A stretch of 53,601 nucleotides of DNA from positions 87,795 to 141,395 of the forward strand of contig JALHMG010000009.1 in the NCBI GenBank assembly GCA_022844135.1, written 5' to 3'. The notes under the pieces were generated by a model that saw only the letters and a program-made list of their open reading frames with translations, was not told the DNA's origin and ran no database searches. The position numbers were made by a program, and so were the translations under genes. The first letter of the stretch is position 1. Each line of letters opens with the position of its first letter. The stretch comes from Lysobacterales bacterium. GTDB lineage: Bacteria > Pseudomonadota > Gammaproteobacteria > Xanthomonadales > SZUA-5. Below, piece by piece: positions 1 to 53,601 of this stretch.

Positions 1-2793
<2,793 letters not shown>

Positions 2794-2904
2794 TCACTGG
2801 TACGCGGTGCGGTCGAGGGCAGCAGCAGCTCGACCCGTCACTGCTATCAACACGTCGCGGTGACTTTGCTCTTAGCAGGGCAGCTCGATGGCCACATGCG
2901 CACG

Positions 2905-3981
2905 CTACGCGGTCGCCCGGCGAACCGCACCATGTTCCACGTGGAACCAAGCGACGTCGCCTTGCCAGGCATCCAATGCTGGCGAACGGTCGGTCCCTGT
3001 CACCCAGAGCTGCGCTCCTAGCGACGCGCAGTGCGCCAACACTCGTTGCTGATGTTCGCCGTCAAGCTCGGAGGTCACGTCGTCCAGCAGGATCACCGGA
3101 GGATGGCCAGTTTGTTCCCGAAAGATTTCCGCGGCTGCCGTAACCACCGCGAGGGCAACTAACTTCTGCTGCCCGCGAGAACCAACGTCTTTAAGCTCAC
3201 CCGTCCTTGCCAGGATCTGCCAGTTCGCCCGGTGCGGACCCGCCAGTGTGTGACCGACGTCGCGCTCACGGTCACCAAGTTCGGCCAAGCGAACGGCAAG
3301 GGTGGTGTCGTCGCGCCAGCCACGCGCAAACGAAAGCTGGATATCCCCCATTTCAGGAAGGAAACGGCTTAACGCCGTAGCCGTGTGCGCTGCAAAATTA
3401 GGGAAATGCCTGCAGCGTAGCTCGTTGAGTTCTTCGCCCGCAATAACGAGTTGCTCAGTCCAGACATCGAAGTCCCCACCATCCAATTTGAGAGCGGCAT
3501 TACGTTGGCGAAGGCACCGTGCATAACGACGTGCTGTGGCCGAGAAACCTGGTTCCACGTGAAACATCAGCCAATCGAAAAACCGTCGCCGACCCTCAGA
3601 TGGACCAGAGACCAGCGAGTGGGACTCAGGCGCGAACGCTAGTACCGGCATTCGGCGTACCAACTCGCCTAATTCCGCCAGCACCTCGCCGTTGCTCAGC
3701 GCGCGCCAACTGGACTTTCCCCGCTCCAAGCCCACGCGCTCCAGCGCACCGAATCGCTCGATCTCCGCAAACACAGTGAGACGCGACTTGCCGCGCGCAA
3801 TGACGGCGTCATGGTCATGGGTTCTAAAGCTTCGCCCGTAACCGAGTAGGTACAAGGCCTCAAGGAGGCTGGTCTTGCCAGCGCCGTTGGTACCCAAAAA
3901 CACGTTGAGCCCAGCCGCAGGGCTGAGCTCAACGTTAGACAAGCACCGCAGCGCATCGACTCGCAGAGAAACGACGCGCAT
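2905..3981 (-). CDS. recF: DNA replication and repair protein RecF
   Basis: RecF is an SMC-like ATPase of the RecFOR pathway that helps load RecA at gaps in single-stranded DNA. The 358 aa fit the family. The N-terminus has the Walker A motif GTNGAGKTS at about residue 30, followed by LLEALYLLGYGRSFR. The C-terminal half has the signature GSRGQQKLVALA and the Walker B segment VILLDDVTSELD. It lies 6 bp downstream of dnaN in the same orientation. Two parS-like palindromes are embedded in its coding sequence, where both encode FHVE; this is the notable point about the gene. Confidence 0.97.
   Translation of the reverse strand: MRVVSLRVDALRCLSNVELSPAAGLNVFLGTNGAGKTSLLEALYLLGYGRSFRTHDHDAVIARGKSRLTVFAEIERFGALERVGLERGKSSWRALSNGEVLAELGELVRRMPVLAFAPESHSLVSGPSEGRRRFFDWLMFHVEPGFSATARRYARCLRQRNAALKLDGGDFDVWTEQLVIAGEELNELRCRHFPNFAAHTATALSRFLPEMGDIQLSFARGWRDDTTLAVRLAELGDRERDVGHTLAGPHRANWQILARTGELKDVGSRGQQKLVALAVVTAAAEIFREQTGHPPVILLDDVTSELDGEHQQRVLAHCASLGAQLWVTGTDRSPALDAWQGDVAWFHVEHGAVRRATA
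2933..2948. promoter_or_regulatory. parS: parS-like site 1 (inside the recF 3' end)
   Basis: TGTTCCACGTGGAACC is the ParB-binding sequence form known from Pseudomonas. It is palindromic over TTCCACGTGGAA. It lies near the 3' end of recF, where the minus strand reads WFHVEHG. Location within about 3 kb of oriC is typical for parS. parA and parB are not in the window. Confidence 0.8.
3551..3566. promoter_or_regulatory. parS: parS-like site 2 (inside recF)
   Basis: The minus strand reads TGTTTCACGTGGAACC, a one-base variant of the site at 2933-2948 and a match to the general parS consensus. It encodes MFHVEPG within RecF. The two sites are about 620 bp apart. Confidence 0.8.
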
Positions 3982-3987
3982 CTACGA

Positions 3988-5088
3988 TCAAAGGCGCAAC
4001 GGCATCACCACATGCCGGGTGGTTGGGTCATCGGGCGCCTCCACCAGCGCACTGCTCGCGCCATCCCGCAACCGGATCCGCACCGTTTCCGCTTGCGTGG
4101 CGTTAATTGCATCCTGCAGATAGTTGACGTTGAACCCGACGCCGATCTGGTCAACCGTGGTGTCCGCTTCGATTTCCTCGGTCGCTTCTTCTTGCTCTGG
4201 GTTGTGGGCTATGACGCGCAGCACCTGCGGCTGCACCTCGATCTTCACGCCCCGATACTTCTCGTTCGACAGAATCGCTACGCGCGACAGCGCCTGACGC
4301 ACCAGTTCGCGGTTGACGAGCACCACCTTGTCGGCCGCCAGCGGGATGACGGCCTCGTAATCCGGGAACCGTCCATCGATCAGCTTCGAGCAGATCGTGC
4401 TGTCGCCCATCGTCGCGCGGACATGGTTCTTGGCGAAGGCCAGTTCGATCAAACCTTCCGCGCCGCCCAACAAGCGCTGCAACTCCAGTACGCCTTTGCG
4501 CGGTACGATGACCTGCCGACGCACATCGCTATCCGATGCACCAGCTGTCTCCGCCATTGCCAGACGATGACCATCGGTAGCGACGGTGCGCAGACCATTC
4601 ACCCGAACTTCGAGCAGCAGACCGTTGAGGTAATAACGGACGTCCTGCACCGCCATCGCGAAAGCGCTCCGTTCCAACACTCGCTTCAGGCTGTCCTGAT
4701 CGATCTCTATTCGATCCAGAACCTCACCGATTTCCGTGGCGGGGAATTCGCTTGCTGGCAAAGTAGCGAGAATGAACTTGGATCGACCGCTGGTGAGCTG
4801 CAGTCGCTCGCCCACTTGTTTCATGTTCACCATTGCCCCTTCAGGCAAGGCGCGCACGATGTCGAACAGCTTCTTGGCCGGAACCGTGATATCGCCGCTC
4901 TCGGCGTTGTCCACCGCCATCTTTGCGATCAATTCGACCTCAAGATCGGTCGCCGTAAAGCTGGCGATGCCGCCATCGACCTTGATCAGGATATTGGCGA
5001 GCACCGGTAGCGTATGCCTGCGCTCGACCACACCAACCACTTGTTGCAGTGGCCGCAATAGCGCTTCTCGAAGAACGCTCAAACGCAT
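3988..5088 (-). CDS. dnaN: DNA polymerase III beta subunit (sliding clamp)
   Basis: This encodes the ring-shaped processivity clamp that tethers DNA polymerase III to the template. The 366 aa equal the E. coli length. The N-terminus (MRLSVLREALLRPLQQVVGV) and the C-terminus, ending VVMPLRL, are family hallmarks; the usual end is the peptide VMPMRL. The ATG at 5088 is preceded by a good Shine-Dalgarno sequence (AAAGGAG on the minus strand). The gene lies between oriC and recF and very probably forms an operon with recF, since only 6 bp separate them. Confidence 0.98.
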   Translation of the reverse strand: MRLSVLREALLRPLQQVVGVVERRHTLPVLANILIKVDGGIASFTATDLEVELIAKMAVDNAESGDITVPAKKLFDIVRALPEGAMVNMKQVGERLQLTSGRSKFILATLPASEFPATEIGEVLDRIEIDQDSLKRVLERSAFAMAVQDVRYYLNGLLLEVRVNGLRTVATDGHRLAMAETAGASDSDVRRQVIVPRKGVLELQRLLGGAEGLIELAFAKNHVRATMGDSTICSKLIDGRFPDYEAVIPLAADKVVLVNRELVRQALSRVAILSNEKYRGVKIEVQPQVLRVIAHNPEQEEATEEIEADTTVDQIGVGFNVNYLQDAINATQAETVRIRLRDGASSALVEAPDDPTTRHVVMPLRL

Positions 5089-5318
5089 CAGGGTGCTCCT
5101 TTCGCTCTTGCTTTTGTTTTAAAGAAAAAGATAGTGATGATGATGATGCTAGCGAAAACCTGTGGATAGTCTATAACTATTTGATTTTATTAACCTATTT
5201 CCTGAACCAACCTGTGGATCGCGGTGCCTGGCGTTCGGAAAAGCCTGTGGACAACTTTTCCCCACAGTATTGTCCACAGGTTCTACACAAGCATCGAAGC
5301 CTGCTTATCCTCAGGCAA
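5089..5318. other. oriC: Chromosomal replication origin (oriC) between dnaA and dnaN
   Basis: This 230-bp non-coding stretch is the only AT-rich island in the area. DnaA-box-like 9-mers (consensus TTATCCACA, either strand) occur at 5161-5169, 5213-5221, 5246-5254, 5270-5278 and 5305-5313. Most have one mismatch; 5213-5221 has two. A likely unwinding element of A/T runs covers about 5168-5205 (TATAACTATTTGATTTTATT). Position between dnaA and dnaN is the standard one in Pseudomonas and Xanthomonas relatives. The dnaN Shine-Dalgarno sequence lies at its left edge. Confidence 0.88.
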
Positions 5319-6644
5319 CTAAGCGTTCAACAGGCGTACCAGCTTCTCCCAATCATCGCGCGTCTGGCCGTCGATATCGATTTGCTTGCGCACCTCTTTG
5401 CAGGCGTGCATGACCGTCGTGTGATCGCGCCCGCCGAACGCCCGTCCAATTTCCGGCAAGCTGTGGGTGGTCAACTCCTTCGCCAGCGCCATCGCCATTT
5501 GCCTTGGGCGAACCAACGAGCGCGTGCGCTTTTTGCCCAGCAAATCGGCGAGCGGTATGCGATGAAAATCCGACACCGTCTTTTGAATGTTCGATAACGA
5601 GATCTGCGCTTCGTGGGGCCGCAGCACGTCTCGCAGTGTCGCCTGCGCGAACGGCAGGTCGACCTCATCCTTGCCGAGCAGATTGGCATGCGCGTGGAGC
5701 GTATTCAACGCCCCCTCCAGTTCGCGGACATTGGAGCGCATGCGTTTGGCGATAAAGCCCGCTACCTCATCGCTCAGAATCATACCCGCCGCTTCAGCTT
5801 TAGCGATCAAGATGGCGATGCGCGTCTCGAAATCCGGCGGCTCGACGGCGACGCTGATTCCCCAGCCGAAGCGACTCTTCAACCGCGGTTCGAGTTTCTC
5901 CAGCTCCTTTGGATAGCGATCGCAGGTCATGATGATCTGCTGTTTGCCGTCGTACAGCGCGTTGAAGGTGTGGAAGAACTCTTCCTGCGTACGATCCTTG
6001 CCCGCAAGGAACTGGATATCGTCGATCAATAGCGCATCGACCGATCGGTAGATGCGTTTGAAATAATCCATCTTGTCCTGGCGCAGCGCCTGGATCATCT
6101 CGCGAATGAATTCTTCCGAGCGCACGTACATCACCCGGGCCCGAGGATTCTGCGCTTGAATCAAATTGCCAGCGGCATGCAACAGATGCGTCTTACCCAG
6201 GCCCGTGCCGCCATACAGCAGCAGCGGGTTGTAGGCCTGTCCAGGCTTTTGCCCCACTTGCAGCGCGGTGGCGCGCGCCAACTGGTTCGACTTGCCCTCG
6301 ACGAAATTTTCGAAGGTGTAGCGAGGGTCGAGTTTCGATTCGAAAGCCTCGTCGCTGCGTGCTTTTGCTGGAACCGATGCGGCCATCGGCGGGGCCGGCG
6401 CTTCACCTTGATCCAGATCCAGCTTGACCGACGTGATCGTCGGATCCAAGGCCATCACCAGCGACGAGATCTCGCTCAAGTAAAGGCGCTGAACTTTGTC
6501 GCGCACGAAGGCGTTGGGAGCGAGCAGCACCAGCGCTTTATCTTTGCTTCGCGCAACCAAGGGCTTAAGCCAGGTCTGCACATCTTCGGCAGGCAGCGTT
6601 AACGTGAGGCGGTCGAGCGCCTTTTTCCAAGCTCGTTGGGTCAT
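5319..6644 (-). CDS. dnaA: Chromosomal replication initiator DnaA
   Basis: DnaA is the AAA+ protein that binds DnaA boxes and opens oriC. From MTQRAWKKALDRL the protein is 441 aa, the usual size. Domain I is at the N-terminus. Domain III has Walker A GGTGLGKTHLLHA and Walker B LLIDDIQFLAGK. Domain IV has the DNA-binding signature GGRDHTTVMHA near the C-terminus. The frame is open 67 codons further upstream, but that extension is arginine-rich and unlike any DnaA, so the ATG at 6644 is chosen. The upstream neighbour is not rpmH, the usual partner in gammaproteobacteria, but a divergent 3-hydroxybutyrate oligomer hydrolase gene. Confidence 0.97.
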   Translation of the reverse strand: MTQRAWKKALDRLTLTLPAEDVQTWLKPLVARSKDKALVLLAPNAFVRDKVQRLYLSEISSLVMALDPTITSVKLDLDQGEAPAPPMAASVPAKARSDEAFESKLDPRYTFENFVEGKSNQLARATALQVGQKPGQAYNPLLLYGGTGLGKTHLLHAAGNLIQAQNPRARVMYVRSEEFIREMIQALRQDKMDYFKRIYRSVDALLIDDIQFLAGKDRTQEEFFHTFNALYDGKQQIIMTCDRYPKELEKLEPRLKSRFGWGISVAVEPPDFETRIAILIAKAEAAGMILSDEVAGFIAKRMRSNVRELEGALNTLHAHANLLGKDEVDLPFAQATLRDVLRPHEAQISLSNIQKTVSDFHRIPLADLLGKKRTRSLVRPRQMAMALAKELTTHSLPEIGRAFGGRDHTTVMHACKEVRKQIDIDGQTRDDWEKLVRLLNA

Positions 6645-6724
6645 CGGGTTGGGATCAAGCGCCAGCGCTATGGAGCACGAGCATAGCCCGAACGAAGCGA
6701 TGCGCTCGGGTCGGTGTGGCGCAA

Positions 6725-6753
6725 ATTTTGTTCGCCTCGCAAACTTATGGCAA
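6725..6753 (-). promoter_or_regulatory. Possible dnaA promoter
   Basis: The minus strand has TTGCCA (6748-6753), a 17-bp spacer and CAAAAT (6725-6730), a fair sigma-70 arrangement that would give a leader of about 74 nt before dnaA. The remainder of the 328-bp gap 6645-6972 between dnaA and the divergent hydrolase gene shows no gene or repeat. Confidence 0.35.
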
Positions 6754-6972
6754 CGATCGTTTCGCCGTTTCCAGCGCCGGTTACCGAGTCGACGAAAATG
6801 TCCTCGCAGGCGCCAGCAGTACAAGATTCCTGAGGCCGCTGGCAATTGCGTTGCGCTTCAAGCTCCTCGCAACGACCGCCCGGCGACGGAGAGCTATGTT
6901 GCCCAATCGGCCACTGGCATTCACGCCCGGCAACGGCGAGACTCGGAAAGAAAGATCAACTGCGGAGCCGTT

Positions 6973-8796
6973 ATGCGCCTAATCCATCTTGCGGCCGCAA
7001 TGCTACTGGCCGGATGCGCTGGCGCGCCGCGCGAGGCGACGATGGACAGCACAACCAAAGCGGTGCGAAGAGCGGACTTGCTGACGGCTGGCCTGGGCCT
7101 TGAGGGCTTACGGCAACCGCTGCCCCCTGCCGCGCTCGACGCCGAAGCCAGGCGCACGCAGGCCTACTGGAGCAATTGGCGCGCTATCGCGGATGTCGCG
7201 CCGGGCGGCGGACTGAACGCCGTCTACGGTCGCATCGCAGCGGTGCCCGGCGTCGAGATCAAGACCTGGTTGGGTGAGGTGGGCCTTTACCATCCGCACG
7301 GTGTGATGTTGCACATCCCGGATGATTTCGATGTCTCGCGGCCGTGCCTGATCGTCGCGCCGGTCTCTGGCTCGCGCGGCGTCTATGGCGCGATGGCGAC
7401 GGCGGGCGCTTGGGGTCTGACGCGCCGGTGTGCGGTGGTTTACACCGACAAAGGCGCCGGTACCGGCTTCTTCGATGTCGACGCCAGATTAGGTATCGAC
7501 ATCGACGGCACCCCGGTGCCGCCGGGCGCCGTGGGCGGCTTCGTGCCCGAACTGCCCGGGCCCGGTATCGCCATCAAACACGCGCATTCCAAGGATCACC
7601 CTGAAGCGCACTGGGGGCGCATGACGCTATCGGCCGCGCGCTTTGCGCTGACCATGCTCGAAGAGCGCTTTCCCGGCCAGCGCTTTGCGCCACAGAACAC
7701 GCGAATCATCGCCGCCAGCATCTCTAACGGTGCTGGCGCCGTGTTGCGTGCGCTGGAGCAAGACGACGAAGGCATGATCGATGGCGTCGTCGCCGCAGCG
7801 CCTCAGGTATCGCTCAAGGGTGCGCCGAGCCTGCTCGAATACAGCGTACGCGCGGCCCTGCTGGCGCCGTGCGCGCAGCTCGATCCGCGCGCGGCGGGGC
7901 CGATCGCGCCATTTCTGCTGGCGCGCACTGCCGAGTTCCAGGCGCGCTGTGGGGCGCTCGCCGAACGGCGCCTCGTGGTCGGCGGCAGTGCGGCAGAACA
8001 GGCCGCCGATGCCTATCGGCAACTGCTGGCGATGGGCTTTACCGCTGGGGCGCTCGACAACAATCCCACCAACCTCGCGGCCGATATCTGGCGCGCCCTG
8101 GCGGTGACCTACGTCCAGAGCTACGCGCGCGCAGGCATTGAGGAGCAGCTCTGCGGCTTCTCTTTTGCCATTCTCGATAACGGGGCGCCGCGGCCGTCGA
8201 CGGCCGACGAGCGCGGCAACTGGTTCGGCACCTCCAGCGGCATCGCCCCGACTGCGGGCGTGCAGATCAAGGCGCCGCCGGGGAGCGGGGTCGATCCGGC
8301 GCTGGAGGGATTGCTGTGTCTGCATCAGGCGCTGATCGGCGATGCGCCTATCGCCAAGCGCGTGCGACGCGGCATCGGCGAGGTGCGCGCGAGCGCGCGC
8401 CTGCCGAATGTTCCGGTGGTGATCCTGCACGGTCGCGACGATGGCCTGCTCCCGGTAGCGATCGCACGCGAGTACGTGCGGCGCGCCTGGCAGAACGGCG
8501 CGCGGCGCCTTTCGTACTGGGAAATCGAGAACGTCCAGCACTTCGATGCCTTTCTGGGCCAGCCGGCATACGGCACCCGTTTCCTTCCGCTGCTGCCGTA
8601 CTTCTACAGCGCGCTCGATCAGCTGAGTGCGCATCTCGACGGCGGCCCGGCGCCGGCGCCAAGCCAGGTCATTCGCACGCGCCTACGGGCGGCAACCGCC
8701 GATGGCGTCGAGGCGCTGACCGGCGAGCATTTGGGCGGCGCGCTGGCCGCGCCAGGCGCAAATGCCATTCTCCGGTCCGGCGAAGTTCCGGATTAG
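6973..8796 (+). CDS. D-(-)-3-hydroxybutyrate oligomer hydrolase, lipoprotein
   Basis: The 607-aa protein resembles the 3HB-oligomer hydrolase family, which splits short 3-hydroxybutyrate oligomers during poly-hydroxybutyrate degradation. The family signature is visible as VSGSRGVYGAMATAGAWGL followed by AVVYTDKGAGTGFFD (residues about 131-167). The probable nucleophile is Ser251 in ASISNGAG. An acid (HGRDDGLLP) and a histidine (ENVQHFDAF) near the C-terminus complete a likely triad. The start at 6973 is chosen because it gives a lipoprotein signal, with lipobox LAGC and Cys15, so the enzyme is probably membrane-anchored. The reading frame is open far upstream into the dnaA leader, but without signal features. 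No other PHB genes are nearby. Confidence 0.85.
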   Translation: MRLIHLAAAMLLAGCAGAPREATMDSTTKAVRRADLLTAGLGLEGLRQPLPPAALDAEARRTQAYWSNWRAIADVAPGGGLNAVYGRIAAVPGVEIKTWLGEVGLYHPHGVMLHIPDDFDVSRPCLIVAPVSGSRGVYGAMATAGAWGLTRRCAVVYTDKGAGTGFFDVDARLGIDIDGTPVPPGAVGGFVPELPGPGIAIKHAHSKDHPEAHWGRMTLSAARFALTMLEERFPGQRFAPQNTRIIAASISNGAGAVLRALEQDDEGMIDGVVAAAPQVSLKGAPSLLEYSVRAALLAPCAQLDPRAAGPIAPFLLARTAEFQARCGALAERRLVVGGSAAEQAADAYRQLLAMGFTAGALDNNPTNLAADIWRALAVTYVQSYARAGIEEQLCGFSFAILDNGAPRPSTADERGNWFGTSSGIAPTAGVQIKAPPGSGVDPALEGLLCLHQALIGDAPIAKRVRRGIGEVRASARLPNVPVVILHGRDDGLLPVAIAREYVRRAWQNGARRLSYWEIENVQHFDAFLGQPAYGTRFLPLLPYFYSALDQLSAHLDGGPAPAPSQVIRTRLRAATADGVEALTGEHLGGALAAPGANAILRSGEVPD

Positions 8797-8865
8797 TCGG
8801 ATACCATTGCGGCGCTTGTGAGGTGCTTCGAGTTCACGGCGTCGCCATCGGCACGCTACGCTGAA

Positions 8866-8907
8866 AACCTGCATCCAAGAACCTACCACCAACAACCAAG
8901 AGTCAAG
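8866..8907 (+). repeat. Heptad repeat array abutting the lspA start codon
   Basis: Six consecutive 7-mers (AACCTGC, ATCCAAG, AACCTAC, CACCAAC, AACCAAG, AGTCAAG) run without a gap into the ATG at 8908. They occupy the place of a ribosome binding site; no AGGAG-like sequence is present. Confidence 0.8.
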
Positions 8908-9414
8908 ATGCGCTTCCCCTCCTTCCCGTGGCTGTCGCTCTCCGCTGTCATGATCGTGCTCGATCAATGGACCAAGGTCATTGCCGTCGAGCATCTCGAA
9001 TACAACCAGCCGGTGGCGGTCTTTCCCGGGCTCAACTGGACGCTGATCCACAACTACGGCGGCGCCTTCAGCTTCTTGAGCAACCAGCCGGGCTGGCAAA
9101 AGTGGTTCTTTCTGATCGTCGCCAGCGCTGTGACGCTGGGGCTTTTGGAGTGGCTGCGGCGTACGCCGCGCTCGAACTGGGTGTTGTGCTTGCCGCTGGC
9201 CCTGCTGGTGGGCGGCGCCATCGGCAATCTGATCGATCGGGCCACGCTGGGCTACGTGATCGATTTCGTCGACGTGTACTACAAGACGCACCATTGGCCG
9301 GTCTTCAACCTCGCCGACTCCTGCGTTACCGTCGGCATCGTCTGGCTGATTTGCTATGAGTTGTTCAGCAAGGAAGCGAAGGCCGAGCGCCAGAATGCGC
9401 GGGCAAGCAGCTAA
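8908..9414 (+). CDS. lspA: Lipoprotein signal peptidase (signal peptidase II)
   Basis: LspA is the inner-membrane aspartyl protease that cleaves signal peptides of diacylated prolipoproteins. The 168 aa form about four transmembrane helices. The conserved blocks are DQWTKV (about 19), NYGGAFSFL (49), GGAIGNLIDR (102) and FNLADS (133). Asp119 (in VIDFVD) and Asp137 are the likely catalytic pair. The frame is open 30 codons upstream, but that part is unlike LspA and includes the heptad repeat, so the ATG at 8908 is preferred. lspA-ispH is the normal gammaproteobacterial order. Confidence 0.96.
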   Translation: MRFPSFPWLSLSAVMIVLDQWTKVIAVEHLEYNQPVAVFPGLNWTLIHNYGGAFSFLSNQPGWQKWFFLIVASAVTLGLLEWLRRTPRSNWVLCLPLALLVGGAIGNLIDRATLGYVIDFVDVYYKTHHWPVFNLADSCVTVGIVWLICYELFSKEAKAERQNARASS

Positions 9415-9423
9415 CCAATCAAG

Positions 9424-9453
9424 AACCTGGAACCGAGAACCTAGAACCAACCC
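9424..9453 (+). repeat. Heptad repeat array just upstream of ispH
   Basis: AACCTGG, AACCGAG, AACCTAG and AACCAAC follow each other in exact 7-base register at 9424-9451. CC and the GTG start of ispH at 9454 come next. A further AACCAAT overlaps the lspA stop codon. No purine-rich ribosome binding site is seen. Confidence 0.8.
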
Positions 9454-10401
9454 GTGAACGTTCTCCTCGCCAATCCCCGCGGCTTCTGCGCTGGCGTCGA
9501 TCGCGCCATCGATATCGTCGACCGTGCGCTCGATCTGTTCGGTGCGCCGATTTATGTTCGCCATGAAGTCGTCCATAACCGCTTCGTGGTTGAGACCTTG
9601 CGCGCGCGGGGCGCTGTATTCATCGAAGACTTGAACGATGTGCCCGAGGGCGCGACCTTGGTTTTCAGTGCACACGGCGTATCTCAGGCGGTTCGCACCG
9701 AGGCCCGCGAGCGTGGCTTTCGGGTGTTCGACGCCACCTGCCCGCTGGTCACCAAGGTGCACATGGAAGTCTCGCGGCACTGCCGCGCCGGGCGCGACAT
9801 GGTGCTGATCGGTCACGCCGGGCACCCGGAAGTCGAAGGCACCTTAGGACAATGGCAACGCGAGGCGAACGGGCAGATTTATCTGGTTGAGACCCTCGCC
9901 GATGTCGATCACCTCGACGTGGCGCAACCCGACGCTCTGGCGTTCACGACGCAAACCACGCTGTCGGTCGACGAAACGCGCGACATCATCGACGCACTGC
10001 AGCGCCGTTATCCAGCCATCGAAGGCCCGCGCCACGACGATATCTGTTATGCCACCCAGAACCGCCAGGACGCGGTGCGCGTGCTCGCGCAGCGCTGCGA
10101 TCGTGTGCTTGTGGTCGGCTCGCCAGAAAGCTCCAACAGCAATCGCCTGCGCGAATTGGCCGAACGCTGCGGCGTGCCCGCACGCCTGATCGATGGCGCC
10201 GCCGATATCGATGCCGATTGGCTGGCTGGCGCCCAATGCGTCGGCGTCACCGCCGGCGCATCGGCACCGGAGCAATTGGTGAAGGATGTGATTTCGCGGC
10301 TACGCGAACTTGGCGCAGATCAGGTGCGCGAAATCGACGGGGTGGAAGAGAACATGGTGTTTGCGCTGCCCAAAGAGCTGCGCGTCGTGGTCGAGGCCTG
10401 A
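9454..10401 (+). CDS. ispH: 4-hydroxy-3-methylbut-2-enyl diphosphate reductase
   Basis: IspH is the last enzyme of the MEP pathway and reduces HMBPP to IPP and DMAPP on a 4Fe-4S cluster. The 315 aa are of normal length. The three cluster cysteines are present: Cys12 ([12 protein letters not shown]), Cys96 ([11 protein letters not shown]) and Cys198 ([11 protein letters not shown]). The active-site motifs HEVVHN (about 37) and SAHGV (72) are intact. The start is a GTG, preceded by a heptad repeat array instead of a normal ribosome binding site. The gene follows lspA at 39 bp, so the two are probably co-transcribed. Confidence 0.97.
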
Positions 10402-10411
10402 AGGGGTCGGC

Positions 10412-11851
10412 TCAACTAAACCCAATCCACACAGCAATCACGACAAACACACTCGACAACACCAGCAAGCCGCCCATCCAGACGGCGAAGAAACGCGCCC
10501 AGGTCAGCCAGTCGATCCGCGCGGCGCCAAGCACGCCCATCAGCACCGCGCTGGTGGGCACAATCAGATTCGTTAGCCCGTCGCCCAACTGGAAGGCGAG
10601 CACGCTGACCTGCCGCGTCACACCCAACAGGTCTCCGAGCGGCGCCATGATCGGCATCGTCAGCGCCGCTTGCCCGGAGCCCGACGGCACCAGGAAATTG
10701 ATGCCCGACTGCAGCAACAGCATCAGCCACGCCGCGAGCGCCGCCGGCACCCCTTCGATGCTGTGCGCGAGGTGGTACAGCAGCGTGTTGAGCACGCTCG
10801 GTTGCGACGGGTCGGTGCCGCCGAGCAGCAGCAACAAGGCTTTGGCGAGCGCCACCACCAGCACCACCGGCAGCATCTGCGCCGCGCCGTCCTTGAAGGC
10901 GTCCGCAAGCTGATTGGCGCTTAAGCGACCGCGCTGCGAAATCCAGGCAATCGCGCCAGCGGCGATGCCCATCGCGAAGAACTGCGCCGCCAACTCCGGC
11001 AAGTAATAGCCGCGCTGCGTGACGCCGAAGATCACCCACGCCATCGTTGCCAGCAGCACCAGCATTACGCCATGGTCGCCCCAGTGCGGGCGTTCCATCG
11101 GCGCGATATCGCCTGCCTCCACAGCCGCGTTGCGCCGCTGTAGCAGCGCGTAGTACAGCGTCAGCGCCGCGCCGATCGCCGTGAAAACCGCCCACATCGC
11201 GACGCGAAACGAGGCGCCCGACACCGGCGGCAACCCGGCCACACCCTGCGCCACGATCACGCTGAAGGGATTCATCCAACTGGTGGCAAAACCGATCTGC
11301 GTGGCCACGTAAGTCACCAGCACCACGGTGATCGCATTCAAGCCCAGCCGTGCGAACACGGGCACCAGCAAGAGCACAAAGGGAATGGTCTCCTCGCCCA
11401 TGCCGAAGATCGCCCCGCCGAGCGAAAACAGCACAAACAGTCCGGGGATCAGGATCACCACCTGGCGCTGATAACGCGCGACAAATCCAACCAGCGTGCG
11501 GTCGATAGCGCCGGTGCGCATCAGCACCCCGAAGCTGCCACCGAGCACCAGTAAGAACGCCACGATACCCACCGAGGTGCCGAACTTATCGCCCGCGACC
11601 AGGCCCTCGAACGGCAAGTTCAGCAGCCCCACGTTGCCGCCCTCGGCAAACACCGGCACACCGCGCGCGGGGCCTGCGACCTCATAACTGTGCAACTCCA
11701 CGCTGACCTGCTTGCTGCCATCCACCTTGGCGACATTCGCAAACCGACCCGGCGGCACCAGCGCCACCGCGAACGCGACCAGAAGCGCGATGATCGTCAG
11801 CAGCAACAGCGTATCGGGGGCTTGCAAACCTTTGTCGGCAACCTGGGTCAT
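10412..11851 (-). CDS. YfcC-family (DcuC superfamily) membrane transporter
   Basis: This 479-aa polytopic membrane protein has about twelve hydrophobic segments, spread from LLLLTIIALLVAFAVALVPPG at the N-terminus to the last residues. The segments GMGEETIPFVLLLVPVFARLG, TSWMNPFSVIVAQGVAGLPP and SGSGQAALTMPIMAPLGDL resemble YfcC/DcuC-type carriers. Substrates in this family are poorly defined; C4-dicarboxylates and basic amino acids have been proposed. It is convergent with ispH, with a 10-bp gap. Family assignment is from motif memory; the substrate is not predictable here. Confidence 0.75.
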   Translation of the reverse strand: MTQVADKGLQAPDTLLLLTIIALLVAFAVALVPPGRFANVAKVDGSKQVSVELHSYEVAGPARGVPVFAEGGNVGLLNLPFEGLVAGDKFGTSVGIVAFLLVLGGSFGVLMRTGAIDRTLVGFVARYQRQVVILIPGLFVLFSLGGAIFGMGEETIPFVLLLVPVFARLGLNAITVVLVTYVATQIGFATSWMNPFSVIVAQGVAGLPPVSGASFRVAMWAVFTAIGAALTLYYALLQRRNAAVEAGDIAPMERPHWGDHGVMLVLLATMAWVIFGVTQRGYYLPELAAQFFAMGIAAGAIAWISQRGRLSANQLADAFKDGAAQMLPVVLVVALAKALLLLLGGTDPSQPSVLNTLLYHLAHSIEGVPAALAAWLMLLLQSGINFLVPSGSGQAALTMPIMAPLGDLLGVTRQVSVLAFQLGDGLTNLIVPTSAVLMGVLGAARIDWLTWARFFAVWMGGLLVLSSVFVVIAVWIGFS

Positions 11852-12266
11852 GGGCGTAGATCAGCGCGGCGATGGCAGCGTTATCGACGCCCGCGGGCAG
11901 ACGTGCAACTGTCGCGCGCTATTTCTGCGCATTGGCGTCGCTGGCGCGAAAACCGCTCTTAAGAGTGACGCCGGGGCGCACCGGTCCTGCGGCCTGCGCG
12001 TCGGGAGAACCGGGTCTGTGCGGTTTGACTGGCAAGTGTTGACCGGTTGTTGCCGCTCGATTGCCAAAAATATAGATGGTCTCGGTTCTGGCCTTGAGGA
12101 CTTGAAAGCGAGCGTCGCATCAGGCGGCAACCGACGCGGTTTCGGCGACCTTGTGGACTATAGTTGGTGCCGGCAAGCGCAGTTGTCGGCCCAATGAAAG
12201 CGTTGTTGAGCCTCTGCGCATCACAACCGGCGCAACCAGGACGTTTCGCGCGCTAATGGAACTTCC
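11852..12266. other. 415-bp intergenic region before the hsd locus
   Basis: This lies between the divergent transporter gene and the chimeric hsd gene. No convincing gene, RNA or repeat was recognised. It must contain the promoter for the plus-strand hsd locus, but no clear -35/-10 pair stands out. It marks the left edge of the accessory island. Confidence 0.4.
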
Positions 12267-13460
12267 ATGACCCCAGAAGTCAAGGCGCGGCAGCTGATCG
12301 ACGAGAAGCTAGGGCAATCGGGCTGGGTCGTACAGGACATCAAACGAATCGACCTGGGAGCGGGTACGGGCGTCGCCGTGCGCGAATACCCGACGGATAC
12401 AGGTCCAGCCGACTATGTGCTGTTCGTCAATCGCAACGCGGTCGGCGTCATCGAAGCCAAGAAGGACACGGCAGCGGAAAACATCACCGCTGTCGAAACG
12501 CAGACCGAGCGCTATGCCACCGCCAGGCTCAAATGGCGCAAGAACAATGCGCCGCTGCGCTTTCTGTTCGAGGCCACCGGACAGATCGTTCGCTTCACCG
12601 ACAATGCAGACCCAGCGCCGCGCTCTCGCTGGGAGGCCAAGCAGCTCGCCAAGTTCCAGGAGCAAGGCAAGACGCCACCCAAGGAGTGGCAGAAAAAGTA
12701 CCCCGAGCCGGCGGAGCCGGATACCGCCGATTTGTCAGAGTTGCCCCCGGAGTGGGTTTGGGCGACGATGGATCAGCTATCTGAGTTCATTACCAGCGGG
12801 TCGCGAGGATGGGCCGACTACTATTCCGACATCGGCGCAACCTTCATTCGCTCGCAGAACATAAACAAGGATAGGCTTGATTTGACGGACATCGCATTTG
12901 TGGACCCGCCGCGTGCAGCGGAGGGCGCTAGAACGAGAGTACGCATGAATGATCTTCTGTTGACGATCACAGGCGCCAACGTTGGAAAAGCCGCCCGTGT
13001 AGATGTCGATATTGAGGAAGCGTATGTAAGTCAGCACGTTTCACTGATCCGTATCGTCGAGCCAGCCCTCTCCGACTACCTGCACCTGTTCCTTATCTCG
13101 TCCGCAGGCGGGCGGGGCCAGTTGGACAAGGAAGCATACGGCGCCGGAAAGCCGGGTCTGAATCTTCAACAGGTGGCAGCGGTGTCGGTTCCGTTACCAG
13201 GACTTCCCGAAATTCGAGCGCTGATCGAGGCGATCTCGATGATCGCCAAGGCGTCAAGCGATCAAGAGTCGGCTATCACTTCGTCCATCAGACAATCCAC
13301 CGCCCAACGCCAAAACATCCTCCGCGCCGCCTTCGCTGGCCAACTGGTGCCACAAGACCCGAACGACGAACCCGCCAGCGTGCTGCTGGCGCGTATCCGC
13401 GCCGAACGCGAGGCGACCGGTGGCAATCGCAAGCGGTCCAGGCAGCAGGCCAGCGCATGA
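12267..13460 (+). CDS. Chimeric type I restriction protein: HsdR nuclease domain fused to an HsdS half
   Basis: The 397-aa protein joins two type I subunits in one frame. Residues 1-120 match the HsdR N-terminal nuclease domain, with a PD-(D/E)XK site (PADY with Asp49; IEAKK with Glu63 and Lys65) and the usual end TDNADPAPRSR. From about residue 122 it continues as the HsdS central linker (WEAKQLAKF, GKTPPKEW, KYPEP). One target-recognition domain follows (about 160-315), then the C-terminal conserved coiled region with NILRAAFAGQLVPQDP. The HsdR helicase and translocase domains and the first HsdS recognition domain are absent. The join lies near base 12630. No Shine-Dalgarno sequence is clear. 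It is followed by a DUF1016 gene and hsdM. It could be a deletion relic or a functional minimal system with a half-HsdS dimer; the open frame argues against simple decay. Confidence 0.82.
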   Translation: MTPEVKARQLIDEKLGQSGWVVQDIKRIDLGAGTGVAVREYPTDTGPADYVLFVNRNAVGVIEAKKDTAAENITAVETQTERYATARLKWRKNNAPLRFLFEATGQIVRFTDNADPAPRSRWEAKQLAKFQEQGKTPPKEWQKKYPEPAEPDTADLSELPPEWVWATMDQLSEFITSGSRGWADYYSDIGATFIRSQNINKDRLDLTDIAFVDPPRAAEGARTRVRMNDLLLTITGANVGKAARVDVDIEEAYVSQHVSLIRIVEPALSDYLHLFLISSAGGRGQLDKEAYGAGKPGLNLQQVAAVSVPLPGLPEIRALIEAISMIAKASSDQESAITSSIRQSTAQRQNILRAAFAGQLVPQDPNDEPASVLLARIRAEREATGGNRKRSRQQASA

Positions 13461-13555
13461 GCTACGCACACCTATGAACCGGCCTCGCCGATCAGAGCTG
13501 TTTGTGGCGTGGAGTTTTCGGTGCCGGTGGGTCGGACCGGACGGGATCAGTGCAG

Positions 13556-13636
13556 AGGCATCGCGCGCAAGCGCGCTCGTGCAGAACCTGCGTGGAATTG
13601 CGGCACTTTGCAGGAGCGCGCTTGCGCGCGATGCCT
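13556..13636. repeat. REP-like inverted pair in the hsd locus
   Basis: Perfect 23-bp arms at 13556-13578 and 13614-13636 (right arm begins GAGCGCGCTTGCGCGCG) are separated by 35 bp. The arm resembles the short palindromic REP repeats of Pseudomonas and Stenotrophomonas. The surrounding 414-bp gap 13461-13874 also holds a small hairpin at 13676-13709 (CCCCTGC / GCAGGGG) and no gene. Confidence 0.75.
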
Positions 13637-13874
13637 TCGGGTTGGGAAGCACGATGGTGATTGCAGGAAAAAGAACCCCTGCGTGCATCTTTCGATGTAG
13701 AGGCAGGGGCCGTGTTGCTACCAAGCGTACGACTGCCCGCCGGAATGAGCAATCGCCGCACACTTCGCCATGCTGTTGTTGGCATCCGAGACCACATGAG
13801 CAGGTCTCTGCGAAGGCGCGAGCTACGTCTGCTCAATTACCGAGACCGCGCTGCGGCAAGGCCGGAGAATTCGC

Positions 13875-14957
13875 ATGACCAAAGCCAAATCATTGTCCAC
13901 AGCTTCTGCCATGCCCGCAGTGCAGCTTGATGCACCCGTCTTGCTGGCAGATCTGCGCGGACTGATTGAGCGGTCCCGGCAAGTGGCAGTGGCAGCCGTG
14001 AACGCGAGCCTGACCTTGATGTACTGGCGCATTGGCCAGCGCATCCGGGCCGAGGTGCTGGGTGGTGAGCGGGCCAACTATGGTGAGGAAATTGTCGCGA
14101 CGCTGTCGCGACAATTGGTGGCCGACTATGGACGTAGCTTTGAAGTGAAAAATCTCCGCCGGATGCTGCAGTTTGCAGAGCTTTTTGCCTCGGAGGAAAT
14201 TGTCGTGACGCTGTCACGACAATTGAGCTGGTCGCACGTCCTGGTACTGTTGCCGCTGAAAGACCCGCTCGCGCGGGACTTCTACGCCCAGTTGTGCAGC
14301 ATCGAGCGCTGGAGCGTGCGCACGCTGCGCGAGCGGGTGGATTCGATGCTGTTTGAGCGCACGGCGCTATCGAGAAAACCCGACGAGCTGATCCGGGTGG
14401 ACCTGGACGCCTTGCAGGCCAAAGGCGATGTGACATCGGCCCTGGTGCTGAAAGACCCGTACGTGCTCGATTTCCTGGGCCTGGACGACCGCTACCTGGA
14501 AAAGCACCTGGAAGACGCGATCCTGCGCGAGCTGGAGCACTTTCTGCTGGAGCTGGGCGCGGGCTTCAGCTTTGTGGCGCGGCAGCGGCGCATCCAGCTC
14601 GACAGCGATGATTTCTACATCGACCTGCTGTTCTACAACCGCAAGCTTCGCAGGCTGGTGGCGATCGAGCTGAAGCTCGGCGACTTCAAGGCCGAATACA
14701 AGGGTCAGATGGAACTCTACCTGCGTTGGCTGGCCAAGTACGACCAGGAGCCGGGCGACCTGCCGCCGCTGGGCATCATTCTCTGTACCGGCAAGAAGCA
14801 AGAGCAGATCGAGCTGCTGGAGTTGGACAAGTCCGGTATCCATGTGGCCGAGTACCTGACCGTGCTGCCGCCGCGCGAGGTGCTCCAGCAGAAGATCCGC
14901 GAAGCCATGGTGCAGGCGCGCGAGCGGCTCGCACAGAGGGAAACTGACTCCGAATGA
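13875..14957 (+). CDS. DUF1016 (YhcG-type) PD-(D/E)XK nuclease-family protein
   Basis: The 360-aa protein has the DUF1016 N-terminal domain (about 20-190) and the YhcG C-terminal nuclease-like domain (about 200-350). The PD-(D/E)XK-type residues are visible as Asp250 in DFYIDLLFY and Glu265-x-Lys267 in VAIELKLGDF. Such genes are often found inside type I restriction-modification loci, but their role is not established. The ATG at 13875 follows a GGAG. Its stop overlaps the hsdM start (ATGA), so the two are translationally coupled. Oddity: the sequence encoding EEIVATLSRQL (71-81) and EEIVVTLSRQL (108-118) contains two perfect 27-bp DNA palindromes 108 bp apart. Confidence 0.9.
   Translation: MTKAKSLSTASAMPAVQLDAPVLLADLRGLIERSRQVAVAAVNASLTLMYWRIGQRIRAEVLGGERANYGEEIVATLSRQLVADYGRSFEVKNLRRMLQFAELFASEEIVVTLSRQLSWSHVLVLLPLKDPLARDFYAQLCSIERWSVRTLRERVDSMLFERTALSRKPDELIRVDLDALQAKGDVTSALVLKDPYVLDFLGLDDRYLEKHLEDAILRELEHFLLELGAGFSFVARQRRIQLDSDDFYIDLLFYNRKLRRLVAIELKLGDFKAEYKGQMELYLRWLAKYDQEPGDLPPLGIILCTGKKQEQIELLELDKSGIHVAEYLTVLPPREVLQQKIREAMVQARERLAQRETDSE
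14090..14116. repeat. Palindrome 1 inside the DUF1016 gene
   Basis: Perfect hairpin: 12-base arms (AATTGTCGCGAC and its complement) around GCT. It encodes IVATLSRQL within the coding frame. Confidence 0.9.
14198..14224. repeat. Palindrome 2 inside the DUF1016 gene
   Basis: Perfect hairpin: 12-base arms (AATTGTCGTGAC and its complement) around GCT. It differs from palindrome 1 by one base in each arm, a compensatory pair that keeps full pairing. Confidence 0.9.
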
Positions 14958-16426
14958 ACACCTCCTCCCTGGTCCAGAAAGTCTGGAATTTTTGCCACAC
15001 CTTGCGCGATGACGGCGTCGGCTATGGCGACTACCTGGAGCAGCTGACGTACCTGCTGTTCCTGAAGCTGGCGCACGAGTACGCGCAGGAGCCTTACAAC
15101 CGCGACACGCACATTCCGCAGTTCTATGACTGGGCCAGCCTGACCCGCCGCGTGGGCGAGCCGCTGGAGGCGCATTACCTGGCTACGCTGCACAAACTGG
15201 GGCAGGAGCCCGGCATGCTGGGGGCGATCTTCTTCAAGGCGCAGAACAAGATCCAGGACCCGGCCAAGCTCTCGCGTCTGGTGCAAATGATCGACGCCGA
15301 GAACTGGATCAGCCTGGATGCCGACACCAAGGGCGATCTGTACGAGGGCCTGCTGCAGAAGAACGCCGAGGACACCAAGAGCGGCGCGGGCCAGTACTTC
15401 ACCCCGCGCGCGCTGATCGAGGCGATGGTGGCCTGCGTAAGGCCGGAGCCGATGAAGACCATTGCCGATCCGGCCTGCGGCACCGGCGGCTTCTTTCTCG
15501 GCGCCTACAACTGGTTGACTCGCCCCGGCGCGCAACTGGACAAACGCCAGAAGGAATTTCTGCGCAGGCAGACCTTCCAGGGGAACGAGATCGTCCCCAA
15601 CACCCGCCGCATGTGCTTGATGAACCTGTTCCTGCACAACATCGGTGATCTCGACGGCGAACCTTTGGTGGAGCGCTCGGACGCCCTGATCTCCGAGCCG
15701 CGGCGCAAGGTCGACTACGTGCTGGCCAACCCGCCCTTCGGCAAGAAGAGCAGCATGACCTTTACCAACGAAGAGGGCGAGCAGGACAAAGATGCGCTCA
15801 CCTACGAGCGACAGGACTTCTGGGAGACCACATCGAACAAGCAGCTCAACTTCCTGCAGCACATCGTCAGCATGCTGAAGGTGGACGGCAAGGCTGCGGT
15901 CGTGCTGCCCGACAACGTGCTGTTCGAAGGCGGCGCCGGCGAAAAGATCCGTCGCAAGCTGCTGGAAAACTGCGATGTCCACACCATCCTGCGACTGCCC
16001 ACCGGGATCTTCTACGCGCAGGGTGTGAAAGCCAATGTCGTGTTCTTCGACGCCAAGCCCAAAGGCGGTCAGATCCACACCAAAGGTGTGTGGTTCTACG
16101 ATTTGCGCACCAACAAACACTTTACCCTGAAGACGCGCCCGTTGAGACTGGACGACCTCCAGGATTTCGTCACCCGCTACAACCCCGACAACCGCCACGA
16201 GCGCATCGCCAGCGAGCGCTTCAAGTACTACAGCTACGAAGAACTGGTGGCCCGCGACAAGGCCAGCCTCGACATCTTTTGGCTCAAAGACCAAAGCCTA
16301 GACAACCTCGACGATCTGCCGCCGCCGGATGTCCTGCAGCAGGAGATCATCGAGCACCTGGAAGCGGCGTTGCTGGCGTTTCGTGATGTGGCTGCCAGTC
16401 TGCCCAAATCAACCGCCGCGAGTTAA
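14954..16426 (+). CDS. hsdM: Type I restriction-modification methyltransferase subunit HsdM
   Basis: HsdM is the adenine-N6 methyltransferase subunit that acts with HsdS. The 490 aa are full length. The N-terminal helical domain covers about 1-140. The SAM-binding motif DPACGTGGFFLGAY begins at 172. The catalytic motif NPPFG is at 259-263. Both are intact, so methylation looks possible if an HsdS dimer can form. The start overlaps the DUF1016 stop by four bases. The only specificity element in the window is the half HsdS fused to the HsdR nuclease domain (12267-13460). No complete hsdR is present. Confidence 0.96.
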   Translation: MNTSSLVQKVWNFCHTLRDDGVGYGDYLEQLTYLLFLKLAHEYAQEPYNRDTHIPQFYDWASLTRRVGEPLEAHYLATLHKLGQEPGMLGAIFFKAQNKIQDPAKLSRLVQMIDAENWISLDADTKGDLYEGLLQKNAEDTKSGAGQYFTPRALIEAMVACVRPEPMKTIADPACGTGGFFLGAYNWLTRPGAQLDKRQKEFLRRQTFQGNEIVPNTRRMCLMNLFLHNIGDLDGEPLVERSDALISEPRRKVDYVLANPPFGKKSSMTFTNEEGEQDKDALTYERQDFWETTSNKQLNFLQHIVSMLKVDGKAAVVLPDNVLFEGGAGEKIRRKLLENCDVHTILRLPTGIFYAQGVKANVVFFDAKPKGGQIHTKGVWFYDLRTNKHFTLKTRPLRLDDLQDFVTRYNPDNRHERIASERFKYYSYEELVARDKASLDIFWLKDQSLDNLDDLPPPDVLQQEIIEHLEAALLAFRDVAASLPKSTAAS

Positions 16427-16429
16427 CAC

Positions 16430-17959
16430 TCACCGCAACGCCCCAGGATTCATCCGTCCGTCCGGATCGAGCTGGCGTTTGATGGCGTCGATGAGCGCCA
16501 GCGCCTGCGGGTCGCGGCCGTCTCGATAGTTGTAGAACTTGCCGAGCTGGAAGTGGGTTGCGCCGGCGGCCCGGAGGGCATCGGCGACTTCGCGTTTGAG
16601 GCGATGCACGCAGGCGCTGGCCTCGGGGTTGGCGGGGAAGTTCTGCACGCGCTTTAAGTACGCCGGTTCGACCATGCGCTGGTGGTAGCTGGTTTGCGCC
16701 TCTGGCCAATAGAACACCGGTTCCAGCAAAAATCCTTGCTCGGCGATGGTGGTGGCCAGATAGCCTACATCGATCTGAAGGCGCACAAGGTTCGCAGCTT
16801 CGCGCTCGAAAATCGCCTGGACCGCCTGATACGCCTGCTGTGCTGCCGAATGCGGCACGATGCCGTGCACCGGCACCCAACGCTCACCTTTGGGCCCCAG
16901 CATATTGTTCGGTGGCGTGAAGGGTTGGCTGTTGAGCACTTTGGGTATCGAGTTTTCGACCTCTTTGCCCGGTGCCATAAGCGTGCGCGCGGCGTCGACT
17001 TTGGCTTTCAGCTCACCGGGCGAATCGGCTTCGATGGTCAGGTGCGCGCTCCAGCCGCCGCCGATGAAGTTGCGCCCCGCTACCGCCAGCTTCAAGCCTT
17101 CGAGCACGCCTTGTTTCTTGAGCACTTCGCCGAGCGTTTTCGCATCGCTCATCAAACTGGCGCGCTGCATACGTTTTTGCGTCAGCACCGGATCGAAGCC
17201 GCAGCATTCCGAGGGCAGCCCGGCGCGCGTGACCGCGCTCATCGCTGCGGCCATCGCTCCGAAATCGCGGTACTCGTACGACAAAAAGTCCTGGTGCGTA
17301 TGCACGGGCAGCAAGCGCAAACTGGCGCGGGTCTTGATGCCGAGCGCGCCAGCATCGCCCACCAGCAGCCCGGTCAGATCCGGCCCAAAATAGCGAAAGA
17401 ACGGCGGCGAGTTACCGGCAGCCCAGGCGCCGGTGCGCAGCAGCTCACCGCTGGCGAGGGCGACTTCGATGCCCAGCACCGCGTCGCCGACCGAACCGTA
17501 GCGCGCCGAACCCAGAAAAATACTGCCCTGACTCAACGCTCCACCAACCGTCGAGCGCAGCCCCGACAGCGGCCCGAAGTAGGGCGTGCGCAAGCCCTTC
17601 TCGGCCAGCGCCGCACGAAGCTTCGCCCAGGTGCAGCCCGCCTCAACAACGACATAGCGATCGGTCTCGTTGATCTCATGGATGCGATCGAGTGCAACAA
17701 GATCGACCACCACGGTATCCGGCGTGGCGGGCAGGTAAGCATCGGTGTAACTCAGGCCCCCGCCGCGCGCCACAACGGGCGTCTTCGTGGCGGCGAGTGC
17801 GCGCAGCGCGCGCTGCAGCTCATCGATAGACTGCGGCCGCACCACCGCCGCGCAGGGCTCGGCCTGCGCATACACATCGGACGAGTAGAACGCGCGCTCG
17901 GCCGCGTCCGTGATGACGCGATCGGGGCCGAGCGTTTGTGCGAGGTGCTGGAGGGGCAT
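16430..17959 (-). CDS. FAD-linked oxidase (vanillyl-alcohol-oxidase/GlcD-type fold)
   Basis: The 509-aa flavoprotein has an FAD-binding type 4 (PCMH) domain in the first half, with PVVARGGGLSYTDAY near residue 61 and GPLSGLRSTVGGALSQGS in the pyrophosphate loop region. A C-terminal FAD-oxidase domain ends with KRQLDPDGRMNPGALR, the typical signature of the glycolate-oxidase and D-lactate-dehydrogenase group. Substrate unknown. The frame stays open 24 codons upstream, but that stretch (EPTTNNQEP) is only translated heptad repeat, so the ATG at 17959 is chosen. It is convergent with hsdM, with a 3-bp gap, and divergent from the kinase gene. Its leader is identical to that of the kinase for 20 bases including the ATG. 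Confidence 0.85.
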   Translation of the reverse strand: MPLQHLAQTLGPDRVITDAAERAFYSSDVYAQAEPCAAVVRPQSIDELQRALRALAATKTPVVARGGGLSYTDAYLPATPDTVVVDLVALDRIHEINETDRYVVVEAGCTWAKLRAALAEKGLRTPYFGPLSGLRSTVGGALSQGSIFLGSARYGSVGDAVLGIEVALASGELLRTGAWAAGNSPPFFRYFGPDLTGLLVGDAGALGIKTRASLRLLPVHTHQDFLSYEYRDFGAMAAAMSAVTRAGLPSECCGFDPVLTQKRMQRASLMSDAKTLGEVLKKQGVLEGLKLAVAGRNFIGGGWSAHLTIEADSPGELKAKVDAARTLMAPGKEVENSIPKVLNSQPFTPPNNMLGPKGERWVPVHGIVPHSAAQQAYQAVQAIFEREAANLVRLQIDVGYLATTIAEQGFLLEPVFYWPEAQTSYHQRMVEPAYLKRVQNFPANPEASACVHRLKREVADALRAAGATHFQLGKFYNYRDGRDPQALALIDAIKRQLDPDGRMNPGALR

Positions 17960-18144
17960 TTTGGGTTCTTGGTTGTTGGTTGTTGGTTCCTGGACGGCAA
18001 CCTCGGGCAATGGTCGATCGTTAACGGTCAATGGTCAATGCTCAATTGGAAAGCATCGTTCTCGATGCGTGGCGCCGCTTTCCCATTGACTATTGACCAT
18101 CGACCATTTACTAACCTCCAACCGACAACCAAGAACCCAAAATG
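17957..18144. repeat. Symmetrical heptad-repeat region between two divergent genes
   Basis: The outer 20 bases are a perfect inverted repeat, ACAACCAAGAACCCAAAATG at 18125-18144 and its complement at 17957-17976. They include both start codons. On the left, heptads run from 17960 to 17993. On the right, eight heptads run from 18085 (ATTGACT, ATTGACC, ATCGACC, ATTTACT, AACCTCC, AACCGAC, AACCAAG, then AACCCAAA) straight into the ATG at 18142. The inner parts, rich in AATGGTCAATG and its complement, are also inverted. Neither gene has a normal ribosome binding site. Confidence 0.85.
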
Positions 18145-20727
18145 CCCGACACCGACGCCACCGAGCATGTCGACATGCTGCACGCCGAACATGCGCCTAC
18201 CGCGCCGACGACGCTGGGGCCGTGGACCTTGGTGCGCGAGATCGGTCGCGGCGGTATGGGTGCGGTGTATCTGGCCGAGCGTCATGGCGCGGACTTCGAG
18301 CAGCGCGCGGCGTTGAAGCTGATTCGGCTGGGACTCGACAGCAAAGAAATCGTGCAGCGCTTTGCCGCAGAGCGGCGGATTCTGGCGCGCCTGGAACACC
18401 CCAACATTGCGCGGCTGATCGATGGCGGCGTCGATGCCGGACGGCCGTTCATTGCGATGGAGTGGATCGACGGCCTGCCGCTGCTCGAATACGCCGCACG
18501 CGAGGCGCTCGATGTGCGACAACGCATCGCGCTGTTTCTGCGCTTGTGCGATGCCGTGGCTTACGCGCATCGCATGCTCGTGGTGCATCGCGACATCAAG
18601 CCGGGCAATGTGCTGATCGATCGCCGCGGCGAGCCCAAACTGTTGGACTTCGGCATCGCCAAACTGCTGGCGCAAGACAGCGACGACGACACTTCGGCCA
18701 CCGGCGCGCGTTTTTTCACGCGCGCCTATGCTGCGCCTGAGCAGGTGCGCGGCGAGCCGGTGACCACCGCGACCGATGTGTATGCGCTAGGCGCGGTGCT
18801 GTTCGAGCTGCTGTCGGGCCAGTCGCTGCATGCTTCGCGGACCACGCGCCAGGACACGCGCGCGCTGCTGGCGCACGCACGCAACGAGGCCGGCGCGCAA
18901 GGGCCGGCGAATGTATCGGCGCGCGCACTGGCTGGCGATTTGTCGCTGATCGTGGCCAAGGCCGTGCGCCATGAGGCGCAGCGGCGCTATGCGACCGTGG
19001 AGGCCTTCGCCGACGATTTGCGCGCGTGCCTGGACGACCGTCCCGTGCGCGCGCGACCGGATGGCTTCGCCTATCGTGCCGGACGTTACCTGCGCCGCCA
19101 CTGGTTGGGACTCAGCGCCAGCGTGGCGGTGCTACTGGCCATCGTCATCGGCGCGCTGTTGGCCTTGCATCAGGCGGCGATTGCGCGCGAGCAGGCGCTG
19201 CGCGCGGAGATGGTGAGCGAATTCCTGGCGAGCATTTTCGAAGGCGCCACCCCAGAGGCGCCGGGTGCGGAGGACATCAGCGCCAAAGCCTTGCTCGAAG
19301 AGAGCGCCGAGCGCATCGGCAAGGAGCTGCGCGATGCGCCGCAGGTGCAAGCGGATTTGTACGCGACGCTCGGGCGCGCGTACTTTTATCTCGGCGACGC
19401 CGCACGCGCGATCGAAATGTACGAGGCCGGGCGCGCGCTGGCGCAACCCGGCGACGATCGGGGCACGCATGTGCGCCTGCTGTGGGGACTGGCGCAGGCG
19501 GAGCTGTCGGCGGGACAGCTCTCGCTGGCGCGCACGCACATCGACCAGGCGCGCGCTCTGGCGGAAGACCATCCTGCGTGGCTGCTGGACATCGATCTGG
19601 TCGACAAATCGATACTCGGCGCGGAAGGACGCGTGGCCGCGGCGCGGCAGTTGGCGCAGAGCATCTTCGAGCGCCGGCGCGCGCAAAGTGTCGATGCCGA
19701 AGACACCTTGCTGGCGCAAAACGATCTGGGCGTTTGGGTGCTGGCGAGCGGCGATGTGCCGGCGGCGCGCGCGATATTCGAGGAAGTGCTGGCAGCCCGG
19801 CGACGCGTGTCGGGCGAGATGCATCCGGAGGTGGCGACGACACTTTACAACCTGCATCTGGCGCAACTGCGCGGCGGCGAAGTGGACACCGCTGCGCAAA
19901 CTGCGCGCGCGACGCTGCAGCTGCGGCGCCGAATTCTTCCGGTCGGACACCGCGATATCGCGCGCAGCCTGGGCGCCTTGGCGGTGATCGAGAACCGCCG
20001 CGGTCGCTTTGCCGAAGCGCGCGAGTTGCGCATCGAGGCAGTCAACAGCCTGCGCGCGGCGCAGCGGCCGGACGTACTGCTGCTCGGCCAGGAGCTGACC
20101 AATCTCGCCATCGATGAGATCCAGCTCGCTGAACTCGATTCGGCGCGCGCGCACCTGGGCGAGGCTCTGGAGCGCCTGCGGGGCTTGGGTCCTGGCGATA
20201 CGCGCGTGCTCGATGCCGAGCGCTATCGTGCGCTGATCGATATCTACCAGGGCCAGGCGTCGATCGCGGAGACGACGCTGCGCGATATTGCCGCGCGCGA
20301 GGTGCAGGCGGCGCCGAGTTCGCAGCGCCTCGCGACGCTGCGCTACTTGTCGCGCGCGCTGCGTATGCAGGGTCGGGGCCGCGAGGCGCTGGAGGCGATC
20401 GCGCCGGCCGCGCAGTGGTTGGCCAGCGCTGCGGACTTTTCTGCCAACGACCGCGCCCGAACCGAATCGGAGCGGGCGCTGGCGTGGTTGGCACAGGGCG
20501 AAGTCGAGCCAGCCAGAGCGCGCCTCGAGGCCGCGCGCGCGGCCTATGGCGCCGATGCGCCGGGTGCGGCAGACGCCGCGCAGTTAATCCTGATTCAAGC
20601 GCGCATCGAGGGCGCGGCGGGCAATGCAGAGCGCGCCAAGGCGTTGGCGGCGGACGGCCTCGCGGCCCTCGTCGCCGCGCGCGGCGAGCGACATCCGGAG
20701 GTGACCGAGGCGCGCGCGCAGCAGTAA
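18142..20727 (+). CDS. Ser/Thr protein kinase with TPR-like C-terminal region
   Basis: The 861-aa membrane kinase has an N-terminal Hanks-type domain (about 28-300): glycine loop GRGGMGAVY (35), Lys59, catalytic HRDIKPGNV (149) and DFG (169). One transmembrane helix follows at about 321-343, so the kinase faces the cytoplasm. The remainder (about 345-861) is alanine-rich and helical with repeated TPR-like units (for example LYATLGRAYFYLGDAARAIEMYEAG) and probably lies in the periplasm. This architecture is frequent in Xanthomonadales. It is divergent from the FAD oxidase. Its partner and signal are unknown. The GC-rich codon use matches its neighbours. Confidence 0.93.
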   Translation: MPDTDATEHVDMLHAEHAPTAPTTLGPWTLVREIGRGGMGAVYLAERHGADFEQRAALKLIRLGLDSKEIVQRFAAERRILARLEHPNIARLIDGGVDAGRPFIAMEWIDGLPLLEYAAREALDVRQRIALFLRLCDAVAYAHRMLVVHRDIKPGNVLIDRRGEPKLLDFGIAKLLAQDSDDDTSATGARFFTRAYAAPEQVRGEPVTTATDVYALGAVLFELLSGQSLHASRTTRQDTRALLAHARNEAGAQGPANVSARALAGDLSLIVAKAVRHEAQRRYATVEAFADDLRACLDDRPVRARPDGFAYRAGRYLRRHWLGLSASVAVLLAIVIGALLALHQAAIAREQALRAEMVSEFLASIFEGATPEAPGAEDISAKALLEESAERIGKELRDAPQVQADLYATLGRAYFYLGDAARAIEMYEAGRALAQPGDDRGTHVRLLWGLAQAELSAGQLSLARTHIDQARALAEDHPAWLLDIDLVDKSILGAEGRVAAARQLAQSIFERRRAQSVDAEDTLLAQNDLGVWVLASGDVPAARAIFEEVLAARRRVSGEMHPEVATTLYNLHLAQLRGGEVDTAAQTARATLQLRRRILPVGHRDIARSLGALAVIENRRGRFAEARELRIEAVNSLRAAQRPDVLLLGQELTNLAIDEIQLAELDSARAHLGEALERLRGLGPGDTRVLDAERYRALIDIYQGQASIAETTLRDIAAREVQAAPSSQRLATLRYLSRALRMQGRGREALEAIAPAAQWLASAADFSANDRARTESERALAWLAQGEVEPARARLEAARAAYGADAPGAADAAQLILIQARIEGAAGNAERAKALAADGLAALVAARGERHPEVTEARAQQ

Positions 20728-20801
20728 ATGCCCAGAACTGGTACGTAGGGGTCGCGCTTTGTCCATCACCGATCTGGCAGCGATCAGTTTCGGGCCTCGG
20801 T

Positions 20802-20890
20802 TGGAACGCCGAGTTGCACTCGGCAAGCGGACTTGCGGGTGGCACGAGGGAAGTCGAGCGCCAAAGCGCCGAGTGCAACTCGGCGTTCCA
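20802..20890. repeat. Inverted repeat with perfect 22-bp arms
   Basis: Arms at 20802-20823 and 20869-20890 (left arm begins TGGAACGCCGAGTTGCACTC) flank a 45-base centre. Another partial arm occurs at 33736-33753 (AACGCCGAGTTGTACTCG), so this is a dispersed repeat. It lies in the 236-bp gap after the kinase gene and could also act as a transcription terminator, though no T-run follows. Confidence 0.75.
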
Positions 20891-20963
20891 CAAGCCGCGC
20901 TTGCCCAAACGTCGGTCTTGAGCGGATAGAAGTGCATCAAGCACCGGTAGCCCAGCGGTAAGC

Positions 20964-21503
20964 TCAAGCGGCCGCGCGTTCCAGGCCGGCCAGCAACGAC
21001 GCAAATTCGCGCTCGATCACGTCCATCGCTTCGCCCAGTCGATGATCGGCGTCGACCAAATGCAGGGCCGCACGCGTATTGGCCGCGAGATCGAAGACAT
21101 CTCCGGCGGCGATCAGTTCATCGCGCCAGCCATGCACGATGACGATGCGCGGCGCGCGTAAGCTGAGTGCGGCGTGCGGCGGCGGCAGGTGCACCGGTGG
21201 AGCGAGCAGGAACAGTGCGTCGACCTCGCGCAGCAGCGAAGCGCGCCCGGAAACGTACGCGCCCAGGCTCGATCCCATCAAAACCCGCGGCCGTGGCGCA
21301 GCGTCGATCAGCGGCAGCAATCGCTGCAGGCGATGCTGTGGGTCGACGATACCGACATCGTCGACGCGCTGCGCAGAGCATCCAAGGCTTTCCGCCAGCG
21401 CCGCGAGCCGCGCGACCTTGGTGGCATTCGGGCCGCTCTCCATACCGTGCGACAGGATCACGTGGCCATTTGCGGCGTGACGAGGCACCGCAGTTTGTGT
21501 CAT
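20964..21503 (-). CDS. Small alpha/beta hydrolase (YcfP/RBBP9-like size class)
   Basis: This is a 179-aa single-domain alpha/beta hydrolase. The N-terminal strand ends in HGMESGPNATK (oxyanion region, about residue 19). The nucleophile elbow is GSSLGAY near residue 78. An acid lies in IVHGWRDELI and a histidine in DADHRLGEA. Substrate unknown. A strong Shine-Dalgarno sequence (GGAGGTGG) precedes the ATG at 21503. The gene is divergent from the AmpD-like amidase, with 30 bp between starts. Confidence 0.8.
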   Translation of the reverse strand: MTQTAVPRHAANGHVILSHGMESGPNATKVARLAALAESLGCSAQRVDDVGIVDPQHRLQRLLPLIDAAPRPRVLMGSSLGAYVSGRASLLREVDALFLLAPPVHLPPPHAALSLRAPRIVIVHGWRDELIAAGDVFDLAANTRAALHLVDADHRLGEAMDVIEREFASLLAGLERAAA

Positions 21504-21533
21504 GTTGCCACCTCCGCCAGCGGTCGCTTAGCC

Positions 21534-22094
21534 GTGCAGATTAGCATCGAGCACTTGCCCTACGTCGATCGCCTGGACGCGCGCCAGCGCGATCCAGACA
21601 TCGTCGTGATCCATTGCACGGAATTGCCGGATCTTGCGGCGGCCCGCCGCGAGGGCGAGATCGAGCGCTATGCCAGCGGCACCGGGAACAGCGGCCACCT
21701 GTACATCGATCGCGACGGCAGCGTGACCGAGTACGTACCGATCGAGCGCGTTGCCCACCATACCCGCGGCTGGAATGCGCGCAGCGTCGGGATCGAGCTG
21801 GTCAATATCGGGCGCTATCCCGATTGGCTCGACTCGCGGCGCCAGACCATGACCGAACCCTACAGCGATGCCCAGATCGAGGCGCTGATCGCGCTTCTGC
21901 GCTGGCTGACCGCGCGCTGGCCCACCCTGACCGATATCGCAGGTCACGAGGATCTCGATCTCACCGAGGTGCCCGCCAGCGACGATGCCACGGTGCTGGT
22001 ACGCCGCAAGCGCGACCCGGGCCCACTGTTTCCCTGGGCCAGGGTGCTGGCACATAGTGGCCTCAAACGACGGCTGTCGGCGGCGCTGCCCTGA
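21534..22094 (+). CDS. N-acetylmuramoyl-L-alanine amidase, AmpD-like
   Basis: The 186-aa Amidase_2 family protein would cleave the bond between (anhydro)N-acetylmuramic acid and L-alanine during cell-wall recycling. Zinc-site residues are seen in VVIHCTE (about 25), AGHEDLD and RDPGPLFPW near the C-terminus. GHLYIDRDGSVTEYVP and HHTRGWNARSVGIELVN are typical of the fold. No signal peptide is present, which fits a cytoplasmic AmpD more than a periplasmic AmiD. The start is taken as the GTG at 21534, because the open frame upstream runs through the divergent hydrolase gene and is unlike the family. No ribosome binding site is clear. Confidence 0.82.
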   Translation: MQISIEHLPYVDRLDARQRDPDIVVIHCTELPDLAAARREGEIERYASGTGNSGHLYIDRDGSVTEYVPIERVAHHTRGWNARSVGIELVNIGRYPDWLDSRRQTMTEPYSDAQIEALIALLRWLTARWPTLTDIAGHEDLDLTEVPASDDATVLVRRKRDPGPLFPWARVLAHSGLKRRLSAALP

Positions 22095-22105
22095 GCCAGA
22101 TTCTT

Positions 22106-22534
22106 TTAATCCGTCTGCTTGGCGCTTGGCGCCGACGACACGTGTTCCATCGCCGCTTTCCAGGTGCCTTGCTCGCGCCTGAGCACCAGCAAGAAATACT
22201 CGCGCCCCGACTTGTCGCCTTCCTGCCAATCGATCGCGCCGCGGGCCGCCGCCAGGTCGCCATGGACTTCAACCTGCTCGACCGTGGATTTGACGTTAGC
22301 GGCGACGCTCTCGTTCTTCAGATCGGTCAGCGCCGTGTCGCGATTGATCGACTTGCCATCGACGACAACGTGATAGCTGCTCGATAACTTGGCCGCAACC
22401 GCATCGACGTCGCGCCGCGAATAGGCGCTGTCGTAGTCGGCAATAAAGGCGCGAACTTCATCGGCGGGGGTGGCGGCAGTTACCGAGTTGCCGCACAACA
22501 GCAAAGCCAGCGCAACGACGAAAAGGTCTCTCAT
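22106..22534 (-). CDS. Secreted SnoaL/DUF4440-like protein
   Basis: The 142-aa protein has a clear signal peptide (residues 1 to about 20, MRDLFVVALALLLCGNSVTA). A single NTF2-like domain follows, recognised by VRAFIADYDSAYSRRDVDAVA and the closing VLRREQGTWKAAMEHVS. Such domains bind small ligands or act as enzymes in varied contexts, so no function is assigned. It is probably periplasmic. The ATG follows GGAGA. It is convergent with the AmpD-like gene at 11 bp. Confidence 0.75.
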   Translation of the reverse strand: MRDLFVVALALLLCGNSVTAATPADEVRAFIADYDSAYSRRDVDAVAAKLSSSYHVVVDGKSINRDTALTDLKNESVAANVKSTVEQVEVHGDLAAARGAIDWQEGDKSGREYFLLVLRREQGTWKAAMEHVSSAPSAKQTD

Positions 22535-22641
22535 AGCGTTCTCCAGAGCCGCCCAGAACTAGGCGTCAATGCTTGGGTACGCAAAAGGCCGGAAAACGGG
22601 GCACATATCGGCTCGCCTTTACGCGCACTTTCGAGGAATCG

Positions 22642-23811
22642 CTATTGCGAACGCGCAAAGAAGCGCACCAGTTGCTCGGCAACCTCGGCTCGACGGAGCA
22701 GTTCCATGTGGTTCATCGCATAACCGATCCACTGCCGATCAGCGGGGATCGCAAGCTCGTGAAGGCCGTGGCCGCGGCCCAGTGCGCTTGCCACCGACAC
22801 CAGGCCATCGCCCGCAGCGCGCGGCGCGCCGGGCTTGGATCTGCTGGCGGCGAGCGCAAAACACAAAACGTCTACAGGCAAGGGCAGCGCCGTCCGAGCT
22901 CCGCGCTGACGCGCGAAGCGATCCTGATCGCGCCAGTGCTCATCGAGCACGTTGCCATGGCGCAGGTCGGTAATGCCGGCGCTGCGAATCTTTCCCAACC
23001 GGGCGAACGGCGCCGAATAGCGGCTGGCGCCCAGGGCGAGATCGATCCAGTTGCCGCCGCGCTCCAGTGCCGCGCCGTGATGCGGCGTGCCCAGGAACGC
23101 GATGCGCCGCAACCTGCCGACCCAGGCGTGCCCCGCTTGCGTTCCGTAATGCACGGCGCTGCGCGCCACCAGTCCGCCCATGCTGTGCGTCAGCAAGGCG
23201 ATTTCCTGCGGCGGTTGCGGCGATGCAACGAAGGCGCGTTCGAGCAACTGCGCCAACTCGCGACCGTTCTCTGAGATATGCCGTCCGCTGTTGTAGCGCA
23301 GCGTCAGCGGCACGTAATCGTGCGCGCTCGCCACAGCGGCCGAGTGATCGAAAGCGGCGCCGCGCCATTGGCGATCGCTCATGCACAAACCATGGATCGA
23401 CAGCAACCACTTGGGGCCGATGGCGTCGGGCTCGATGCTGAACTCGCGATCGTTGCGGCGCAGACTCATCGACGTGGCCAGCGGACTGGCGCTCGCCGCA
23501 AGGCAGTCGCCAAGAACGCCGTTCAGCGCCGCGACGATCGCATCGCGCTGGAGCGAGGACTCGCGCGCATCGAGCGCCGCCGGTAGCTGGCTCAGCGCCA
23601 GGTCCAGTCCACCGCCCACCAGACGCGTAACGCCGCGCACGCTGCGGTAGACCAAACCGCTGATGCCCCGCGTGCGGGCTGGCGCGGTGCCGATCGGCTT
23701 AACGATGGTGCCGTGCAGAGCTTCCACCAGATCGGTGATGCCGAGCGTTGCTTGCGTGGCCAGGCGCGCCAGTTCGCGGATGTCGGTGGGCCGTACGTGG
23801 GTGGTGGTCAT
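22642..23811 (-). CDS. PGAP1/lipase-like alpha/beta hydrolase
   Basis: The 389-aa protein has a C-terminal alpha/beta-hydrolase domain. The oxyanion strand is WLLSIHGLCMSDRQW (about 135). The nucleophile elbow is THSMGGLVARSAVHYG (about 209), followed by FLGTPHHGAALERGGNW, which is typical of lipases and esterases of the PGAP1-like group. The closing histidine is probably in NHMELLRR. The N-terminal 130 residues are helical and of unknown role. No signal peptide is evident. Substrate unknown. Confidence 0.8.
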   Translation of the reverse strand: MTTTHVRPTDIRELARLATQATLGITDLVEALHGTIVKPIGTAPARTRGISGLVYRSVRGVTRLVGGGLDLALSQLPAALDARESSLQRDAIVAALNGVLGDCLAASASPLATSMSLRRNDREFSIEPDAIGPKWLLSIHGLCMSDRQWRGAAFDHSAAVASAHDYVPLTLRYNSGRHISENGRELAQLLERAFVASPQPPQEIALLTHSMGGLVARSAVHYGTQAGHAWVGRLRRIAFLGTPHHGAALERGGNWIDLALGASRYSAPFARLGKIRSAGITDLRHGNVLDEHWRDQDRFARQRGARTALPLPVDVLCFALAASRSKPGAPRAAGDGLVSVASALGRGHGLHELAIPADRQWIGYAMNHMELLRRAEVAEQLVRFFARSQ

Positions 23812-23928
23812 GACCGGGTTGCTCCTCGCGCGGTGCGGCGTCGCAAAGCCTTGTAGCCGACGGGCCTGCGACGTGGGGCTCTAACCTGCCCACATCGTGC
23901 CGTCGTGTGGGCGAAGCTTCGCTAAAGG

Positions 23929-26078
<2,150 letters not shown>

Positions 26079-26134
26079 GAAAAATGAATAAAAACGACGA
26101 TGGGGGTTACGGCAAAAAGCCGCGCGTGATACCA

Positions 26135-26149
26135 TTACTCGGTTAGTAA
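26135..26149. promoter_or_regulatory. Palindrome TTACT-n5-AGTAA upstream of the aminotransferase
   Basis: A short dyad resembling TetR-type operators lies in the 289-bp region between the divergent queA and aminotransferase genes. It is closer to queA. No regulator gene is adjacent. The rest of the gap shows no gene; a small GC hairpin (TCGCGGTAGCGCGA) lies near 26330-26342. Confidence 0.25.
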
Positions 26150-26367
26150 ATTCAAGTACTTAGCGCCGTTCTCGGCAAGAACAGAGGCATCTCACGCGAA
26201 GCGTCGAAAACTGAAGCGATCAGATGCTCTGGTTTTCTTGCTTTGCGACTTCGTTGTACTGAAACGATCGGCGGGGCCACCATATCCAAAAGCTCGCATG
26301 GATGGCCGCAGGAAACAAACAACAGCGTCGCGGTAGCGCGACTTACGGTGAAACAGGAGACTCGACC

Positions 26368-27867
26368 ATGACCCCATTCAATCAACTCGCCGCGCTCCGC
26401 AGCCATGGGCCGCGACGCACGCTGGGCTTGCCGGATGCGGTCATCGAACGTTTCTTGAAATCCGACTTGAGTCTGGCGCAGGCCATTGGCGAAGCCTACA
26501 CGGCTTACGAGCAGGCGCGCGTCGAATTCCCGGAGCTTTTGAATTTGCCGGAGAACGAGCAGCTCAAGATCACACAGGGCGGCTTCGTCAATTTTTACTC
26601 GGACGATACGGTCAATCCTTATGTGGCGATCGCTGCGCGCGGGCCTTGGGTGATCTCGCTCAAGGGCGCGGTGATCCACGACAACGGCGGCTACGGCATG
26701 CTCGGCGCTGGTCACGGCCCGCAGGCGGTGATCGACGCCATGGCGCGGCCGCAAGTGATGGCCAACATCATGACCGCTTCGCTCAGCCAGTTGCGCCTGG
26801 AACGCGCGCTGCGTCGCGAAATCGGGCACACGCGCGGCGGGTGTCCGTACGCCAAGTTCCTGTGCCTCAATTCGGGGTCCGAGACAGTCACCCTGGCGGG
26901 TCGATTGTCGGATGTGAACACTAAACTGATGACTGCACCGGGCGCGCCGCATGCCGGGCGCAAAGTGCGCCGCATTGCCGTGCGCGGCGCGTTCCACGGG
27001 CGCACCGAGCTGCCGGCGCTGTATTCGGATTCGTCGAAAAAGGCCTACAACGAACATCTGGCCAGCTTCGCTCACCACCAGCACACACTGATCGTCGAGC
27101 CCTACGATGTCGCGCATTTGCGGCAAACCTTCGCCGAGGCCGAGAGCGCGGGTTTCCACATCGAAGCGATGTTCATTGAGCCGGTGATGGGCGAGGGAAA
27201 TCCTGGCCGCGCGTTGACGCCCGAGTTTTACGCCGTTGCGCGCGAGCTGACGAAAAAGCACCACAGCCTGCTGCTCGCCGATTCCATCCAATCGGGCTTG
27301 CGGGCGCATGGCGTGTTATCGATCGTCGACTATCCGGGCTTCGAGACGCTGGAGGCGCCGGATTTGGAAACCTACTCCAAAGCGCTCAATGCCGGCCAGT
27401 ATCCGTTGAGCGTGCTCGCGGCCAACGAACGCGCCGCCGCCTTGTATCGCAAGGGCATTTACGGCAACACGATGACCACCAATCCGCGCGCCATGGATGT
27501 GGCGTGCACCGTGCTCGATGGCCTGACGCCAGCGTTGCGGCAAAATATCCGCGAGCGCGGCGCCGAGTTCCTGCGCAAACTCGAAGCGCTCGCGCGCGAG
27601 CTGCCCGGCATGATCACCAACGTGCAGGGCACCGGGCTGTTGTTCTCGTGCGAGCTGTCGGCTGAGTTCAAGTGCTACGGGACCAATAGCACCGAGGAGT
27701 TCATGCGCGAGCATGGCCTCGGCGTCATCCACGGCGGCGCCAACTCGCTGCGCTTCACCCCGCATTTTGCGATCACGAGCGAGGAAGTGGATCTGGTCAT
27801 CGACAACGTGCGTCGCGCCCTGGTCAGCGGCCCGCGCTTGTCGATGCCGGCAGCGCAGGCGGCATAG
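26368..27867 (+). CDS. Class III PLP-dependent aminotransferase
   Basis: The 499-aa cytoplasmic enzyme is of fold type I, aminotransferase class III. The phosphate-binding region is NSGSETVTLAGRLSD (about 168). The Asp that contacts the pyridine nitrogen is probably Asp305 in LLLADSIQSGLRAHG. The Schiff-base lysine is Lys338 in YSKALNAGQYPLS. Relatives include 4-aminobutyrate, lysine-epsilon and ornithine aminotransferases. The unusual LNAGQYPLS, in place of the common GGGxP after the lysine, means the substrate cannot be called. The ATG at 26368 is chosen for its Shine-Dalgarno sequence (CAGGAGA). Heptad repeats begin 17 nt after its stop. Confidence 0.85.
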   Translation: MTPFNQLAALRSHGPRRTLGLPDAVIERFLKSDLSLAQAIGEAYTAYEQARVEFPELLNLPENEQLKITQGGFVNFYSDDTVNPYVAIAARGPWVISLKGAVIHDNGGYGMLGAGHGPQAVIDAMARPQVMANIMTASLSQLRLERALRREIGHTRGGCPYAKFLCLNSGSETVTLAGRLSDVNTKLMTAPGAPHAGRKVRRIAVRGAFHGRTELPALYSDSSKKAYNEHLASFAHHQHTLIVEPYDVAHLRQTFAEAESAGFHIEAMFIEPVMGEGNPGRALTPEFYAVARELTKKHHSLLLADSIQSGLRAHGVLSIVDYPGFETLEAPDLETYSKALNAGQYPLSVLAANERAAALYRKGIYGNTMTTNPRAMDVACTVLDGLTPALRQNIRERGAEFLRKLEALARELPGMITNVQGTGLLFSCELSAEFKCYGTNSTEEFMREHGLGVIHGGANSLRFTPHFAITSEEVDLVIDNVRRALVSGPRLSMPAAQAA

Positions 27868-27884
27868 CGCCCTTCGGGCGCGTA

Positions 27885-27947
27885 CTTGGTTCTTGGTTCT
27901 TGGTTCTTGGTTCTTGGTTCTTGGTTGGTGGTTCTTGGTTGGTGGTT
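27885..27947 (-). repeat. Nine-copy heptad array after the aminotransferase
   Basis: Nine exact 7-mers on the plus strand (CTTGGTT six times, GGTGGTT, CTTGGTT, GGTGGTT), reading AACCAAG/AACCACC on the minus strand. It is the inverted counterpart of the array at 28439-28501. A small GC hairpin (GCGCCCTTCGGGCGC) separates it from the aminotransferase stop. Confidence 0.9.
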
Positions 27948-27990
27948 GAAGCCTGCAATCACCGGTTGCACGCGCGCCCTGAAAGGGCGC

Positions 27991-28136
27991 AATGCAATAG
28001 CCCAGGGCGCAAGCCCTGGGTACAGTGTGCATTGGAAGGGGGAGCCCTGAAGGGGCGAAACACGACTGTGTCGCCCCTTCAGGGCTCTTGGGAATATGCG
28101 CGCCTACCCAGGGCTTGCGCCCTGGGCTATTGCATT
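27991..28136. repeat. Nested palindromic (BIME-like) repeat
   Basis: Outer arms of 32 bp are perfect (27991-28022 and 28105-28136; left arm begins AATGCAATAGCCCAGGGCGC). An inner hairpin lies at 28043-28086 (AGCCCTGAAGGGGCGA and its complement). The outer arm is itself a hairpin, CCCAGGGC/GCCCTGGG. This kind of sequence is commonly dispersed in intergenic DNA; no gene is inside. Confidence 0.85.
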
Positions 28137-28223
28137 TCGGCCCTTTGGGCCTCGCTTAGTCCGCTCAATCGACGGCATCCCAAGTTCGCAATCCCAACCG
28201 CTTACCACTTACTAACCTTTTCA

Positions 28224-28412
28224 TAAGTAAAGCGACGGATTCGACCATGTGCTTGCCTCTCCCGCCTGGGCGGGAGAGGTCGGCGCGAAGCGCCGGGTGA
28301 GGGCGGGGTTGTCGCTACGGAGCGCTCTGTAGCTGCCGCCCCACCCTCACCCCAGCCCTCTCCCGCCCAGGCGGGAGAGGGAGCAGATCCGGCTCCGAAG
28401 TCGCTTTACTTA
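28224..28412. repeat. 189-bp MITE-like inverted repeat
   Basis: The ends are a perfect 13-bp inverted repeat (TAAGTAAAGCGAC at 28224-28236; complement at 28400-28412). Inside, two near-identical 24-bp palindromes (28256-28279 and 28357-28380, beginning CCTCTCCCGCC) pair with each other. The centre holds the widespread CACCCTCACCC motif. No open frame of note. Together with the two heptad arrays and the BIME it fills the 635-bp gap 27868-28502. Confidence 0.75.
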
Positions 28413-28438
28413 CGGAAAGGTCAGTACCACTCTCGACC

Positions 28439-28502
28439 AACCAACAACCAAGAACCAACAACCAACAACCAAGAACCAAGAACCAAGAACCAAGAACCAA
28501 CA
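28439..28502 (+). repeat. Nine-copy heptad array abutting the start of the P-loop gene
   Basis: Nine uninterrupted 7-mers (AACCAAC or AACCAAG) from 28439 to 28501, then one A, then the ATG at 28503. It takes the place of a ribosome binding site. Confidence 0.9.
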
Positions 28503-29345
28503 ATGACCCTCCGCCGCCGCCTAGCGCACTTCGGTTTCGAATCGAACGACGACTACGAATTCGCGCTCAAAGTGGTGTTCGAGAGCAAGCCTGCGGGCGT
28601 GCGCTGCCTCAACGTCGTCGGGGAAAGCGGGCGGCGCAAAAGCGCGTTGGCGCACGCATTGGGCCATGCGCTCGACTATCCGCATGTGCTCTATCACGAC
28701 TTTTCGCGCGCTGCGGAGCCGGAAACGGAGACGCTGATCATCGATCCGGAATCGGGCGCCACGGAGAAGATCGAGGCGCCGATATCGGCCTTCGATCGCA
28801 CGCTCACCGAGGCCTGCGCCTACAGCGAGGCCGAGCGCGTGATCGTGATCCTCGATCAAATTCAGGCCAGCGATTTTCAGGACCAGGTGCGCCTGTATCA
28901 GTTCGCGCAATCCCGGCAGTGGCCGTCGAAGACCGGCGTTGTGATGGCCAATGCCGCAACTTTCTTGCTGGTGCTGATTTCCGAGGAGCCGCTGTATCAC
29001 TCGCTGCAGAAGCTGTGCTTCAAAGTCTGGGCCGAACGCGGCGCCTCGATGCTCGAGTTCGAACCGAAGGACTACGGCTATGGCGACGATGCGCGCGAAG
29101 TGTTCGGCAGCTTAAGCGAGCTGTTCAAAGCGCTCGGACAGAGCCCTACGCCTGGTGAATTTCAACGCGTGATCGACGATGTTGCGCAGCGCGTGCGCAG
29201 CGTTGAGCAATTACGCGTGTGCCTTTACGGCTGGATGGAAAACGTCGATCGCGGCGCGTTGCATGCCCCTGCACTGGTGGCCCCGCTGGAGGTCGTGCTG
29301 GCGGCCCTGGATCGCTGGCTGGGGGTTGAGGCGATTGAGATGTAG
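28503..29345 (+). CDS. Predicted P-loop NTPase-like protein with altered Walker motifs
   Basis: The 280-aa cytoplasmic protein is not recognised beyond its fold. LNVVGESGRRKSALAHALG (about 36-54) sits where a Walker A loop would be, but the invariant second glycine before Lys46 is Arg45. A hydrophobic strand ending in Asp, ERVIVILDQIQ (111-121), looks like Walker B with Gln in place of the catalytic Glu. Nucleotide binding is therefore possible, hydrolysis doubtful. The C-terminal third is helical and acidic. No signal peptide or membrane segment. It has no clear operon partner; the next gene (gshA) is convergent. Its leader is a nine-copy heptad array. Confidence 0.6.
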   Translation: MTLRRRLAHFGFESNDDYEFALKVVFESKPAGVRCLNVVGESGRRKSALAHALGHALDYPHVLYHDFSRAAEPETETLIIDPESGATEKIEAPISAFDRTLTEACAYSEAERVIVILDQIQASDFQDQVRLYQFAQSRQWPSKTGVVMANAATFLLVLISEEPLYHSLQKLCFKVWAERGASMLEFEPKDYGYGDDAREVFGSLSELFKALGQSPTPGEFQRVIDDVAQRVRSVEQLRVCLYGWMENVDRGALHAPALVAPLEVVLAALDRWLGVEAIEM

Positions 29346-29387
29346 CTTCTTGGTGAGCGGACCATGGGTCCGCGTACCAACAAGCCA

Positions 29388-29401
29388 AACCACCAACCAC
29401 C
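29388..29401 (-). repeat. Short heptad array at the gshA stop codon
   Basis: Two AACCACC units on the plus strand abut the gshA stop (29402-29404). Preceding bases (ACCAACAAGCCAA) are a degenerate continuation. Confidence 0.6.
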
Positions 29402-30739
29402 TTAGTACGCAAACTCCGCAAACACCGGATCGATGTTCCCGCCCCACGCGCCGTGGAACAGCTCAAGCTTGCGGCTCGCGGGCGACTGACCGGCGGTCAC
29501 AAATTCGATCAGCGGATCCAGATAAATGCGCTCGTCGACGCCGTTGCGATTGGTGCGCGCGCGGCGACGCAGCCCTTCGGCGGCGATCGCCAGAACCTCG
29601 CGCGCGACATCGAGTACCTTGCCGCCGCGGAACGGCAGCGCAAAACCATGCCGCGGCACGCCGTCACGCAACTGATGGCGCTCGGCGAGTGTCCAGTTCT
29701 TGCACACGTCCCACGCGGCATCGAGCGCAGTGGCGTCGTACAGCAATCCCACCCACAGCGCCGGCAGCGCGCAAATGCGATTCCACGGACCGCTATCGGC
29801 GCCGCGCATTTCCAGATAGCGCTTCAGGCGCACTTCCGGGAACGCGGTGGTCAGGTGATCGGCAAAGTCATTGCGATTCGGCAGTTCGCCAGGCAGCGCC
29901 GGTAACTTGCCACCGAGGAAATCGCGAAAGCTCTGGCCGGTGGCGTCCAGGTATTGGCCATCGCGATAGACGAAATACATCGGTACATCGAGGATGTAAT
30001 CGACATAACGCTCGTACCCGAAGCCTTCCTCAAAAACGAAGTCCAAGAGCCCGGTGCGATCCGGATCGGTGTCGGTCCAGACGTGCGAGCGAAAACTCTG
30101 AAAACCATTCGGCCTGCCTTCGGTGAACGGCGAATCGGCGAACAGCGCGGTCGCGATGGCCTGCAGCGCCAGCGAAACGCGGAATTTCTTGACCATATCG
30201 GCTTCGGAACCGACATCGAGATTGACCTGCACGGTACACGTGCGCGTCATCATGTCCAGGCCCAGCCCGCCGCGCGTGGGCATGTACGCGCGCATCAGCT
30301 TGTAACGACCCTTGGGCATCCACGGCATATCCTCGCGCTGCCATTTGGGCTGAAAGCCCATGCCCAGAAAGCCCAGTTGTAGATCCTTCGCCACCGCCTG
30401 CACTTCACGCAAATGGCCTTCCACTTCGCAGCAGGTTTGATGCAACGTGCTGAGCTGCGCGCCGGAGAGTTCCAACTGGCCCGCCGGCTCCAGCGTGATC
30501 GAGGAGCCATCGGGGCGCTTGAGCGCAATCAGATGCTCGCCGTCATAGCCGCGCTCCCAGCCGAAACGCTGCGCCATTTGTTCCAGCAAGACACCGATAC
30601 CACGCTCGCCCTCGTAGGTCGGTGGGCGCAAATCGTCGAGGCGAAAGCCGAACTTTTCGTGTTCCGTTCCGATCTTCCAGTCTTCCGGCGCACGTGCGCC
30701 GGTGGCCAGATAGTCGACTAGCGCCGCACGATCGACCAT
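29402..30739 (-). CDS. gshA: Glutamate-cysteine ligase, plant/alphaproteobacterial type
   Basis: This enzyme joins glutamate and cysteine, the first step of glutathione synthesis. The 445-aa GCS2-type enzyme is recognised by WKIGTEHEKFGF near the N-terminus, GMGFQPKW, RTCTVQVNLDV and RGADSGPWNRICALPA. This is the class found in plants, alphaproteobacteria and Xanthomonas, not the E. coli class. The ATG at 30739 (MVDRAALVDYLATG) is chosen. A TTG at 30775 would add 12 Ser/Thr/Pro-rich residues; neither start has a clear Shine-Dalgarno sequence. Cysteine from the cys cluster at 33806-39964 would feed it, though the two are not one operon. Confidence 0.93.
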   Translation of the reverse strand: MVDRAALVDYLATGARAPEDWKIGTEHEKFGFRLDDLRPPTYEGERGIGVLLEQMAQRFGWERGYDGEHLIALKRPDGSSITLEPAGQLELSGAQLSTLHQTCCEVEGHLREVQAVAKDLQLGFLGMGFQPKWQREDMPWMPKGRYKLMRAYMPTRGGLGLDMMTRTCTVQVNLDVGSEADMVKKFRVSLALQAIATALFADSPFTEGRPNGFQSFRSHVWTDTDPDRTGLLDFVFEEGFGYERYVDYILDVPMYFVYRDGQYLDATGQSFRDFLGGKLPALPGELPNRNDFADHLTTAFPEVRLKRYLEMRGADSGPWNRICALPALWVGLLYDATALDAAWDVCKNWTLAERHQLRDGVPRHGFALPFRGGKVLDVAREVLAIAAEGLRRRARTNRNGVDERIYLDPLIEFVTAGQSPASRKLELFHGAWGGNIDPVFAEFAY

Positions 30740-30865
30740 CGGCGGACTGGTGCTGCTGGAGGTCGGAGAGCTCAAGGTCGATCTCAGCGGAAGAGAGAGG
30801 TGAAAGTATGGGCGAAGTGGCGTGACGCAAGTGATGGCGATAAACGCAAGCGACTTACCGATCCG

Positions 30866-31321
30866 TTATTGGTCAATCTGCGCGGCCGAGCGCGCCCGAC
30901 TGCGCTCGCATCCGCCAATGAAGAGTATTGCGCCCAGCGCCGACGCGGGCAGCGCAAGGAACGCCCAGGCCACCACCAGGCCACCGCCCGAACCACCCAC
31001 CGACAACCAAAAGCCAATCGCGGGCGCTACTGCCGCCGAGCCTGCCATGAAGAAAGATGGCAGCTTCTGAGCCGGTAGTCTGCTGCCGGCCCAAGGCGAC
31101 AGTAACAGCCCGACGATGACAATCGGCACCAGGAGTATCAGCAGGACCAGGAACAAACCGACGAATGCGGCCGGCCCTCCCATGGCGCCGACAACGAGAA
31201 GCGGAAGCACCATGAACAGCCCAACCGGATAGCTAAACGCCACCAGCATCTCGCGCCAATAATCGGTGTCAGTCACAATCGAGTTCGCATCGGGCTTCTG
31301 TTGATCGGCCACGGCGTTCAC
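30866..31321 (-). CDS. Hypothetical membrane protein
   Basis: The 151-aa protein has about four transmembrane segments (around FSYPVGLFMVLPLLVVGAM, FVGLFLVLLILLVPIVIVG, and two in the C-terminal half ending ALGAILFIGG). No family was recognised. The start is taken as GTG at 31321. The frame stays open upstream through a MITE (31459-31712), but that part is translated repeat. It lies between gshA and the MITE. Confidence 0.5.
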   Translation of the reverse strand: MNAVADQQKPDANSIVTDTDYWREMLVAFSYPVGLFMVLPLLVVGAMGGPAAFVGLFLVLLILLVPIVIVGLLLSPWAGSRLPAQKLPSFFMAGSAAVAPAIGFWLSVGGSGGGLVVAWAFLALPASALGAILFIGGCERSRARSAAQIDQ

Positions 31322-31458
31322 GTGGTCGCCGGTGCATGATCTCGCCGTTGCGGTGTGAGCGCAAAACCTGCGCGATCTGCGCGCATTGGCTCGGCGTTGT
31401 TTGGCGTTCGCTTTCACCGCCGTGGGACATTCTGAAAGCCGTTGACCAGTGTCTGGAA

Positions 31459-31712
31459 CTAGCCCGCATATTTCATGAGGAAACGCGGAAGATCGCGAAG
31501 GGCTTTGCGCCGGAATCGAGGCGCGAGGAGGAGGAATGGTTGTTCCATTGGGACGACGAGCAACGAAGAGTCCGGCGCAAAGAACGAGCGAGGGCCGTGT
31601 TAGCGAGGAAATGGCAGCGAACACTCTGTCAGTACGACCAACTCGATGATTTCCACGCCGTAACAACGAAATCAAGCCATTTCATCGCGACCTCATGAAA
31701 TATGCGGGCTAG
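31459..31712 (+). mobile_element. MITE copy A (254 bp)
   Basis: The ends are perfect 22-bp inverted repeats that start with CTAGCCCGCATATTTCATG. CTAG at both ends may be a 4-bp target duplication. The copies at 48501-48754 and 53483-53601 are homologous, in the opposite orientation. No transposase is encoded; an open frame inside lacks its own start. The element fills much of the 566-bp gap 31322-31887, which otherwise shows nothing. Confidence 0.9.
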
Positions 31713-31887
31713 TGTGTGGTGTCCCAAAAACAACTGGAATTATGTCCGCGTCTTTCGACCCCATGCGGCGTTGCTCCTCGTCGCCATAGAAGACCTATTC
31801 CTCCTCGCCGCGCCTTGCTTGGCGCCAGAATCCATTGGAAACATTGTTCAACTTAGTTGCGGAACACCACACCAGGCTGGAGTAGCC

Positions 31888-33720
31888 ATGAACGCATTTT
31901 GGTTGTTGCTTGCAATGCATGCCGCCAGCGACGCGCCGGCGCCAATCATCGAAAACTGTCAGCCGATCTGGGTGACGATCACCGCCGAGGCCACACAGCT
32001 CGAACGCGACTTCAGCGGTTGCAAGGGCGGTGACCTGACGTGGAGCCCGCCTGAAGCGTGGGCCTTCGATACGGATATCTACACCTTGGAGACGGCGCGT
32101 TATGGCACTGTCTCAGCGCGCCCGATGGGCGAACAGGTTGAAGTGCGCTTTCAACCGCGCGATGGCGACAAGGAGTTGACGGCCATCCTCGCGATGGGCG
32201 CCGAAGGCACCGTCGATGGCTACACCGTGCGTTTGCGTAGCGGCGGGGAACCGACGATCGCAATCCAAGCCAAGAACGTTTCGGTGCGCGAGGTTGCCGT
32301 TGCCATCGCGGCACTGCAGGACGCCACGCTGATCGGCGCTGAGCATCTGGGCGAGCAAGGTGTCACCTTTAACTTCCAAAGCATCTCCGCCACCTCAGTC
32401 TGGGCCTTGATCGGCGATGTAGGCGAGGTCTACGCGCGCTATTGGCCCGAGGAGAACACGGTACGCATATGGCCGGGCGAAACGCCGGATGCGGCGATCA
32501 AGCCCGGATTGCGAATGGCGACGCCAAGCACCGCGGCGATGCCGAATCTACCCGCGGTCTATGCCATGCAGGCTGCGGCAGAACAGGCCTGCGCCGCCGA
32601 TCCGCCGAGCTGCGTCGCCGCGCATCAGCAGCTGCTGGCGTACACCGATTCCTTTGCCACGATTGTGCGCGACATGCGCTTGGAATCGTTGCTGGCGCTC
32701 ATCGCCGCGCAGGCCCCGAACGGAAGTCGCGACGCCGCCGCGCAAGCGGATCGCAACCTCGTGGCGCATCTGCAGAAGTATCCGCCGGCGTCGTCGACGC
32801 TCGAATACTTGCAGACAGCGATCGATCTGCCCGCGCCGAAGAGCAGCGAGGCGTTGGCGTCGTTAGCCGAGGCGCAGATCAATGCTTCACCACCGCAGCA
32901 AGTGCGCCTGCGTGCGATTGCTTTGGCTGCGCTGACGTTGCAGATGGAAGCCGATCAGAGCGATGCCTTCGAGCGACTGCAGAGGCTGCAGGAGCGCTAC
33001 ATGACGCTCGATCTGGCGCTGGATGACACCGATCCCGCGTTACTGCCGATTGATCTGGGCGATGAGCAGCTGACCCTGGCGCGAACCTCCGTGGGTCGCG
33101 CCGCATCGCGTGTGGCCGATGCTTTACTGAAGCGCGAGCAGTGGGTCGATGCGAGCTACGCTCTGTTCGTGGCCGCGAACAACAGCGACGACCCAGGACT
33201 CATCCGGTTGACCGAAGTGCGCATGGCGCGCGTGCTGATCCGCCTCGGGCAGCTGGATTCCGCGCTGGCGATGGTGGAGCGTATCGACTGTGGCGACAAC
33301 GTGCCGGTCTGCGAAATCGAAAGCGACTTGCGCCCGGCGTTGCTGCTCGCGCTCAACCGCACTTCCGAAGCGCGCAGCGCCTGGGTTGAGATCGACCAAT
33401 GCCCACTGCGCAACGCCAGCGACCGGGCATTGCTCGATGCTCTTGGTGGCGAAAATCCGCCTCTACCGAAGTCCGGCAGCGATTGCGGGCTGCGCGGCAC
33501 GCTGGCGGAGTTGGTGCTCGATGCGCTACCGGATGCTGCAGAGCCATGGCAGCACCGGCTGCTCGCAGAAAGCTACCTGTCGCGTTACGTCGCCCGCGGC
33601 GACGAGACCTTTCGCACCGTTGCTCGCCAGCACTTCGATGCGGCACTCACAGCCGCGGCTGATGAGCAAGTGCGAACCGTACTGAAGGCACGGATCGCGC
33701 GTCTGGATCAGGCTCGATAA
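31888..33720 (+). CDS. Secreted protein with STN-like domain and helical repeats
   Basis: The 610-aa protein begins with a short hydrophobic signal-like segment (MNAFWLLLAMHAASDA), suggesting export. Residues about 125-190 (IQAKNVSVREVAVAIAALQD and FQSISATSVWALIGDVGEVY) resemble a secretin/TonB short N-terminal (STN) domain. From about 220 on the protein is alanine-rich and helical, like TPR or Sel1 repeats, with several cysteines near the end (CGDNVPVCE, CPLRNAS, CGLRG). No family could be named. The ATG at 31888 is chosen because of GGAG before it. The longer open frame upstream would include the MITE end. It may belong to an envelope assembly; context does not help. Confidence 0.6.
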   Translation: MNAFWLLLAMHAASDAPAPIIENCQPIWVTITAEATQLERDFSGCKGGDLTWSPPEAWAFDTDIYTLETARYGTVSARPMGEQVEVRFQPRDGDKELTAILAMGAEGTVDGYTVRLRSGGEPTIAIQAKNVSVREVAVAIAALQDATLIGAEHLGEQGVTFNFQSISATSVWALIGDVGEVYARYWPEENTVRIWPGETPDAAIKPGLRMATPSTAAMPNLPAVYAMQAAAEQACAADPPSCVAAHQQLLAYTDSFATIVRDMRLESLLALIAAQAPNGSRDAAAQADRNLVAHLQKYPPASSTLEYLQTAIDLPAPKSSEALASLAEAQINASPPQQVRLRAIALAALTLQMEADQSDAFERLQRLQERYMTLDLALDDTDPALLPIDLGDEQLTLARTSVGRAASRVADALLKREQWVDASYALFVAANNSDDPGLIRLTEVRMARVLIRLGQLDSALAMVERIDCGDNVPVCEIESDLRPALLLALNRTSEARSAWVEIDQCPLRNASDRALLDALGGENPPLPKSGSDCGLRGTLAELVLDALPDAAEPWQHRLLAESYLSRYVARGDETFRTVARQHFDAALTAAADEQVRTVLKARIARLDQAR

Positions 33721-33770
33721 CTCGGGCGCTTCTGCAACGCCGAGTTGTACTCGCGCTTTGCATCCGCCAT

Positions 33771-33799
33771 CAGGAGAACCCGCACCGCGGGTTCTCCTG
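33771..33799. terminator. Perfect hairpin between convergent genes
   Basis: Arms of 13 bases (CAGGAGAACCCGC and complement) around ACC. It lies between the ends of the STN-like gene and sat/cysC, where a bidirectional terminator would be useful. A T-run is missing, so it may be only a repeat. Confidence 0.55.
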
Positions 33800-33805
33800 T
33801 CAACC

Positions 33806-35539
33806 TCAGATCACCCCGCGCGTCGCCAGCAACTCCAAAACTTGACGCGCGAGGTCGGCCGGTTCGCCGTTGCCGCCATCGAGCCGCAGCGCCGGGTTCT
33901 CAGGCACCTCATACGGATCGCTGATGCCGGTGAACTGCTTGATCTCACCGCTGCGCGCTTTGGCATACAGGCCTTTGCGATCGCGCGCTTCGCAGTCTTC
34001 CAGCGAGGTGCTGACGTGGATTTCCACGTACTCGCCGCCGGCCTCCAGCGCGAGCTTCTTCACTTCGCTGCGCGCTGCGGCGAACGGAGCGATCGGGGCG
34101 CACACGGCGATGCCGCCGTGGCGCGCGACTTCGCCGGCGACGAAGCCGATGCGCGTGACATTGGCATCGCGTTCCTCGCGCGAAAAACCCAGGCCCTTGG
34201 ACAAATGCTTGCGCACGACGTCGCCATCGAGCAGCGTCACCGGGCGTGCCGAGCGCTCCAGAATCAAGCTGATCAGCGCGTTGGCAAGCGTCGATTTGCC
34301 CGAGCCGGATAGACCGGTGAACAACACCACCGCACCTTTTGGCGCCGCGCCCGGATGACGTTCGCGCAGCACATCGACGACCGCCGGAAAGCTGAACCAC
34401 GCCGGGATCTCGGCGCCAGTCGACAAACGTTGGCGCAGTTCGGTACCCGAGATATCGGTGATCTCATCGTCGGGCTTTGCCTCGGGTGCCGGCAAATAGC
34501 CTTGGCGTTTGGCCGAATACACGTAGGCCGGAAACGCGACGATTTCAATGCCGAGTTCGCTGGCGTGTTGCTGCACCAGTTCCTGCGCAGCCAGCGGGGC
34601 GTAGAACGGCTTACCTGATTTGTCGTTGCCAGGTCCGGCGTGATCGCGGCCGATGATGAAGTGCGTGGCGCCGTAGTTTTTGCGAATGATCGCGTGCCAC
34701 AGGGCCTCGCGCGGGCCGGCCATGCGCATCGCCAGCGGTAACAACGACAGCTTCGCGGCGCCCGGCGCGTAATACGGCAGCACCGCCTGGTAGCAGCGCA
34801 CGCGCGTGAAGTGATCGATATCGCCGGGTTTGGTTTGCCCGACAACCGGGTGCAACAGAAGTTTGGCGCCGACGCTTTCCGCCGCGCGTTGCGTGAGTTC
34901 GAAGTGCGCTCGATGCAGCGGATTGCGGGTCTGGAAGGCGACGATTCGCGTCCAGCCGTTCGCCGCAAACCAGGCGCGCAACGCCGCCGGCGAGTGCCGA
35001 TCGCTGCGGAAGTCGAAATGCCGCGGCAGTTCGATGCCGCGCACACGACCGCCCAGATACACCGGCTGCGTATGGCCAAGCAAGGCCGCAACGCCCGGAT
35101 GCGCAACGTCGGTGGTGCCATACACACCCTGCGCCTCGGCGTGCCGATCCGGGGTGTAAATCGATTCCACATCGAGGATCGCCAGCGGTGCGCCTTCGAT
35201 GTCTTTGAGCGCGATCGACTGGCCAACGGCAACGCGCGACGCGAACTCCGCCGACACATCGAGCACAATCGGGATCGGCCACAGCGCGCCGTCCGCGAGC
35301 CTGAGCTCAGTCACGACGCGCTGGTAGTCGCGCTCAGTCAAGAAGCCCGTCAGCGGCGAAAAAGCGCCGGTGAGCAGCAGCTCAAGATCGTTCAATTGCC
35401 GCGGCGTGAGATCGTGCGCGATGAGCGAGGCCGCCTCGCGTTTGGCGTTCGCAAGTTCATGCTCGGCCAGCAAGAGGTTCTGCAGCTCGCCGCCGTGCGC
35501 GGCGAACGTTGGGGTGGTGGACAAGAGAGCGTGGGGCAT
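33806..35539 (-). CDS. Bifunctional sulfate adenylyltransferase / APS kinase
   Basis: This fusion of ATP sulfurylase (Sat, residues 1 to about 395) with APS kinase (CysC, about 400-577) converts sulfate to APS and then PAPS. Sat has QTRNPLHRAHF (203) and GRDHAGPG (297), the nucleotide and sulfate binding motifs. CysC has Walker A GLSGSGKS (409), LDGDVVRKHLSKGLGFSREER and the C-terminal DPYEVPENP. A Shine-Dalgarno sequence (AGGAAA) precedes the ATG at 35539. It closes the minus-strand cys cluster, 233 bp after cysH. The heterodimeric CysD/CysN of many gammaproteobacteria is not used here. The PAPS product fits the PAPS-type CysH next to it. Confidence 0.95.
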   Translation of the reverse strand: MPHALLSTTPTFAAHGGELQNLLLAEHELANAKREAASLIAHDLTPRQLNDLELLLTGAFSPLTGFLTERDYQRVVTELRLADGALWPIPIVLDVSAEFASRVAVGQSIALKDIEGAPLAILDVESIYTPDRHAEAQGVYGTTDVAHPGVAALLGHTQPVYLGGRVRGIELPRHFDFRSDRHSPAALRAWFAANGWTRIVAFQTRNPLHRAHFELTQRAAESVGAKLLLHPVVGQTKPGDIDHFTRVRCYQAVLPYYAPGAAKLSLLPLAMRMAGPREALWHAIIRKNYGATHFIIGRDHAGPGNDKSGKPFYAPLAAQELVQQHASELGIEIVAFPAYVYSAKRQGYLPAPEAKPDDEITDISGTELRQRLSTGAEIPAWFSFPAVVDVLRERHPGAAPKGAVVLFTGLSGSGKSTLANALISLILERSARPVTLLDGDVVRKHLSKGLGFSREERDANVTRIGFVAGEVARHGGIAVCAPIAPFAAARSEVKKLALEAGGEYVEIHVSTSLEDCEARDRKGLYAKARSGEIKQFTGISDPYEVPENPALRLDGGNGEPADLARQVLELLATRGVI

Positions 35540-35744
35540 GTTGAGGGTTTCCTGAGGTTATCGTTTTTTTGGTTAGACGACTTGTAGTGGCAGTCAGCAG
35601 CTTTGGGCTCTTTGGGCGACCTGATTGCAGACTGATATCGCCCGTCCCCGCCGGACGGGGACGGAACTGGCACGGTTCTGATCGTGCGTTGTTATCGGGA
35701 GATGGCAGCCGCTTATCGATACCACTTGAATCGCTTCTTCCAAG

Positions 35745-35772
35745 AACCGAGAACCAACAACCAAGCACCCGC
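35745..35772 (+). repeat. Heptad array abutting the cysH stop codon
   Basis: AACCGAG, AACCAAC, AACCAAG and CACCCGC are contiguous on the plus strand, and the next three bases are the cysH stop (35773-35775). The rest of the 233-bp gap between cysH and sat/cysC shows no gene. Confidence 0.85.
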
Positions 35773-36495
35773 TCACCCGTGAAGTCCGCATTCGCGCTTG
35801 AGCCCGAAGAAGCGTGTCGCTTCCTCACTGATCCCCTCGCTCAGCGGACGCGTGGTGTGGGTGTCGCCGATCGACACATAGCCCTCGTCCCAGAGCGGGT
35901 GGTAAGGCAAATCGAAGCGCTGCAGGTATTGGTGCAGATCGCGGTTGCTTTGGTCAAAAAGCGGGTGGACTTTGATGCGCCCACGCTTGTGCTCGACGGG
36001 TTCGATGGCTGCGCGGGAGGCCGATTGGCTGCGCCTCAGGCCCGAAAACCAGGTGCCAACGTGCAACTCCTCAAGCGCGCGCTGGAACGGCTCGACCTTG
36101 TGGAACTGGTTGTAGCGCTCGATACCGTCGAGACCCTGCTCCCACAACTTGCCATGCCGCGCCTCAAAATGCGCGGCGCTGATCGCAGGGCGATAGATGC
36201 GCAAATCGGCATTGAAGCGCGTCTGCAAATCGTCGATGAAGCGATAGGTTTCTGGAAACAGATAACCGGTGTCGACCAGCACCACCGGCGTGTGCGGCGC
36301 CTGGCTCAGCACCAGATGCAGCATCACCGCCGACTGCGCGCCGAAACTTGAAGACAGGACGTGCGCGCCAGGCAGCTCGCGCAGCGCTTTGGCCACACGC
36401 TCGGCGGGCGACAGCGCGTACCACTGCGCCAGATCGTTTTCGGCATCGGGTGCGGCCAACGCCTCACCGCTCCAGGGTTCGACATCCAGTGTCAT
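35773..36495 (-). CDS. cysH: Phosphoadenosine phosphosulfate reductase
   Basis: CysH reduces PAPS to sulfite with thioredoxin or glutaredoxin. The 240-aa protein has the PP-loop motif [24 protein letters not shown] and the catalytic C-terminal ECGLHG. The paired cysteines CC...CxxC of APS reductases are missing (FHKVEPF instead), so it is the PAPS type without an Fe-S cluster. The ATG at 36495 overlaps the cysI stop as ATGA and has AAGGA six bases upstream. An ATG two codons further up is possible but its spacing is poor. It is translationally coupled to cysI. Confidence 0.94.
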
Positions 36496-38147
36496 AGCCA
36501 TTCCTTGTTGACGCGGCGGGTGAAGTCGCCGAAGGGTTCAGATGGACCGCGCTCGGCGGTGTAACGCGCAAACCAACCGTCGAGCACGCTCAGGATTTGC
36601 GTCTCGTCGATGTTCTCGTGCGCTAATACATTCAGGCGTTCGCCGATCAAATCGCCGCCGAGATGCAGGTTGTAGCGCCCAGGCGCTTTGCCCACGAGAC
36701 CAATTTCCGCCAAATAGGGCCGCGCGCAGCCGTTCGGGCAGCCGGTGATGCGCAGACCGATCGGCTCGGCGCTCAATGCGTGTTTGCCGAGCAGTGTTTC
36801 GATCTTGCTCAGCAGCTCCGGCAGGTAGCGCTCGGCCTCGGCCATCGCCAGCGGACAGGTGGGTAAGGCCACGCAGGCAAGCGCGCGCTGGCGCAATGGC
36901 GTGGCGCCGCTGCCATCGTGCACGCCATGTGCGGCGAGGATCGCGTCGATCTGCGCGCGTGCAGCGTTCGGCACATTAGCGACGATCAGGTTCTGATTCG
37001 GCGTGATGCGGAAATCGCCTTGGTGAACCTGTGCGATCGCACGCAGCGCGCTGGCCCAGCGTTTGTCGCCTGTATCGGCAATGCGCCCGGCCTCGATGCG
37101 CAAATTGAGATGCCAGCGGCCATCATGGCCAACGATCCAGCCAAAACGATCGCCGCTTTGGGTGAACACCACCGGGCGTTCGGGCCCCAGCACCACAGCG
37201 CTGCGCGATTCGACCTCACGCTTGAAGACCTCGAGTCCGACGCGATCGATGGTGTACTTCAAGCGCGATTGTTTGCGGTTTTCGCGATTGCCCCAGTCGC
37301 GTTGTGTGGTGACCACGGCTTCGGCAACGCGCAGCAATTGCTCCGGGACGATCGAGCCGATCACCGAGCCGCGTCGCGGATAGGTGGCCGGATCGCCATG
37401 GGTGGCGCCAAGCCCACCGCCAACGCTGACGTTGAAGCCGACCAGTTCGCCGTTTTCGATGATCGCAATGAAGCCCAGATCATGCGCATACACATCGACG
37501 TCGTTAATCGGCGGCACCGCGATGGCGGCTTTGAATTTGCGCGGCAGGTAGGTGGCGCCGTAGATCGGTTCGGCCTCCTCGCCGCCAGCAACCAGCTCGC
37601 CATCCAACCAGATCTCCGCATACGCGCGGGTCTTCGGCAGCAGGTGTTCGGACAGGCGCACGGCCCAGTCGTACGCGACTTGATGCGCACGGCTTTCGAC
37701 CGGATTGGCGCTGGCCATCACGTTGCGATTGACGTCGCCGCAGGCGGCGATGGTGTCCATCAACGTGCGATTGATTGCCGCAATCGTGGCCTTCAATTCG
37801 CGCTTGATCACGCCATGAAACTGGAACGCCTGGCGTGTGGTCAGGCGCAGCGAGCCGTTGCCATAGGTTTGCGCGATAGCGTCCAGCGCCAACCACTGTG
37901 CGGGCGTGCACACGCCGCCGGGCGTTCGCGTGCGAATCATGAAGCTGTAGGCCGGCTCGAGTTTCGCCAGGCGGCGCTCCTCGCGCTGATCGCGATCGTC
38001 CTGCTGATAGCTGCCGTGAAACTTGATCAGCTGCGTGTCGTCGTCCGCCAATGCGCCGGTGACGCGATTGGCGAGGCTGTCGACAATCGAGCCGCGCAAG
38101 TGGCGGCTGCGCTGTTTGATGTGTTCGACGGGGGAGAGGGCGGTCAT
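36492..38147 (-). CDS. cysI: Sulfite reductase hemoprotein beta subunit
   Basis: CysI reduces sulfite to sulfide with siroheme and a 4Fe-4S cluster. The 551 aa are of usual length. The cluster and siroheme cysteines are in CVALPTC (C-x5-C) and GCPNGC (C-x3-C). [14 protein letters not shown] and [12 protein letters not shown] at the N-terminal part bind the substrate side. A GGAG lies 8 bp before the ATG at 38147. It follows cysJ with an 80-bp gap that holds a run of ten cytosines on the coding strand. Confidence 0.96.
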
Positions 38148-38194
38148 CGGGCTGCTCCATTTAGCCGTACATCAAGGGGCAGGGGGCGGGAGGC

Positions 38195-38204
38195 GGGGGG
38201 GGGG
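38195..38204. repeat. G10 homopolymer between cysJ and cysI
   Basis: Ten consecutive guanines on the plus strand, inside a wider G-rich stretch (38174-38204). It lies 24 bases past the cysJ stop and 48 before the cysI start. Such runs are prone to slippage, and here it could change mRNA structure or spacing only, not frame. Confidence 0.8.
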
Positions 38205-38227
38205 CCGTCGATGCAATTGCGACCATC

Positions 38228-39964
38228 TCAGTACACATCCCTTCGATAGCGCCCATCCTCAACCAGCGCCGCGACGTAGTCGTCGGCATCGCCGCGCCCG
38301 CGCGCCGATTCGATCGCGGCACGCAAGGCGCGGTCGACGTCCGGCGCCATACGCGTGGCGTCGCCGCACACGTAGATCGACGCACCGCCTTCCAGCCATG
38401 CGTAGATGTCCTGGGCGCGCTCGCTCAGTCGGTGCTGCACGTAGACGCGCTCAGCCTGGTCGCGCGAAAACGCCACGTCCAGGCGCGCCAGATGCCCGCG
38501 TTTGAGCGCGTCCAGCCATTCGGCCTGGTAGAGGAACTGCGAGGCGAAGTGCTGCTCGCCGAAGAACAACCAGTTGCGCCCGCGTGCGCCGCGCTCGGCG
38601 CGCTCTTGCACGAACGCGCGGAATGGCGCCACGCCAGTGCCGGGCCCGATCATGATCAGATCGGTGTCGTCGCCCGGCAGGTGGAAGCGCGGATTGGTCT
38701 CCACATAGGCGCGCACCGGCGACCCGGCGACACTGTCGGCGAGGAAGCGCGACGCGGCGCCGCGCGGATCGACAGCAACGGTCAGGTGCACCTCCGAGCC
38801 GACCGCCAACGCGCTCGACGAAATCGAGTACAGGCGCGGAGCGAGCGGCAGCAGATGCGCGACCAGCCACGCGCCGTCGACGCGCACATCGAACTGCGCC
38901 AGCAACTCGGCGAGCTGTGTGCCGCGCAGCCGCTCCGGCAAATTCGGTGCTGCCAGCCATTCTGCGACGTGCGCAGAACGCTCGGCGAGCGCGGCGACCA
39001 CCGGTTTTGCCAGCCGGGTGATCTCGCGCTCGCGCGTAAGCCAGTCGCGCAGCGAATGCGCAGCGCCACCATGTTCGACGACGGCGGTGCCGTCCGCTCT
39101 GCTGGCAGCGAGGAGCGCATCGACATGGGCAACAGGATTGATCGGCCACACCCCGAGGCTGTCGCCCGGCTGGTAGTGAATACCGCTGCCGTCCAGATCG
39201 AAGACGAGATGGCGAACGTCCTTCAGCGCACTGCGCGTGGTGATGCGCTGGTTCTCGATCAATTCGATCGCGCGCGGCGCATCGCGCGTGACCGCCGCGA
39301 CTCGCGGCTTTAGTGTGGTGACATTGCTGACTGGCGCCGGCGTCAGCCAGGTCTTTGCGAGCAGCAAGGCGGCATCGCGCCAGGGCGCCGCAACGCGCTC
39401 GATATCGACATCGGCCTCGCCCAGATCGAGCACGCGCTCGGCGCCGAGTTCGGCCAGACGCGCATCGACCGCGCGGCCGATGGCGCAAAACCTGGGATAG
39501 GAGGAATCGCCGAGCGCCAGCACCGCAAAGCGCAGTTCTGGCAATCTCGGCGCGCGTGCGCCGAGCAACCCATCGATAAAGCCACGCGCTTCCTCCGGCG
39601 GATCGCCGTCGCCTTGCGTGCTGATCACGAAATAAGCGAGGCGCTCTTTCGCCAGATCTTTGAGCTTCAGATCGCCGGCGTGCACATGGCGCACGGCGTA
39701 CCCCTGGCGCTCGGCGTCGGCGGCCAGCGCCACGGCAACGCGTCGCGCGTTGCCAGTTTGCGAGCCACTGACGATCAGCAGCGTCGGCGCAACCGTCGGC
39801 GCCGAGATCGGCGCAGGCGCGCCGATCTCGGCGCGCGCGGCGAAGTAACCTGCGAGCCACGCCAGTCCACGGGCATCCAGTCCATCCGTCAGCCGCGCCA
39901 AGGCTTCGCTGCGCGCGGCGCCCAATGCAAATTCGGTTTCGGCGGAAACGACTACGGCGGACAT
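38228..39964 (-). CDS. cysJ: Sulfite reductase flavoprotein alpha subunit
   Basis: CysJ passes electrons from NADPH via FAD and FMN to CysI. The 578-aa protein has an N-terminal flavodoxin domain (about 55-195; SGSQTGNARRVA and STQGDGDPPEEA) and a C-terminal ferredoxin-NADP reductase part (RLYSISSS, GPGTGVAPFRAF, IYVCGDATRM, terminal tyrosine). The ATG at 39964 (MSAVVVSAETEF) is chosen. One five codons earlier is possible. It is the first gene of the minus-strand cys cluster. Upstream 39965-40242 (278 bp), shared with the divergent secA, has no recognisable gene or binding site. Confidence 0.95.
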   Translation of the reverse strand: MSAVVVSAETEFALGAARSEALARLTDGLDARGLAWLAGYFAARAEIGAPAPISAPTVAPTLLIVSGSQTGNARRVAVALAADAERQGYAVRHVHAGDLKLKDLAKERLAYFVISTQGDGDPPEEARGFIDGLLGARAPRLPELRFAVLALGDSSYPRFCAIGRAVDARLAELGAERVLDLGEADVDIERVAAPWRDAALLLAKTWLTPAPVSNVTTLKPRVAAVTRDAPRAIELIENQRITTRSALKDVRHLVFDLDGSGIHYQPGDSLGVWPINPVAHVDALLAASRADGTAVVEHGGAAHSLRDWLTREREITRLAKPVVAALAERSAHVAEWLAAPNLPERLRGTQLAELLAQFDVRVDGAWLVAHLLPLAPRLYSISSSALAVGSEVHLTVAVDPRGAASRFLADSVAGSPVRAYVETNPRFHLPGDDTDLIMIGPGTGVAPFRAFVQERAERGARGRNWLFFGEQHFASQFLYQAEWLDALKRGHLARLDVAFSRDQAERVYVQHRLSERAQDIYAWLEGGASIYVCGDATRMAPDVDRALRAAIESARGRGDADDYVAALVEDGRYRRDVY

Positions 39965-40242
39965 GAAGGCTCGGCACAATCAGCGAGCAGCCAGTTTCGC
40001 GACCTTGCGCCTGAGATGGAAAGGACCCGGCGCCATGCCGATATTCCGGATGCTTCTGACAACCGGGAGGAAGCGCGGCAGTCGTCGCGCCACGCTGGTC
40101 TGCGATCGCCCGAGCCTCGCCAATGGCGTTCCACCTTGAATCCCTGAACCATCGCCCCCAAGTCGGGCCCGGCAGCAATAGGGCGCTCCAGAGCGCCTCC
40201 TGTAGACTCGCCACCTTTTCTTTTCGCCTGGTTCTCGCCCAC

Positions 40243-42936
40243 ATGATCAATGCCATCCTGACTCGCCTGTTCGGCAGTCGCAACGACCGCCTCGTCAAGG
40301 GCATGCGCAAGACGGTAGCGGAGATCAATGCGCTGGAGCCGAGTTTTCAGGCGTTGAGCGACGAGGCGCTGCGCGCTAAAACCGAGGAGTTCAGGGACCG
40401 ATTGGCCAAGGGTGCCAAGCTCGATTCCTTACTGCCCGAGGCCTTCGCTGCGGTGCGCGAGGCCGCCCGGCGCACGCTCGGCTTGCGCCATTACGACGTG
40501 CAGCTGATCGGCGGCATGGTTTTGCACCAAGGCAAGATTGCGGAAATGCGCACCGGCGAGGGCAAAACCCTGGTCGCAACGCTGCCGGTGTACTTGAACG
40601 CACTCGAAGGCAAGGGCGTGCATGTGGTGACGGTGAACGATTACCTCGCCAAACGCGATGCCGCATGGATGGGGCCGGTGTACGCGGCACTCGGTATGAG
40701 CGTTGGCGTGATCGTTCCCGGCCAGAGCTCGGACAGTAAGCGCCAAGCTTACGCCTGCGATATTTCCTATGGCACCAACAACGAGTACGGCTTCGACTAT
40801 CTGCGCACCAATATGGCGTTCTCGCCAGCCGATCGATTGCAGCGCCTGCCGCACTACGCGATCGTCGACGAGGTCGATTCGATCCTGATCGACGAGGCGC
40901 GCACGCCGCTGATCATCTCCGGTCCGGCGGACGAGTCGCCGGAGTTGTACGTCAAGATCAACCGCGTCACGCCCAAACTGGTGCGACAGAAAGCCGAGGA
41001 CAGCGACGGCGATTTCTGGGTCGACGAAAAAGCCAAGCAAGTACATCTGTCCGAAGCCGGCATGGCGCACGTCGAACAGGTATTGCGCGACGCTGGAATC
41101 CTGGACTCGGAAAGCGGCCTTTACGACGTGCAGAACCTGGCGGTTGTGCACCATCTGAACGCGGCGCTGCGCGCCCACAACATTTACCAGCGCGATGTCG
41201 ATTACATCGTGCGCGATGGCGAAGTGATCATCGTCGATGAGTTCACCGGCCGTACCTTGCCTGGCCGCCGCTGGAGCGACGGTCTGCATCAGGCGGTCGA
41301 AGCCAAAGAAAACGTGCCGATCCAGCGCGAGAACCAGACGCTCGCATCGATCACCTTCCAGAACTACTTCCGCCTGTACAAGAAGCTTGCCGGCATGACC
41401 GGCACAGCCGATACCGAGGCCTTCGAATTCCAGTCGATTTATGGACTCGAAGTGGTCGTCATCCCGACGCATCGACCGATGATCCGCAAGGACGCCACGG
41501 ATCTGGTGTTCCTGACGCGCAAAGACAAGTACGTCGCGATCATCGAAGACATCCGCGAGCGCCGCAAGATTCAACAACCGGTGCTGGTCGGCACCACCTC
41601 GATCGAGATCTCGGAAGTGATCTCGCAGCAGCTCAAGAAAGAAGGCATTCCGCACGAGGTGTTGAATGCCAAGCAGCACGAACGTGAGGCGCATATCGTT
41701 GCCCAGGCCGGTCGGCCGGGCGCGGTGACCATCGCCACCAATATGGCTGGTCGCGGTACCGATATCGTGCTCGGTGGCAGCCTGGAGGCGGAACTGCATG
41801 GCCTCGGGCCCGAAGCGACCGATGCGCAGAAGGAGGCCGTGCGCGCCGAATGGAAGCTGCGCCACGAAGCGGTGCTGAAAAGCGGCGGACTGCATATCGT
41901 CGGCACCGAGCGTCACGAATCGCGGCGTATCGACAACCAGCTGCGCGGCCGCTCCGGCCGGCAGGGCGATCCAGGCTCCTCGCGCTTCTACCTGGCTTTC
42001 GAAGACAGTCTGATGCGCATCTTCGCCTCCGATCGTCTCGCCAACCTGATGCAGAAGCTGGGTATGAAAGAGGGCGAGGCGATCGAGCATCCGCTGGTCA
42101 ATCGCGCCATCGAGAACGCACAGCGCAAGGTCGAAGCGCATAACTTCGATATCCGCAAGCACCTGCTGGATTTCGACGACGTCGCCAACGATCAGCGCAA
42201 GGTGATCTATGAGCAGCGCAATGAGTTGATGGACGCGCAGGACGTGCAGGAAATGCTGGTGCAGGTGCGCCAGGACGTCGTGCGCGCGCTGACCCACGAG
42301 CATGTGCCGCCCGACTCGATCGACGAGAGCTGGGATCTCGACAGTTTGAAAAAGGCGCTACAGGACGATCTTGGTGTCGAGATCGAGCCGCGCAGCTGGG
42401 TCAAAGAGAACGCCGACATCAACGCTGAAGGCATTGCCGAAAAGGTCATCGAAGCGGTCGACCGCCACTTCCGCGAACGCGAGGCGGTGATGGGTTCGGA
42501 GGTGACGCGCATGGCCGAGAAGGCGATCTTGCTGAACGTGCTCGACTCCCAATGGAAGGATCATCTGGCGCGCATGGATTATTTGCGCCAGGGCATCCAC
42601 TTGCGCGGCTACGCGCAAAAACAGCCCAAGCAGGAGTTCAAGCGCGAAGCCTTCGAGCTGTTCCAGCAACTGCTGGAGCGCGTCAAGAGCGAGACCGTGA
42701 AGCTGCTGGCACGCGTCAGGGTGCGCTCGGAAAACGACATCAACGAGGTCGAAGCGCAGCGCCGGCAGGCGCCGCCGATGCAGTTCCAGCATGCCGACGC
42801 GGGCGGCTACAGCGCCGACGAGGAAGCTGCCGAACAAGTGGCCATCGGTAATGTACCAAAGGTTGGTCGTAACGATCCCTGTCCATGTGGCTCGGGCAAG
42901 AAGTACAAGCAGTGTCACGGGCGGCTTGAGGCCTGA
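40243..42936 (+). CDS. secA: Protein translocase ATPase SecA
   Basis: SecA drives preproteins through SecYEG. The 897-aa protein has the DEAD motor: Walker [15 protein letters not shown] (about 100), [30 protein letters not shown] and [19 protein letters not shown]. The C-terminal zinc-binding SEC-C motif [16 protein letters not shown] is intact. The ATG at 40243 ([16 protein letters not shown]) is the standard start. The frame is open 40 codons upstream but not conserved-looking. A heptad-repeat tract begins two bases after its stop. Confidence 0.97.
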
Positions 42937-42938
42937 CA

Positions 42939-42970
42939 GCGGGTTCTTGGCTGTTGGTTTCTGGTTCTCG
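42939..42970 (-). repeat. Heptad tract after the secA stop
   Basis: GCGGGTT, CTTGGCT, GTTGGTT, TCTGGTT in 7-base register on the plus strand, beginning two bases after the TGA. The same order (GCGGGTG, CTTGGTT, GTTGGTT) follows the cysH stop on its coding strand. Confidence 0.75.
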
Positions 42971-43055
42971 GAGCATGCACACCAGCGCGAAGATCCGCGC
43001 TCGGAGCGCGCGCCGATGCCGAGGTTAGCTATGCAGTTGATCGCGGAGTTCATCC

Positions 43056-43985
43056 GTGATTGAGGTCGTCGCCGGCGTGTTGCATCGCGATGGCCGCGTG
43101 TTGATCGCAAAGCGGCCTGCGCACAAACGGCACGGCGGGTTATGGGAGTTTCCTGGCGGCAAGATCGAGTCCGGTGAAGATGCGCATATGGCGCTGGTGC
43201 GCGAGTTGCGCGAAGAGCTGGGGATCGAGATCGCCGCCAGCGCGCCGTTGGTATCGGTTCGCGATGGGCATATCGCGCTAAACGCGCGCCGCGTTGAGGT
43301 ATTCGTGGGCGAGCCGCACGCGTTGGAGCACGATGAAGTCGTCTGGGCTCAGCCGCGCGAGCTGCTGCGCTACGCAATGCCGCCGGTCGACCGCCCGGTC
43401 CGTGCGCGCCTGGTGTGCGGTCCACGTTGGCTGATCACGCCAGAACCTGAATCGCTCAACTGCGAAGCCTGGCTGAGTCGCTGGCTGCCAGCTTTGCGCT
43501 TGCCGGAGCCGCCGGATCTCATCAGCGTGCGCACCAAGTCCTTGGGTGAAGCAGAGCGCGCCTACTTTGCAGCGCAGGCGCTGACAGCCGTGCGGCGGCT
43601 ATCGAGCACGATTGCGCTGCTGCGCCACACGGACCAACCGATTAGCGAGCTGCACGGCTTTGACGGCGCACACTTCAGCCAGTCGGCGGCGCGCGCGTGC
43701 GCATCGCGACCGCCCGAATCGCAACTGCTTGCCATCTCTACGCACAATGGCGACGAACTCGACCACGCCGAATGTATCGGAGCCGATCTGGTGTGCCTGG
43801 GCCCCGTGCAGTCGACCGCCTCGCACCCGGAAGCCACGCCGATAGGCTGGCCCGCTTTCGCAGCGCTCGCACGCAATCGCGCCTTGCCCGTCTACGCCCT
43901 CGGCGGTGTCGCCATCGACCAGCTGCTGCTGGCACGGCAACACGGCGCACATGGAACAGCCGCGATCCGCGGCTGGTTGCGCTGA
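43056..43985 (+). CDS. MutT-type Nudix hydrolase fused to a ThiE-like domain
   Basis: The 309-aa protein has an N-terminal Nudix domain with a complete Nudix box (GGKIESGEDAHMALVREL followed by REELGI, residues about 34-57), as in 8-oxo-dGTP diphosphatase MutT. The C-terminal half (about 150-309) is a thiamine-phosphate-synthase-like TIM barrel (for example GADLVCLGPVQSTASHP and PVYALGGVAI). This pairing is known in gammaproteobacteria such as Pseudomonas and Xanthomonas; the role of the second half is unclear. The start is GTG at 43056. It lies 119 bp after secA, where mutT is often found. Confidence 0.92.
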   Translation: MIEVVAGVLHRDGRVLIAKRPAHKRHGGLWEFPGGKIESGEDAHMALVRELREELGIEIAASAPLVSVRDGHIALNARRVEVFVGEPHALEHDEVVWAQPRELLRYAMPPVDRPVRARLVCGPRWLITPEPESLNCEAWLSRWLPALRLPEPPDLISVRTKSLGEAERAYFAAQALTAVRRLSSTIALLRHTDQPISELHGFDGAHFSQSAARACASRPPESQLLAISTHNGDELDHAECIGADLVCLGPVQSTASHPEATPIGWPAFAALARNRALPVYALGGVAIDQLLLARQHGAHGTAAIRGWLR

Positions 43986-43995
43986 TCGCGGACGC

Positions 43996-45213
43996 TCAGA
44001 GCGCCAGCGCCGCTTCTAACACCACGTCGGCGCCGACGCGCATAGCGACCCACGATGGGCGCGCTGCGAGGTCCGGATCGAGCGCCGCCATTCGACCCCG
44101 CGCATCGTTCGGCGCCAGCGTGAAGCGCCGACTGCTGTAGGTCATGCGCCGGCCGCTGGGTAAGGTCAGTTGCCGTACCTCTCCAAAGTGATTGAGCGCG
44201 GTGCCGGCGATCTCGCCGACCACGATTGCGCCAAAGTCCTGGCGCAAACTGAAAGCGTTGAGCAGCGCCGAGGACTGCGTGCCGGCGTTGGTGAGTACGC
44301 GAATCGCACCCTGCGCACGCAGCGCGCTGAGCTCGCGAAGCGCAGCAATCACCGGCAGCAGCAGCGAAGAATCGCCGCCACCGTTGCCGCGCATATCGAT
44401 CACCGCGCGCCGCGCCGACACATCCCGGGCGCTCTGCCGGGCCGCATTGGCGAGCTGCGATATGCTCATGGTTGGATCGACGTTGCAGCGCCGATACACC
44501 ACAACGACACTGGCATCCACGGCACGCGTCAGCACGTGATAATTGCGCTCTGGCGATTGCTCTATGGCCAGCCCCGGGCGCAGTCCGGCCGCAACCTCGG
44601 TCACAGTCGGCGTGGCGTTCGTCAGCGGCACCAGGGCGGTCCGCAGTCCCTTGTCGAGGCCGCGGGTCATGGTCAATTCCACCTGATCGCCGGCCAGCCG
44701 CAAGTGTTGGTACAACGCCCCGCTGTGAACCAGCGTGCGGCGAAAATGGGCATCGAATTCGGCTTCCAGCGGATAGGCCGCAAACGCCCGCGCTTCTGCG
44801 TGCAGTTGCTCGGGGGTCGACCCGCCGATGCGCAACACGCGCATTCCCAACAGGTCCGCCAGCTCCAGGCTGGCGGCGGTGACGAACCAGCCCTCGTCGA
44901 AGGCCTGCAACTGCAAAGGCAGGCGTAACGCCAGAAGCTCGGGCAAACTGACCGTCGTGTGCAGATCGCCCACGGCGCCGACCATGCGCTGGAAGGCCAG
45001 CGCCGCCGCCGCTTCGCCCTGCGCAGTGCGCTTCTCGGCGTCCGCCAGCAGGCCGTCCAGTTGCGTTGGCCCTACCAGCTCGTAGGGCGCGATATGGCGA
45101 TTGATCTCGCTGCGAAAGGCGCGCAAATCGGCCTGCTGCACGTCGGCGCGCGCCGGAAGGCTCGCGCACGCCGCCGCCGCGACGATGCCCGTCAATGCTT
45201 GCCGTCGCTGCAT
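43996..45213 (-). CDS. S41-family peptidase-like protein, exported
   Basis: The 405-aa protein starts with MQRRQALTGIVAAAACASL, a signal peptide with twin arginines, so Tat export is possible. The C-terminal part has the S41 core: VIDMRGNGGGDSSLLLP (about 280), then TNAGTQSSALLNAF, where the catalytic serine is expected, and VVGEIAGTAL. No PDZ domain was seen. The start at 45213 has a good Shine-Dalgarno sequence (GGAGAGG). An upstream extension without those features was dropped. It is convergent with mutT/thiE at 10 bp. The substrate is unknown, and the catalytic lysine/glutamate was not placed. Confidence 0.75.
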   Translation of the reverse strand: MQRRQALTGIVAAAACASLPARADVQQADLRAFRSEINRHIAPYELVGPTQLDGLLADAEKRTAQGEAAAALAFQRMVGAVGDLHTTVSLPELLALRLPLQLQAFDEGWFVTAASLELADLLGMRVLRIGGSTPEQLHAEARAFAAYPLEAEFDAHFRRTLVHSGALYQHLRLAGDQVELTMTRGLDKGLRTALVPLTNATPTVTEVAAGLRPGLAIEQSPERNYHVLTRAVDASVVVVYRRCNVDPTMSISQLANAARQSARDVSARRAVIDMRGNGGGDSSLLLPVIAALRELSALRAQGAIRVLTNAGTQSSALLNAFSLRQDFGAIVVGEIAGTALNHFGEVRQLTLPSGRRMTYSSRRFTLAPNDARGRMAALDPDLAARPSWVAMRVGADVVLEAALAL

Positions 45214-45430
45214 TTGACCTCTCCAGTTGTGAGACACCCGAGTTACGAGTGCGACGCAACGGCCGGATGCAGGCCGTTGACCGCTCGGCGATTCCTTTGC
45301 CAAACTAAGCCCATCTTGGTCCGTCGACCATCCCAAGCTTTGCGATTTCTGGATTCACATCGGCGCTGGATTCGAACCAGCGGCACACCGCCGCAGCGCT
45401 GTTGTTGTTCACTGCAAGAGCGAGGGAAAC

Positions 45431-46000
45431 ATGCCGGAAACCATACTCACAGAAGCCACTGAAACCGCCCTGTGGCATGCGCTGGTGCGCGATGCCGAGA
45501 CGCGCGCTTCGCGCAATTTGGGCGAAACGCTTGAGAGCTACCTGGTGTTCACGCTGATGCGCCATCAGCAGGACACCGGCCTGGGGCACAAGGTGATGGC
45601 GCTGGAGTGGTTGCAGGCGCAGGTACAGCAAGGTCGCGCCCGCGACGGCAATTTGCGGGATGTCGGCGATGGCTGTCTGTTGATTGCCGGTCTGTATCCC
45701 GAGCGCGCCGAGCAGCGCGTGTCGGTGGGCTACTTTCAGGATCTGGGGCGCGTCGCTTATCAGCATCTGGCGGAACGCAGTCATGCCGGGCTGATGCAAC
45801 TGTTTCAGACGCTGGCCAGCGCCTTTGCCGAACTGGTGCGCGTGCTCTTCGAGGTCAGGCGCCTGGCGTCGCCGCCGGCGCCGCTTGAGCCCGGGCTGGC
45901 ATACGCATGGTGCGAATCGGGGGCCGGCATCGATCAGCGCCGCGCCGCCGAGGTCTTTCCGGGCGCCATTCTGATGGCACCGGTCGCCACCCGGCAGTGA
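45431..46000 (+). CDS. Conserved-looking hypothetical protein
   Basis: The 189-aa protein is soluble and helical, with no signal peptide or membrane segment (for example WHALVRDAETRASRNLGETLESYLVFTLMRH, shown in part). No family is recognised. Shine-Dalgarno GAGGGA precedes the ATG at 45431, and codon use matches its neighbours, which supports it as a real gene. It stands alone on the plus strand between an exported S41-like protein and a sulfatase. The following gap 46001-46281 holds the sulfatase leader only. Confidence 0.6.
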   Translation: MPETILTEATETALWHALVRDAETRASRNLGETLESYLVFTLMRHQQDTGLGHKVMALEWLQAQVQQGRARDGNLRDVGDGCLLIAGLYPERAEQRVSVGYFQDLGRVAYQHLAERSHAGLMQLFQTLASAFAELVRVLFEVRRLASPPAPLEPGLAYAWCESGAGIDQRRAAEVFPGAILMAPVATRQ

Positions 46001-46281
46001 ACGCAAATTGAAGCCGGAAGTTTAGGCGCGCGCTGCTCAGCTCTTTCGCAGCGCCGATCGCGTCTTGCGTTGTTGGGCGGTGCGCGTCGCGAAGCTCCGA
46101 CCCACGAGCACGCAGCAGTTGCCGGACGCTGGGCCGCAAGGATCTCAGCGTTCGGTGAGAATCTGCGAGAAATGACGGCCACACAAATGATGCATTTGCT
46201 GGGAGGATCGCGACCCAAGAAATCGGCGGCGGGCTTTGCGCTGCCGAACGGGCGCCAACTCCAACTCTCTGAGAGGGGCTT

Positions 46282-48411
46282 ATGCAGACCAAGACATCAC
46301 AACAGCCATCGGGTACGGACGGCGACGACACCCATCCGAAGATCGAGCAGGCGCAAGAGAAGATCGCCGAGCGCAAAGCGCGACCGAATATCTTGATGAT
46401 CATGGTCGATCAGTTGTACTACCCGCAGCTGCGCGACGGCGATGGCGGAATGGAGAAGGGTATCCAGCAAGTGCTGAGCTTTCTGGGCGATATCGACCCG
46501 GCGACCAACCCCTGGGCGCAGTACTTTCCTGGATTCTGCAAACTGCGCGAGTACGCTGTGGTGTTCGACGATCACACGATCGCCGAGTCCGCTTGCATTC
46601 CGAGTCGCGCCAGCATCATGACCGGTCAGTACGGCCCACGCACCGGCGTGACGCAAACCGATGGCTTGTTCAAGAGCGGCGATGCGCAGAACTTCCCTTG
46701 GCTCAGGGCCGATGGCGCGCCCACTGCGGGCGACTATTTCCGCCAGATTGGCTACACCACGCACTATTTCGGCAAGTGGCACGTGAGCGACCCGCCGGAA
46801 CACACGCTGGAAGGATTTGGTTTCGGCGACTGGGAATTGTCGTGGCCGGAACCGCACGGTGCTTTGACCAATAACATGGGCGCCTATCGCGACTACCAGT
46901 TCGCTGATCTGGCCTGCAGCTTTCTGCGCAACCGAGCGCTCGGCGTGCCTTACTCGCGCAGCAGCGGGCGCGTATCGGCCAATCACCCATTGAGCCCGAT
47001 CACGCCCGCGCCGGCGCCGTTCTTCGCCGTGTGCTCTTTCACGAATCCTCACGATATCGCCACCTACCCAACGCTGCCCCGTGCGCTCAATCCGCAGTTT
47101 CCGGACGATCAGAAACTTCAGCAACCGCGTAAGGGTCCCGGCGACTCCGTTCCGGTGCCGCTGCCCGGAACCCTGAGCGCCGAGCCGAACAACGGCACCT
47201 TCCGGATCCCGATGAATCCGCTCGGCCTGCCGCAACAATGCGCCAGCCCTACGGCGACCCAGAATGAGGATCTGCTGAGCAACAATAAACCGAGCGCGCA
47301 GTACGACTATTCCTACAAGGTGGCCTTGGGGCTCGCGGCAAAGACGGGCCTCAGCATTGCCGACGCGATCGGCGGCGATGCGCAGACGGTGCTGGAGAAT
47401 GCGGTCAAGGCGACCCTCGGCATTCCCATTCCGTTTCAGTTGCAGGAGGACGCGAGCGGCGCCGCCACCGGCTTTCTTCAGTACTATGCGTACATGATTT
47501 CGATGGTCGATCGGCACATTCTGCGCGTGCTGCAGACCCTTGAGGACGTGGGGTTACGCAAAAACACGGTGGTGGTGTTCTGCTCCGATCACGGCGAATA
47601 CGGCGCAGCGCACGGGATGATGATCGAGAAGTGGCACGGCGCCTATCAGGAGACCGTGCATGTACCGTTCCTCATCAGCGCCGAGGCGTACAACGACGAC
47701 CGCAATCGACCGCTGCGCGTGCAGGCGCAGACCAGCCATATCGATATTCTGCCGACGCTGCTGGCGCTCGCGGGAACCGATCGCAATGGCATCGAGCTGG
47801 CGCGGCGCAATCTGTCGAAGACGCATACCGCAGCGCCTCTGCCTGGCGCCGATCTGGTGCCGCTGATCGCCACCGGCGGCGGGCCGGTCATCGGTCCAGA
47901 TGGTCGCGAGCGCAAAGGGGTGCTGTTCGCCACCGACGACATGATTACCGAGCCCCTGCCGATCGACGACGACCCGCACAATGTGCAATCGCAGCGGCAG
48001 TACGCGGTCTTCCTCGCCACGGTCGATGTTTTGCGGACGCCGCCGGCGGCTGGCGAACCACCTCACCGCTACCGTCCGAACCTCGCGCCGGGGCCGGTGC
48101 GGCAACCCGCACACGTTCGCGCGCTGCGCTCGGGCGATTGGAAATTGGTGCGCTTTTGCGATCCCTGGAGCGAGCGCCCGGCGCCGGACGAATGGGAGCT
48201 CTACAATCTCGCGCTCGATCCCATCGAGAACATCAACCTGCTGGTTTACAACGGCGTTTTCCCCACGCCCATCGCACCTGAAAAGCTGCCAGGTCAGTTG
48301 ACCCGCGACGATGTTGCTGCCGTCGCGATGGACCTGCGCGCAGAGCTGCGGCGCCAGGAGACGGCATGCCTGTCGCCTTATCCCAGCGCGCACCCATCGG
48401 GACGGTTTTAG
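46282..48411 (+). CDS. Type I sulfatase (formylglycine-dependent)
   Basis: The 709-aa protein is an alkaline-phosphatase-fold sulfatase. PNILMIMVDQL near residue 35 supplies the metal Asp43. CIPSRASIMTG at 105-115 is the C-x-P-S-R signature in which Cys105 becomes formylglycine. FCSDHGEYGAAHG (about 433) supplies further metal ligands. It is longer than typical (about 500 aa), with proline-rich insertions around 235-310. No signal peptide is visible, which is odd for a sulfatase. No formylglycine-generating enzyme is in the window. The substrate is unknown. The Shine-Dalgarno sequence is GAGAGGGG before the ATG. Confidence 0.88.
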   Translation: MQTKTSQQPSGTDGDDTHPKIEQAQEKIAERKARPNILMIMVDQLYYPQLRDGDGGMEKGIQQVLSFLGDIDPATNPWAQYFPGFCKLREYAVVFDDHTIAESACIPSRASIMTGQYGPRTGVTQTDGLFKSGDAQNFPWLRADGAPTAGDYFRQIGYTTHYFGKWHVSDPPEHTLEGFGFGDWELSWPEPHGALTNNMGAYRDYQFADLACSFLRNRALGVPYSRSSGRVSANHPLSPITPAPAPFFAVCSFTNPHDIATYPTLPRALNPQFPDDQKLQQPRKGPGDSVPVPLPGTLSAEPNNGTFRIPMNPLGLPQQCASPTATQNEDLLSNNKPSAQYDYSYKVALGLAAKTGLSIADAIGGDAQTVLENAVKATLGIPIPFQLQEDASGAATGFLQYYAYMISMVDRHILRVLQTLEDVGLRKNTVVVFCSDHGEYGAAHGMMIEKWHGAYQETVHVPFLISAEAYNDDRNRPLRVQAQTSHIDILPTLLALAGTDRNGIELARRNLSKTHTAAPLPGADLVPLIATGGGPVIGPDGRERKGVLFATDDMITEPLPIDDDPHNVQSQRQYAVFLATVDVLRTPPAAGEPPHRYRPNLAPGPVRQPAHVRALRSGDWKLVRFCDPWSERPAPDEWELYNLALDPIENINLLVYNGVFPTPIAPEKLPGQLTRDDVAAVAMDLRAELRRQETACLSPYPSAHPSGRF

Positions 48412-48500
48412 TCCGGACTCCTCAAAGCTCGACGTTGGACATGGGGATGCGCATCGCTCGCGCAGCGCAAGCTTGCCAACCTCCGCAGATAACTCGCGGG

Positions 48501-48754
48501 CTAGCCCGGATATTTCACGAGGTCGCGAGGAAATGGCTTGATTTCGTTGTAACGGCGCTGAAATCTTCGAATTGGTTGAATTGACAGACTGTCCGCTGCC
48601 ATTTCCTCGCTAACGCGGCCCTCGCTCGTTCTTTGCGCCGGACTCTTCGTTGCTCGTCGTCGCAATGGAACAACCATTCCTCCTCCTCCCGCCTCGATTC
48701 CGGCGCAAATCCCTTCGCGATCTTCCGCGTTTCCTCATGAAATATCCGGGCTAG
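48501..48754 (-). mobile_element. MITE copy B (254 bp)
   Basis: Same length and opposite orientation to copy A. The terminal repeats (CTAGCCCGGATATTTCACG at the left; CCGGGCTAG at the right) differ at one base. CTAG flanks both ends. The right CTAG contains the stop codon of the serine hydrolase at 48751, so the insertion sits exactly at that gene's end. The region 48412-48500 before it shows nothing. Confidence 0.9.
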
Positions 48755-49815
48755 GGCCTTGGCATGCCGCGTGGCGCTTGCGGCGTGCATGCCTCCCCGA
48801 ATAGCACTCCGTTCAAGGCCTGAGCCATCATCTCGCCAGTCGGCGGATCGAAGTTCGACAGCACGATCAGCCAGGAATTGCGCTCGGGATAAACCCAGAA
48901 AACGGCGTTGCTACCGACCGATCCGCCAGCTTGCCCAATCCGCCAGGTCTGCGAGCGGCGAGGAAATACAGCGGCCTTGGTCTTCGCGGTGAGCAATTGG
49001 TTGCCGATTAACGCCGACGCGAAGACCTGAAGATCAGATGCGCTGCTCAAGGCATCGCCGGCACTCGACGCCTTGAACTCCGGGAACTCCATGCGTGGTT
49101 GCGGCCGCTCCGCCGGGGGCTGTCCGGGCCCGGCCATGCGGGTCAACGGCACTGCCGCATCTGCGCCGGGCTCGAAGCTCGAAGAACGCATGCCCAGCGC
49201 CTTGAAGATCTGTTTCTCCACATAACTGCGGTAGTTTTCTCCTGCGGCCGATTCGATCACCGCACCCAGGAGCAAATAACCGCCGTTGGAGTACTGCTCC
49301 TGACTGCCGGGCGCAAAACTCAACGGTTTGGCCGCCACCAGTGCGACGACATCGCGCGCGGCCTTGGCACCCGCCATCGTCGGCGCGTCGGCAAGATCGG
49401 GCCGCGTCATCGGCGCCACACCTGAGCGATGGGCCAGCAGGTGCGCAATCTCGATGGCATCGAAGGCGCTGGGCAACTCGGGCAGGTGCTGACGTACCGA
49501 GTCATCGAGCTGCAATTTGCCGGCGTCGACCAGCAAACCGATGGCCACCTGCGTGTATACCTTTCCAACGGACGCCAGGCGAAACGGTGTGTCTTGTGCG
49601 ATCGCCGCATTGCCTTGATCGGCGAAACCGATGGCCTTCTCAAAGCGCTGCTTGCCATTGCCCGCGGCAACGATCCCGCTGAAGGGCGCTTGCTGCAATT
49701 GTTCGGCTACGCATTTATCCAGCGCCGACTCCAGCGATCCGCCAGTCACGGCTTCCGACGCGATCGAAACCGACGCAATCGCCAGCGCACACAAAGTAAA
49801 AGCTAAATGCCGCAT
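48751..49815 (-). CDS. Beta-lactamase-family (class C/esterase-type) serine hydrolase
   Basis: The 354-aa exported protein has a signal peptide (MRHLAFTLCALAIASVSIAS). The catalytic Ser-x-x-Lys is S82-V-G-K85, and the second motif is the Tyr-x-Asn in QYSNGGYLLLG (about 175). It may be a D-Ala-D-Ala carboxypeptidase, esterase or beta-lactamase-like enzyme; the exact reaction is not deducible. The ATG at 49815 is chosen because upstream codons lack any signal and overlap the operator-like repeat. The stop TAG lies in the CTAG at the MITE B border. The gene is divergent from a regulator gene. Confidence 0.85.
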   Translation of the reverse strand: MRHLAFTLCALAIASVSIASEAVTGGSLESALDKCVAEQLQQAPFSGIVAAGNGKQRFEKAIGFADQGNAAIAQDTPFRLASVGKVYTQVAIGLLVDAGKLQLDDSVRQHLPELPSAFDAIEIAHLLAHRSGVAPMTRPDLADAPTMAGAKAARDVVALVAAKPLSFAPGSQEQYSNGGYLLLGAVIESAAGENYRSYVEKQIFKALGMRSSSFEPGADAAVPLTRMAGPGQPPAERPQPRMEFPEFKASSAGDALSSASDLQVFASALIGNQLLTAKTKAAVFPRRSQTWRIGQAGGSVGSNAVFWVYPERNSWLIVLSNFDPPTGEMMAQALNGVLFGEACTPQAPRGMPRP

Positions 49816-49860
49816 GAGAAAATCCTGCTGATCGAAAGTCGATGTCACTGTAGGATGCGC

Positions 49861-49894
49861 CCTACTCAACACGCAGCATGAAATCTTGAGTAGG
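49861..49894. promoter_or_regulatory. Inverted repeat between hydrolase and regulator genes
   Basis: CCTACTCAA (49861-49869) and its exact complement TTGAGTAGG (49886-49894) are separated by 16 bases. It lies in the divergent promoter region and is a good candidate operator for the neighbouring regulator. Confidence 0.45.
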
Positions 49895-49924
49895 CGTACA
49901 GGCAGCGAACAAAACCAGGTCACG

Positions 49925-50542
49925 GTGCGCGACCCGCGCGCGGCGGCGGTGTTTACCCACTCGCACTTGCGGCGGATTCTTCTGCAGTTTGCGCGGCAGC
50001 CGCGCGGCGTAGCCGACGTCGCCAACGAGCTGGATGTCGATCTCAAGCAACTGCACTACGCCGTGACGAGGTTATGCCGATTGCAACTGCTGAAGGTGGT
50101 CCAGGAGCGCAAGCGTGCCGGCCGCAGCATCAAGCTGTATCAGTGCACGGGGCAGAGCTATTTCATTCCGACGGCGGCGGCTCCCGAGCACTTCAGTAAA
50201 GGCCTCGCGAAAGAGCTGTACGACGCCATTGCCCGAGATGCCGCAGCGGCGGTCGATGGCATGCTGTTCTCGCTGGACGCGCAAGGAAGGGTCTCGGGCA
50301 GAGCTGTTGAAAGGCGTGGCGCCAGAGCCGTACTGATGGACAGCTGGCGAATTCTCCGGCTGAGCGCTTCGGCGGCGCGCCAACTCAAGCAGGAGCTGGC
50401 AAAGGTGCTCGATCGATTCCAAAACCAGGCGAGCAGTGGCGAACAGGTTTACCTGGTCCACGCCGGCATGGCGCGCCGGCCAGGCCACCGAGGAGCCATC
50501 GACAATCCGGCACTGGATGGCGATATCGAAATCCGCGACTGA
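49925..50542 (+). CDS. HTH transcriptional regulator (winged-helix, ArsR-like)
   Basis: A winged-helix DNA-binding region occupies residues about 6-70: HLRRILLQFARQPRGVADVA, ELDVDLKQLHYAVTRLCRLQ and LLKVVQERKRAGRSIKLYQ. The remaining part is helical and lacks a known ligand domain. The product is 205 aa from the GTG at 49925. A TTG at 49886 would add 13 residues but lies inside the inverted repeat, so the GTG is preferred. It is divergent from the serine hydrolase gene and probably controls it. Confidence 0.6.
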   Translation: MRDPRAAAVFTHSHLRRILLQFARQPRGVADVANELDVDLKQLHYAVTRLCRLQLLKVVQERKRAGRSIKLYQCTGQSYFIPTAAAPEHFSKGLAKELYDAIARDAAAAVDGMLFSLDAQGRVSGRAVERRGARAVLMDSWRILRLSASAARQLKQELAKVLDRFQNQASSGEQVYLVHAGMARRPGHRGAIDNPALDGDIEIRD

Positions 50543-50655
50543 CACGCGCAAAACACTCGACGCCAGAACGCCAGGCGCGAGCATTCGAATCCTTCGAATT
50601 CCTGTCCCGAATGAGCCATTCGCATTCGTCGTCGGCGACGAGACTTTCGGCACGG

Positions 50656-50685
50656 TTGACCTGGCAGCCGACGATCCCAGATAGT
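50656..50685 (+). promoter_or_regulatory. Possible promoter of the S41 peptidase gene
   Basis: TTGACC (50656-50661), 18 bp, GATAGT (50680-50685), about 95 bp before the ATG at 50781. Matches are partial. Nothing else was seen in the 238-bp gap. Confidence 0.35.
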
Positions 50686-50780
50686 GCTAATCGCAATATA
50701 TGGGCACGCGACCTAAGGGCGGCTTCTCGCCGCAGATCGTCGTTGCGAACGACCCGTCCGTCATTCCTTGCGAGGTAACC

Positions 50781-52079
50781 ATGCGATTCTTGTACTTGCT
50801 GAGTTGTGCGTTCTTGATGCTTGTGTCGACATCCAGCTGGGCACAGGGCCAGCGCCTCAGCACTGAGCAAGTGGACCGCATCGTCGAGCGGCTCAATGGA
50901 AACATCCAAGAACTGTATGTGTTTCCCGACAAGCGAGCACAAATCGTGCAGGCCATCCGCGCAGATCAAGCGGAAGGTCGATTTGCCGACCTGACAGCCG
51001 CCGAACTCGCACAGCGACTGACCGAAGCGCTATTTGCCGTGTCGGGCGACAAACACTTGAACGTGGCGTTCGACCCTGCGCGTTCAAGAGCCTTGGACGA
51101 AAACCCAGACCCGATGGATAGCGGTTTCTTCGATGCCGAGGGACTGCGCCTCAATCAGGGATACGTGAGGCAAGAAATTCTTCCGGGCAACATTCGATAT
51201 GTGCGGATCCAGATGTTTTTTTGGACCGAAAAAGTGACCGCGCCGATCATCGACGCCGCGGCGCAGTTCTTGTCCGGGGGATCGGCCGTGATTATCGACC
51301 TGCGCGGCAACGGCGGCGGGCACGTGGATGCCGTGCAACGGTTGATCAGTTATCTGATGCCCGGAAAGTCGGTCCCCTTGATGACTTTTTTCGATGGGCG
51401 CACGGGGAAATCGACGGTCACGAAGTCGACGGCGAAACTCCCGTCGGATCGCATCGCCGGTCGCCCGGTCTATGTGCTGATCGATCGCGGCAGTTTTTCT
51501 GCGGCCGAGGAGTTCGCCTACCACGTCCAACAATTCAAGCTTGGAACTCTGGTGGGCGAACAAACCCAAGGTGGCGCCAACAACAACATGTTCGTTTCGC
51601 TGCCCGAAGGCTTTATCGCCAGCGTCTCCTTTGGGCGCCCCGTCCATGCCATTAGCGAAACGAATTGGGAAGGCACCGGCATCGCGCCGGACCAAGCCGC
51701 GCCTGGTCCGGCGGCATTGGATGTGGCGTTGGCCGACGTCATGGCGAAGCTGGCGCAAAGCGACGACCCAAAAACCAGGGCCGAGGCCGAATGGGAGTTG
51801 CCGGCGATCCATGCGCGCTTGCGCCCGGTGCGCGTGTCGCCGGATGAACTGCGTGCCCTGATCGGTTCCTATGGCGAAAGAGAAATCCGCATGGAAGGCG
51901 AGCGTCTGATTTCGCAGCGGGCAGGAATGCCGCCGCTGGAGCTGGCGCCGCTGGGAGAGGATGTGTTCGCTGTGGTGGGCATCAACGATGTGCGAATCGG
52001 CTTTGTGCGCAGCGCGGATAAAGTCGTACTGGAAGTGCGCTACCGCGACGGGCGAAAAATCGTGGCAGAACGGCAGTAA
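50781..52079 (+). CDS. S41-family peptidase (IRBP/CtpA-like), exported
   Basis: The 432-aa protein has a signal peptide (MRFLYLLSCAFLMLVSTSSWA). An N-terminal helical region (about 28-90; EQVDRIVERLNGNIQELYVF) as in IRBP-type S41 members follows. The protease core has VIIDLRGNGGGHVDAVQRL (about 170), the serine in RGSFSAAEEFAYH (about 237) and TLVGEQTQGGAN. Ser and Glu spaced as S-x-x-E fit the catalytic site. The ATG at 50781 follows GAGG; the longer open frame before it lacks a signal. It is convergent with padR at a 3-bp gap. Confidence 0.85.
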   Translation: MRFLYLLSCAFLMLVSTSSWAQGQRLSTEQVDRIVERLNGNIQELYVFPDKRAQIVQAIRADQAEGRFADLTAAELAQRLTEALFAVSGDKHLNVAFDPARSRALDENPDPMDSGFFDAEGLRLNQGYVRQEILPGNIRYVRIQMFFWTEKVTAPIIDAAAQFLSGGSAVIIDLRGNGGGHVDAVQRLISYLMPGKSVPLMTFFDGRTGKSTVTKSTAKLPSDRIAGRPVYVLIDRGSFSAAEEFAYHVQQFKLGTLVGEQTQGGANNNMFVSLPEGFIASVSFGRPVHAISETNWEGTGIAPDQAAPGPAALDVALADVMAKLAQSDDPKTRAEAEWELPAIHARLRPVRVSPDELRALIGSYGEREIRMEGERLISQRAGMPPLELAPLGEDVFAVVGINDVRIGFVRSADKVVLEVRYRDGRKIVAERQ

Positions 52080-52082
52080 CCG

Positions 52083-52589
52083 TTACTTCGGATACTGCAT
52101 CAGCACCGAGGTCAGGCGACGCAACAAATCAGCGCGGTTCTTGAGAACCGCATCATGAATCGCGCTGAGTCGCTCATTGTCCGACCACACCGCTTGTCTG
52201 GCTTGCTCTTGCATCGCCTCTTGCACCTGCGCCAGCCACCGCTCGATTTCCTCGATGCTGGCCAGATGCATATGCACTGCCCGCGTGCGCAGCGGATCGA
52301 ATCCCAAGCCGCTGGCACGTTGGGGGTCCAATAGCCAGGCTTTCAGCGCCGTATGCCCCGCTTCGTTGAGCGCATAGCCGGTATGCGCGCGGCGACCGCG
52401 TTTGCCGCTATCGGCAATGAGCAAGCCACGTTCCATCAAGCGCTTGAGCATGGGATAAACCGCGCCAGCCGATCCCGACCAGAACTCCGATGGCGAATCG
52501 CTGAAAGCGCGCGCAATCGCATAGCTGGTGGCCACACCACGACGCGCGATTTCGGCCAACGCCGCACCTTCCAGATCTGTCAGTTGCAT
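52083..52589 (-). CDS. PadR-family transcriptional regulator
   Basis: The 168-aa regulator has the PadR winged helix at residues about 1-85 (GVATSYAIARAFSDSPS, GAVYPMLKRLMERGLL, GRRAHTGYALNEAGHTAL) followed by a helical C-terminal dimerisation part (about 100-160). Such proteins usually repress a neighbouring gene. The RidA-like gene upstream, same orientation, 38 bp away, would be an operon partner. The target is unknown. Confidence 0.85.
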   Translation of the reverse strand: MQLTDLEGAALAEIARRGVATSYAIARAFSDSPSEFWSGSAGAVYPMLKRLMERGLLIADSGKRGRRAHTGYALNEAGHTALKAWLLDPQRASGLGFDPLRTRAVHMHLASIEEIERWLAQVQEAMQEQARQAVWSDNERLSAIHDAVLKNRADLLRRLTSVLMQYPK

Positions 52590-52627
52590 CGAGCGCTCCG
52601 CTCTGACCGCGATCCAAAGTCTGCAGC

Positions 52628-53020
52628 CTACGGCGCTGGCGACCGTTTGAGCGCAGTGACTTCGATTTCGATCTTCATTCGAGGATCGGCGAGTCCCGCC
52701 GAGATCATCGTCGCCGCAGGCCGGACTTCGTCAAAGTACTTTTTCAGAATCGGCCAGCACTTGGGAAACTCACTACCGTTGGGTAGAACATACGTCACCC
52801 GGACCACGTCATTGAGGCTTGAACCTGCCGACGCAAGCGCTGCGGCGATGTTTTTGAAACACTGCTCGGTCTGCGTCTCGAGATCGTCCGACAGGGTCAT
52901 TGTAGTGTAGTCGAACCCAGTCGTTCCCGAGACGAACACCCAGTCGCCTTGAACGACAGCTCGGCTGTAGCCGATCTCGCTTTCAAAAGTCGAACCCGAA
53001 CTGATGAGCGTGCGTTTCAT
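52628..53020 (-). CDS. RidA/YjgF-family protein lacking the catalytic arginine
   Basis: The 130-aa single-domain protein of the YjgF/YER057c/UK114 family (SGTTGFDYTTM, CFKNIAAALASAGSSLNDVVRVTYVL, KIEIEVTALKR) would form a trimer. By alignment to E. coli RidA the residue at the position of Arg105 is alanine (RPAATMISAG). True 2-aminoacrylate deaminases need that arginine, so this is probably one of the Rid subfamilies without that activity. It lies upstream of padR in the same orientation. Confidence 0.85.
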   Translation of the reverse strand: MKRTLISSGSTFESEIGYSRAVVQGDWVFVSGTTGFDYTTMTLSDDLETQTEQCFKNIAAALASAGSSLNDVVRVTYVLPNGSEFPKCWPILKKYFDEVRPAATMISAGLADPRMKIEIEVTALKRSPAP

Positions 53021-53482
53021 GTAGGCCCTATCGAAAGAACGTCAGTTTGCGATCACGGAGTATCAGCGAGGCTTCGCCTGAGACCAACGAGCGGTGTTGG
53101 CTTCGCTCGCTGAAAACCAGCGTACTTGCCACAACCCCGCGCTTCGCGGTTCCGGCCCGGCGGCAAAGCCGCCGGTCGTTCGGATCGGCACACGCCTGAC
53201 GGCGCGTCAGCGCCGATCCTCACCCCCCTTGACTCAAGGGGGCTTCAAAGGCCAAAGCTGCTTCGTAGAAAATTCTCAATTGTCGAGACCCGGCTCCGTC
53301 AAATACTCTGGACCCCAGCGGCTGCGCGCTGGTCGCCACCCACCGCTCGAAAAAACTTCCGACGCTAGTTCAGCCCCAATCGAGCCAGAAAAATCCTGGC
53401 TTACTTCGACCGCGCGCCACCGGAATACGCGCGGAAACGCCGTGTTCGTGCGGCATTCGAGCAGGTCCTGCGGCCTTAGGCT
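53021..53482. other. 462-bp intergenic region
   Basis: No gene is supported. There are small GC hairpins (CCCCCTT-GACTC-AAGGGGG at 53224-53242) and a stretch around 53125-53220 with a GTTCCGGCCC-type segment loosely like the gyrB repeat spacer. MITE copy C begins after it. Confidence 0.4.
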
Positions 53483-53601
53483 CTAACCCGCATATTTCAT
53501 GAGGTCGCGATGAAATGGCTTGATTTCGTTGTTACAGCGTGGAAATCATCGAGTTGGTCGTACTGACAGAGTGTTCGCTGCCATTTCCTCGCTAACACGG
53601 C
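53483..53601 (-). mobile_element. MITE copy C, truncated by the window end
   Basis: The first 119 bp match MITE copies A and B in the B orientation. The left end is CTAACCCGCATATTTCATG, with CTAA in place of CTAG. The right end is beyond the window. Confidence 0.85.

What the first reader, a model, noticed from the sequence alone, without database searches (positions are those of the whole stretch)
12267..16426. HsdR-nuclease/HsdS-half chimera with DUF1016 protein and intact HsdM: a possible minimal restriction system
Seen: one open frame joins an HsdR N-terminal nuclease domain (Asp49, Glu63, Lys65 intact) to the HsdS central linker, one recognition domain and the C-terminal conserved region. 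The helicase motor and the first recognition domain are missing, and no other hsdR is in the window. HsdM keeps DPACGTGG and NPPFG. Known: half-size HsdS proteins can dimerise and work. Inference: the join at a shared RWE-like position near base 12630 points to a deletion between hsdR and hsdS that stayed in frame. It may produce a nuclease attached to a specificity subunit, similar in idea to type IIB/IIG enzymes, with a DUF1016 partner.
Basis: partly seen in the sequence, partly recalled or inferred. Interest (0 to 1): 0.8.

Follow-up and report, generated by a model that had tools for sequence, protein, structure and literature searches.

The report
Deletion-fused type I restriction gene
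A roughly 3-kb deletion has welded the DNA-cutting tip of one restriction-enzyme gene onto half of the DNA-recognising gene, most likely leaving the bacterium with a broken restriction system that at best still marks DNA, although the product has the shape that has been proposed as a step in how simpler restriction enzymes evolved.

Summary
One frame (12267-13460, 397 aa) joins HsdR residues 1-121 to the HsdS linker, second recognition domain and C-terminal helix; the Arg121 codon (12627-12629) is shared. All 19 nuclease and 23 HsdS residues found invariant in aligned relatives are kept. hsdM and a DUF1016 gene follow, both open.

Relatives show an ordinary type I operon with EcoEI-like hsdR: hsdR, hsdS, a variable cargo gene, hsdM. 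About 3 kb is gone: the motor, HsdR C-terminus and first recognition domain. The missing hsdR part is not elsewhere in the assembly. The join was found in no other genome, plasmid or viral contig that I could inspect (searches were capped). An Aquabacterium carries a decayed hsdR'-hsdS'-DUF1016 remnant. DUF1016 is one of several cargo genes, not a specific partner.

Best reading: a recent, restriction-dead deletion derivative that might still methylate a palindromic site through a dimerised half-HsdS. Ten published nuclease-HsdM fusions did not restrict. A working nuclease/half-HsdS enzyme is not excluded (about 8%); it would match an intermediate proposed by Bower et al. 2018 for type IIP enzymes.

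The parts
12267..12629 (+). HsdR N-terminal PD-(D/E)XK nuclease part, residues 1-121; Asp49, Glu63, Lys65, plus Gln79/Tyr83
   Evidence: 74-79% identical to the hsdR of L032-L035, L037, L039, L048; 19 of 19 tested invariant residues kept; model residues 1-117 align to HsdR fragment 3h1t, Z 10.4, rmsd 2.4, 97 aligned
12627..12629 (+). Join: Arg codon shared by HsdR (PRSR|EIF) and HsdS (RRAR|WEAK)
   Evidence: DNA of 12 hsdR and 11 hsdS relatives printed and compared by eye; position computed
12630..13460 (+). HsdS second half: central linker, second target recognition domain, C-terminal conserved helix, stop
   Evidence: 74% and 70% identical to HsdS of L031 and L032; 23 of 23 residues invariant in 23 relatives kept; residues 159-348 align to the second half of PacII S (7vru_C), Z 18.5, rmsd 3.4, 186 aligned
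13461..13874 (+). Spacer between fusion stop and DUF1016 with a 28-nt inverted repeat (13556-13583 / 13609-13636); GCATGA occurs at both edges, while in L031 and L085 the hsdS stop overlaps the DUF1016 start
   Evidence: no second copy of the spacer or of its 19-nt hairpin core in the assembly
13875..14957 (+). DUF1016 (YhcG-type, predicted PD-(D/E)XK) protein, 360 aa, open
   Evidence: Pfam DUF1016_N and YhcG_C; PADLOC PDC-S02
14954..16426 (+). hsdM, 490 aa, open
   Evidence: Pfam N6_Mtase and HsdM_N; 81-91% identical to HsdM of 10 relatives compared over the first 483 residues

Best explanation
A type I locus with an EcoEI-like hsdR (order hsdR-hsdS-DUF1016-hsdM) suffered one deletion of about 3 kb, from hsdR codon 121 to the Arg codon at the end of the hsdS central conserved region, at a few matching bases, and happened to stay in frame (shown by comparison with relatives). 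Because the helicase motor and the HsdR C-terminal domain are gone (shown), ATP-driven translocation and classical type I restriction from this locus are lost (inferred from family knowledge). What is left is HsdM plus a half-HsdS carrying a nuclease domain. Two copies could dimerise through the C-terminal helix and, with two HsdM, methylate a palindromic bipartite site, as a C-terminal half-HsdS of EcoDXXI does (inferred, about one chance in three). The attached nuclease most likely does nothing (inferred). The fusion is probably recent, which explains its undamaged frame (inferred).
For: Eight relatives, L032-L035, L037, L040, L044 and L045, have separate frames of 927-973 aa (hsdR) and 510-651 aa (hsdS); the missing stretch is 3.1 kb in L034, from hit coordinates. 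In L034, HsdR carries ResIII, Helicase_C and EcoEI_R_C, HsdS carries Methylase_S. The HsdR remainder has no close match elsewhere in the assembly: the best is 30% identical, inside another 1137-aa HsdR frame. Of 110 loci searched, only the window's own two (L007, L008) have an N-part and an S-part match in one frame. L085 (Aquabacterium humicola) is a separate hsdR'-hsdS'-DUF1016 remnant, lacking the Lys of ExK and with the two parts in different frames. L031 (Thiocapsa) has the same gene order with hsdR and hsdM each matched in two pieces. The ratio of HsdR-part to HsdM divergence is the highest of 11 loci (1.99; others 1.47-1.85), a weak sign of relaxed constraint. Ten HsdR-nuclease/HsdM fusions had no restriction while recovered phage were modified; the authors caution that complexes that had lost the nuclease may have done the modifying (PMC6158711 section 15). 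A C-terminal half-HsdS homodimer works in EcoDXXI (PMC3874165 section 26).
Against: The frame is clean over 397 codons and all 42 tested invariant residues are kept. Under simulated neutral substitution (no indels modelled) this becomes unlikely beyond about 0.02-0.03 substitutions per site (6.6% and 1.7% of 1000 runs each), so selection on the fused protein is possible. The cut falls after the nuclease core strand 108-112 of an intact relative; a 3-residue strand (121-123) and two helices (129-137, 142-149) beyond it are lost, so the nuclease may still fold. The review states that half-HsdS homodimers had been reported only in type IC, which weakens the methylation step.
Confidence: 0.8

Rival explanations
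1. A working minimal restriction system: two nuclease/half-HsdS chains with two HsdM methylate a palindromic site and cut unmethylated DNA near it without ATP, like a type IIB enzyme with the nuclease moved from M to S.
For: Nuclease residues kept, both halves fold in the model (mean pLDDT 84.7), clean frame, open hsdM. Bower et al. suggest that a nuclease fused to a half-HsdS gave rise to homodimeric type IIP enzymes (passage).
Against: Same join seen in no other genome examined; ten related nuclease-HsdM fusions did not restrict; HsdR-part divergence relative to HsdM is the highest of 11.
Confidence: 0.08
2. Pure pseudogene, a sub-case of the best explanation and overlapping with it: the fusion protein is not made or does not assemble, and hsdM is an idle leftover.
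For: Decayed cousins L085 and L031; short or broken hsdR remnants elsewhere, e.g. L018 and L171. The 414-bp spacer replaces the stop/start overlap with DUF1016 seen in L031 and L085.
Against: hsdM is open and 81-91% identical to relatives; half-HsdS proteins are known to work in other systems.
Confidence: 0.5
3. Assembly error joining two ends of an intact operon.
For: Draft genome in 75 contigs; no reads available.
Against: The join lies well inside contig C9 (about position 100,420; the window alone spans 87,795-141,395); the hsdR part that would be missing has no close match in the 99.83%-complete assembly; only two or three bases match in register at the join (by eye).
Confidence: 0.04

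Closest known systems
Type I restriction-modification systems with EcoEI-like HsdR (hsdR-hsdS-cargo-hsdM)
   Same: Same HsdR nuclease, HsdS second half and HsdM; same gene order
   Different: No motor, no HsdR C-terminus, no first recognition domain; R and S parts on one chain
Truncated HsdS homodimers (EcoDXXI, EcoR124I delta50, NgoAV; PMC3874165 section 26)
   Same: One recognition domain plus one conserved helix; the EcoDXXI N-terminal deletion is the direct parallel
   Different: Type IC, with no nuclease domain on the HsdS chain as described there
Type IIB enzymes (BcgI; RM subunit plus S subunit, PMC3874165 passage)
   Same: Nuclease tied to the methyltransferase/specificity core, a trimmed-down type I enzyme
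   Different: There the nuclease is on the M chain and, from general knowledge, S has two recognition domains; here the nuclease is on a half S chain
Engineered nuclease-HsdM fusions and M-half-S constructs of Bower et al. 2018 (PMC6158711; abstract, 12 passages and section 15 seen)
   Same: HsdR nuclease taken off the motor and fused to another subunit; half-HsdS
   Different: Engineered, nuclease fused to HsdM rather than HsdS, restriction-inactive; their half-HsdS is the N-terminal half
Hsd remnant of Aquabacterium humicola (L085)
   Same: hsdR start next to hsdS end, followed by an 82% identical DUF1016 gene
   Different: Nuclease motif cut, parts in different frames, no hsdM hit in the 16.6-kb locus

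Membership tests
Type I R-M system | HsdM with DPACGTGG/NPPF motifs | tested here: met
Type I R-M system | HsdS with two target recognition domains | tested here: not met
   Only the second half is present
Type I R-M system | HsdR with SF2 motor and C-terminal domain | tested here: not met
   Absent from the locus; no close match to the remainder elsewhere in the assembly
Functional half-HsdS | One complete recognition domain plus conserved helix | tested here: met
   Residues 152-353 align to the 196-residue chain Esub1 (8vsq_A, Z 16.4, rmsd 4.3, 194 aligned) and 159-348 to the second half of PacII S
Functional half-HsdS | Dimer with HsdM methylating a palindromic site | not testable with these tools
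   Needs methylome or protein work
HsdR nuclease | PD-(D/E)XK core with Asp, Glu-x-Lys and Gln-x-x-x-Tyr | tested here: met
Type IIB/IIG enzyme | Nuclease and methyltransferase on one chain | tested here: not met
   HsdM is a separate gene
Type IIB/IIG enzyme | ATP-independent cutting at a fixed distance | not testable with these tools
   Biochemistry needed
Conserved new system | Same R-S join retained in independent genomes | tested here: inconclusive

The most novel reading that the evidence does not exclude
The fusion is a natural, working nuclease/half-HsdS protein that, with HsdM, forms an ATP-independent restriction-modification enzyme with a palindromic target: a living example of the step from type I to homodimeric type II enzymes that Bower et al. 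proposed.
Probability: 0.08. Interest if true: 0.75.

Novelty: new variant of a known kind. Interest (0 to 1): 0.33.

Why it matters
If only a scar, it shows how one deletion can turn a type I locus into a potential lone methyltransferase with a changed, palindromic target. If active, it would supply the nuclease/half-HsdS arrangement that Bower et al. proposed as an ancestor of some type IIP enzymes, with a natural crossover point to compare with their engineered fusions.

Tried and rejected
Searched for the same join in relatives (151 genomes, own included), genome contigs, plasmids (40 of 126 records listed), viral contigs and 398 + 369 overlapping genomes of the phylum and class with the nuclease part. 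All 13 matches there in frames under 750 aa were fetched and checked: hsdR cut by contig ends, frameshifts or decay, none in one frame with hsdS. Junction-crossing matches to L038 (1-136) and L045 (1-156) and to L111/L112 (1-150) were BLAST over-extension: HsdR continues normally there. L041, L042, L081 and L090, whose matches start at residues 59-67, have no nuclease part in the same frame (L042 and L090 have no N hit). Three Rhodococcus plasmid rows covering 47-364 at 23% are labelled subunit S and were not taken as fusions.

Short HSDR_N frames of the order (whose match list was cut) were fetched for 11 places. One search showed the HsdR frame for 8 of them (stand-alone nuclease proteins or truncated hsdR, read by eye, no hsdS part recognised); for L147, L149 and L152 it printed another frame and they were not examined further.

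Considered MADS (NF047738, NF047740): far below the curated cut-offs. Alignments A1 and A3 were dropped because the identities showed that hsdS rows had misaligned. Looked for the empty site in a same-genus genome: the two flanking genes lie on different contigs there, so nothing was learned. In the VIA-align list the nuclease part is covered by few rows, so families not listed are not excluded. Literature: one search searched four R-S fusion terms; 23 papers matched, and the 20 listed all matched by the string HsdRS alone. Most subscription papers are not in that library.

Full report
What is there. The frame 12267-13460 (+) codes for 397 aa. Pfam sees HSDR_N at 44-116 (25.6 bits, cut-off 25.1); the best PADLOC type I specificity model covers 119-387 (E 6.8e-51). 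Downstream lie a DUF1016/YhcG protein (13875-14957) and hsdM (14954-16426). The genome has 7 HSDR_N matches in all, of which the fusion scores lowest.

The ancestor. With 30 earlier loci these were searched again separately with the nuclease part and the S part. Eight close relatives (L032-L035, L037, L040, L044, L045) have separate stop-to-stop frames of 927-973 aa for hsdR and 510-651 aa for hsdS; hsdM was matched downstream in seven of the eight, not in L037. In L034 the HsdR shows ResIII, Helicase_C and EcoEI_R_C and the HsdS shows Methylase_S, so the closest relatives are type I systems with an EcoEI-like HsdR. Printed side by side, hsdR mostly reads PRSR|E(I/V)F and hsdS RRAR|WEAKQL; the window reads PRSR|WEAKQL. 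The shared Arg is residue 121, codon 12627-12629. Relative to L034 the deletion spans about 3.1 kb. By eye, two or three bases match in register at the crossover, which fits illegitimate recombination; staying in frame is a one-in-three event.

What was kept. The 19 residues up to position 83 that are invariant in 34 HsdR relatives are all kept, and all 23 residues invariant in 23 HsdS relatives. Of positions conserved in at least 90% of those HsdS rows, 38 of 39 are kept, within the range of the relatives themselves. AlphaFold on an intact HsdR N-terminus gives core strands up to 108-112, then a 3-residue strand at 121-123 and helices at 129-137 and 142-149, so the cut lies near the edge of the nuclease fold. 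The model of the fusion (mean pLDDT 84.7, pTM 0.60) aligns over 1-117 to the V. vulnificus HsdR fragment 3h1t (Z 10.4, rmsd 2.4, 97 aligned) and over 159-348 to the second half of PacII S (Z 18.5, rmsd 3.4, 186 aligned). The placement of the two halves relative to each other is not established.

What was lost. No close copy of the HsdR remainder exists in the assembly; the best match is 30% identical inside the 1137-aa HsdR frame of another type I locus on contig C36. That locus has its own hsdS, hsdM (42% identical to the window's) and DUF1016, so cross-complementation is unlikely (inference) and untested.

Is it a system? The same join was seen nowhere else: not in the match rows for 151 relatives (own included), not in the 80 genome-contig loci, not in the viral contigs (31 loci; the 5 with a nuclease-part match were checked, and the others match only from residue 105 on), and not among nuclease-part hits in 398 and 369 genomes (18 and 32 with a match at E 1e-12, own genome included), whose 13 frames under 750 aa were inspected. 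These samples overlap, and metagenomes could not be searched. L085 (Aquabacterium humicola) is a decayed parallel: an hsdR start lacking the Lys of ExK, next to the hsdS end in another frame, directly followed by a DUF1016 gene 82% identical to the window's, with no hsdM hit. That its deletions are independent is inferred from their different end points. L031 (Thiocapsa imhoffii) has the window's gene order, with hsdR and hsdM each matched in two pieces.

DUF1016. Among 33 hand-picked hsdS-to-hsdM gaps, only L031, L053 (a fragment) and L059 hold a DUF1016 match at E 1e-8. Seven gap genes checked by Pfam are DUF1016 (L031), Fic (L032), AlbA_2/Schlafen (L033, L045), AAA (L034), GmrSD (L070) and RhuM-Fic (L077). 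Five of the 33 gaps are under 20 bp. The slot holds interchangeable cargo, so nothing ties DUF1016 to the fusion.

Selection. Mean amino-acid difference of the nuclease part divided by that of HsdM is 1.99 for the window, the highest of 11 loci (others 1.47-1.85): a weak hint of relaxed constraint, not tested for significance. Against this, simulated neutral substitution keeps the frame and all 42 invariant residues in 23.6% of 1000 runs at 0.01, 6.6% at 0.02 and 1.7% at 0.03 substitutions per site (indels not modelled). So the fusion is either recent or selected; the data do not decide.

Function. [quoted passage not shown] Section 26 of that review (read) reports that an EcoDXXI HsdS with its N-terminus deleted still works, with a palindrome of the C-terminal specificity, and that such homodimers were known only for type IC. 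Bower et al. (PMC6158711; abstract, 12 of 35 passages and section 15 seen) tested ten HsdR-nuclease/HsdM fusions: none restricted, and recovered phage were modified, though the authors could not exclude that assemblies without the nuclease domain did this. The same paper suggests a nuclease fused to a half-HsdS as an ancestor of homodimeric type IIP enzymes (passage). The window holds that domain arrangement, apparently made in one step, though probably as an accident.

Verdict. A confirmed and unusual in-frame fusion whose origin as a deletion is well supported. It is most likely restriction-dead, possibly still a methyltransferase with changed specificity.

Noticed in passing
window 13461-13874: 414-bp spacer with a 28-nt inverted repeat (96% complementary, 25 nt between the arms) and GCATGA at both edges; in L031 and L085 the hsdS stop overlaps the DUF1016 start, so this looks like an insertion. 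No second copy in the assembly.
   Followed up: partly
window 14085-14117 and 14193-14225: Inside the DUF1016 gene, two 33-nt direct repeats each contain a palindrome (TTGTCGCGACGCTGTCGCGACAA and TTGTCGTGACGCTGTCACGACAA); one similar palindrome lies in the DUF1016 gene of L085 and one near the DUF1016 fragment of L053. Possibly a regulator site or a coding constraint.
   Followed up: partly
own genome contig C36 (L009-L011): A second type I locus in the same genome also carries a DUF1016 gene beside hsdS (35.6% identical to the window's), with a 1137-aa HsdR frame nearby.
   Followed up: no
L171 (G939) 273-464 and 5266-6600: Another truncated hsdR start (83-aa frame) about 4.8 kb upstream of an hsdM 63% identical to the window's.
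   Followed up: no
L111/L112, IMG/VR contigs: A complete hsdR and hsdS pair of this subfamily sits on two contigs binned as viral, near frames that look like lysis genes by eye (no family search made); could be phage-carried or a prophage edge.
   Followed up: no
own genome contig C47:41403-41930 (L003): A 327-aa frame with a near-complete HSDR_N match is followed in another frame by a RecG/AlbA-like tail, judged by eye: perhaps another decayed or recoded defence gene.
   Followed up: no
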